From positions 1-40,612 of the forward strand of contig JAFVQM010000027.1 of NCBI GenBank assembly GCA_017504795.1: DNA of 40,612 nt, given 5' to 3'. Under the pieces are notes generated by a model, which had not been told where the DNA came from, ran no database searches, and saw only the letters and a program-made list of their open reading frames with translations. The position numbers were made by a program, and so were the translations under genes. Positions 1 through 40,612 of the stretch are shown piece by piece. Origin of the DNA: Clostridia bacterium (GTDB lineage: Bacteria > Bacillota > Clostridia > Christensenellales > Borkfalkiaceae). Position 1 is the stretch's first letter. Each line of letters starts with the position of its first letter.

Positions 1-522
1 CCTTTCCCTCACGGTACTATACTCTATCGGTCACGTGGTCGTATTTAGCCTTAGGAGATGGTCCTCCTCCCTTCCGTCAGGATTCCTCGTGTCCCGACGT
101 ACTCCGGATTCCGCTAAACTTCGTCAAGTTTTTATATACGGGGCTTTTACCCTCTTCGGCTTACCTTTCTAGGTATATTCTACTAACTCGATTTCTTGCT
201 ATCTCGCGGTCCAAACCCCATAAGTATTTCTACTCATGGTTTAGGCTCTTCCAATTTCGCTCGCCACTACTTTCGGAATCGATTTTTTCTTTCTTTTCCT
301 CCGGGTAATTAGATGTTTCAGTTCCCCGGGTTCCCCTCATTACGCTATGTATTTACGTAATGATAATACAACATTACTTGTATTGAGTTTCCTCATTCGG
401 ATATCTACGGATCAACGTTCATTTGCAACTCCCCGTAGCTTTTCGCAGCTTGTCACGTCCTTCTTCGGCGCCATGTACCAAGGCATCCTCCTGTATGCTC
501 TTTGTAGCTTATTCTTTTCTAA
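1..522 (-). rRNA. 23S ribosomal RNA, 5' part, cut by the left edge
   Basis: Read on the minus strand, this matches the 5' domain of bacterial 23S rRNA: the AAGCTACAAAGAGC start, GGATGCCTTGG, the GGGGAACTGAAACATCTAA block, and CAGTACCGTGAGGGAAAGG-type sequence at the edge (E. coli position about 480). About 520 nt are present and the rest lies outside the window. The mature 5' end is placed near 516-525 by similarity and is approximate. No extra intervening sequence is obvious in this part. No 16S gene or tRNA lies upstream; the next gene is pgcA. Confidence 0.95.
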
Positions 523-684
523 CATAAGTTTGCACTTACGTCCTATACAGTCTTATTCTTCTCTTCAAAAAAAACTCAAAACGAACTTTCAATCATATAC
601 TCTCGTATTAACTCTTCTATTTTTACTAGAATATTCGTTTCTTTTTGCCTTCTGTACTTTGTTTCTCGTCTATATATCTTCTTA

Positions 685-714
685 AATATATATACTCTAC
701 TATGCAGTTGTCAA
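685..714 (-). promoter_or_regulatory. Promoter of the 23S rRNA gene
   Basis: On the minus strand a perfect TTGACA (709-714) is followed by an 18-nt spacer and TATATT (685-690); the TATATATATT run also allows a 16-nt spacer. It lies about 165 nt upstream of the mature 23S end with no 16S in between, so this 23S copy seems to be transcribed by itself. Confidence 0.7.
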
Positions 715-856
715 TCTACGCTGTGGGCAAAACAGCCCACCGCCGTCATTAGACAGCCTATAAATAATATCATTTTGAGAACCATAAGTCAAGCATTTTT
801 ACGCCCAAATAAATATTTTTTTGAAATTTTTTTTCAGTTAAAAATTATGATAAATA

Positions 857-886
857 AAGGGGTTTTTCATATATCGAAACCCCCTT
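857..886 (-). terminator. Terminator after pgcA
   Basis: The arms AAGGGGTTT (857-865) and AAACCCC (877-883) form a hairpin just beyond the pgcA stop. The minus-strand tail is CTTTATTTAT, only moderately T-rich, so termination may be partial. Confidence 0.7.
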
Positions 887-892
887 ATCAAT

Positions 893-2596
893 TTATTTAA
901 GCAATTTTTCAAAACCTTTGGTTAGTTGTTCGATTTTTTCGGTAGCGTCTTTCTCGCCACTTCCTAAAACCGAATAGTAAATTTTAAGTTTGGGCTCGGT
1001 GCCTGACGGTCTTAAACAAATAAACCCACCGCCCGCTAGTTCGTAATACAAGCAGTTGATTCCGCTGTATTCGAGTTTTTCGGCAATATCTCCCACCTTT
1101 CTCTCGCCCGATAAATAATCTCTTACGGCAACTATATCAAACCCGTCAACTTTAACAATAGAACTTCTCATTTTATCAACTACTGCGTTCATCTCGTCCA
1201 TCGCGGTTAAGCCCTTGTAGGCGATAGAAACCGTTTTATCGATAACGTAGCCGTATTTATTATATAAGGAATTAAGAACTTTATAAACTGACGTTTTGTT
1301 GTATTCGTAGTAGCAAGTCATTTCGGCAAAAAGCATACTTGCAACGACGGCGTCTTTATCCCTAGCGTGCGTTCCGCGAAGGTAACCGCAACTCTCTTCA
1401 AACCCGAAAAGGAAAACGTTAGACTTAGACTCTTCAAAGTTTTTAATCTTTTCGCCTATAAACTTAAAGCCAACGGGAACTTCCATTAAGGAAACGCCGT
1501 AGTCTTCGCAAACGGGTTTAACCATACCCGTTGAAACGAAACTTTTAATAACCGCACCGTTTGTGGGGAGTTTTTCGTCTTCTTTTAATCTTCTTAAAAC
1601 GTAGTCGGTAAGTAAAACACCCACTTGGTTGCCCGATAAGTTGATAAAATTACCGCTATCGTCACGGATAGCAACGCCAAGGCGGTCACTGTCGGGGTCT
1701 GTTCCAAATACGACGTCCGCCCCGATTTTATTTGCTAAATTCACGCCGAGCGTCATCGCTTCTTTGTTTTCGGGGTTGGGAACTTCAACAGTAGAAAAAT
1801 TCGGATCAGGTTTTACTTGCTCTTCTACCACGGAAACGTTGATGCCGAGTTTTTTCAAAACTTTCATAACGGGGGTGTAGCCCGTGCCGTGCAAGGGAGT
1901 GTAAACGATTTTAAGGTCTTTTCCAAGAAGTTTAACCGCCTTTTTAGAAAGCGAAAGTTTAGTTAGCGTTTTAACGTATTTATTTACGAACTTTTCGCCT
2001 AATACCTTTACGCCTTTTTGCGGTTTAATTTCGTTAAATTCACAAGCCTTTACAGAAAAATAATCTGTAATTTTTTCTATGTAATCTACTACCACCGCAG
2101 TTGCCTCGGGCGACATTTGCGCCCCGTCTTCCCCGTATACTTTATAGCCGTTGTATTCTTTGGGATTATGGCTTGCGGTTATCATAACGCCTGCTACCGC
2201 CTTGAAACTTCTCACCGCGTAAGAAAGCATAGGAACAGGGCTGGGGCTAGCAAAAATTCTAACGTTTATGCCGTTTTTCATTAAAACGCCTGCTGTTGCC
2301 ATAGCAAAAACGCTAGAATTACGCCTTGTATCGTACGAGATAACAACACCACTTTTCATAGCCTTTTCGCCAAGGGTTTTTATGTATTCCGCTAAGCCTT
2401 TGGTCGCTCTTTTAACGGTGTAAACGTTAATCATATTCGTACCCATGCCGATAAGCCCACGCATACCAGCCGTGCCGAATTTAAGTTCCGCGCCAAAACG
2501 ATATTCAATTTCCTTTTCGTCGCCTTCGATAAGGTTGAGTTCTTGACGTGCCAAATCGTCTTTAAGCCAAAGTTGATAATTTCTTATATAATCCAT
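893..2596 (-). CDS. pgcA: Phosphoglucomutase / phosphomannomutase
   Basis: A 567-residue alpha-D-phosphohexomutase that interconverts hexose 1- and 6-phosphates in the cytoplasm, linking glycolysis to sugar-nucleotide and cell-wall precursors. Diagnostic motifs, in order: the phosphoserine loop TASHNPKEYNGYKVYG near residue 140, the metal loop GTDPDSDRLG near 300, the sugar-binding loop FGFEESCGY near 400, and the phosphate-binding RPSGTEPKLK near 530. Length and motif order fit the PgcA type of Gram-positive bacteria rather than GlmM, which is a separate gene at 24993. The ATG has GGAGAAG just upstream. It is last in a run with nagA (11-nt gap). Glucose versus mannose preference cannot be read from sequence. 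Confidence 0.93.
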   Translation of the reverse strand: MDYIRNYQLWLKDDLARQELNLIEGDEKEIEYRFGAELKFGTAGMRGLIGMGTNMINVYTVKRATKGLAEYIKTLGEKAMKSGVVISYDTRRNSSVFAMATAGVLMKNGINVRIFASPSPVPMLSYAVRSFKAVAGVMITASHNPKEYNGYKVYGEDGAQMSPEATAVVVDYIEKITDYFSVKACEFNEIKPQKGVKVLGEKFVNKYVKTLTKLSLSKKAVKLLGKDLKIVYTPLHGTGYTPVMKVLKKLGINVSVVEEQVKPDPNFSTVEVPNPENKEAMTLGVNLANKIGADVVFGTDPDSDRLGVAIRDDSGNFINLSGNQVGVLLTDYVLRRLKEDEKLPTNGAVIKSFVSTGMVKPVCEDYGVSLMEVPVGFKFIGEKIKNFEESKSNVFLFGFEESCGYLRGTHARDKDAVVASMLFAEMTCYYEYNKTSVYKVLNSLYNKYGYVIDKTVSIAYKGLTAMDEMNAVVDKMRSSIVKVDGFDIVAVRDYLSGERKVGDIAEKLEYSGINCLYYELAGGGFICLRPSGTEPKLKIYYSVLGSGEKDATEKIEQLTKGFEKLLK

Positions 2597-2607
2597 AACT
2601 TCTCCGA

Positions 2608-3759
2608 TTATTTTTTATAGATAATTTTACCCTTTCTAACGGTTAATAAAACTTCGAAACTGTCTTTGTCGACAACGGCAAAGTTCGCTTGCTTGCCTTC
2701 TTTTATCGAACCCATTTTATCGTAAACGCCAAGGTTTTTAGCAGGGTTTGCGGTAGCAAAATCAACCGCAGTTTCAAGCGGAACGCCTGCCGATTTATGA
2801 ACGTTTTTAACCGCGTCGTTCATTTTAAGAACGCTACCTGCCAAAGTGCCGTCAACAAGCCTAGCCTCGCCGTTTTTAACTATAACGAGTTGTCCGCCTA
2901 GTTCACTTTCACCGTCGGGCATATGTTTAGCGCGCATACTGTCGGTAATTAAAATTACCTTATCGCTCGGTTTGTTTTTAATAACGAGTTTAATTGCAGG
3001 AACGCTAACGTGTATAAGGTCGCATATGAGTTCGCAAGAAAGTTCGTCCATTAGTAACGCAGAACCTACCACGCCCGCGTCACGATGATGTAGCCCCGTT
3101 TGTGCGTTATACGTATGCGTAACGTTGCTCATGCCCCACGAAACGGCGTTTTCACAGTCTTTATACTTAGCGCCCGTGTGCGCAATAGACGCAACAATTT
3201 TATTTTCTTTAAGGAATTTAACTAAACTTTCAGCGCCATCAACTTCGGGTGCTAACGATACGATTTTAATGTTTCCACCAGCGTAGTCGAGATATTTTTT
3301 CATAACGTCAACCGACGGGTTTACCACGTATTCAAGCGGTTGTGCGCCAACGTGTTTGGGGGATATGAACGGGCCTTCTAAGTGAACGCCTAAAAGTTCT
3401 GCTCCACTATCCTTATTTAATTGTATGTACGAATTAACCGATTTAAGCGCGTTTTCAATATTTTTAGGGCTTTGCGTCATAGTAGTTGCCAAAAACCCTA
3501 CCGTACCTTCACTTGCTATCGCGGTTGCGATATCGCTAAGGGCTTCGGTCGTGCCGTCCATCGCGTCGGCTTTTTTAGCGCCGTGGATATGCTCGTCAAT
3601 AAACCCGGGGAGCACTAGCGCGTTTTCAGAAATACTAGCGATTTCTTCGATATCTAAGCCCGATTTTATATCTTTAATAAGCCCGTTTTCAAACGAAATA
3701 TCGGTTTTAATAAAGCCTTTGCCTTCAACGTAAGCGTTAACGTTTTTAAGTCCTTTCAT
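2608..3759 (-). CDS. nagA: N-acetylglucosamine-6-phosphate deacetylase
   Basis: An amidohydrolase-fold enzyme removing acetate from GlcNAc-6-phosphate, giving glucosamine-6-phosphate for glycolysis or peptidoglycan recycling. Visible motifs: the metal site LPGFIDEHIHG, HLEGPFISPKHVG, the His-containing AHTGAKY and THTYNAQTGLHHRD, and the catalytic Asp in ILITDSM. A GTG four codons upstream (3771) would lengthen it to 387 residues, but the ATG at 3759 has GAGGT five bases before it, so 383 residues is preferred. With that start the gap to the upstream gene is 8 nt. The neighbour pgcA handles related sugar phosphates; nagB is not in the window. Confidence 0.93.
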   Translation of the reverse strand: MKGLKNVNAYVEGKGFIKTDISFENGLIKDIKSGLDIEEIASISENALVLPGFIDEHIHGAKKADAMDGTTEALSDIATAIASEGTVGFLATTMTQSPKNIENALKSVNSYIQLNKDSGAELLGVHLEGPFISPKHVGAQPLEYVVNPSVDVMKKYLDYAGGNIKIVSLAPEVDGAESLVKFLKENKIVASIAHTGAKYKDCENAVSWGMSNVTHTYNAQTGLHHRDAGVVGSALLMDELSCELICDLIHVSVPAIKLVIKNKPSDKVILITDSMRAKHMPDGESELGGQLVIVKNGEARLVDGTLAGSVLKMNDAVKNVHKSAGVPLETAVDFATANPAKNLGVYDKMGSIKEGKQANFAVVDKDSFEVLLTVRKGKIIYKK

Positions 3760-3767
3760 AATGTACC

Positions 3768-4169
3768 TCACTTTACGAATTTATTATAAATTTGTCTTTG
3801 CTTTTGAATTTCTTTTTCGCGAACTTGTTCAAGCGCGTTTTTGTATTTAACTAGTTTTTTCTTCCACATCGGTTTAAGTATAAAAAACCAACCTAAAACC
3901 GCAAACAAAATAACTGCAACTATTATCGTGTATAGTAAAACGCTACTAGAAAACCCGTCCGCAATAAACCCTACCACTAGCATAAACACGGGAAGAACTA
4001 GCATTACAGAAAGTATTATACACGAAAAATTGAGAACTTTGCTATAATTTACGATATTGTTAATTTGGGTGGTGTAAAAAGCCCTTTCGCCAAACTTTCT
4101 AATCTTTTCCATTTCTCGGTTAGAAAGGCTTTTTTCTTTTTGCTGTTTGATAAACTCGTCTCTAATCAT
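3768..4169 (-). CDS. Small two-pass membrane protein, unknown
   Basis: A 133-residue protein I do not recognise. A charged N-terminal helix (residues 1-40) is followed by two hydrophobic segments (about 45-68 and 75-98) and a Lys/Gln-rich, probably helical tail, so both ends are likely cytoplasmic. Its ATG overlaps the uvrA stop by 8 nt (ATGATTAG), showing translational coupling, and its stop lies 8 nt before nagA. No enzymatic motif is visible. Position between uvrA and nagA suggests co-transcription, not a shared function. Confidence 0.8.
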
Positions 4170-6990
4170 TACTTTTCTCCAAAATTCTACTTATAAACCT
4201 ACCCGTGTGGCTAACTGCTTTCTTAGCAACTTCTTCGGGCGTACCCGTCGCAATAATTTCACCGCCGTTCTCACCGCCTTCTGGCCCTAAATCTACGATA
4301 TAATCGGCAGTCTTTATAACGTCTAAATTGTGCTCGATTACGATAACGGTGTTACCCCCGTCACGCAGTTTATATAGTATGGATATTAGTTTTTCAACGT
4401 CGTACGTGGAAAGCCCCGTGGTAGGCTCGTCTAAAATGTATAGCGTTTTACCCGTTGAACGCTTTGATAGTTCGGTTGCAAGTTTAACCCTTTGCGCCTC
4501 GCCACCAGATAGCGTAGTTGCAGGTTGACCAAGTTTGATATACCCTAGCCCCACGTCTTTAAGCGTTTTGATTTTACTATATATTCTAGGAACGCTCTCG
4601 AAAAAGTCGGTCGCTTCGTCTACCGTCATTTCAAGTACGTCGGATATGTTTTTACCCTTGTATTTAACTTCTAAGGTTTCGCGGTTGTAACGCTTACCCT
4701 TACACACTTCACACGGAACGAAAACGTCGGGCAAAAAGTGCATTTCGATAGTTATAATACCGTCACCTGAACAATGTTCACACCTACCGCCTTGAACGTT
4801 GAAACTAAACCTACCTGCGGTGTAACCCCTTTCTTTAGCGTCAAGCGTTGATGCAAAAAGTTCTCTAATATAGGTAAACACGCCCGTATAAGTTGCGGGG
4901 TTACTTCTCGGCGTTTTGCCGATAGGCGACTGGTATATCGCGATAACCTTGTCAAAGTGTTCAAGCCCCAAAATCTCGTCACAATCGCCCTTTCTTACCT
5001 TGGCGTTGTTGAGTTTATCGGCAACAACGGGGTATAAAACTTCGTTAATTAGTGAACTTTTACCGCTACCCGACACCCCCGTCACCGCGGTAATTACGCC
5101 AACGGGGAAATCAACCGTAACGTTTTTAAGGTTGTTTTGCCTTGCGCCTTTCACGGTTAAAACTCTACCGTCACTTTTAGTTCTAAACGGCGGAATTTCT
5201 ATCTTTCGCCTTCCCGATAAATAATCGCCCGTTATAGAGTTTTTGCAAGAAATTAGCCCCGAAACGCCCCCAGCGTAGACTATTTCGCCCCCGTGAACGC
5301 CTGCTTTTGGACCGATATCGACGACGTAATCGGCAGAGCGAATAGTATCTTCGTCGTGCTCGACTACTATTAAGGTGTTTCCTAAATCGCGTAGTTTTTT
5401 AAGCGAGTTTATAAGCCTTTCGTTGTCGCGCTGATGAAGACCTATACTAGGCTCGTCCAAAATATACAAAACGCCCGTTAAACCGCTACCTATTTGAGTT
5501 GCAAGCCTAATTCGTTGCGCTTCGCCACCAGAAAGCGAACCCGCCCCACGCGATAGCGTTAAGTAGTTAAGCCCCACTTCTCTAAGGAAATTGAGCCTTG
5601 CCTTTATCTCTTTTATTACGTTTTTAGAAATAATTTTTTCAGTTTCCGTTAGCGTTAAATTTTCGATAAAGAAATATATATCTTCAACCGATAAATCGCA
5701 AACTTTATCTATCGTTTGACCGTTTATGGTAACTGCAAGCGCTTCTTTTTTAAGCCTTTTTCCACCGCACGTTTTACACGGCAGAGAGAACATATACTTT
5801 TCTATCTCGCTTTTAGTGTAGTCGGAAGTCGTTTCGCGGTAACGCCTTTCAAGGTTAGGAATAACGCCTTCGAAACTAGAATTAAAACTACCGCTAAACG
5901 TTTTGGTGTTGTATTTCATTTCAATTTTTTCGCCACCGTTACCGTAAAGCAAAATGTCTAAAACGTCTCGCGGTAAATCTTTAATAGGCGTATCCATTGA
6001 AAAGCCGTAGTATTTAGCAAGCGAGTTAAAATACATACTCGCCATGCGCCCCGTATCTAAATTCCAACCCGTTATCGTGAGCGCACCGTCGTTTAGCGAC
6101 CTATCGGTGTTGCCAAGAACGAGTTTTTCGTCAACCGCCATCTTAAAGCCTAACCCCTTACAGTCAGGGCAAGCGCCAAACGGGTTATTAAACGAAAATA
6201 GCCTTGGCTCGATTTCGGGTATCGAAATACCACAATCGGGGCAAGCGTAGTTGGTAGAATAAAGGTCTTCTTTGCCGTTGCACTCTATAACCACTAGCCC
6301 GTCTGCTAATTTTAATGCGTTTTCAACGCTATCGGTAAGCCTTTTTTGAATACCGCTTTTAACGATAAGGCGGTCAACTACTACGCTAATGTTGTGTTTT
6401 ACGTTTTTTTCAAGTTTGATTTTTTCGGATAAATCGTAAACCGTTCCGTCGATAGAAACCCTAGCGTAACCCGATTTTTTATAACCGTCAAGTTGCTTTT
6501 CGAACTCGCCTTTTCTACCGCGAACGACGGGTGCGTTGACGTAAATTTTCGAGCCTTCTTCCATAAGCATAACTCTATCGACAATCTCGTCGATTGACTG
6601 ACGGCGTATCTCTTTCCCGCACTCAGGACAATGCGGAACGCCTATTTTTGCGTATAAAAGCCTAAAATAATCGTAAATTTCAGTAACCGTGCCCACGGTA
6701 GAACGCGGGTTGTTTGAAGTTGTTTTTTGGTCGATAGAAATGGCTGGGGATAGCCCTTGAATTTCGTCAACGTCGGGCTTTTCCATTTGCCCTAAGAACT
6801 GGCGCGCGTAACTAGATAAACTCTCCATATACTTTCTTTGCCCTTCGGCAAAAATGGTATCAAAAGCGAGCGTAGACTTTCCGCTCCCCGATAACCCCGT
6901 AAACACTACGAGTTTATCGCGCGGAATTTCAACGCTTATATTTTTAAGATTATTCTGTTTTGCGCCTTTTACGATTATATTTTTTTCCAT
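4162..6990 (-). CDS. uvrA: Excinuclease ABC subunit A
   Basis: UvrA, 942 residues, the damage-recognising ATPase of nucleotide excision repair that loads UvrB. Both ABC modules are complete: Walker [14 protein letters not shown] near the start and [13 protein letters not shown] near 640; signature LSGGEAQRI and [12 protein letters not shown]; Walker B YILDEP twice. Zinc-binding cysteines appear as [13 protein letters not shown] and [16 protein letters not shown]. The length is normal for the family. There is no clear ribosome binding site before the ATG, only AT-rich sequence. It is separated from uvrB by 180 nt that include the self-complementary block at 7039-7173. Confidence 0.97.
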
Positions 6991-7038
6991 AAGTTTTTAT
7001 TTTTTAAGTGTTTACTTTTGAAGCGTCGACAAAATAAA

Positions 7039-7173
7039 TAGTTGATTAGTAAAGCGGTTTGACGGATGAAATACAAAAAATTACAAAGTTCTTACGAGGG
7101 CGCATACCCTTAGCGGTCTGTAACCGAGTAAAACTACAGTAATTTGAAGTAGTTTACCGTCAAAAATCAACTA
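7039..7173 (-). other. Self-complementary block between uvrB and uvrA
   Basis: The ends pair over 17 bp: AATCAACTA plus CCGTCAAA (7157-7173, continuous) with TAGTTGATT (7039-7047) and TTTGACGG (7058-7065), leaving a 10-nt bulge. Inside are further perfect stems: AACTAC/GTAGTT (132-137 and 149-154 of the 7000s) and CGGT/ACCG (7114-7117, 7123-7126). On the minus strand the 5' arm starts exactly at the uvrB stop codon TAG. It could be an mRNA structure that sets the uvrB:uvrA ratio, or a miniature inverted-repeat element lodged at the stop. There is no T-tract, so it is not a simple terminator. Confidence 0.55.
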
Positions 7174-9150
7174 GGTGTTTGGGCGTAGCTTCTTTTTAAG
7201 ACTAGCAATAGTATCCCTAATTTCAATACACCTTTCAAAATCAAGGCTTTGTGACGCTATTTTCATAAGCGCTTTAAGTTTTTCAATCTCTTCGGGGATA
7301 TCGCTTAGTTTTATATCCTTAGTTTTGTCTATCTTTTTAGAAATTTCAAGCGTGTTTTTTACGTCCTTTATTATCGTTTTAGGAACGATATTATGCTCTT
7401 TATTATACGCCTTTTGAACGGCTCTACGTCGCTCGGTTTCGTCGATAGCGCGTTTCATACTGCCGGTCATTTCGTCGGCGTACATAATAACTCTTCCTTC
7501 TGAGTTTCTAGCCGTTCTACCTATCGTCTGAATAAGCGACGTATCCGACCGCAAAAAACCTTCCTTGTCGGCGTCAAGTATACAAACGAGTTTAACTTCG
7601 GGGATATCAAGCCCTTCTCTTAAAAGGTTGATACCCACGAGTACGTCAATCTCGCCACGGCGGAGTTCTTGAATAATGTCAATTCGCTCAAGCGTGTCGA
7701 TATCGCTGTGCATATAACGCGTTTTTACACCGCGTTCTTTCAAAAACTCGGTAAGGCTTTCGGCAGTTTTTTTGGTAAGAGTGGTTATTAAAACCCTACC
7801 GCCTGTCGCCACCGTTTTAGAAATTTCACTCTCAACGTCGTCAATTTGCCCAAGCGTTTTTCTAACTTCCACTTCGGGATCAACTAGCCCCGTTGGGCGT
7901 ATGATTTGCTCGGCAAAATTATCGGCGCGCTCGGTTTCGTAAGGCCCGGGCGTTGCCGAAACGCATATAATTTGGTTTATGCGCTGTTCAAACTCTTCAA
8001 ATTTAAGCGGGCGGTTATCGTAGGCGGAATTAAGCCTAAACCCGTAGTCTACTAGGTTTTTCTTTCTCGAACGGTCGCCGTTATACATAGCGCGAAGTTG
8101 CGGTATGGTCATATGGCTTTCGTCAATAAAAAGCAAAAAGTTTTTAGGAAAGTAATCAAGCAAGGTAAACGGCGGTTCACCGGGGGCGCGCCCGTCAAAA
8201 TACCTACTGTAATTTTCAACACCGCTACAATACCCAATTTCCGTCATCATCTCGATATCGTAAGAAGTTCTTTGTTTAAGCCGTTGCGACTCTAAAAGTT
8301 TACCGCTATCACTAAGCGCCTTAACTTCGTCTTCCATATCGCAAGTAATGAGTTTAAGCGCGTTTTCCATAATATCACTGCCAACGGCGTAGTGGCTCGC
8401 GGGGAAAATAACCGCGTGTTTAAGTTCGCAAATAGGCTCGCCCGTAAGATAGTGAATTTCGGTAATTTTATCAATCTCGTCGCCAAAAAATTCCACCCTT
8501 ATAACCGTTTCGGTGTTACTTGCAGGGAATATATCAACGATATCTCCCCTAACCCTAAACGAACTTCTTTGAAAATCTAAATCTTTTCGCTCGTAGTGGA
8601 TAGATACGAGTTTGCGCATCAAAGCGTCCCTATCGTATTCTTCGCCACGCCTAAGCGATACCGCTAGGCGGTAATACTCTTCGGGTGCACCAAGTCCGTA
8701 TATACAACTGACGGACGCCACCACCAAAACGTCATTTCTCTCGCCGAGCGCACTCGTTGCGCTGTGGCGAAGTTTGTCAATCTCGTCGTTTATAGACAAG
8801 TCTTTTTCAATATACGTATCCGACGCAGGCAGATAAGACTCCGGCTGATAATAATCGTAATACGAAACGAAATACTCTACCGCGTTTTCGGGAAAGAACT
8901 CTCTAAACTCGTTGCAAAGTTGCGCGGCAAGGGTTTTATTGTGGGCAATAACGAGCGTTGGGCGTTGAACGTTATTTATAACGTTAGCCATAGTAAAGGT
9001 TTTACCGCTACCCGTTACGCCGACGAGAACTTGGGTTTTAAGCCCGTCGAAAACGCCTTCGGTTAGCGACTTTATCGCACTAGGCTGGTCGCCCGTTGGC
9101 TTGTAAGGGCTTTTAAGTATGAACTTTTTATCTTTTTTACCACTTGCCAT
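7171..9150 (-). CDS. uvrB: Excinuclease ABC subunit B
   Basis: UvrB, 659 residues, the helicase-fold damage-verification protein of nucleotide excision repair. It shows Walker [14 protein letters not shown], the beta-hairpin region [17 protein letters not shown] that inserts into DNA, the DEAD-like IDESH box, helicase motif [15 protein letters not shown], and a C-terminal UVR coiled-coil (about residues 620-655, [10 protein letters not shown]...[10 protein letters not shown]) that contacts UvrC. The ATG at 9150 has no obvious ribosome binding site and sits just after AT-rich TAATATAAAA, so a very short leader is possible. uvrC is not in the window. Confidence 0.97.
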
Positions 9151-9192
9151 ACACTTTTATATTAACATATATTTTTAATAAAATAAACGGTT

Positions 9193-9549
9193 TTAAGAAA
9201 ATATCATAAATAAAATTCTACCTATTATAAAAGAAACCACCGCACCTAGTGCCGTAATCGTTAGTTTTAGCCGTAAATCTTTAACGTCTTCTAAAAACTC
9301 GGCTTTGTAGTTAAGCCCTTTACTAGTCAGCGTTATGCAGTAATACGGCTCGTCCTTTTTGAAGGTGTTAATAACTTCAATATAACCGCGTGCCGATAGT
9401 GAAACTATAATTTTTTCAACTTCTTCGTTAGATAGTTTTTTATAGTTATCTGAAAACGCAGAAATTAGCGGAACGCTAAGGAGCGAATTTCCACTTTCTG
9501 AATTATCGTTTATTATCTTTAATACTACTCTTTGTTTTTTTGATAGCAT
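9193..9549 (-). CDS. Small protein with winged-helix-like head and membrane tail
   Basis: A 118-residue protein I do not recognise. Residues 1-85 have the rhythm of a winged-helix domain (LSNEEVEKIIVSLSARGYIEV followed by a strand-rich turn and ITLTSKG). A single hydrophobic segment at about 93-117 ends the protein. The same layout is seen in the gene four bases upstream, and the two look like diverged duplicates. Its ATG has AAGGT ahead of it. The head should face the cytoplasm. No DNA-binding specificity can be claimed. Confidence 0.75.
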   Translation of the reverse strand: MLSKKQRVVLKIINDNSESGNSLLSVPLISAFSDNYKKLSNEEVEKIIVSLSARGYIEVINTFKKDEPYYCITLTSKGLNYKAEFLEDVKDLRLKLTITALGAVVSFIIGRILFMIFS

Positions 9550-9553
9550 AACT

Positions 9554-9925
9554 TTACCTTATAAGCATTAAAACCGCTAAAAAAGCCCCTAAAAAACCGC
9601 CTAAAACCCCACCGAACAACGCCCAACCAAAACTAGCAAAATTGATTTTATTATCCCGCTTTGTTTGGGCGTTTATATCGCTTTGATAAGAACGCGCTTT
9701 TTGTGTTGGAATTAAGCAATATTCCGCACTAGAAAAATACCTTAAATTTATATACCCTAGCCCCGATAAAAGTTTAACGCTATCGCTTATTTTTTCTTCG
9801 GTTAAACTCAGGCTTTTTGGCGATGCTAAAATAACGTCCTTTACTTCTAAAACACCGTAACCACTACCCACGGGGCAAAGTTTTAATATAAGGCTAAGAA
9901 TAAAAAGCGTAGCGTTATCTAACAT
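9554..9925 (-). CDS. Paralogue of the neighbour: winged-helix-like head, membrane tail
   Basis: A 123-residue protein of the same plan as the gene at 9193-9549: an N-terminal helical region, a recognition-helix-like EEKISDSVKLLSGLGYINLR, a short strand turn with YCLIPTQKA, then a basic linker and a Gly-rich hydrophobic C-terminal segment (about residues 97-122). Similarity to the neighbour is in spacing and pattern (both have G(Y)I after a leucine-rich helix) rather than high identity. The ribosome binding site is weak (AGG). Function unknown. Confidence 0.72.
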   Translation of the reverse strand: MLDNATLFILSLILKLCPVGSGYGVLEVKDVILASPKSLSLTEEKISDSVKLLSGLGYINLRYFSSAEYCLIPTQKARSYQSDINAQTKRDNKINFASFGWALFGGVLGGFLGAFLAVLMLIR

Positions 9926-9960
9926 ACTATTATTTTGCCTAACTTTACTTATAAAAATAC

Positions 9961-9993
9961 AAAAAAATACGGTGGAATATCCACCGTATTTTC
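9961..9993 (-). terminator. Terminator after the large secreted protein
   Basis: A perfect 10-bp hairpin, AATACGGTGG (966-975 of the 9000s) with CCACCGTATT (981-990), followed on the minus strand by seven T residues. It ends the secreted-protein operon. Confidence 0.9.
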
Positions 9994-10007
9994 GTTGTTA
10001 TTAAGTT

Positions 10008-13000
10008 TTAGGCTTGTGCGTTGTAAAGACTTGCCCAGTAAAGTTTACCGTCTTCAGTAACTTTCCAGTACTTGTTGCTTGCAAAGTTAGATGCCTTAAA
10101 GTCAACGTTCTGTTCAAGTTCAGCAATCGTATCGTACTTGGTTACACCCATAAATCTTACGATAGAGTTGCTTGATCCACACACGCTAGTTTCTGAACGA
10201 GATTGTAAATCAGGGAACACCCAAGTATACGCAAGTGGCGAGCCCCAAATACCGTCAGTTGAGTTACACTCAACGTTTGAACCCGAAGTAACCACGTCCA
10301 TCGTGCCACCACAATCGTTTTTAGTACAAGTAGTTCCAGGTACTAAAGATACGTTGTTATAACAAGTGCTACATAAGTAACCGTGTTGTTTAGACTTACC
10401 AAAGTATTTTAATACGTTGTGAACGGTACCGTCTTCGGTTACGATAGGTTCTACGATTTCTGCTGCAAGTTGTGGAGATAATTTTTGTCTCATCGGATAG
10501 TTACCAGTCGTTTCGTTACCAGCGTAGCCGAATACACGTCTCCATCTAGTGTTTGCAGCAGCCGAACATTGAGTAAACGTAGAATCAACACAACCGTTGG
10601 TACAAGCCTGGGTTGAGAAGTAATATCCACAACCGCTACATTCGTAAGGTTGGTTAGCTCTAGGTCCGAACTGGTCAAATTTGTAAATTGAACCGTAATC
10701 AATAGTTCTTGTTAAGAAATTTACTTGACCAACCGACTTATTGAGTTGGTTAATGTTGCTTGCGTAAGAAAGGTTGTTAGGTGACGCTATATATACGTTG
10801 TTAATATAACCAGTGGTGTTACCTGCCGTCATTTTGAAAAGGTTTGCAAACAACGTACTGGTATTTGCGTATTTGTATAACGAATACCACGTTCCAGCGT
10901 TGAAGTAATTTTTGTAATATTTACCAGGTTGAAGCGTAGTACCGTCTGCAAAGTAGTACATATCGTAATCGTCTTCTGAAATAGGATTGTATCCCTTCTC
11001 GTTTACGATGTATGCATCATTGATTTTAAGGTTTTTAGTCGGTTGACCTACTAAACCGTACATATCGGTAGAAGCGCTTGAATACGTTACGTAAATATTA
11101 GAAACGTTTTGAACGTATGCTTCGCTATCGTACATATGCGATGCAATTACTGAATAATATCCGTAGCCCGAAGTAGTAGACGTTGAAGCTGACGTAGATT
11201 GTAAATAAGTCAATACGTCAACGAACGCTACGTTTTTAATATCCGCACCAACAGTTAACCCAGAACCGGTAGTTCCAAGCACAGCAAACATACCAAGTTT
11301 AGTAGGCTTAAAGTTAGAAATTACGTAACCGTCACCGTCAAATACGCCGGTAAACCCACCTTTTATTGCCGAAGTAGACTTGTTATATTGGAAAGCGTAA
11401 CTTTCGCCATAACTTAACGTCATACCGGTATAATCAAGCGTAACGTCAGCCATATCAATGTTTGAATTGAGTTTGTAAATACCTGCGTTAAATACGTACT
11501 CAACACCGTCGGTATGAGTGTTGTATACGATACCATTACCAGACGTACCGCCTTGATTTTGAGTATAATCTATATCAAGTGCAAGTTTAAGTTCGGCAGC
11601 GTCACCAATAATTCTAGTGTAATAATTTACACCGTCAAATTCGAATATTCCGTTTTGAGTGTAAACAAGCACTTCGTCTGAAATGGTATTATCTGCACTA
11701 TTTACTTTGTAAGAAATACCGTTTTTGGTATCGCTATCACTAGTTTTAGCGTAAATTGAAGTTAAATATCCGTTTTCGTCAACGGTGTATTCTTCATTTT
11801 CAAGTGAAAGTTCAACGCCGTTTACGGTAACTTTTTGTACCTTTTCACCGTTAAGCGCAGTTGATACTAATGCGTTTTGTGACGCGTCGTAATCACCACT
11901 AACGGTATCGATTACGATATTAGCACTATTCTTCCAAGTAAATCTACCGTTTTCATACTTCCACATACCTGTAGCAACGAATTGTGCTACGTCGTCAGGA
12001 TTAGCAGTAACCATTTCTTCTAAGGTTTCGTAACGCTTAACGCCGTTCCATACTCTCGTTACGCCTTGATTCAAACTATAACCGTTAGCATCGAGAACTT
12101 GGGTATTTTCAACCTTTTGAGCGCCTTCGGCTAAGCCAAGACCAGGTGCGGTAGCATCGTCAGTCGCGGTGTGGAAGAAGGTATAATCGTGCCAAACGTC
12201 AGTTTCGTTTTCACCGTAAGCAAAGTAAGAGTTCCACCTAGAAACCGTACCATCTGTAAACGTTGGTTCTTTGTAAGTTGCAGCCTCGCCGTAAGCAAGA
12301 AGTGGAAGTTGCGATATAACGTGTACGTTATTCATATTATCGGTGAGCGCAACGTTAACCATTCTTGAAAGATAAGTTCTACCCCAAGTGGCTGAGTTTG
12401 CGTCAACCCAAGCGTCAACGTCTAACTCTTCGTCATAAGGTACTTCGATAATAACGTTATTTAGGTGCCCTGCTCTAGTATACATAATCATTTGTTGCAT
12501 TTCACTACCAGGAGCAACTTTAACGTAAATATTTTCAACCGTACCGCGCAGTTCCTTTGCAAACCAACCGTTGTTTACGTTATACCCTATTGACGTGAAG
12601 TTATCAAATGCAATATTTTTAATAACGGTGCTGTTAGCTAAATCACCAAATATAGGGTTAGCATTTGAAGTTTTATTTTTAGTAAGGTTAGAAATTACGT
12701 GACCGCGCCCGTCAAAATAACCGCTGAAAGAGTTAGTTACGCCGTAATCACCTTCAACGGTGCTCATATCAACGTCGTTAACAAGAATTGTTATTTCGCT
12801 ATAGTGAGTAGCGTCTTCTGCCCAAGTAGACTTATCAAAGAAATTTTTAACGTCTTCTGCCGTTTTAAGCACGTTGTCAACGAGTAAAAGGTTAACTACT
12901 TTAAGTGAGCCTTCTTCAAAAATATAAAGTTTTTGCGGAGTGCTACTTGCGGTGTATTCGCCGGCAAGAGTAATTTTACCGTCCTGTACGATAGCGTTTT

Positions 13001-13796
13001 CATTGTCGAGTACTACGATAGCATCGTCACTTACTTGATAGTTTTCAATACCTTCAACAACGACTTCTTTATCTACAACCGATGCGTAGCCGTCGTAATA
13101 CTTCTCGTCCCAACTGCCAACGTAAGAAAGGGCTGCCGCCTTAATAGTACCGTTTTCATCTTCGGTATTGCCGTCTTTAATAGAAACGAGCGTTCTTGCA
13201 GCAACTTTTAGCATTGAAGTGGTGTACGAATTCTCCGCCCAAAAAGTTTTGCCGTTTGCAATAGCGTAAGGATATGCGGTAAAGTCCATAGCGTAAAGTT
13301 CCGCTTTAACGGTTGCAAGTTTTCCAGTAACTTCGGGGCTTTCGTAAGTGTACGAAGTGCCAAGTTCTGTATTGTACTTTTCGGCAATTGCTTTTAAGAT
13401 AACTATATCGTCAAACACGATAGATGCATCAATAAAAGCAGAGCCATTATAATGTCTCCAAAGAACGTTATCGCCGTCGAGCGCGTTCATGTTTTCAGTT
13501 GACGATTTATTCGTATCAACCGTGCCGTTTTTAGCAGGGTAAACAAGCGTACCAAACGTAGCGCTTTCAATCCCTTGGCTTGCATACCACTCTGTATTTA
13601 CGTATCCGCGGAATCTTAAACCACTATATCCTTCGGTACCAACGTTTAAGCGAATAGAACCAGCGTCATAAATCATAAACAAAGGATCTGCCGCACTAAC
13701 GCTACTAGCGTTTGCCATAGTTAAAACGCCTACGGTTGCACAAACGCCTAATACAAGCGAGCATACTTTAATTAAAAAACTTCTTAATTTACTCAT
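10008..13796 (-). CDS. Large secreted protein with GLUG-like repeats and Cys clusters
   Basis: A 1262-residue protein with a clear signal peptide (basic start, hydrophobic core, cleavage likely after VSA near residue 35). It is Asn/Thr/Tyr-rich and acidic like many surface proteins of gut Clostridia. Two beta-helix style motifs recur: GYFDGRGHVISNL near residue 358 and GVFDGDGYVISNF near 816. A module of about 45 residues occurs twice, near 580-625 (NGVKRYETLEEM ... W) and at the very end, 1214-1258 (MGVTKYDTIAELEQ ... W). CxxC clusters near 1049 and 1141 resemble zinc ribbons, odd for an exported protein. No LPXTG motif or terminal membrane anchor is seen. It lies 9 nt after a 49-residue gene with which it shares a promoter. 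An adhesin or structural role is only a guess. Confidence 0.85.
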   Translation of the reverse strand: MSKLRSFLIKVCSLVLGVCATVGVLTMANASSVSAADPLFMIYDAGSIRLNVGTEGYSGLRFRGYVNTEWYASQGIESATFGTLVYPAKNGTVDTNKSSTENMNALDGDNVLWRHYNGSAFIDASIVFDDIVILKAIAEKYNTELGTSYTYESPEVTGKLATVKAELYAMDFTAYPYAIANGKTFWAENSYTTSMLKVAARTLVSIKDGNTEDENGTIKAAALSYVGSWDEKYYDGYASVVDKEVVVEGIENYQVSDDAIVVLDNENAIVQDGKITLAGEYTASSTPQKLYIFEEGSLKVVNLLLVDNVLKTAEDVKNFFDKSTWAEDATHYSEITILVNDVDMSTVEGDYGVTNSFSGYFDGRGHVISNLTKNKTSNANPIFGDLANSTVIKNIAFDNFTSIGYNVNNGWFAKELRGTVENIYVKVAPGSEMQQMIMYTRAGHLNNVIIEVPYDEELDVDAWVDANSATWGRTYLSRMVNVALTDNMNNVHVISQLPLLAYGEAATYKEPTFTDGTVSRWNSYFAYGENETDVWHDYTFFHTATDDATAPGLGLAEGAQKVENTQVLDANGYSLNQGVTRVWNGVKRYETLEEMVTANPDDVAQFVATGMWKYENGRFTWKNSANIVIDTVSGDYDASQNALVSTALNGEKVQKVTVNGVELSLENEEYTVDENGYLTSIYAKTSDSDTKNGISYKVNSADNTISDEVLVYTQNGIFEFDGVNYYTRIIGDAAELKLALDIDYTQNQGGTSGNGIVYNTHTDGVEYVFNAGIYKLNSNIDMADVTLDYTGMTLSYGESYAFQYNKSTSAIKGGFTGVFDGDGYVISNFKPTKLGMFAVLGTTGSGLTVGADIKNVAFVDVLTYLQSTSASTSTTSGYGYYSVIASHMYDSEAYVQNVSNIYVTYSSASTDMYGLVGQPTKNLKINDAYIVNEKGYNPISEDDYDMYYFADGTTLQPGKYYKNYFNAGTWYSLYKYANTSTLFANLFKMTAGNTTGYINNVYIASPNNLSYASNINQLNKSVGQVNFLTRTIDYGSIYKFDQFGPRANQPYECSGCGYYFSTQACTNGCVDSTFTQCSAAANTRWRRVFGYAGNETTGNYPMRQKLSPQLAAEIVEPIVTEDGTVHNVLKYFGKSKQHGYLCSTCYNNVSLVPGTTCTKNDCGGTMDVVTSGSNVECNSTDGIWGSPLAYTWVFPDLQSRSETSVCGSSNSIVRFMGVTKYDTIAELEQNVDFKASNFASNKYWKVTEDGKLYWASLYNAQA

Positions 13797-13805
13797 AATG
13801 CCCCC

Positions 13806-13955
13806 TTATTCGCCTTGCCCTAAATTGAGCCAACTATCGTCTATCCAACTGCCTTTAATCGTCGTATAATCTTTATCGTTGATAGACGCGGTTACTATGT
13901 CAACCTGGTTGTATAAAACAACTTCAATTGACGGTGCTAAATAAGATTTCTTCAT
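13806..13955 (-). CDS. 49-residue small protein ahead of the secreted protein
   Basis: A short gene with a perfect AGGAGG (13963-13968) seven bases before its ATG, so translation is well supported. The product begins MKKSYLAPSIEVVLY, continues with an acidic middle (DIVTASINDKDY) and ends in a Trp-containing acidic stretch (GSWIDDSWLNLGQGE). It has no signal peptide, membrane segment or cysteine. It is first in the operon; the stop is 9 nt before the ATG of the secreted protein, whose own GGGGG site overlaps the gap. I recall similar MKK-x-Y-x-x-P-x-x-E-V starts in gut Clostridia, but this is from memory and unverified. It could be a modified or secreted peptide, or a translational-coupling leader. 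Confidence 0.75.
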   Translation of the reverse strand: MKKSYLAPSIEVVLYNQVDIVTASINDKDYTTIKGSWIDDSWLNLGQGE

Positions 13956-14030
13956 ACAAAAACCTCCTATTTTTCAGCCCATCAGAGATAGCAAAAATTA
14001 TTTTTTTTACTTAATTTGTTCACAAATTTA

Positions 14031-14094
14031 TTATACGTAGTATAATTATTTTTACTACAAAATTTTTAGTATACTACCCATAATACGTATATAC
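14031..14094 (-). promoter_or_regulatory. Cluster of TAGTATA palindromes at the transcription start
   Basis: Three palindromic blocks lie in 64 nt: TTATAC-GTA-GTATAA (14031-14045), TAGTATACTA (14067-14076) and overlapping ATACGTAT/GTATATAC (14083-14094). The 7-mer TAGTATA or its complement occurs in each cluster. They overlap the -10 box and the first 60 nt of the transcript, the usual place for repressor operators. The regulator is not identifiable. Confidence 0.5.
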
Positions 14095-14121
14095 TATACC
14101 ACTACCCCCTCCGCCTGTCAA
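14093..14121 (-). promoter_or_regulatory. Promoter of the small peptide / secreted protein operon
   Basis: On the minus strand TTGACA (14116-14121) is followed by 17 nt and TATAGT (14093-14098). Predicted transcription starts near 14086, giving a leader of about 130 nt that contains the TAGTATA palindromes. Confidence 0.8.
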
Positions 14122-14171
14122 GAGCCTGAGTGAAAATAATTGTTTTTTTTATAATTATTTATTAATAAAAT

Positions 14172-14196
14172 AAAAAAGCAAGCATAATTGCTTGCT
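14172..14196 (-). terminator. Terminator after the lytic transglycosylase
   Basis: A perfect 8-bp stem AGCAAGCA/TGCTTGCT with loop TAAT (14177-14196) is followed on the minus strand by TTTTTATTTT. It overlaps the stop codon of the preceding gene. Confidence 0.88.
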
Positions 14197-14704
14197 AAAT
14201 TATTACCTTATATATATTTATTCGTCTTAGTACTTTTTTTGTGAAATTTTTAGTTTCTTTATACGGCGGAACGGTAACGCCACCGTCTATCCACGCCCGA
14301 GCGTTGCCTTCGCCTGCGTTGTACGCCCAAAGCACCTTTTCTAGCGCGGAAAACTTTTTGGTTAGATATTTTATATAGTTTACGCCTAGATAGATATTAG
14401 TTTCGGCGTTATAAAGGTCCACTTCTAACTCGTAACCTATTTTTCTAGCGATAAACTCGGCTGTTTCTTGTTTGAGTTGCATTAGCCCTTTCGCGCCTTT
14501 AATTGACGTGGCGTTTTTATCAAAACCGCTTTCGGTTTTCATTACGGCTAGAACGAGCGAAACGTCCACCCCTGCCTTATTAGAACAATCTTTAACCACG
14601 GCTAAGTACTTTTTGTACCCGCCCACTTCAACGTACAAACACACCGTTAAAAAAGCGAACGCGCATACAATTAAAACCGCTGTAATTTTAACCCAAAATT
14701 TCAT
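14195..14704 (-). CDS. Membrane-anchored lytic transglycosylase (SLT family)
   Basis: A 169-residue Slt70-type domain that cleaves the MurNAc-GlcNAc bond of peptidoglycan. An N-terminal hydrophobic segment (about 5-27) serves as signal or anchor. The SLT core shows the catalytic Glu in MKTESGFD, the GLMQLKQET motif, NIYLGVNYI and AYNAGEG. It overlaps the end of coaE by 17 nt, so the two are coupled. The order polA-coaE-lytic transglycosylase is common in Clostridia. Confidence 0.9.
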   Translation of the reverse strand: MKFWVKITAVLIVCAFAFLTVCLYVEVGGYKKYLAVVKDCSNKAGVDVSLVLAVMKTESGFDKNATSIKGAKGLMQLKQETAEFIARKIGYELEVDLYNAETNIYLGVNYIKYLTKKFSALEKVLWAYNAGEGNARAWIDGGVTVPPYKETKNFTKKVLRRINIYKVII

Positions 14705-15254
14705 TTACTACTGCCCTTACTTTATCGGAAAATTCTTGCAAACTTCCGTTATTAGTAATAACAGTATGCTTATTTTTATCTAAATTTTCATAATCGTATT
14801 GATTTTTTATTCTAGATAGAACTTCTTCACTAGATAAACCGCTACGGTTTTCAACCGATTTTATCCTAAGCCCTAAGTCGCGCATAATTACGATTACTTT
14901 ATTGTACTTATCTTGATATCCGCTTTCAAACAATAGTGGAACTTCGTGAAAGGACACGCTGTAATTTTTACTCTTTTCAAACATACTCTCGTAAATTTTA
15001 GCGTGCGTAAACTCGTTTAGCGCCTTTAACTTACAAGGCTCATTAAACACCGCGCTAGACACCGCCACCCTATCAAGCGTATCGCTATTACTTTCAACTT
15101 GAACGGCACGGTGAACGCCCCGAACGAAATCGGGGTTTTTAAGGAGTTCGGTATACGTATCATCCGCCGAAATTACGGGATATCCCATTTGTTTTATGGT
15201 GGCAATAGCCGTTGATTTGCCCGAGCCTATGCCACCCGTTATTGCAATAATCAT
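14688..15254 (-). CDS. coaE: Dephospho-CoA kinase
   Basis: CoaE phosphorylates the 3' hydroxyl of dephospho-CoA in the last step of coenzyme A synthesis. The 188-residue product starts MIIAITGGIGSGKST, the family P-loop, followed by ISADDTYTELL with the conserved Asp. An upstream in-frame start at 15299 lies inside polA and adds 15 residues unlike the family, so the ATG at 15254 is chosen. That start is 4 nt after the polA stop. Length is normal. Confidence 0.92.
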   Translation of the reverse strand: MIIAITGGIGSGKSTAIATIKQMGYPVISADDTYTELLKNPDFVRGVHRAVQVESNSDTLDRVAVSSAVFNEPCKLKALNEFTHAKIYESMFEKSKNYSVSFHEVPLLFESGYQDKYNKVIVIMRDLGLRIKSVENRSGLSSEEVLSRIKNQYDYENLDKNKHTVITNNGSLQEFSDKVRAVVNEILG

Positions 15255-15258
15255 AATA

Positions 15259-17796
15259 TCACTTTGCGTCGTACCAAGTTTTGCCCACCTTACACTCAAC
15301 GGTTAAAGGAACGGTAAGCGATACGGCGTTTTCCATTTCTTCTTTTAATATTTTTGATGCTTTCGTAGCGTCTTTCTCACTAGAATCTAAAATTAGTTCG
15401 TCGTGCACTTGAAGTATAAGTTTAACGTCAGGGCATTCTCGTTTTAGCCTATTGTAAACTTTTACCATAGCAATTTTTATAATGTCGGCGGAACTGCCTT
15501 GAAGTGGCATATTCATTGACGCGCGCTCCCCAAAACTTCTTAAATTGTAGTTGGGCGAGTTAATCTCACGAATATATCTACGCCTATTAAGTAGCGTTGA
15601 AACGTAGCCGTTTTTCCTTGCAAACTCTACGTTGTTTTGCATATATTCTTTAACTTTTGGGTAACTTTCAAAATACTTTTTAATGTACTCGCTCGCTTCT
15701 TTTACCGAGCATTTAATATTTTTAGAAAGCCCGTATTCGCTTATGCCGTAAATTATGCCAAAGTTAACCGCCTTTGCCTTTCTGCGCATTTCGGGGGTAA
15801 CTTCATCTAGCGGAACTGAAAATACTTGGCTTGCAGTTATCGAGTGGATATCTTTTCCTTGCTTGTAGGCTAAAATCAACTCTTCGCTACCCGAAAAATG
15901 CGCGAGTAATCTAAGTTCTATTTGAGAGTAGTCGGCATCAATTAAAACCCTACCCGTATCTCTTGGGATAAAGAACTTTCTAAGTTTTACCCCTTCTTCG
16001 TCACGTACGGGTATGTTTTGTAGGTTTGGCTCTTTTGACGAAAGCCTTCCCGTTTGCGTTAACGTTTGGTTAAAGGACGTATGCACCAACCCCTTGTCCT
16101 TAACCGCTAAAACCTTAATCGCGTCAACGTAGGTAGATAGCAGTTTTTGTACCGTTCTGTACCTTAAAATAAATGGGATAATTTCGTGCTCATTTGTGAG
16201 TTCTTCAAGCGTTTCGGCACTAGTTGAGTAACCGCCGTTTTTATTCTTTTTGCCGTGTTTAAGCCCAAGTTTTTCAAAGATTATATACGATAGTTGCTTT
16301 GGCGAGTTTACGTTAAATTCTTCGCCTGCTAATTCGTGTATTTTTTTGGTTAGGCTTGAAATTTCATAGCGGTATTCGTCACCGATACTATCTAGGGCGG
16401 AAACGTCCACCCTAAAACCGCTACGCTCCATATCGATAAGTATTTTAGATAGCGGAAGTTCAACGTTGTAATATAGATTTGATAAGTCTTCACTCTCTAT
16501 TTGGCTTATAAACTTTTTGTGGAGCGTATAAAGTGAAAACGCAGGGGTACTAGTTGATAAACCGTAATATTCTAAAACGTCAAAAAGCGATTCTTCACGC
16601 TCCGAAAAGTCGCACAAATATCTTTCGATATCCACGTCGTACACGGTGGCGTTTAATGAAATATTTTGTTCAAGAAGCGTATCGTCAAGTTTTTTTCTAG
16701 AATACGCTACTATTTTGGCGCTATTATTTTCGACTATCGGTTTAAGTAGCGAAACGGCCTGTTCATAATCAAGCCCTTCGTCGAAAAACGTCTCTTTAAT
16801 TTTGAGAACATACTCGGTATTGTTTGAGTAAACGCTAACGTTTTCGCCTATAACGAGCGCAATTTCGCTAGTTTGGTCAACACCGTCTAAACTGTTAACT
16901 TCTAAAACTGAAACGGTTGGCGAAACTTCTTTTTCTTCTTCTTTTTCAAAGATGTCTGAGCGCTTTATAACGTTTTTGAAATCGAGTTCGGTAAAGTATT
17001 TTTTAACGTTTAAGTTAAACGGAAAAGAATACGTTAAACTCTCAATTTCAAGCGGTATATCCATCTTTGTATTTATGGTAGCAAGCGTTTTGCTCATATA
17101 CGCGCTATCTTTTCCAGCGATAAGTTTTTCAAGCGTTTTACCCTTAAAATCGCTAAGGTTATTATATACCCCGTCAACGTCGCCATACGTTTGAACTAGC
17201 GAAAGCGCAGTTTTTTCACCAACGCCTAAAACACCGGGGATATTGTCGGAACTGTCGCCCATAAAGGCTTTAAGGTCGATAATTTGCGGTGGAGTAATGC
17301 CTAGTTTTTCTACAAAGTTTTGGCTTGAATATATATCGGTATCTGTGATACCGCGCTTGGTAAAGTAAACGGAAGTATTTTCGTCTACGAGTTGAAAACT
17401 ATCTTTATCGCCCGTGTATATTATCGTTTCGCCTTGGTATTTTTTAGCAAGCGTTCCGATAATATCGTCGGCTTCAAAACCCGCGCACTCGTAAGTTTTT
17501 ATTCCCATAACGGAAAGGAGTTCTTTAAGGCGTGGAATTTGCGGGCGCAAATCGTCAGGCATAGGCTTTCTCGTTCCCTTATACTCTTCATACATTTGAT
17601 GGCGGAAAGTTTTGGCGTGCACGTCAAACGCAACGAGCATATATTTTGGCTTTATTTCGCTTATGATTTTTATAAGCATATTAGTAAAGCCGTACACCGC
17701 GTTGGTCGGCGCACCGTTTTTATCCGTTAACGGATTTATTGCGTAAAACGCGCGATTTATTAAACTATTGCCGTCTATTAAAACAAGTTTGTTCAT
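15259..17796 (-). CDS. polA: DNA polymerase I
   Basis: PolA, 845 residues: 5' nuclease domain (about 1-290, with EADDIIGT and the GDSSDNIPGV helix-hairpin-helix), a 3'-5' exonuclease-like domain (about 295-460) and polymerase domain (about 465-845, with DYSQIELRLLAH, RRKAKAVNFGIIYG and QVHDELI). It fills gaps in excision repair and removes primers. The middle domain lacks the DxE exonuclease motif where E. coli has DTE, so proofreading is probably absent, as known for several Gram-positive PolA proteins. The ATG is preceded by AAAAGGT. Confidence 0.96.
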   Translation of the reverse strand: MNKLVLIDGNSLINRAFYAINPLTDKNGAPTNAVYGFTNMLIKIISEIKPKYMLVAFDVHAKTFRHQMYEEYKGTRKPMPDDLRPQIPRLKELLSVMGIKTYECAGFEADDIIGTLAKKYQGETIIYTGDKDSFQLVDENTSVYFTKRGITDTDIYSSQNFVEKLGITPPQIIDLKAFMGDSSDNIPGVLGVGEKTALSLVQTYGDVDGVYNNLSDFKGKTLEKLIAGKDSAYMSKTLATINTKMDIPLEIESLTYSFPFNLNVKKYFTELDFKNVIKRSDIFEKEEEKEVSPTVSVLEVNSLDGVDQTSEIALVIGENVSVYSNNTEYVLKIKETFFDEGLDYEQAVSLLKPIVENNSAKIVAYSRKKLDDTLLEQNISLNATVYDVDIERYLCDFSEREESLFDVLEYYGLSTSTPAFSLYTLHKKFISQIESEDLSNLYYNVELPLSKILIDMERSGFRVDVSALDSIGDEYRYEISSLTKKIHELAGEEFNVNSPKQLSYIIFEKLGLKHGKKNKNGGYSTSAETLEELTNEHEIIPFILRYRTVQKLLSTYVDAIKVLAVKDKGLVHTSFNQTLTQTGRLSSKEPNLQNIPVRDEEGVKLRKFFIPRDTGRVLIDADYSQIELRLLAHFSGSEELILAYKQGKDIHSITASQVFSVPLDEVTPEMRRKAKAVNFGIIYGISEYGLSKNIKCSVKEASEYIKKYFESYPKVKEYMQNNVEFARKNGYVSTLLNRRRYIREINSPNYNLRSFGERASMNMPLQGSSADIIKIAMVKVYNRLKRECPDVKLILQVHDELILDSSEKDATKASKILKEEMENAVSLTVPLTVECKVGKTWYDAK

Positions 17797-17822
17797 ATTT
17801 TTACCTTTTCAACTAAAAACGA

Positions 17823-17851
17823 TTGCTTTTTGAAAAATACTGTGATATTAT
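17823..17851 (+). promoter_or_regulatory. Possible promoter of tRNA-Leu
   Basis: TTGCTT (17823-17828), a 17-nt spacer and TATTAT (17846-17851), placing transcription start about 60 nt before the tRNA. The match is fair, not strong. The gap from polA to the tRNA is divergent, so polA must also have a promoter here, which I could not place. Confidence 0.45.
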
Positions 17852-17919
17852 GTTAACGTTGAGTTTACCTATTTAGTATGCCACAAATACGGTTAAAAAT
17901 CAACACTATTTTCAAAAAT

Positions 17920-18006
17920 GCCGCCGTGGTGAAACTGGCAGACGCACGGGACTCAAAATCCCGCGGTAGCGATACCGTGTCGGTTCGATTCCGACCGGCG
18001 GCACCA
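17920..18006 (+). tRNA. tRNA-Leu (anticodon CAA)
   Basis: A complete class II tRNA of 87 nt with acceptor arms GCCGCCG/CGGCGGC, an anticodon stem GGGA/TCCC with loop CTCAAAA (anticodon CAA, reading UUG), a long variable arm, the GGTTCGATTCC T-arm and an encoded CCA end (18004-18006). It is transcribed opposite to polA and is followed at once by a terminator. Confidence 0.96.
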
Positions 18007-18039
18007 AAAAAAGAACTTTCCGAAGAAAGTTCTTTTTTT
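18007..18039 (+). terminator. Terminator after tRNA-Leu
   Basis: A perfect stem AAAAAAGAACTTTC / GAAAGTTCTTTTTTT around the tetraloop CGAA. Its last bases merge into the first copy of the 143-nt repeat. Confidence 0.92.
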
Positions 18040-18171
18040 ACGTATTTTGCATTTTTGCAAAATATACATAATGCGCTTTGCAAAAGCGTACATCATACCA
18101 CTTGTTAAAGTGGTACAAAAAAATGCAAAACATTATGTGTCCTTACGGACATTATGTATTTTGCTGTCGCA
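18029..18171 (+). repeat. 143-nt hairpin repeat, copy 1
   Basis: Direct repeat of 18613-18755, differing at only 5 of 143 positions. It is a chain of hairpins: ATTTTGCA/TGCAAAAT (18044-18063), CGCTTT/AAAGCG (18074-18088), TACCACTT/AAGTGGTA (18096-18115) and TGTCC/GGACA (18138-18151). ACATAATG (18066-18073) can pair with CATTATGT (18131-18138), which encloses the two middle hairpins as a three-way junction. Open frames that run through both copies give near-identical peptides starting MHFCKIYIMRF, but lack a ribosome binding site and are considered accidental. Confidence 0.9.
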
Positions 18172-18206
18172 AAACATTATGTACTCACTATCGTTCGCAT
18201 TGTTTA

Positions 18207-18235
18207 TTGACAACAAACAAGCAAAATGCTAAAAT
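18207..18235 (+). promoter_or_regulatory. Promoter of the four-helix-bundle gene
   Basis: TTGACA (18207-18212), a 17-nt spacer and TAAAAT (18230-18235). Only 6 nt separate the -10 box from the ATG at 18242, and no ribosome binding site exists, so the transcript should begin at or next to the start codon. Confidence 0.8.
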
Positions 18236-18241
18236 ACTTTT

Positions 18242-18592
18242 ATGAAAAAAGATAAACTTGCTGAACTTTCATTAATATTTACAAATATGTGTATTGAAAT
18301 TTCTAACGAATTAAAATTAAAAAAAGAAATTAGTTTTGCTGACCAAATCAAACGCAGTAGTTCTAGTATTTGTGCAAATTTAGCCGAAGGCTCTCATCCA
18401 CAAAGCAGATTAGATATGATTTCCAAATTTGAAATTGCGCTCAAAGAAGCTTTCGAAAGCGATAGATGGCTACAAATTTTTTATAATTCTAAATTAATAT
18501 CAGAAAACACCTTTAACGATGCAAATAAAATTTGCACAAAGATTAGGATTCTTTTAATTGCGTCAATTAAAACCCTAAAATCAAAGTTATAA
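18242..18592 (+). CDS. Four-helix-bundle protein (IVS / S23-like family)
   Basis: A 116-residue all-helical protein of the four-helix-bundle family (TIGR02436 type) first known from intervening sequences in 23S rRNA genes and related to the Avd accessory protein of diversity-generating retroelements. Recognisable features are the start with EIS-type helix 1, the turn FADQIKRSSSSICANLAEGS, a basic/polar helix 3 with FEIALKEAFESDRWL, and a Lys-rich end. Family members form pentameric rings and may bind nucleic acid; the exact role is unknown. Here the gene is not in an rRNA and no reverse transcriptase is nearby. It has its own strong promoter and terminator and is bracketed by two copies of a 143-nt repeat, which suggests a small mobile cassette. 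Confidence 0.85.
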   Translation: MKKDKLAELSLIFTNMCIEISNELKLKKEISFADQIKRSSSSICANLAEGSHPQSRLDMISKFEIALKEAFESDRWLQIFYNSKLISENTFNDANKICTKIRILLIASIKTLKSKL

Positions 18593-18593
18593 A

Positions 18594-18623
18594 AAAGAAC
18601 GATTTTTTAATCGTTCTTTTTTT
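18594..18623 (+). terminator. Terminator after the four-helix-bundle gene
   Basis: Perfect stem AAAGAACGATT / AATCGTTCTTT with a TTTT loop and seven Ts. The outer arms (AAAAAAGAAC ... GTTCTTTTTTTACG) match those of the tRNA terminator, while the core differs, so the terminator may be part of the repeated module. Confidence 0.92.
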
Positions 18624-18755
18624 ACGTATTTTGCATTTTTGCAAAATATACATAATGCGCTTTGTAAAAGCGTACATCATGCCACTTGTTAAAGTAGTAC
18701 AAAAAAATGCAAAACATTATGTGTCCTTACGGACATTATGTATTTTACGGTCGCA
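18613..18755 (+). repeat. 143-nt hairpin repeat, copy 2
   Basis: Second copy of the 18029-18171 repeat (5 differences). It stops exactly at the last base before the kdpE stop codon (18756), so any insertion has happened at the very end of kdpE. Two differences fall in the TACCACTT hairpin (now TGCCACTT / AAGTAGTA) and weaken it rather than compensating. Confidence 0.9.
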
Positions 18756-19454
18756 TTATTCTACTCTCATCATTCTATACCCAACGCCTATATGCGTTTG
18801 TATATATTGTGGGGTATTTGATTCTATTTCTATCTTTTTTCGTAGCGTTGCCATAAATACACGCAGCGAAGCAACGTTTCTTTCCCAAGCCACACCCCAA
18901 ATCTTTTGAGTTATAAAGGTATGAGTGAGAACCTTTCCTACGTTTTGAGAAAGTAAACACAGTAATTTGTATTCAATAGGTGTTAAATGCAATTCGTTGC
19001 CGTTGATATATGCGCAGCCTGCGGCATAATCAATTTTAAGGTTACCATTTGTAAATAGAGATTCCGATTGTATTGCCGAATGTATAACAGACAATCTTCG
19101 CGTGGTAACACGAATTCTCGCAAGCAATTCTTCCACAGAAAACGGTTTTGTTAAATAGTCGTCAGCACCTGCGTCTAACGCTTCTATTTTATCGTAATCT
19201 TCACTTCTAGCGCTAATAACTATAATCGGCATTTCCGACCAAGTGCGTATCTTTTTAATTACTTCTACCCCGTCAATATCTGGAAGACCTAAATCTAATA
19301 AAACGATATCGGGATTATACGAAGACGCTTGCATTATAGCACTTTCTCCGTTTTGAGCAGTTAAGTATTTGTATTCGTGCGCCTTTAACGTAGTCGTAAT
19401 TAAATTGCGAATAGGCGCGTCGTCTTCAACAATCAATATTAAAGGATTATTCAT
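18756..19454 (-). CDS. kdpE: Response regulator, OmpR family, KdpE-like
   Basis: A 232-residue response regulator: receiver domain (about 3-118) with acidic pair EDD, phospho-acceptor Asp in VLLDLGLPDIDG, and KPF lysine; then an OmpR-type winged helix (about 135-230, with LTPIEYKLLCLL and LRVFMATLRKKIE). The ATG overlaps the kdpD stop by 8 nt (ATGAATAA) with GGGGAG upstream. KdpE normally activates potassium-uptake genes. Here the likely targets are in the same block, ktrB-ktrA, as no kdpFABC genes are present. Confidence 0.92.
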   Translation of the reverse strand: MNNPLILIVEDDAPIRNLITTTLKAHEYKYLTAQNGESAIMQASSYNPDIVLLDLGLPDIDGVEVIKKIRTWSEMPIIVISARSEDYDKIEALDAGADDYLTKPFSVEELLARIRVTTRRLSVIHSAIQSESLFTNGNLKIDYAAGCAYINGNELHLTPIEYKLLCLLSQNVGKVLTHTFITQKIWGVAWERNVASLRVFMATLRKKIEIESNTPQYIQTHIGVGYRMMRVE

Positions 19455-21411
19455 CTATTTCTATCTCCCCAACAGGTAAAGTAAATGTAAATATTGCGCC
19501 ACTTGGCACGTTATCTTTTACAAAAATTTCTCCGCCGTGCACGCTAATTATAGATTTGCAAAGCGCAAGACCTAACCCGATACTTCTACGGCTATCAGCC
19601 AACTTGTTCGCCCCCGTATAAAACATATCAAACACACGTTCTTTTAATTCATCGGGAATTCCTGCTCCGTTGTCGGCAATACTAATTACCGCTTTGTCTT
19701 TTTTCTTTTCAGTGGTTACTGTTATGGTCGAATTTGGCGGTGTATATTTTATTGCGTTATCAAGGATATTGATAATAACTTGAACGATTAAACGCGCATC
19801 CATTTTTGCAAGCAATAATTCGTCTTTATTAAAAACGGATATATTATGTCCATTTTCAGGCTTATACACGTGTTTTATTGCTTCTGCTACGACTTCTTCA
19901 ACTATTTCCGTCGTGAAATTTATGTTCATTCTACCTTCTTCAAGGCGTGTTATCGACAACAGGTTTTCAACAAGGTTTATAAGCCACATTGAATCGTGAT
20001 AAATGTCGTTATAAATTGACAATTTCGTCTGCTCGTCAAAAGAAGACGTATTCGATATAAGATTGCTTGCGTTTCCTGAAATAGCCGTCAACGGCGTACG
20101 CAAATCGTGTGAAATTGCACGAAGTAAGTTTGCGCGTAACTGTTCGTTTTCAGCAAGCACTGCGGCAAGTTCTTTTTCCTTCGCGTTAAAAAGATTTTCT
20201 AGCGCTAACGCACATTCCCCAACAAGCGATAAAACGATACTATTTTCAAAAGAATCTATTTCTTTTTCACTCTTATATACTGCAATAACACCGTATGTAC
20301 GCAATTGCGTTTTAATCGGGTAATAATCACATCGTGATTGTGAGTTTTTATTGTCGAACACAGAATTTTCAAGTATAGTCGTAGCCGTTTTTAATTCTAT
20401 TTCTTCTATCTCAAACGTATCGTCTAAATTGTAAACGAGAGTTTGTAATGCACATTTATCTCGCTTGAAGATAACGATTTCTCTATTTAACAATTTTTTT
20501 AATTGTTCCGCCGTTATTCTCAGCACTTCTTCGTCGTTACTTGCTCGTTGCAGTAATCGGTTGGCATCAAAAAGAATTTTGGTTCGATACGTCGCTTGTG
20601 TAGATTGTTTTATTTGATTATGCATTTTAGACGCTAAACTACCTGTAATTAAAGAAGCAACGAACATAATTGCAAACGTAATAGGATATCCGTCACCATA
20701 AGCCATTAGCGTAAATCTTGGCTTTGTAAATAAAAAGTTAAATATCAATACGCTCGCTATCGAAGAAAATCCCCACGCTATCTTACTGCTAGTAATTATA
20801 GAAGTTATTAGCACGCCAAGTATATAAAGCGTTATAATGTTTGCTTCTGAAAAGCCAAGATGAGCAAAAAACAATCCAATCAAGGAAGCAACGACTATTA
20901 TTCCAAGACTTATTGCAAGGTCTTTTACAATAGATAAAGCGCTTGTTTTCCTAAACAAAGTTGCCTTTTGCTCCCTTAAATCGGAATCGGCATCAGGAAT
21001 TATATGAATATCTATATTCGTAGCAAGAGAAATCAATTTATCGGCAAGAGTGGGCTTTCGTATAAACCCCGCCCTTTTCGTTGCGTTTCTACCTATAACG
21101 ATTTTAGTAACAGCCGAAGTTTTTGCATATTCAGCCATTTGAAGCGATATGTCTTCTCCGTAAACGGTTACTATAGTCGCTCCCATCTGTTCTGCAAATT
21201 TTATATTGTTTTGCAAGCGCTTTGTATTTTCTTCCGACAACACTTCGCTCTGCGAAGTTTTTATATACAACGCGGTAAAATTAGCACCAAACGCTTTTGC
21301 CATTTTTGACGCCGTTTCAACGATTTTTTTATTAGAAGGAGCAGAAGATAGCCCAACCAAAATATGCTCTTTTTTGTTTGAAAGATTGTTTATATTTTGC
21401 ACAAACTTCAT
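19447..21411 (-). CDS. kdpD: KdpD-like sensor histidine kinase lacking the N-terminal KdpD domain
   Basis: A 654-residue membrane kinase. Order: universal-stress-protein domain (about 15-140), four membrane helices (about 155-265), GAF-like domain (about 285-400), HisKA with His near 433 (AISHDLRTPLTA) and HATPase (NILDNAIKYTPP, GLGLALCKS). The roughly 200-residue N-terminal KdpD domain with a Walker motif found in E. coli KdpD is absent. The stress-protein domain has SSA followed by exactly 20 residues and FTALY (22-49), close to the SxS-X20-FTAxY cyclic-di-AMP motif of S. aureus KdpD. The start is uncertain: AGGAG abuts the ATG at 21411, whereas a GTG at 21402 has the better 9-nt spacing. 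Confidence 0.9.
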   Translation of the reverse strand: MKFVQNINNLSNKKEHILVGLSSAPSNKKIVETASKMAKAFGANFTALYIKTSQSEVLSEENTKRLQNNIKFAEQMGATIVTVYGEDISLQMAEYAKTSAVTKIVIGRNATKRAGFIRKPTLADKLISLATNIDIHIIPDADSDLREQKATLFRKTSALSIVKDLAISLGIIVVASLIGLFFAHLGFSEANIITLYILGVLITSIITSSKIAWGFSSIASVLIFNFLFTKPRFTLMAYGDGYPITFAIMFVASLITGSLASKMHNQIKQSTQATYRTKILFDANRLLQRASNDEEVLRITAEQLKKLLNREIVIFKRDKCALQTLVYNLDDTFEIEEIELKTATTILENSVFDNKNSQSRCDYYPIKTQLRTYGVIAVYKSEKEIDSFENSIVLSLVGECALALENLFNAKEKELAAVLAENEQLRANLLRAISHDLRTPLTAISGNASNLISNTSSFDEQTKLSIYNDIYHDSMWLINLVENLLSITRLEEGRMNINFTTEIVEEVVAEAIKHVYKPENGHNISVFNKDELLLAKMDARLIVQVIINILDNAIKYTPPNSTITVTTEKKKDKAVISIADNGAGIPDELKERVFDMFYTGANKLADSRRSIGLGLALCKSIISVHGGEIFVKDNVPSGAIFTFTLPVGEIEIDE

Positions 21412-21478
21412 CTCCTTTTATTTTTATATTTATATAATAACATATTTTCTAAAATAAATCTATTATTGTCTACACTCC

Positions 21479-21748
21479 TTAATTATTTTGCTCGTCACGG
21501 CAAATATCTTCGTTTGAAATACTTGTTTTACCGCCTTTTCCCTCACTGTTTTTTGCATCTAAAAACGCTTTGTCTGACGCGTTTTTATTTCGTACTATTC
21601 GCGTAGGATTTTTTTTGCTTTTTCTAAAACGCGGTTTATAATTTTCGTTCAAAAATTTATCAAGGCGTTTCATAACGAAAAATCCAAATACGAAAATAGC
21701 CAACGTAGTTATTACTAACAATATCTCTCTTAACGTTTCGTTTTCCAT
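21479..21748 (-). CDS. Small single-pass membrane protein in the potassium operon
   Basis: An 89-residue protein, not recognised. A hydrophobic helix (about residues 8-25) is followed by a strongly basic cytoplasmic stretch (KPRFRKSKKNPTRIVRNK) and a polar tail. AAGGAGG precedes the ATG, so it is well translated. It sits between ktrA (34-nt gap) and kdpD (67-nt gap) on the same strand. A role as accessory subunit of the transporter or the kinase is a guess from position. Confidence 0.75.
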   Translation of the reverse strand: MENETLREILLVITTLAIFVFGFFVMKRLDKFLNENYKPRFRKSKKNPTRIVRNKNASDKAFLDAKNSEGKGGKTSISNEDICRDEQNN

Positions 21749-21782
21749 TACGTAACCTCCTTATAAGTTTGTTTTACCGTTT

Positions 21783-22436
21783 TTATATATTAAAACATTT
21801 TTTTAATGCCTTATATTCTCCAAGCACGAGTAAAGTTTTCTTTGCTGTCAACACGGTGTCAGGCGCAAACGTTACGTTAATTTTTCCGTTTTCCTTAATC
21901 GCTATTATGTTAATTTTATATTTTTTACGTATATCAATTTGCAAAATACTTTTACCTATCCACTCGTTAGGAACGGACACTTCAAAAATTGAACAAGATT
22001 CATCGAGTTCTATATAGTCAAGAATATGATCTGCACTATATCTAATTGCCATCCATGACGCAAGTTGTTTTTCCGGATACACGATTTCGTCAGCCCCGTT
22101 ACGCAATAGGAATTTTGCCTGCCCATCGCGCTCAGCACGCGAAACGACCTTTTTTGCCCCTAATTCTTTCAACAAACAAGTAGTTTCAAGCGAACTTTGA
22201 AAATCGCCACCGATGGTAACGATACAAACGTCGTAATTATCTACGTCAAGCGAACGCAAAAACAGTTCGTTTGTACTATCACCAATTTGCCCGTTGGTTA
22301 CAATAGGCATAATCTCATTAACCCTTTCTTCATCGTGGTCAACTGCCATAATTTCGTGCCCTAGTTCGTTGAGTTTAATAGCAATGTACTTTCCAAAACG
22401 ACCAAGCCCAATAAGTAAAATTGATTTTTTCTTCAT
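21783..22436 (-). CDS. ktrA: KtrA, regulatory subunit of potassium uptake
   Basis: A 217-residue cytoplasmic RCK protein: an RCK_N Rossmann domain (about 1-135) with nucleotide site LLIGLGRFGKYIA and acidic D in MAVDHDEE, and an RCK_C domain (about 140-217), the part that binds cyclic-di-AMP in S. aureus KtrA. The single RCK unit and length fit KtrA rather than two-unit TrkA. Eleven bases separate it from ktrB; AAGGAG precedes the ATG. Confidence 0.92.
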   Translation of the reverse strand: MKKKSILLIGLGRFGKYIAIKLNELGHEIMAVDHDEERVNEIMPIVTNGQIGDSTNELFLRSLDVDNYDVCIVTIGGDFQSSLETTCLLKELGAKKVVSRAERDGQAKFLLRNGADEIVYPEKQLASWMAIRYSADHILDYIELDESCSIFEVSVPNEWIGKSILQIDIRKKYKINIIAIKENGKINVTFAPDTVLTAKKTLLVLGEYKALKKCFNI

Positions 22437-22447
22437 AATTTTTCTCC

Positions 22448-23785
22448 TTAACCTACCGTTACGTTGTCAATCGGCAACTTTGAAACTTGCTTTTTATTTC
22501 CACCCAAAGCCGCATAAATAAGGGTTAGCCCACCAACACGCCCAAAAAACATTAAAATCATCAATATTATTTTTGACGTTGCACCAAGCAACGGCGTAAT
22601 ACCAAGAGTAAGCCCCACAGTACCAATTGCCGATGCCGTTTCAAAAAGGCACGACGTTATCGGCAATTTCTCAATAGAACTTATGAGCATTCCGCTAAAC
22701 ACAAACAATGATACGTACATCATAAATATTGCAATAGCGTTTTTAACGGTATCGTCGTCTATCCTGCGTTTCATAAGTTCTGCATTGTCTTTTTTCCTAA
22801 ATACTGATATCGTGGAAGAGAACAATACTGCTACCGTAGTCGTTTTCATACCGCCTGCCGTAGAACCCGGTGAGCCACCAATTAACATAAGAATTATCAT
22901 AAGATACAAACCCGTTCCGCTAATATCGGCAAAATTTACCGTATTAAACCCCGCAGTTCTCGGCGTTATAGATTGAAACAACGAAACGAGAATTCTTTCG
23001 CCTATCGGCAGATAATAAAACTCAAAGAAAAAGAAATAAATAGCAGGTAAAACGATTAAAAGCCCCGTTACAAGCAGAACGACTTTACTTTGAGTTCTAT
23101 ATTTTTTTAATCGCCATTTATGTTTACATATATCTTCCCACACAAGAAAACCTATGCCACCTATAACGATTAAAAGCATAACGGTTATACAAATTATCGG
23201 TTGTGCTGAAAAACTTGTTAGCGAACTGAAATCACCACTTTTCGTCCCCATGATATCGAAACCTGCATTACAAAATGCGGATACAGAGTGAAATATTGCC
23301 ATCCAAATTCCTTCAACGCCGTAATCTTTACAAAATATAGGTAACATTATCAAAGCACCGATTAGTTCTATTATAAATATTCCTTTTAGAATAAAACCAA
23401 CCAAACGAACTATACCGCCTACGCTTGGAGCAGATATTGCTTCTTTCATCGTACCACGACTAAAAAGACCTATCTTTTTGCCCGAAAGTATTGCAAACGA
23501 TATTGCTACCGTTACTATCCCCATACCACCGATTTGTATTAAAACCAAAATAATAATTTGCCCAAAAAAAGTCCAATGCGTTGCAGTATCAAAAACGACC
23601 AGCCCCGTCACGCACACGGCTGAGGTTGACGTAAATAACGAATCTATAAAGGAATTCCACTCCCCTGATTTACTTGATATCGGAAGGGATAGTAAAAACG
23701 CCCCAACAAAAATTACCGTTGCAAACCCTAGTAAAATTATTTGAAAGGAAGATAATTTAATTTTTAATTTAACGCCCATAAACAC
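22448..23785 (-). CDS. ktrB: KtrB, potassium channel subunit
   Basis: A 445-residue membrane protein of the Trk/Ktr/HKT superfamily with four repeats of membrane helix-pore loop-membrane helix. The selectivity-filter segments are visible: SAVCVTGLVV, NAGFDIMG, TAGFNTVNF and GTVGLTLG, each with the conserved Gly. It forms a dimer on the KtrA ring. It is the first gene of a five-gene block with ktrA, a small membrane protein and kdpDE. A TATAAT at 23869-23874 may be its -10 box, but the -35 is poor. I looked for a cyclic-di-AMP riboswitch in the 269-nt upstream gap and did not see one. Confidence 0.93.
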   Translation of the reverse strand: MFMGVKLKIKLSSFQIILLGFATVIFVGAFLLSLPISSKSGEWNSFIDSLFTSTSAVCVTGLVVFDTATHWTFFGQIIILVLIQIGGMGIVTVAISFAILSGKKIGLFSRGTMKEAISAPSVGGIVRLVGFILKGIFIIELIGALIMLPIFCKDYGVEGIWMAIFHSVSAFCNAGFDIMGTKSGDFSSLTSFSAQPIICITVMLLIVIGGIGFLVWEDICKHKWRLKKYRTQSKVVLLVTGLLIVLPAIYFFFFEFYYLPIGERILVSLFQSITPRTAGFNTVNFADISGTGLYLMIILMLIGGSPGSTAGGMKTTTVAVLFSSTISVFRKKDNAELMKRRIDDDTVKNAIAIFMMYVSLFVFSGMLISSIEKLPITSCLFETASAIGTVGLTLGITPLLGATSKIILMILMFFGRVGGLTLIYAALGGNKKQVSKLPIDNVTVG

Positions 23786-23885
23786 ACCTTTATTATATCC
23801 TTCTTCATTATTTATTGTATTACGTTTTCTATAAAGACCGCGTTATATTTTTTCTAGATAGTATTAAGATTATATAAAGAAAGTA

Positions 23886-23918
23886 TAAAAAAATCAGACC
23901 CCGTCGTGGAATCTGATT
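23886..23918 (-). terminator. Terminator after the TSUP permease
   Basis: The stem AATCAGA/TCTGATT (23892-23898, 23912-23918) is followed on the minus strand by a run of T. It separates the permease from ktrB. Between the permease stop and this hairpin one frame reads IDGYVVVIYDLTVDDMQSL and then TAA, possibly a remnant of a lost gene. Confidence 0.82.
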
Positions 23919-24054
23919 GATTATTCGCCTAAAAGCGCAATTTTATATAAAATTTTATCGTTACTAAAAGAGTGTTTTTCCCTTTTTTATCTAATTTATA
24001 AACTTTGCATATCGTCAACCGTTAGGTCGTATATCACCACGACGTAGCCGTCTA

Positions 24055-24816
24055 TCAAAACGCCTGAGTTATTGCGTAAATTACAAGCGCTATAACTACT
24101 ATCCACGATACGTATTTTACAAACTTTGCGCCTTTTTTAGTAGCAAGCGTAGCGCCGATATAACTTCCTACTATATTTGCTATTGAACAAGGCAAAGCAA
24201 TAGCGTATATAACCGCGCCTTCTACCATATAACTTATCATTGAAGTTAAGTTTGAAACCACAATAATTAGTTTACCGTTACCACCGCCCACGCGTAAGTC
24301 GTATTTCATTATAATGGCAAACAGTAAAATTGCAATCGTTCCGCCACCAGGACCAAAAAACCCGTCGTATAAACCTAATATTAAACCTATTCCTAAACTT
24401 GTAAGCAGGGTTTTTTTAGTTGGTTTTATGCTTTTTAGCGTGTAGTTTTCAACCTTTACTTTACTTGATAATATCGTAAGTAGTACGACGAAACACATAG
24501 CAACGGCAATAATAATTTTCTTATAAAAGTCGCCAAGCACAAGCATAATTTGCGTTGATATATAAGAGCCTATTATCGCTGACAACGCCGACGGTATTGC
24601 CGACTTTATATCTATCATTTTGCTTTTAGAATATTTTAATAACGACGCACTCGTTCCCAAGCAACTTTGCATTTTATTGCACGCGTAAGCCGACGATATG
24701 GGAATGCCCGAAATTAAATACGACGGAAGCGCTATAAGTCCGCCACCGCCTGAAATCCCGTCAACCACCCCTGCAATTAAAAGCATAGGGCATAAAAATA
24801 GTAGTTTTTCTAGCAT
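24055..24816 (-). CDS. TSUP-family permease (TauE/SafE type)
   Basis: A 253-residue protein with about eight membrane helices and the two half-repeats of the sulfite exporter TauE/SafE family: GISGGGGLIALP near the start and YDGFFGPGGGTIAILL near residue 145. Family members move small sulfur-containing or organic anions; the substrate is not readable here. It has AAAGGA before the ATG and its own promoter after the glmM terminator, so it is a single-gene unit. Confidence 0.9.
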   Translation of the reverse strand: MLEKLLFLCPMLLIAGVVDGISGGGGLIALPSYLISGIPISSAYACNKMQSCLGTSASLLKYSKSKMIDIKSAIPSALSAIIGSYISTQIMLVLGDFYKKIIIAVAMCFVVLLTILSSKVKVENYTLKSIKPTKKTLLTSLGIGLILGLYDGFFGPGGGTIAILLFAIIMKYDLRVGGGNGKLIIVVSNLTSMISYMVEGAVIYAIALPCSIANIVGSYIGATLATKKGAKFVKYVSWIVVIALVIYAITQAF

Positions 24817-24840
24817 ATAATTGTCCTTTGTGTTTTCTAA

Positions 24841-24869
24841 ATTATATCACTGCTAAATTATTTTAGCAA
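24841..24869 (-). promoter_or_regulatory. Promoter of the TSUP permease
   Basis: Minus strand TTGCTA (24864-24869), 17-nt spacer, perfect TATAAT (24841-24846). An inverted repeat TGCTAAA/TTTAGCA overlaps the -35 and spacer and may be an operator. Confidence 0.75.
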
Positions 24870-24870
24870 T

Positions 24871-24895
24871 AAAAAAAGCGGAGAAATCTCCGCTT
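24871..24895 (-). terminator. Terminator after glmM
   Basis: Perfect stem AAGCGGAGA/TCTCCGCTT with a 2-nt apparent loop (24876-24895) and a minus-strand T-tract at 24871-24875. Confidence 0.9.
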
Positions 24896-24904
24896 TTCTT
24901 CACC

Positions 24905-24983
24905 CCTAAGCATTTTGTTAAATATTTTTGTTTTACTTGTTTTTGGTTGGAGTACACATGTTCTTTATGTTTACGTGCTTAGG
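24905..24983 (-). other. Long-range stem in the glmM 3' region
   Basis: CCTAAGCA (24905-24912) and TGCTTAGG (24976-24983) are perfectly complementary over 8 bp, enclosing 63 AT-rich nt. The block lies between the glmM stop and its terminator. It could be a 3' UTR structure; chance pairing is possible. Confidence 0.35.
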
Positions 24984-24992
24984 CGATAAAGA

Positions 24993-26312
24993 CTAAATTT
25001 CAACGTTAATTTTTTTGATAACGGTAACAATTTCTTCGGCAATTCTTTCGTTTAAGTTCCCGTCTTGACTTTCCACCATTACTCTAATCTTTGGCTCAGT
25101 GCCCGATGCCCTTATCATAAGCCTACCTTTTCCGCTAAGCATAGTTTTACGCTTTGCTATTTCTTCGGAAAGTTCTTCACTGTTCATAATTCTAAATTTA
25201 TCTTCTACGATAACGTTTCTATTAGTTTGTGGATAAAGGTCAATTTTAAGCGCCTTCGACATAGACGTATTTTCACTAATTATCATATTTGCTACCGTTA
25301 TTGCACTGAGTATTCCGTCACCCGTGGTCGATAGGTCTTTAAGAATTATATGTCCACTTTGCTCCCCACCGAGCGATAAGTTTTTTTCAATCAATTTTGC
25401 AAGAACGTATTTATCACCGATATCAGTTCTTATTAAATCAATTCCTTGCTCTTTAAGGTCTTGCTCTATCGCCATGTTAGTATGGCTAGTTCCAACTACC
25501 TTATTACTTTTCAATTTGCCTATTTTTTTGTAGTATTTGGCAAGCCCGTAAATTATCATATCCCCGTCTATCACGTTGCCTTTCTCGTCAACTGCAATAA
25601 GCCTATCGGCATCGCCATCAAACGCAAAACCCATATCCGCCTTATATCTAAACACTCTTTTTACAAGGTTTTCAGGATATAATGCACCGCAATTTTTATT
25701 TATTTTTTCACCTTCGTTGGTACTGTTAGACGCTATTACGTTAGCACCTAGTTTTCTAAAAACGTCTGGCGCAATGCGGTGCGAAGCCCCGTAAGCACAG
25801 TCTAATACTATAGTTTTACCTTTGAGTGAATTTTCACTAGAATTTATAAGAAATTTTTTATATAGTTTTACGAGATTAAAATCTTGCGTGAAACTTCCCA
25901 CGTTAAAACAATCGTTTATCTTTTCACGAATAAAACACCTTTCGATAAGTTCTTCTTCTTTATCCGAAAGTTTATACCCCTCGCCGTTAAAAACCTTTAC
26001 GCCGTTATACTCTCCACTGTTATGAGATGCGCTTATCACCACGCCGTAGTCGGCTTTTAATTCCCTAGTTATATACGCTATGCCCGCCGTAGGACATACC
26101 CCGATATCTATAACCTTTGCACCGCCACTCATAGCACCACTTGCAACGCCCAAGGTTAAGTAAGTGTTAGAAATTCTCGTATCGCACCCTATAATAACGG
26201 TGGGGTTTTCTTTTAATATTGAAAGGGCATTTCCTATCTTATATGCAATATCGTAGGTAAGTTCTTCGTTAACTTTACCCCTAAGTCCGTCCGTTCCAAA
26301 AAATATTCCCAT
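24993..26312 (-). CDS. glmM: Phosphoglucosamine mutase
   Basis: GlmM, 439 residues, converts glucosamine-6-phosphate to glucosamine-1-phosphate for UDP-GlcNAc. Motifs: GIFFGTDGLRGKVNEE at the start, phosphoserine loop VISASHNSGEYNGVKVFNG near 95, metal loop FAFDGDADRLIAVD near 230, GGEQSGHI near 320, and RASGTEPKIRVM near 405. Its ATG overlaps the stop of the upstream GlmU domain gene (TAATG), so the two consecutive steps are coupled, with GGAG just upstream. Confidence 0.95.
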   Translation of the reverse strand: MGIFFGTDGLRGKVNEELTYDIAYKIGNALSILKENPTVIIGCDTRISNTYLTLGVASGAMSGGAKVIDIGVCPTAGIAYITRELKADYGVVISASHNSGEYNGVKVFNGEGYKLSDKEEELIERCFIREKINDCFNVGSFTQDFNLVKLYKKFLINSSENSLKGKTIVLDCAYGASHRIAPDVFRKLGANVIASNSTNEGEKINKNCGALYPENLVKRVFRYKADMGFAFDGDADRLIAVDEKGNVIDGDMIIYGLAKYYKKIGKLKSNKVVGTSHTNMAIEQDLKEQGIDLIRTDIGDKYVLAKLIEKNLSLGGEQSGHIILKDLSTTGDGILSAITVANMIISENTSMSKALKIDLYPQTNRNVIVEDKFRIMNSEELSEEIAKRKTMLSGKGRLMIRASGTEPKIRVMVESQDGNLNERIAEEIVTVIKKINVEI

Positions 26313-26947
26313 TATAGTTCTCCTTTTTTAAGATATCTATCGGCGCGATTTGGTTTAACCACTTGTTTCACTCTACCGATTGCAAAATCTCCGCTTGCTA
26401 AGTTACTCGTTATAGTAGTTCCCGCACAAACGTAAGCGCCGTCGTCAATTTTTACGGGCGCAATTACGTTGCAGTTACTACCTATAAAACAACCGTTGCC
26501 GACGGTAGTTCTGTGTTTATTAACCCCGTCGTAATTTACAAATATCGCACCGCAACCGATATTACAGTTTTCACCTAAATCGGCATCTCCAACATATGCT
26601 AAATGGCTTACCTTACAACCTTTACCTACGCTTGAATTTTTTACTTCAACGAAATTGCCGATCTTTGCCCCGTCACCTATAACTGCGTTTGGTCTAAGCC
26701 TTGCAAAAGGACCAACCGTGCAATTTTTTCCTATTACCGCCTTTTCACTTTGACTGTAATTTATTACGGAATTTTCACCAATAACGGTATCGATTATATA
26801 ACAGTTAGGAAGAATAATTGCACCGTCTTTTATAACCGTTTTGCCTTCAATTCTATTATTTTCATATATAACAACGTCTTTACCGATAATTACGTCTTTG
26901 CCAATAAAGGTCGAACGCTTATCAATAATTTTGAAATTTTTACTAAT
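26312..26947 (-). CDS. Stand-alone GlmU acetyltransferase domain, AUU start
   Basis: A 211-residue left-handed beta-helix protein matching the C-terminal half of GlmU, which acetylates glucosamine-1-phosphate with acetyl-CoA. Catalytic and binding residues are kept: Arg in FARLRP, Lys in GNFVEVK, catalytic His in SHLAYVGDA, NYDGVNKH, and the Ala/Gly turns IGSN and CAGTTIT. The N-terminal uridylyltransferase half is missing. No ATG, GTG or TTG lies at the start of this frame; the only candidate is ATT at 26947, eight bases after a perfect AGGAGG, with an in-frame TAG just before. AUU initiation is known for infC. A sequence error turning ATG into ATT is the alternative. The stop overlaps glmM (TAATG). 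Confidence 0.85.
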   Translation of the reverse strand: MSKNFKIIDKRSTFIGKDVIIGKDVVIYENNRIEGKTVIKDGAIILPNCYIIDTVIGENSVINYSQSEKAVIGKNCTVGPFARLRPNAVIGDGAKIGNFVEVKNSSVGKGCKVSHLAYVGDADLGENCNIGCGAIFVNYDGVNKHRTTVGNGCFIGSNCNVIAPVKIDDGAYVCAGTTITSNLASGDFAIGRVKQVVKPNRADRYLKKGEL

Positions 26948-27007
26948 GACCGTAACCTCCTAAAAGTATTATATTTGTAAAATTTTACGTTTGTGATATG
27001 ATTTGGT

Positions 27008-27036
27008 ATTTTAGGGTATAAATTTTGCTTTGTCAA
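27008..27036 (-). promoter_or_regulatory. Promoter of the GlmU-domain / glmM operon
   Basis: Minus strand perfect TTGACA (27031-27036), 17-nt spacer, TAAAAT (27008-27013). The leader is about 50 nt and includes AGGAGG before the ATT start. Confidence 0.85.
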
Positions 27037-27057
27037 GCATAATTTTTGCATAAAAAC

Positions 27058-27157
27058 GCTTAAAATATGCCAATTTTAACGAAAAAGTGAATATTTTACC
27101 CCATTATTTCATTTTCACGATTTCAAAATCTGGGGGTGATTTTACCAAATTTTAAGC
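27058..27157. other. Nested inverted repeats in a 323-nt gap without genes
   Basis: Three stems are nested: GCTTAAAAT/ATTTTAAGC (27058-27066, 27149-27157, perfect), TTACCCC/GGGGTGA (27096-27102, 27133-27139, one wobble) and GATTT/AAATC (27119-27130). Nothing coding is seen. It lies upstream of the GlmU-domain promoter and could be a small RNA or regulatory structure; no matching promoter or T-tract was found, so the strand is open. Confidence 0.4.
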
Positions 27158-27248
27158 ATTAAATAAAGTTTTAATACCCAAAAACTAAATCGCGTATTGC
27201 ATTTTTAACTTTGCGAAAAATGATAAAAAAAATTTTTATATCATCATA

Positions 27249-27272
27249 AAAGGCGAGATAATTCTCGCCTTT
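27249..27272 (-). terminator. Terminator after the TIGR04086-like gene
   Basis: Perfect stem AAAGGCGAGA/TCTCGCCTTT with loop TAAT, overlapping the stop codon. The minus-strand T-tail is short (TTTTAT), so efficiency is uncertain. Confidence 0.7.
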
Positions 27273-27642
27273 ATTTCTTAATCGCTATTGCGATAATTCC
27301 TGAAATTCCACCAACTGCGCCACCTAGAAGTAGTTCCCATAAAAACGGGAGTGAAAAGTTAATTTCGCCACCTATCGTTCCAAAGAGTAAAAAGGTAGCA
27401 AAACTAATAATTAAGCCTAGCGTTACGCCTTTTATAAGCCCGTTACTATCTTTAACCGCAAACAGCGTGCCTATGCACACCGCCAAAATTTTTAGTATGC
27501 AGTTTACGGGTTTAATAACCGAAAGCGGTAGGTTAAAAAGTTCTATAATAAGCGCGAATAAGAGTACGCTAACGAGCGAAAATATAAGTGAAATTATAAC
27601 GCCTTTTACAAACACTAAACTACCTTTTGCCAAATTTACCAT
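27271..27642 (-). CDS. Four-pass membrane protein, TIGR04086-like
   Basis: A 123-residue protein with four hydrophobic helices (about 10-32, 42-62, 68-88 and 97-121), rich in Gly in the last helix (GGAVGGISGI). This size, topology and position next to yajC fit the TIGR04086 family of Clostridia; function unknown. The ribosome binding site GGAG lies inside the 3' arm of the yajC terminator hairpin, eight bases before the ATG, so expression may need read-through and opening of the hairpin. Confidence 0.8.
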   Translation of the reverse strand: MVNLAKGSLVFVKGVIISLIFSLVSVLLFALIIELFNLPLSVIKPVNCILKILAVCIGTLFAVKDSNGLIKGVTLGLIISFATFLLFGTIGGEINFSLPFLWELLLGGAVGGISGIIAIAIKK

Positions 27643-27677
27643 AAAAAAATCTCCGCACAGTTAACCTATGCGGAGAT
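27643..27677 (-). terminator. Terminator after yajC that also holds the next gene's ribosome binding site
   Basis: Stem ATCTCCGCA/TGCGGAGAT (27649-27657, 27669-27677) followed on the minus strand by a T-tract (27643-27648) that runs straight into the next ATG. The GGAG in the second-transcribed arm is the only ribosome binding site for the downstream gene. Confidence 0.88.
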
Positions 27678-27695
27678 AATTCATTTTATGACTTA

Positions 27696-28166
27696 TTATT
27701 CAGCCTTTTCTTCCGTTTTTTCTTCAACGGGAGCAGTAACTTCTTCAACTTTTTCTTTTGCTTCTACCGGCTTTTTCTTATTTAATTTTGCCTGAGCGAG
27801 CGCTTCTTGTTCCTTTTTGAATTCTTCTTCTACTTTTTTAGGAAGTTGCATTTGGTAAATTGCGCGCTTGTCAAACTTCATTTTCGTACCTTCGGTATCT
27901 AAAACGAAAGAATTTTCTTCGTTGTTAACCGAAACTACTCTACCCATAATACCGCCGATAGTTATAACGGTAGTGCCCGAGCAAAGTTTATCCTTTCTCG
28001 CTTGGTCTTCTTGCGCTTGTTTTTTGCGGTTTTTGTTTTGAACGGCAGTCATAACGATAAACGCTACGATAAGTACGCCCAAAATAATAAGCATGGTGTA
28101 GTTATTGCCACCTTCGCCACCGCCAGTGTTACCTGCATTTTCACTTAATAAGTTAAATAATAACAT
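27696..28166 (-). CDS. yajC: Preprotein translocase subunit YajC
   Basis: A 156-residue accessory of the SecDF-YajC complex. A short Gly-rich N-terminus precedes one membrane helix (about 27-45), followed by the cytoplasmic YajC domain with GGIMGRVVSVN, then an unusually long Lys/Glu/Ala/Pro-rich tail (about 115-156); most YajC proteins are near 90-110 residues. AAGGAG precedes the ATG. It follows tgt by 61 nt, the classic tgt-yajC order. Confidence 0.93.
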   Translation of the reverse strand: MLLFNLLSENAGNTGGGEGGNNYTMLIILGVLIVAFIVMTAVQNKNRKKQAQEDQARKDKLCSGTTVITIGGIMGRVVSVNNEENSFVLDTEGTKMKFDKRAIYQMQLPKKVEEEFKKEQEALAQAKLNKKKPVEAKEKVEEVTAPVEEKTEEKAE

Positions 28167-28227
28167 AATAAAAATCTCCTTAATTTATATAAATACTATA
28201 CAACATTTAGCGTTTTTTAGCAAGCGC

Positions 28228-29436
<1,209 letters not shown>

Positions 29437-29469
29437 TTACAAAAGACCGTACAAAGCCATACTGTTTGG

Positions 29470-29569
29470 TTTTAGAAACGAGTTAGGCAAGGCTCGACAA
29501 GTCGTGGGGTGAGATAGACCTTTTTGGTCGCCGAAGTCCACGGCGCAGTCAGTAAACGGAATAGGCAAG
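29470..29569 (-). repeat. Structured intergenic repeat, copy B (tgt side)
   Basis: On the minus strand the unit starts CTTGCCTATTC and ends CTCGTTTCTAAAA, as does copy A. An outer stem CGTGG/CCACG (29503-29507, 29538-29542) encloses a GACC/GGTC hairpin (29517-29529). The TTCGG before and GTCTAT after the hairpin are shared with copy A. No coding potential seen. Confidence 0.6.
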
Positions 29570-29605
29570 TGTCCCCGAATTTTACGGGAAGAAGGATTTG
29601 CCTAT

Positions 29606-29725
29606 TTTTAGAAACGAGCAGGTCAAGGCGAACGAGCATTTGTTGACGGGAGCGTACATAGACGTACGTGACCGAAACAAAGCGGAGTTCAACACCGAGA
29701 TGCGAAGTTTATAAGAATAGGCAAG
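29606..29725 (-). repeat. Structured intergenic repeat, copy A (queA side)
   Basis: Same plan as copy B with different stem sequences: outer TGTTGA/TCAACA (29641-29646, 29689-29694) and inner CGTAC/GTACG (29653-29668). Its first 11 nt are the last codons of queA. Between the copies AATAGGCAA (29560-29568) pairs with TTGCCTATT (29598-29606). Conserved borders with changed but still paired stems suggest selection on structure. The 341-nt gap otherwise holds only an AT-rich tgt leader. Confidence 0.6.
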
Positions 29726-30731
29726 CGTCGCCAAAAGAAAAGAAACGATACTCGTTTTTAACTGCATAATTATAAAGTTCTAAAACCTTTTCGCGAGTAA
29801 GAAGTGCGGATACTAGCATAATTAAAGTAGATTCTGGAAGATGGAAGTTGGTAATCAACCCGTCAACACACTTAAATTTGTAAGGCGGATAGATAAAAAT
29901 TGACGTATCTCCGCTCTGCGCCCTTACAAACCCGTTTTCGTCCGCCACCGTTTCAAGCGTTCTAACCGACGTTGTGCCCACGGCAATAACTCTTCTGTTT
30001 TCACGCTTTGCACGGTTTATAATTTCGGCGTTTTCGCTTGTAATTTCATACCACTCGGTATGCATTTTATGATTAGTTAAATCGTCTTCTTTGACGGGGC
30101 GGAACGTACCTAACCCAACTTTAAGTTCAACGGTGGCAAACTCAACGCCCTTAGATTTTAATCTCTCTATAAGTTCTGGCGTAAAGTGTAGCCCAGCCGT
30201 TGGCGCTGCGGACGAGCCTTCGTTTTTAGCGTATACCGTTTGGTATCTCGACTGGTCTTTAAGTTTTTCGTGGATATATGGTGGAAGTGGCATTTCGCCA
30301 ACTCTTGAAATTATATCTTCGAACACTCCGTCAAAATGGAAAGTTACAAGCCGACCACCGCTTTCAGTTCTTTCGTTAACGGTTAAAGAAAGTTCGTCAT
30401 TTATAGTTAAAACCGCGCCTTCTTTGGCTTTTTTGCCCGGTTTTACCATAACTTCCCAGTCGGTAAGCGAAAACCTTTTTAGAAGTAAAATTTCGACCTT
30501 ACCGCCGTTTTTAGTGTAGGAAAACATACGCGCAGGCAAAACTTTGGTGTTGTTTACGACTAGTAAATCGCCCTTTTGAAAGATATTTTCTATATCGTAA
30601 AAATGCCTATCGAAATGCGTATCCGTCGCCCTATCATAGTGTAAAAGGCGTGAACTATCACGCGGATAAACGGGGGTTTGCGCTATTAAATTTTCGGGTA
30701 AATCGTAATAAAAATCACTTTTTTTAAGCAT
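29709..30731 (-). CDS. queA: S-adenosylmethionine:tRNA ribosyltransferase-isomerase
   Basis: QueA, 340 residues, transfers the ribosyl group of S-adenosylmethionine to preQ1 in tRNA to form epoxyqueuosine. Family blocks: FYYDLPENLIAQ at the start, VVNNTKVLPARM, ALFHEK-like PYIHEKL, SAAPTAGLHFT, GLGTFRPV, and EYRFFSFGDA at the end. An in-frame start at 30764 lies inside ruvB and adds 11 atypical residues; the ATG at 30731, one base after the ruvB stop, is preferred. No strong ribosome binding site, consistent with coupling to ruvB. Confidence 0.95.
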   Translation of the reverse strand: MLKKSDFYYDLPENLIAQTPVYPRDSSRLLHYDRATDTHFDRHFYDIENIFQKGDLLVVNNTKVLPARMFSYTKNGGKVEILLLKRFSLTDWEVMVKPGKKAKEGAVLTINDELSLTVNERTESGGRLVTFHFDGVFEDIISRVGEMPLPPYIHEKLKDQSRYQTVYAKNEGSSAAPTAGLHFTPELIERLKSKGVEFATVELKVGLGTFRPVKEDDLTNHKMHTEWYEITSENAEIINRAKRENRRVIAVGTTSVRTLETVADENGFVRAQSGDTSIFIYPPYKFKCVDGLITNFHLPESTLIMLVSALLTREKVLELYNYAVKNEYRFFSFGDACLFL

Positions 30732-30732
30732 A

Positions 30733-31800
30733 TCAATTTTCGTCAAATAACGACGTTTGCTCAAAACTTTTAACAGGCGGTTTAAGCCCTAAGTGTTCGT
30801 AAGCCTTTTTGAGCGCAACCCTACCCCTTGCAGTTCTTGCGATAAAGCCAAGTTGAAGTAGGTACGGCTCGTAAACGTCTTCTATGGTGTTAGCGTCTTC
30901 ATTGACGGTAGCGGCAAGCGTTTCAAGCCCAACGGGACCGCCACCAAATTTTTCTATCATACTTTCAAGAAGTTTTTTGTCAGTTCCGTCAAGTCCTAAA
31001 CCGTCGATTTCTAATCTTGAAAGGGCAAGTTCCGCATCTTCTTTTAATATCTCGGTATGACCGAGTACAGACGAAAAGTCCCTAACCCTTTTAAGTAAGC
31101 GGTTAACTATTCTCGGCGTTCCGCGACTTCTTTTTGCAATCTCGATAGACGCATCACTCGAAATCTCCGAACCTAGCGTTTTGCTCGAACGCCTTACTAT
31201 TTCGGCAAGTTCTTCGGTGGAATATAGTTCTAAGCGTAACATTACGCCAAACCTATCGCGAAGTGGCGATGATAGCATACCCGCTTTTGTGGTTGCGCCT
31301 ATAAGCGTAAACTTTTTAAGCGGAATTTGTACCGTTCTAGCAGACGGACCTTTACCGAGTATTAAATCGAGCGAAAAATCTTCCATCGCGGGGTACAAAA
31401 CTTCTTCAATATTGTGGCGAAGCCTATGAATTTCGTCGATAAACAAAACGTCCCCGTCGTTAAGGTTACTTAGTATTGCAGCAAGGTCGCCCGTCTTTTC
31501 AATGGCGGGGCCCGACGTTACCTTTATTTGAGTGCCCATTTCGCTTGCTATAATGTGCGCAAGCGTGGTTTTACCAAGCCCCGGTGGGCCGTAAAGTAAA
31601 ACGTGGTCTAAACTCTCACCGCGCATTTTAGCCGCTTTCATAAATACGGTTAAATTGTCTTTAACCTTTTCTTGACCAACGTACCCGTCCATCGACTTTG
31701 GGCGCAAAATATTCTCAACGTCGTCGTAAATTTGCCTTTCCGTATCCACAACGCGTTCGTAATTTTCGTATTCGTTATCTAAAATATGTTCGTCTATCAT
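30733..31800 (-). CDS. ruvB: Holliday junction helicase RuvB
   Basis: A 355-residue AAA+ ATPase that drives branch migration with RuvA. Motifs: [13 protein letters not shown], Walker [14 protein letters not shown], Walker [10 protein letters not shown], sensor 1 [10 protein letters not shown], arginine finger region RDRFG, and a C-terminal winged helix with [12 protein letters not shown]. It lies 3 nt after ruvA. Confidence 0.97.
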
Positions 31801-31803
31801 AAT

Positions 31804-32403
31804 TTACCTAATAGTTTGAAGTGCAATCGTTATTATGCTTTCAATAGTGTCTGCTCCGCGCTCTTTGGCAATAGCCACCGCCTTTTCACTCTCGGCGCGC
31901 AAGAACCCTAAACTCATAAGCGCGATAACCGCATCGTCACTAGCGGTCGGCTCGGTTTTGGTTTTAGAAGTTTGCTTTTTAGCGCCTTCGGGAAGGTCGA
32001 GTTGCGAGATGTTTTCTCTAAGTTCAAGAATAATTCTCTCAGCCGTTTTCTTGCCTAAACCTTTTACTTTTGAAAGGGCTTTAACGTCTTGCGATGCGAT
32101 AATAAACGCAAGTTCGTTAAGTGGCATTGACGAGAGTATCCCTATCCCCATTTTAGGCCCAACGCCCGATACGGATATTAGTTTTAGAAACATTGACTTT
32201 TCTTCCATAGAGATAAAGCCGTAGAGATAAAACCCGTCTTCACGCACGTTGAGATAGGTATATAACGAGCCTTTACCTTGGTTTACGACTTGCTCGTACG
32301 CCTCGGCTGAACAAGTTATTTCATAACCTATTCCACCCGTTTCAAGTACAATTACACCGTTACTGCTTGCTGTTATTAAATTACCGCTTATATATCCTAT
32401 CAT
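31804..32403 (-). CDS. ruvA: Holliday junction protein RuvA
   Basis: A 199-residue tetrameric Holliday-junction binding protein: N-terminal OB fold with MIGYISGNL and YTYLNVREDGFYLYGF, two helix-hairpin-helix motifs (SVSGVGPKMGIGIL and KVKGLGKKTAERI), and a C-terminal RuvB-contacting domain starting near residue 150. Sits 3 nt after ruvC and 3 nt before ruvB. Confidence 0.97.
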   Translation of the reverse strand: MIGYISGNLITASSNGVIVLETGGIGYEITCSAEAYEQVVNQGKGSLYTYLNVREDGFYLYGFISMEEKSMFLKLISVSGVGPKMGIGILSSMPLNELAFIIASQDVKALSKVKGLGKKTAERIILELRENISQLDLPEGAKKQTSKTKTEPTASDDAVIALMSLGFLRAESEKAVAIAKERGADTIESIITIALQTIR

Positions 32404-32406
32404 AAA

Positions 32407-32904
32407 TCACCTAATTTGAAAGTTTGACGCGAGTTTGCTCGTTTGACTGTGCGTTAAGGCAACTGCCAAAGCGTCAGCCGCGTCGTCCGGCTTTGGAATT
32501 TTAGCAAGCCCTAAAAAAGTTTTAGTCATTTCTTGAATTTGGCGCTTTTCCGCCCTACCGTAACCCGTTAGCGCTTGTTTTATTTGAAGTGGCGTGTACT
32601 CGAAAAGTTTTCCACCGCACGCTTTAACCGCAGTTAATAAAATAACGCCACGCGCTTGGGCAACGTTTATGCCCGTAGTTATGTTGGTGTTGAAAAATAG
32701 TTCTTCAAGTGCAATCTCGTCGGGCTTATATTTTGATATAACTTGGTTGATATCTTCTTCGATAATAGAAAGCCTATCTGGAAGTTTTTTGTCTTTCGGG
32801 GTTAAAATAACGCCGTAGGAAACCACTTTTGGTTTACCGCGTTCAACGTCGATAACGCCCCACCCAACGGTTGCAAGACCCGGGTCTATACCTAAAATTC
32901 TCAT
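32407..32904 (-). CDS. ruvC: Holliday junction resolvase RuvC
   Basis: A 165-residue RNase-H-fold endonuclease cutting Holliday junctions. The catalytic acids are visible: Asp in MRILGIDPGLATVGWG, Glu in ALEELFFNTN, and Asp pair in KPDDAADALAVAL. It is the first gene of the ruvCAB-queA-tgt-yajC run. There is no ribosome binding site, and a near-perfect promoter ends 8 nt before the ATG, so the mRNA is predicted to be leaderless or nearly so. Confidence 0.96.
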   Translation of the reverse strand: MRILGIDPGLATVGWGVIDVERGKPKVVSYGVILTPKDKKLPDRLSIIEEDINQVISKYKPDEIALEELFFNTNITTGINVAQARGVILLTAVKACGGKLFEYTPLQIKQALTGYGRAEKRQIQEMTKTFLGLAKIPKPDDAADALAVALTHSQTSKLASNFQIR

Positions 32905-32912
32905 ACGAATTT

Positions 32913-32941
32913 ATTATATAATAAATTTTGACCTTAGTCAA
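32913..32941 (-). promoter_or_regulatory. Promoter of ruvC, start-codon proximal
   Basis: Minus strand TTGACT (32936-32941), 17-nt spacer, perfect TATAAT (32913-32918). Only 8 nt lie between the -10 box and the ATG, so transcription should start within about 2 nt of it. Confidence 0.85.
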
Positions 32942-32959
32942 TACAAAATAACTGTAATT

Positions 32960-32985
32960 AAAAAAAGCGGTCGCCCGCTTTTTTT
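32960..32985 (-). terminator. Terminator after the TIM-barrel-like gene
   Basis: Stem AAGCGG/CCGCTT with A-tract and T-tract extensions on both sides (AAAAAAGCGG-TCGC-CCGCTTTTTT), overlapping the stop codon. It could work in both directions. Confidence 0.85.
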
Positions 32986-35608
32986 AATTAAGTTCTTCGC
33001 CAACTAACCCAACCGTTAGTTTTAATCGTGGTAAAAGTTCGCTTTCGCCTTTAACTGAAATTAAATTATCCCCCTTTTCAATGATAGGTATTTCACTTAT
33101 AGTAAAGGGGGCGCAAACTTCGTTAAAATAACTGTCTATTATCCTTGCACTACCGTTTCTTTCAATCTCTAAACACTCACTAGATTTTAGCAAAATATTA
33201 GTCTTAATCGCCTTATCGCCTATTTTTATCTCAAGATTTTTAACTTCAGTTTGCACTACTTTTAGTAGTTTTATAGGGCTAAGCTTTACTATTCCTTCGC
33301 CGTTATATATAGCGCCTATTTCGGCAATATTTTTAAAGTCTACCACGCCGAAATAGTAACCGTAAAATTCCTGCAAAGTAGTATAGGTTGAATTATCCAT
33401 TTCTTTAGGCGGAATACTGTCAAACTCGCCCGTTTGAACTTCTACCTTTGAAAACTCTTTTTCGCCGACGAAATCGTTCTTGATATAAAAGTTTATATAT
33501 TTTGGCGCGTTGCCGTTATAACTTTTAAGATAGACACTTAAAATACCACCACCGCCGTCGCCTTTTACTTTAATAGATAAACCGCGGTTAAACTCGGCGT
33601 TAATAGGCGTAGTAAATTTTACTTTTAACTTCTCACCATCACTTAACGTGGCGCTATCTGTTAAAATTATACCGTCGCTATCGTAGGAACTGGTCGTATA
33701 TAAATTTTCTATTCTTATAAATGGTTTTTGCTTATAAAAATTATTAGTTATTTTATAAGTCGTATTGGTATGCTCAAAATAATAGCGGTCAAAACTTGCC
33801 CTTTTAAGTTTATCGTTTTCAAATATAACGTAACTTCTATTTTGGCTTAAGTATTTTTTAGAATTTCCACTAAGCGCGTGTGATTTTATATAATTTTGAA
33901 GTTCAACTACCGTTTTTTGATGTTCAATAACCGCAGGGATTTTTTGTTTTTCAGGTAGGCTTTCAAGGTATGCAACGCACGCGTCAGTCGCCATACATTT
34001 AGCGTATAGGTAACAAACGTCTTCCTTTCTTATGGGAATAAATTGATAATAATATTTATCTTTACCGCAGTCGGGACACAAGTCTAACCAGCCAAGTTCT
34101 TCGTTTACACCCATACGCCTTGCTACTTCTTTATTGTATAAAAGATGAGCGTCAACGTAATCGATATAGGCACATTTAGGTCTATCTAAAGCACCGTAGC
34201 GTGAACGGGCGTACCACGTTCCCGTATATTGAAGATTGTGGCAACAATTAAATATAGGCGGTTTTTTAACGTATTTGTAGAACTCGCGAATAAAGTCAAC
34301 AGCGTGATAAAAAGCGTAATCTTCATCATCTAGCGCACCAACGCCGTCAAGCGCGTCGAAATACACGGCGTCAAAGCCTACTTCGTTATAAAAATCAGCG
34401 GTGTTTTTAGCAATTTGATAAAAGAGTTTACTTCCCGCTTTTGCTAAATAATTATAAAAATACTGCTTTAACCTTTTAATTTTTGCGCCTTTTGAGTGAG
34501 AAGATTTTTTAGTTCCAAGCGCACCGCGTTCAAGATTATAAAACTTTCCGCTACTATCAACGGCTGAAAACTTAATAATCTCGTCGTCAATTCTTAAGGT
34601 GTTTGAACTAAGCGTTACGTAATAGACGGTTGGTTCAACGCCGTCAAGCCTTTCTTTCGTTATAATCTCGTCGCCGTCAATACTTAAATCACAGTTTAAA
34701 GTGAACTCGTCTAACACGTCGATATCGTCGTTTGGAATAGGCGTAACAAGTTTATCTTTAGGATCTATAAAAAAGGAATAGGGATGAAGTGCAACTTCAA
34801 ACCCGTCGCCATGCAGTCTATCAACGATTTTTTTATAATCGCTTATGCCGTTAGGATAATATTTTTCATTTACGGTAAACGAACCTTGAACGTACTGAAG
34901 GGCGTGATGAAGATTAATCTGCTCGATACCCGCGTTTTTAAAATACTTAACCATTTGGTCGTAATTATCTTCGGTTATAGGCGTCCAATGAAGTGAATAG
35001 GTCTTTTTAGCGCTTGCTAATGCGTTTTTCGCATACGGCCCACCAACGGGGCTTTTAATAAGTTCGCCGTCGGGAATTAAAGAAAGAACTTGCCTTTGCA
35101 CTTTGATAAGATTATCTTTATCACAGCAAATAACCGCACAAGCAGGATTATAAGGACTTCTATCGTTACCAAATAAACCTATTTTAGTAAACGCCTCGGC
35201 AATAAGTTTGGTATTAAGCCCTGGGTGCTCGTGCATACGCGTAGCCATAGTCATAGCCATAAGCGAAAGCGCTACGCTACTACTATCGTAATCTATATTC
35301 GATAAAGCATTTACAAATTTTACCGAGTGAAAGTTTTTAGTAGAACTTTCTTTTAACGTAAACATTAAAAAATCGGCGTACGATTTATAAGTTATTTTTA
35401 TTGAAATACCGCAGTCAAATAGTATTTTTATATCTTGATTAATAACGGATAACGCGCAAGGTAAACTTTCAGTCTTATCGCCTTTAATAAGCACGGCAAA
35501 GGGCGTGGGCTCTACCAAATTAACTCCACCGTTTTTTGATAAGTTTATCAACCTTCCTTCGCTAGTTACGGTCAGCGAAAAATTACCTGCGTTAAGTAAA
35601 TATTGCAT
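32984..35608 (-). CDS. Predicted TIM-barrel glycoside-hydrolase-like protein
   Basis: An 874-residue cytoplasmic protein without signal peptide. The middle (about residues 180-560) reads like a (beta/alpha)8 barrel: HWTPITEDNYDQMVKYF, INLHHALQY, HGDGFEVALHPYSFF, FDAVYFDALDGVG (strand followed by an Asp pair) and FNCCHNLQYTGTWYARSRYG. Inside it a beta-rich insert contains YNLERGALGTKKSSHSKG. The C-terminal 270 residues are beta-rich, like a sugar-binding or jelly-roll module. I cannot assign a CAZy family or substrate. A longer frame starting at 35716 would overlap the divergent neighbour, so the ATG at 35608 is preferred; it has no ribosome binding site but a promoter ending 6 nt upstream. 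Confidence 0.75.
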   Translation of the reverse strand: MQYLLNAGNFSLTVTSEGRLINLSKNGGVNLVEPTPFAVLIKGDKTESLPCALSVINQDIKILFDCGISIKITYKSYADFLMFTLKESSTKNFHSVKFVNALSNIDYDSSSVALSLMAMTMATRMHEHPGLNTKLIAEAFTKIGLFGNDRSPYNPACAVICCDKDNLIKVQRQVLSLIPDGELIKSPVGGPYAKNALASAKKTYSLHWTPITEDNYDQMVKYFKNAGIEQINLHHALQYVQGSFTVNEKYYPNGISDYKKIVDRLHGDGFEVALHPYSFFIDPKDKLVTPIPNDDIDVLDEFTLNCDLSIDGDEIITKERLDGVEPTVYYVTLSSNTLRIDDEIIKFSAVDSSGKFYNLERGALGTKKSSHSKGAKIKRLKQYFYNYLAKAGSKLFYQIAKNTADFYNEVGFDAVYFDALDGVGALDDEDYAFYHAVDFIREFYKYVKKPPIFNCCHNLQYTGTWYARSRYGALDRPKCAYIDYVDAHLLYNKEVARRMGVNEELGWLDLCPDCGKDKYYYQFIPIRKEDVCYLYAKCMATDACVAYLESLPEKQKIPAVIEHQKTVVELQNYIKSHALSGNSKKYLSQNRSYVIFENDKLKRASFDRYYFEHTNTTYKITNNFYKQKPFIRIENLYTTSSYDSDGIILTDSATLSDGEKLKVKFTTPINAEFNRGLSIKVKGDGGGGILSVYLKSYNGNAPKYINFYIKNDFVGEKEFSKVEVQTGEFDSIPPKEMDNSTYTTLQEFYGYYFGVVDFKNIAEIGAIYNGEGIVKLSPIKLLKVVQTEVKNLEIKIGDKAIKTNILLKSSECLEIERNGSARIIDSYFNEVCAPFTISEIPIIEKGDNLISVKGESELLPRLKLTVGLVGEELN

Positions 35609-35614
35609 AAATAA

Positions 35615-35643
35615 AGAATAGCATTTTAAAATTACCAAGTCAA
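35615..35643 (-). promoter_or_regulatory. Promoter of the TIM-barrel-like gene, start-codon proximal
   Basis: Minus strand TTGACT (35638-35643), 17-nt spacer, TATTCT (35615-35620). Six bases separate it from the ATG at 35608, so a leaderless transcript is predicted. Confidence 0.7.
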
Positions 35644-35698
35644 TAGCGTTTAACAATTTTTTGAAAGATAGAATACCTTGTATAAGTGAGGTAAAATT

Positions 35699-36976
35699 AT
35701 GAATCCGTTTAATCAAAAGCCTTTAACTTATGAAAAAATGCTTGAAAACTGGAAACAACTCTACCCAACGCCGTATAACAAGCGCGAAGTAGACCCATAT
35801 ACAAAATGCAGAATAATACTTATGAACGGCACGGAATTCGAGGCTAACTGGTTTTCGCACCAGTTTGCACGCCACGTTGACGATAACGACCTTCGGCGTG
35901 ATTTAGCCCTTACTAGATACGTTGAAAAACAGCAACAGTTAAAAATTTCACTTCTAAAACCTAAGGACGAAAGTATCTTAGAGCACACCATAGCCTACGA
36001 GCAACTTGCGGTTGATTTAACCGCAGAACTTAGCAAGCGCGAAATGGACTGTAACGTAAAAACCGCGCTTGACTTTGCGCTACTAGAAGATTTTGACCAC
36101 CTTTATAGATACGCTAACCTTTTAGATATGCAAGACGGCGTTCACGCCGAGTGGCTAGTAGGTAGATACACCGAGATAATGCCAGGTAGACCTACCATTT
36201 CTCACCACCGTTTTCCGATAGATAACGTTAAAAACTGCATAAACGCAAAAAACTCGTCCGTTCAAACGGTTCTTAACACTATGATAATAACGGGCGCTGA
36301 ACAACAAACTATGAACTATTATATGAACGTGACTAACTTTGGCGAAAACGACTTAGCAAGGCGGTTATATCAAGAAATTGCTATGGTTGAAGAAGAACAC
36401 GTTACTCAGTACGAATCGCTTATGGACGCTAACGCCTCCTGGTTTGAAATGGCGCTTTGGCACGAATATTTAGAGTGTTATTTATACTGGTCGTGCTATC
36501 AAACTGAAACCGACCCGTATATCAAAGGCTTGTGGGAACAAAACTTAGCGTTTGAAATTACTCACTTACATAAAGCGTCGCAAATGCTTGAAAAATACGA
36601 AAACAAGCACTGGCAAGAAGTTATAAAGGACGGAGAGTTCCCCTCCCCCATATCCCTACACGAAAACGTAGAATACGTTAGAAAAATTCTTGACGACACC
36701 GTTCAGTTCACTTCGTGTAAAGAAGGCTATAAAAAGGTTAAAGACTTACCCGAAAACGCAGACTTTTTCAAGTTCCAAGACGTTATCAACCCAACTACCG
36801 ATATCGTGCCGTCGCACTGCGTAATTGAAACTCGCATTAGAAACCGCGGTAAAGATTATCGCTTTGAAGTTGCCGAAAACCCCGTTATAGAACTTAGAAA
36901 TCGAGAAAAGGACAATACGTCCGTCGGCAGAAAGCCCAACGCCGCATCGTCAACTTGGTTTTACTGTAACGACTAA
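35699..36976 (+). CDS. Ferritin-like helical protein, putative diiron
   Basis: A 425-residue, mostly helical acidic protein of unknown function. Glu/His-rich helices resemble the ferritin-like fold: ILEHTIAYEQLAVDL near 95, DGVHAEWLVG near 147, GAEQQTMNYYMNV near 200, AMVEEEHVTQYESLM near 228, and AFEITHLHKASQMLEKYE near 285. The ExxH spacing in EEEHVTQYE and EITHLHK suits a dinuclear iron site, but the ligands are inferred. It is transcribed divergently from the TIM-barrel-like gene across 90 nt and has GAGGT before the ATG. Likely cytoplasmic; storage, oxidase or stress roles are all possible. Confidence 0.8.
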   Translation: MNPFNQKPLTYEKMLENWKQLYPTPYNKREVDPYTKCRIILMNGTEFEANWFSHQFARHVDDNDLRRDLALTRYVEKQQQLKISLLKPKDESILEHTIAYEQLAVDLTAELSKREMDCNVKTALDFALLEDFDHLYRYANLLDMQDGVHAEWLVGRYTEIMPGRPTISHHRFPIDNVKNCINAKNSSVQTVLNTMIITGAEQQTMNYYMNVTNFGENDLARRLYQEIAMVEEEHVTQYESLMDANASWFEMALWHEYLECYLYWSCYQTETDPYIKGLWEQNLAFEITHLHKASQMLEKYENKHWQEVIKDGEFPSPISLHENVEYVRKILDDTVQFTSCKEGYKKVKDLPENADFFKFQDVINPTTDIVPSHCVIETRIRNRGKDYRFEVAENPVIELRNREKDNTSVGRKPNAASSTWFYCND

Positions 36977-37004
36977 AAAAAGAGTGCTTATGCACTCTTT
37001 TTTA
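36975..37004. terminator. Bidirectional terminator between convergent genes
   Basis: Stem AGAGTGC/GCACTCT (36981-36987, 36992-36998) with A- and T-tracts on both sides; it serves the ferritin-like gene and the fakB pseudogene. Confidence 0.9.
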
Positions 37005-37009
37005 GTATA

Positions 37010-37900
37010 TTAAATTTCGCCTTCTTTGCGAATAAATACTAGGCAGTAGCCTGCAAGCCACGGGCCGTTGTGACAGCCCGATACGGGTGACATAATAACG
37101 TCTTCATGGTTACAAGTTATGCCGTATTCTTTTTCAAGTTCGATAAGTTCGTCAATTAAACTTCTGCCCGTGTAAACGTGCCAAAGTAGGTAGTCTTCGG
37201 GGGAACGATCGCCTATAAGTTCTTTAATCTTTTCACACGATGCGCGAAGTGCTTTTTTAGCCGTTCTTACCGTTTGTAAAGTTGCCACTTCGCCCTCTTT
37301 ATTAAAGTGAATAAGCGGGCAAATTTGCATCATTTTACCGATAAGCGCTTTACCGCCTTTTAATCTGCCGTTGTAGATAAGGTAATCGAGTTTACCGTCA
37401 ACCCCAACGAGATGTTGGTGGGCTTTTATCCACTCAACTTCTTCAAGTATTTTTTCAGTTGGCATACCTTGTTTTACAAATTCAGATATTTTAACTGCGA
37501 GATAACCTTCGTTAAAGCAGGTAATTCTAGCGTCGATAACCGAAATTTTAAGCCTATCTTCATAGTCTTTACCAACGTGTTTTATAAGGTTATAAGTACC
37601 GCCTTAGCCAGAACTAATTGAAACTATAATAACTTCGTCATACCCCCTAGCAATAACGCTATCGTAAAAGCCTTGAAGTTCTTTTACCGTGGGCATAGCC
37701 GTATACGGAAGGTTATTTTTGGGGTTTTCAAGCGTTTCAAGTTCTTTATAGAACTTGTCGGGATCTAAATCAAGACCTTCTAAATACTCCTTACCTTTGA
37801 AAAAAAGGTGAACTCTTATTATATCGATACCTAAATTGTGATACCTTTCGGGCGCGTATTCAATGCAACCCGTTGAAGTGCAAGCAACTAATCTTTTCAT
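37010..37900 (-). pseudogene. fakB: DegV-family fatty-acid-binding protein with one in-frame stop
   Basis: The frame is open for 297 codons, the normal size of DegV/FakB proteins, apart from one TAA at 37604-37606. The first 98 residues hold MKRLVACTSTGCIEY, YTAMPTVKELQGFY and EVIIVSISSG; the stop replaces a residue in the conserved SSxLSGTYN loop, and GGTYNLIKHVGKDYEDRL then continues in frame to the end (ISVIDARI, YLVF-type C-terminus). A TTA-to-TAA change would explain it. FakB presents fatty acids to FakA, the gene 6 nt upstream. Alternatives are a sequencing error or read-through. Without read-through the 98-residue piece cannot bind lipid. Confidence 0.85.
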
Positions 37901-37906
37901 AATTTT

Positions 37907-39532
37907 TTACTCCAAACTTATTAAAAAACTGTATACTAACTGATTACCGTCGTACGGGCAGTACGAAATATCAGGATACGCTTTTATAATCTCTTCTTCA
38001 AACTTAGCCTTTTCTTCTTCCGTAACGTCACAGCCGAAAAATACCGTTAAAAGTTCTTTGTCTTGTATATCTTCTACGTTTGAAAGGGCGTTTACAGCGG
38101 TTAGTACTTTATCGCCACCACTAGATAATAGTTCCTTTCCTGAAATCGCCATAAAATCGCCTTTAAGAACGGATTTTCCGCTAACGGTAGCGTTTCTTAC
38201 TGCATAAGTTACGTCTATCGTGGTTAAGTCGCTAACGATATCAAGTGCGTTTTCTATCTCGCTATCTAAATCGTCACTATACTTATTTATAACCGAAACT
38301 GCTACGTAGCCTTGCTGGATTGACTTGGTTTCCACCACGAAGATTTTAGATTTATCGTAGGTTTTTTGGGCTTGTTTTGCCGTAAGTATTACGTTTGAGT
38401 TGTTAGGAAGAACTATAATATTGTCGGCGTTAATCCTATCAAACGCCGAAATAAAATCGGAAGTTGACGGGTTTAGCGTTTGCCCACCGTCGATAATATC
38501 GTCGGTTTCAAGGTCTAAAAATGCTTTTTTAACACCGTCACCGTTGCAAACTGCTAAAATAGCCGTTTTTTTACGGGGTTTTTTCTCTTCGAGTTCGTTG
38601 TGTTGAAGTGACATATTCTCGATTTTAACCGTTAAAAACTCGCCGTAGTTTCTCAGTTTTACAAGCACTTGCCCCGGCTCGAACGTGTGAACGTGCACTT
38701 TTAACAAATCGCCCGTTTTACTTGCAACGATACTGTCGCCACCGATAGATTTAAGATAGGATATAACTTCCCTTTCGTCAAAACTATCAACGTCTACCTT
38801 TGAGTTTTGTAAGCGGACTAAAAGTTCTGTACAATAACCGTAGGTTAAAACGCTATCGCTAGTAAAGGCGGAAAGGTCGACGCTACTATCTTTAATATCG
38901 TCAAATGATAAAGAATATTCTTCACCCGTAAGCGCGGATAAAAAACCTTGAATAATATAAACGTAACCTGCGCCACCGCTATCAACGACGTCCGCTTCCT
39001 TTAAGGCTGGCAACATCTCTTTTGTTTTAATAAGCGTTTTTTCAGCGCTTTCATAGTGGGCGGTAAACAAATCTTCAATATACGCATCATCTGAAACGTG
39101 TGAGCATACGTAATCGGTTGCAGACTTCATTACCGTAAGAATAGTTCCTTCAACGGGGTTATCAACTGCGTTATATGCGCACTTAACACCGCCTTGTAGG
39201 GCGGTTTTTATATCTTTTACCGTGAGTTTATCAGTGCTTGTTGCGTTTGCAAACCCTTTTATAAACTCAGAAAGTATTACGCCCGAATTTCCCCTAGCGC
39301 CAAGCATAGCACCGTTATAAAAGCGTTTCAGAAGAAGTGACGTGCTTTCTCCATCAAACGAAGAAATCTCTTTTACGCCACTTATAACGGTTTGATACAT
39401 ATTCTTGCCCGTATCCCCGTCTGGAACGGGAAAAACGTTAAGTTCGTTAACGACTGCTACGTTCTTTTTAAGTTCACCAGCACCGCCTATAAGCATATTT
39501 TTTAAGGCTGTAACGTCTAAAACTTTTACCAT
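37907..39532 (-). CDS. fakA: Fatty acid kinase subunit A (DAK2/YloV family)
   Basis: A 541-residue protein: an N-terminal DhaL-type kinase domain (about 1-200) with NELNVFPVPDGDTGKNM, LGARGNSGVILSE and VDSGGAGYV, a middle domain (about 220-320) and a C-terminal DegV-like domain (about 320-541). FakA phosphorylates fatty acids held by FakB for phospholipid synthesis. The partner fakB follows 6 nt downstream but carries a stop codon. There is no ribosome binding site before the ATG; a TAAAAT nine bases upstream might be a -10 box, with a poor -35. Confidence 0.94.
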   Translation of the reverse strand: MVKVLDVTALKNMLIGGAGELKKNVAVVNELNVFPVPDGDTGKNMYQTVISGVKEISSFDGESTSLLLKRFYNGAMLGARGNSGVILSEFIKGFANATSTDKLTVKDIKTALQGGVKCAYNAVDNPVEGTILTVMKSATDYVCSHVSDDAYIEDLFTAHYESAEKTLIKTKEMLPALKEADVVDSGGAGYVYIIQGFLSALTGEEYSLSFDDIKDSSVDLSAFTSDSVLTYGYCTELLVRLQNSKVDVDSFDEREVISYLKSIGGDSIVASKTGDLLKVHVHTFEPGQVLVKLRNYGEFLTVKIENMSLQHNELEEKKPRKKTAILAVCNGDGVKKAFLDLETDDIIDGGQTLNPSTSDFISAFDRINADNIIVLPNNSNVILTAKQAQKTYDKSKIFVVETKSIQQGYVAVSVINKYSDDLDSEIENALDIVSDLTTIDVTYAVRNATVSGKSVLKGDFMAISGKELLSSGGDKVLTAVNALSNVEDIQDKELLTVFFGCDVTEEEKAKFEEEIIKAYPDISYCPYDGNQLVYSFLISLE

Positions 39533-39610
39533 AGTAATTTTATTTTACAGCGTCAAGGTTAATTTTTAGTTAACTTTGAATATTTTGTCGAATTTAATAG
39601 ATTTTTACGA

Positions 39611-39645
39611 TAAAAAAAAGCCTTTCCTTATTAGGAAAGACTTTT
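39611..39645 (-). terminator. Terminator after tuf
   Basis: Stem AGTCTTTCC/GGAAAGGCT read on the minus strand (39619-39642), with one G-U pair that would be a C-A mismatch on the plus strand, then eight Ts. The strand bias supports use by tuf. Confidence 0.88.
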
Positions 39646-39681
39646 TAATTTTGCTAATTTACAGTCTTAAAATTATCAAAA

Positions 39682-40612
39682 TTATTTAATGATTTTAGAA
39701 ACTGCACCAGAACCAACGGTTCTACCGCCTTCACGGATAGCGAAACGGAGACCTTCTTCCATAGCAACGGGGGTGATAAGAGTTACGTCGATAGTAACGT
39801 GGTCACCAGGCATAACCATTTCTACGCCTTCGGGAAGTTTGATGGTACCAGTAACGTCGGTAGTTCTGAAATAGAATTGAGGACGATAGTTGTTGAAGAA
39901 AGGAGTATGTCTACCACCTTCTTCTTTGGTAAGTACGTATACTTGACCGTTGAATTCAGTGTGAGGTTGAACGGTGCCGGGTTTAGCAACAACTTGACCT
40001 CTTTCGATGTCAGTTCTGTCAACACCTCTTAAAAGTGCACCAACGTTATCACCTGCGTATGCTTCGTCAAGTGACTTTCTGAACATTTCAAGACCGGTAA
40101 TAACCGAAGTCTTCTTTTCAGGTCTGATACCAACGATATCAACAGGGTCACCAACTTTTGCGATACCTCTTTCTACTCTACCAGTAGCAACGGTACCACG
40201 ACCAGAAATCGTAAATACGTCTTCTACAGGAAGAAGGAAAGGTTTATCTTCGTCACGAGTGGGGTTAGGAATGTAGCTATCAACAGCGTCCATAAGTTCT
40301 AAGATGCAAGCGCAAGCAGGATCGTCTGCATGGTCGTTCATTGCAGCTTCAAGAGCTTTAACTGCAGAACCTTTGATGATAGGAGTATCGTCGCCCGGGA
40401 AGTCATATTCGTTAAGAATTTCTCTAACTTCCATTTCAACGAGTTCAAGAAGTTCTTCGTCGTCAACAAGGTCAGTCTTGTTAAGGAATACGATAATGTA
40501 AGGAACGCCTACTTGACGAGCAAGAAGAATGTGTTCTCTGGTTTGGGGCATCGGACCGTCAGTAGCAGCAACTACTAAGATTGCACCGTCCATTTGAGCA
40601 GCACCAGTGATC
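39682..40612 (-). CDS. tuf: Elongation factor Tu, 3' part, cut by the right edge
   Basis: The last 310 or so residues of EF-Tu, which delivers aminoacyl-tRNA to the ribosome. Visible are the GTPase pieces [14 protein letters not shown], the NKTD guanine-specificity motif ([12 protein letters not shown]), GSAVKALE, domain 2 with [13 protein letters not shown] and domain 3 with [18 protein letters not shown], ending GAVSKIIK. The first 90 residues, with the P-loop, are outside the window. Codon choice is more even than in neighbours, as expected for a highly expressed gene. Confidence 0.97.

Follow-up and report, generated by a model that had tools for sequence, protein, structure and literature searches.

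The locus between tRNA-Leu and kdpE

Within the window, i.e., the whole stretch of 40,612 nucleotides that was analysed (Clostridia bacterium, contig JAFVQM010000027.1), a tRNA-Leu gene with the anticodon caa (17920..18006, forward strand, from ARAGORN and the sequence) ends in CCA and appears to be a landing site. The first base after the CCA opens repeat copy R1 (18007..18171, forward strand, delimited by alignment and folds), which comprises a terminator hairpin (18007-18039) and a hairpin array. On the same strand follow the final array portion of the full element (18172..18206, from the sequence), a promoter-like site of the form TTGACA-17 nt-TAAAAT (18207..18235, read by eye from the sequence) and a gene for a four-helix-bundle (FHB) protein (18242..18592, from profile and structure searches). 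The second copy, R2 (18591..18755, forward strand, from alignment), consists of the terminator hairpin and a truncated array; its first two A residues finish the stop codon of the FHB gene, and it is devoid of the final array part, the promoter and the FHB gene. Its 3' edge lies one base before the stop codon (TTA, 18756-18758) of the neighbouring kdpE-like response regulator gene (18756..19454, reverse strand, from profile searches), and this stop codon forms the right junction of R2.

An earlier note on this DNA had described direct repeats of 143 nt with 5 differences, one behind tRNA-Leu and the other at the kdpE stop, around a four-helix-bundle gene with a consensus promoter, and this observation was confirmed. 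The 143-nt repeats (18029-18171 and 18613-18755) are 97% identical, and the unit is longer than described: the register extends to the left over 165 nt without gaps (18007-18171 versus 18591-18755, 15 differences) and starts exactly at the base after the CCA. The 10 added differences all lie in the terminator hairpin, where six of them make up three two-sided base-pair changes and four fall in the loop; three pairs changed on both sides together with a four-base loop form the pattern of a kept hairpin. The folding of 18007-18240 as DNA (z -8.0) and that of 18029-18171 as RNA (z -4.5) were each better than those of 200/200 shuffles. The most plausible view of the repeat pair is that of a complete element and, behind it, a shortened copy without the gene.

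The 3' flank of kdpE differs in the relatives G005 and G031, and because a different sequence lies behind kdpE in these genomes, the right edge of R2 is taken to be a rearrangement junction. The kdpE gene and part of the kinase gene (from window position 18758 onwards) are 87% identical over 1235 nt to G031, which belongs to another genus, while the tRNA/polA side of the window is approx. 67% identical to the same genome; these values point to a possible transfer or rearrangement of the kdp locus. A purely local event has to be weighed at this point, in which recombination between arrays duplicated the repeat and the gene here and the tRNA neighbourhood acts as a recombination hot spot. The tandem 165-nt copies, the synteny break at the kdpE junction and the proximity of several FHB loci to contig ends would fit such amplification, which nonetheless explains neither the boundary at the CCA nor the related elements found at different tRNAs of different genera, and we regard it as very unlikely to be the whole account.

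The FHB protein and its family

The FHB protein of the window (116 aa) matches PF05635 and TIGR02436, belongs to the S23/IVP family and has four helices in its structure model (pLDDT 95.6), with PDB 2rld and 2gsc as its nearest solved structures. Its fold is distantly similar (Foldseek E 0.04) to that of the Avd protein of Bordetella phage (4dwl), and kinship between PF05635 and Avd has already been published (excerpt of PMC10053308). According to the excerpt of PMC4990558, the S23/IVP four-helix-bundle proteins are reportedly without known function, and S23p of Xanthomonas is a pentamer. Out of 297 genomes searched in the order, the Pfam model detected FHB genes in 71, of which 65 exceeded the cut-off. 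Plasmid and phage records yielded distant FHB proteins only (17 and 2 records, all below 60% identity); the unannotated faecal phage records MT835590.1 and MT835815.1 encode an FHB protein with 36-38% identity. On a tree of 234 FHB proteins, the tRNA label changes 26 times and the array label 28 times, values that have no shuffled baseline and are therefore not used as evidence.

The earlier note had also pointed out that genes of this family are known from 23S rRNA intervening sequences and diversity-generating retroelements (DGRs), neither of which is present here. This proved correct: with tRNA-Leu on one side of the locus and kdpE on the other, and with no match to the reverse transcriptase profile RVT_1 in the window genome (83.6% complete), a 23S or DGR context was rejected for the window FHB gene. 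The suggested link to rRNA intervening sequences and Avd holds at the protein level only. In an Rfam search of 14 loci, rRNA was found in L034 alone, where it lies beside the FHB gene and does not surround it.

A hairpin array precedes the FHB gene

After the terminator, the window repeat is composed of short hairpins linked by ACATAATG, and in its second half the same linker occurs in inverted form, CATTATGT. The arrays of relatives use other linkers (ATGATG, TGAAATC, TATGTAATC, GTTATA and AATTCATGA). By eye and by consensus fold, the layout is recurrent: a terminator or leading hairpin, approx. four hairpins, a middle segment with complementarity to the beginning, approx. three hairpins, the promoter and the FHB gene. 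When 201 upstream regions, taken from the sets for the order, for relatives and for GTDB, were scored with hairpin and score cut-offs of our own choosing, the mean number of hairpins upstream of FHB was 3.84, compared with 0.64 after shuffling (ten shuffles each). At least three hairpins were present in 142/201 of these regions vs. 2/28 FHB genes of a sample of the phylum, and at least two linker copies per half in 119/201 vs. 2/28. An alignment of seven arrays contains 53 predicted pairs, 9 of which show a two-sided change in some row; this count omits the alignment of the window's own array (six diverged rows).

The array accompanies 80 of 88 scorable tRNA-linked loci and 56 of 95 loci without a tRNA; the remaining 39 of these 95 are devoid of an array, which counts against the mobile-element reading. 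Two further observations concern the relationship of array and gene. In L073 and L128 (G114 and G268), the locus is the same, the arrays are 91% identical and the flanks can be aligned, whereas the FHB gene lies outside all alignment blocks; this pair looks as though the array evolved separately from the gene. In L109, L431 and L432, which represent a further FHB subfamily, a long inverted leader of the AGATAAGAGATAA type is combined with a AAGCGGCG hairpin, and in L431 and L432 the AAGCGGCG hairpin is repeated after the FHB stop.

Many FHB loci lie behind tRNA and tmRNA genes

The position of FHB loci relative to stable-RNA genes was analysed for 133 loci, 103 of them from the order-wide Pfam search (110 places taken as L062-L171 from the Pfam match list, short fragments and duplicates being left out) and 30 from a protein search of relatives; L077 and L097, which coincide with L057 and L060, were dropped before counting, as were second matches per locus. 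A co-oriented tRNA or tmRNA gene ends within 500 nt upstream of 50 of these 133 loci and an antisense one of 2, while downstream no co-oriented and one antisense tRNA was found. Among 80 named GTDB loci, a set that stems mostly from gut Clostridia of ruminants and other animals and was drawn by motifs from an alignment rich in tRNA-linked members, 44 have a co-oriented upstream gene and none an antisense upstream one or either kind downstream. After merging identical FHB ORFs (4 of 213) and keeping near-identical ones, the pooled set comprises 209 loci, of which 91 have a co-oriented gene within 500 nt upstream and 2 an antisense one, compared with 0 co-oriented and 1 antisense downstream; 19 kinds of RNA are represented. 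The Pfam-drawn order set alone gives 32 tRNA-linked loci out of 97 with at least 500 nt of upstream sequence, and the chance estimate for this set assumes 48 tRNA genes per 1.8 Mb. In the phylum sample, none of the FHB genes is linked to a tRNA (0/30), which counts against the mobile-element reading; the link is thus a property of only part of the FHB family.

In all 72 loci with a tRNA within 300 nt, the 3' terminus of the tRNA gene is CCA, and a stem of at least 9 pairs (one mismatch allowed) lies in the next 60 nt in 63/72, a score that ordinary tRNA terminators would also reach. A duplicated tRNA 3' end occurs in 6 of 50 tRNA-FHB loci vs. 1 of 250 control loci. Five of the six duplicates precede the FHB gene (in L034 one also follows it), and in L087 the duplicate lies solely after the gene. 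Since the five flank another, gene-free unit ahead of FHB, the idea that duplicated tRNA 3' ends are target-site duplications of the FHB element is unsupported. At the window locus, no duplicated tRNA 3' end, which tyrosine-recombinase tRNA islands have at the far border, was found. The gene-free unit is a second hairpin unit of approx. 120-270 nt that lies behind many tRNAs, sometimes in tandem, and is followed by an exact or near-exact copy of the tRNA's own 3' end (approx. 18-23 nt, from the T-loop to CCA, in FHB loci); it was seen in L022, L008, L007, L013, L202, L205, L216 and L377, and before FHB in L034, L106, L125, L129 and L134.

Related elements at different tRNAs and the left boundary

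Among pairs of FHB proteins with at least 70% identity, 326 lie behind different tRNA types and 22 behind the same type. Similar elements follow, for example, tRNA-Leu in L050, tRNA-Pro in L071, tRNA-Arg in L037 and tmRNA in L038; the same applies to tmRNA in L045 and tRNA-Ala in L053, and to tRNA-Arg in L075 and tRNA-Ala in L081. In a single genome, G048, an identical start of terminator and array follows tRNA-Ser(cga) in L378 and the copied 3' end of tRNA-Ser(gct) in L377; in L381, the start behind tRNA-Pro(ggg) is related to it. These starts at several tRNAs indicate that the terminator moves with the array and that the left edge is the CCA. To assess the boundary, elements located at different tRNA types were aligned with each other; of the 91 alignments that reach 400 nt or more, 25 start 3-10 nt before the end of the CCA. 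The other 66 start elsewhere and count against the mobile-element reading: 22 begin within the tRNA, 24-70 nt upstream of its end, in sequence that is similar among tRNAs, 29 begin 23-41 nt downstream of this end, i.e., past the variable arm of the terminator, and 15 later. On the right, 75 of the 91 alignments end within -31..+19 of the FHB stop; the 9 that end 76-123 nt before the stop and the 7 that end 87-639 nt past it count against the reading as well. In L432, the same left end, to the same base, follows the apparent last codons of a protein gene and not a tRNA.

Within the genus of the window, FHB is present in six of nine genomes and absent from three. At the polA/tRNA-Leu site itself, G004 has an array but no FHB gene, and by eye both are absent from G001, while other tRNAs of the genus are empty or are followed by a gene-less array (L212, L225) or an element. 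Stacked elements occur in the window, L161 and L337. This variable occupation supports the small mobile cassette proposed in the earlier note, in which the extent of the repeats, their nature and the reading of the pair had to be corrected. Its author had considered mobility unlikely should all relatives keep the same gene and repeats at this place, with neither empty sites nor other copies, and the relatives present a different picture. The search for repeat and protein proposed there had a divided outcome: in the window genome (83.6% complete), the 143-nt repeat has no copies beyond the two in the window, which counts against the mobile-element reading, and the FHB gene is single-copy, whereas FHB also occurs in relatives. 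A strain-level pair of empty and occupied sites with an exact junction was not found among the genomes compared, and this counts against mobility as well. In L039, the second case with direct repeats, the two flanks do not adjoin each other in the genus's other 8 genomes and no empty site was seen there, and in the genus of G198 the neighbours are too diverged for an exact empty-site junction. It should be noted that these genomes are metagenome assemblies, which are prone to breaks at repeats.

Gene-less arrays and Gut-1 RNA

In 2010, Gut-1 was published as an RNA found solely in human-gut sequences and was judged a likely ncRNA (excerpt of PMC2864571). The Rfam model of Gut-1 (RF01706) has three hairpins and the linker GUGAAAU; in some subfamilies, it can be aligned with the left half of the array. 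The array of the window (L003), in which the linker differs, gave no Gut-1 match up to E 0.5, which counts against the mobile-element reading. Matches of 28.9-43.3 bits, below the gathering threshold of 50 bits, extend over FHB arrays (43.3 bits in L054, 39.3 bits in L051), and other FHB-adjacent arrays score above the threshold, at 53.7-74.2 bits. When the match lists were compared by eye, at least seven loci had above-threshold Gut-1 ahead of FHB at a distance of up to approx. 400 nt (G144, G317, G274, G301, G257, G118 and, on the opposite strand, G268). At the level of genomes, with at most 15 candidates scored per genome, Gut-1 was found in 65 of 297, of which 48 also have FHB (odds ratio 26, p 1e-23, uncorrected for kinship); the search also gave a sub-threshold match in E. 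coli.

The best 30 Gut-1 loci have FHB alongside in four cases, a co-oriented tRNA within 300 nt upstream in ten and a reverse-sense tRNA in one (L182). Gene-less arrays can be numerous: the 13 copies fetched from G244 are similar, dispersed and free of FHB, and no tRNA was found in the fetched stretches, which counts against tRNA targeting; in G048, three of seven fetched array stretches lie behind tRNAs.

These arrays bear on the possibility that the locus is a tRNA-linked regulatory module, in which the array would be a structured ncRNA read through from the tRNA and FHB its RNA-binding partner in tRNA processing or decay. Co-orientation behind both tRNA and tmRNA genes, the conserved structure (two-sided changes in 9 of 53 predicted pairs of the seven arrays) and the judgement of Gut-1 as a likely ncRNA (excerpt of PMC2864571) would all be expected of such a module. 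However, its presence within one genus is patchy, related FHB genes lie behind different tRNAs, a terminator precedes the array, gene-less arrays occur away from tRNAs, and some elements carry passenger genes; taken together, this makes the regulatory explanation unlikely.

Candidate partner enzymes

If FHB elements move, reverse transcriptases and Y1 transposases are candidate partners, and both were rejected in this role because of a lack of co-occurrence in the 297 genomes. Reverse transcriptase is present in 76 genomes and shared with FHB in 21 (17.1 expected, p 0.27), Y1 transposase is present in 109 and shows no link with FHB (p 0.56), and 31 of 67 FHB genomes have neither. No match to PF01797 was found in the window genome, as was the case for RVT_1. 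These figures speak against a SINE-like retroelement, in which array RNA and the Avd-like FHB protein would be reverse transcribed in trans with priming at tRNA 3' ends. The fold similarity of FHB to Avd, the start at the mature CCA end and the duplicated tRNA 3' ends in neighbouring units are compatible with this scenario, which, with reverse transcriptase neither tracking FHB nor matched in the window genome and with nearly half of the FHB genomes containing neither enzyme, seems quite improbable. Five weak PF05635 matches adjoining reverse transcriptases (L166-L170) are Avd-like (DGR) in appearance and fall outside the FHB HMM matches.

Interpretation and proposed mechanism

The reading preferred here, to which we assign a probability of approx. 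0.72, is that the window contains an FHB mobile element flush behind the CCA of tRNA-Leu (18007-18592), followed by a truncated gene-less copy (18591-18755), and that it operates by the mechanism proposed below. Comparison between genomes shows the target, the orientation, the left boundary, the gene-less copies, the passengers and the patchiness of the element. The element could represent a type of mobile DNA not described so far, which resides directly behind the tRNA genes of gut Clostridia with its own hairpin array and an occasional passenger. The element would be ordered as terminator hairpin, hairpin array, promoter and FHB gene, and its own terminator would replace that of the tRNA, so that the site stays harmless. 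The pentameric S23p of Xanthomonas (excerpt of PMC4990558) and the similarity to Avd suggest that FHB is an oligomeric nucleic-acid-binding factor; as a pentamer of the S23/Avd type, it could bind the linker-hairpin array in its folded state, be it DNA or RNA, and guide this array, as well as gene-less arrays in trans, to tRNA 3' ends. Because neither reverse transcriptase nor Y1 transposase tracks FHB, cutting and joining would presumably be performed by a host activity.

By the features tested, the FHB element acts like a RAYT with its REPIN crossed with a tRNA-targeting transposon and would belong to neither. In REP/RAYT systems, mobilisation of gene-less copies in trans has been proposed, and such copies occur in genomes that hold the gene. 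Like REP/REPIN-RAYT (TnpA-REP), the FHB element combines a single gene with hairpins that have a conserved flanking word in inverted halves, and gene-less palindrome copies are dispersed (here in relatives, the window repeat having two copies); it differs in that FHB replaces the Y1 (HUH) transposase and in the tRNA link. With 23S rRNA intervening sequences, which are bordered by complementary sequence (excerpt of PMC4990558), it shares an S23p-type ORF of PF05635, small size, a tie to a stable-RNA gene and complementary borders. However, it lies behind a tRNA or tmRNA, after a terminator, and not within 23S rRNA, and it has a promoter-like site, a linker array, gene-less copies and passengers. 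DGRs are similar in the distant likeness of FHB to Avd but not in the window genome, which has no reverse transcriptase match, and the RT-adjacent matches noticed were the five weak Avd-like ones. Gut-1 RNA, whose three hairpins and linker align to the left array half in some subfamilies, has been described just as an orphan ncRNA and has a linker other than that of the window array.

Flanks of tRNA genes are safe landing places in compact genomes for TRE3 of Dictyostelium and Ty of yeast (excerpt of PMC5006619). The use of tRNA flanks as safe sites is shared with these elements, whereas the FHB element is bacterial, is devoid of retrotransposon proteins and lies flush with the CCA instead of approx. 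100 bp away.

It is conceivable, and put forward here tentatively, that these elements constitute a new class in which an S23/Avd-type pentamer without its own reverse transcriptase or recombinase directs array units, with or without a passenger, to the CCA at tRNA 3' ends, with Gut-1 as the dispersed non-autonomous form and rRNA intervening sequences as an offshoot. If so, S23/IVP proteins and Gut-1 would be parts of one element, the target, cargo and non-autonomous copies of which can be read from genomes, and mobility without a recognisable recombinase or reverse transcriptase (as profiled with RVT_1 and PF01797) would be a new mode of gene transfer in gut Clostridia. It would also be a directly testable system and a bacterial case of the tRNA flanks used as safe landing places in amoebae and yeast. 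In the literature searched, the scope of which left aside subscription papers and nearly all preprints, no title pointing to a tRNA-linked FHB element and no papers with the term 'Gut-1 RNA' were found.

Passenger genes and flanking repeats

Some elements appear to carry a further gene. An ORF of 70 or more codons follows FHB in 145 distinct loci that are linked to an array or a tRNA; it is co-oriented and within 60 nt of FHB in 43 of them and oppositely oriented in 8 (p 7e-7). A Pfam scan covered 40 of the 43, L110, L123 and L293 being omitted as non-coding in appearance. Among the first 25 of 47 families, GNAT acetyltransferase domains occur in four ORFs and methyltransferase domains in two, while NAD synthase, DJ-1/PfpI, glyoxalase, NERD and others occur once each. 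The FHB gene and the next gene can be shared between loci: L050 and L291 (tRNA-Leu and tRNA-Tyr) have 639 nt in common with 83% identity, and L054 and L161 have 461 nt with 76% identity, ending a few bases from the passenger stop. Integron cassettes carry single passenger genes and stack. The FHB element resembles them in its single passengers, which include acetyltransferases and methyltransferases, and in its stacking.

Of 200 loci compared, 18 have direct and 35 inverted repeats around FHB, as against 2 and 2 when the two sides were paired randomly; many of them are arrays, and some are tRNA 3' ends (L034, L358) or simple sequence. In L363, for example, FHB and a methyltransferase gene lie between 147-nt direct repeats with 98% identity. 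The layout of the window thus belongs to a group of arrangements that recur. Tandem FHB genes occur in L245 and L246 (G603 and G589), from other orders of the phylum, with four and three genes, respectively, within approx. 5 kb, and no tRNA was found in the sequence covered.
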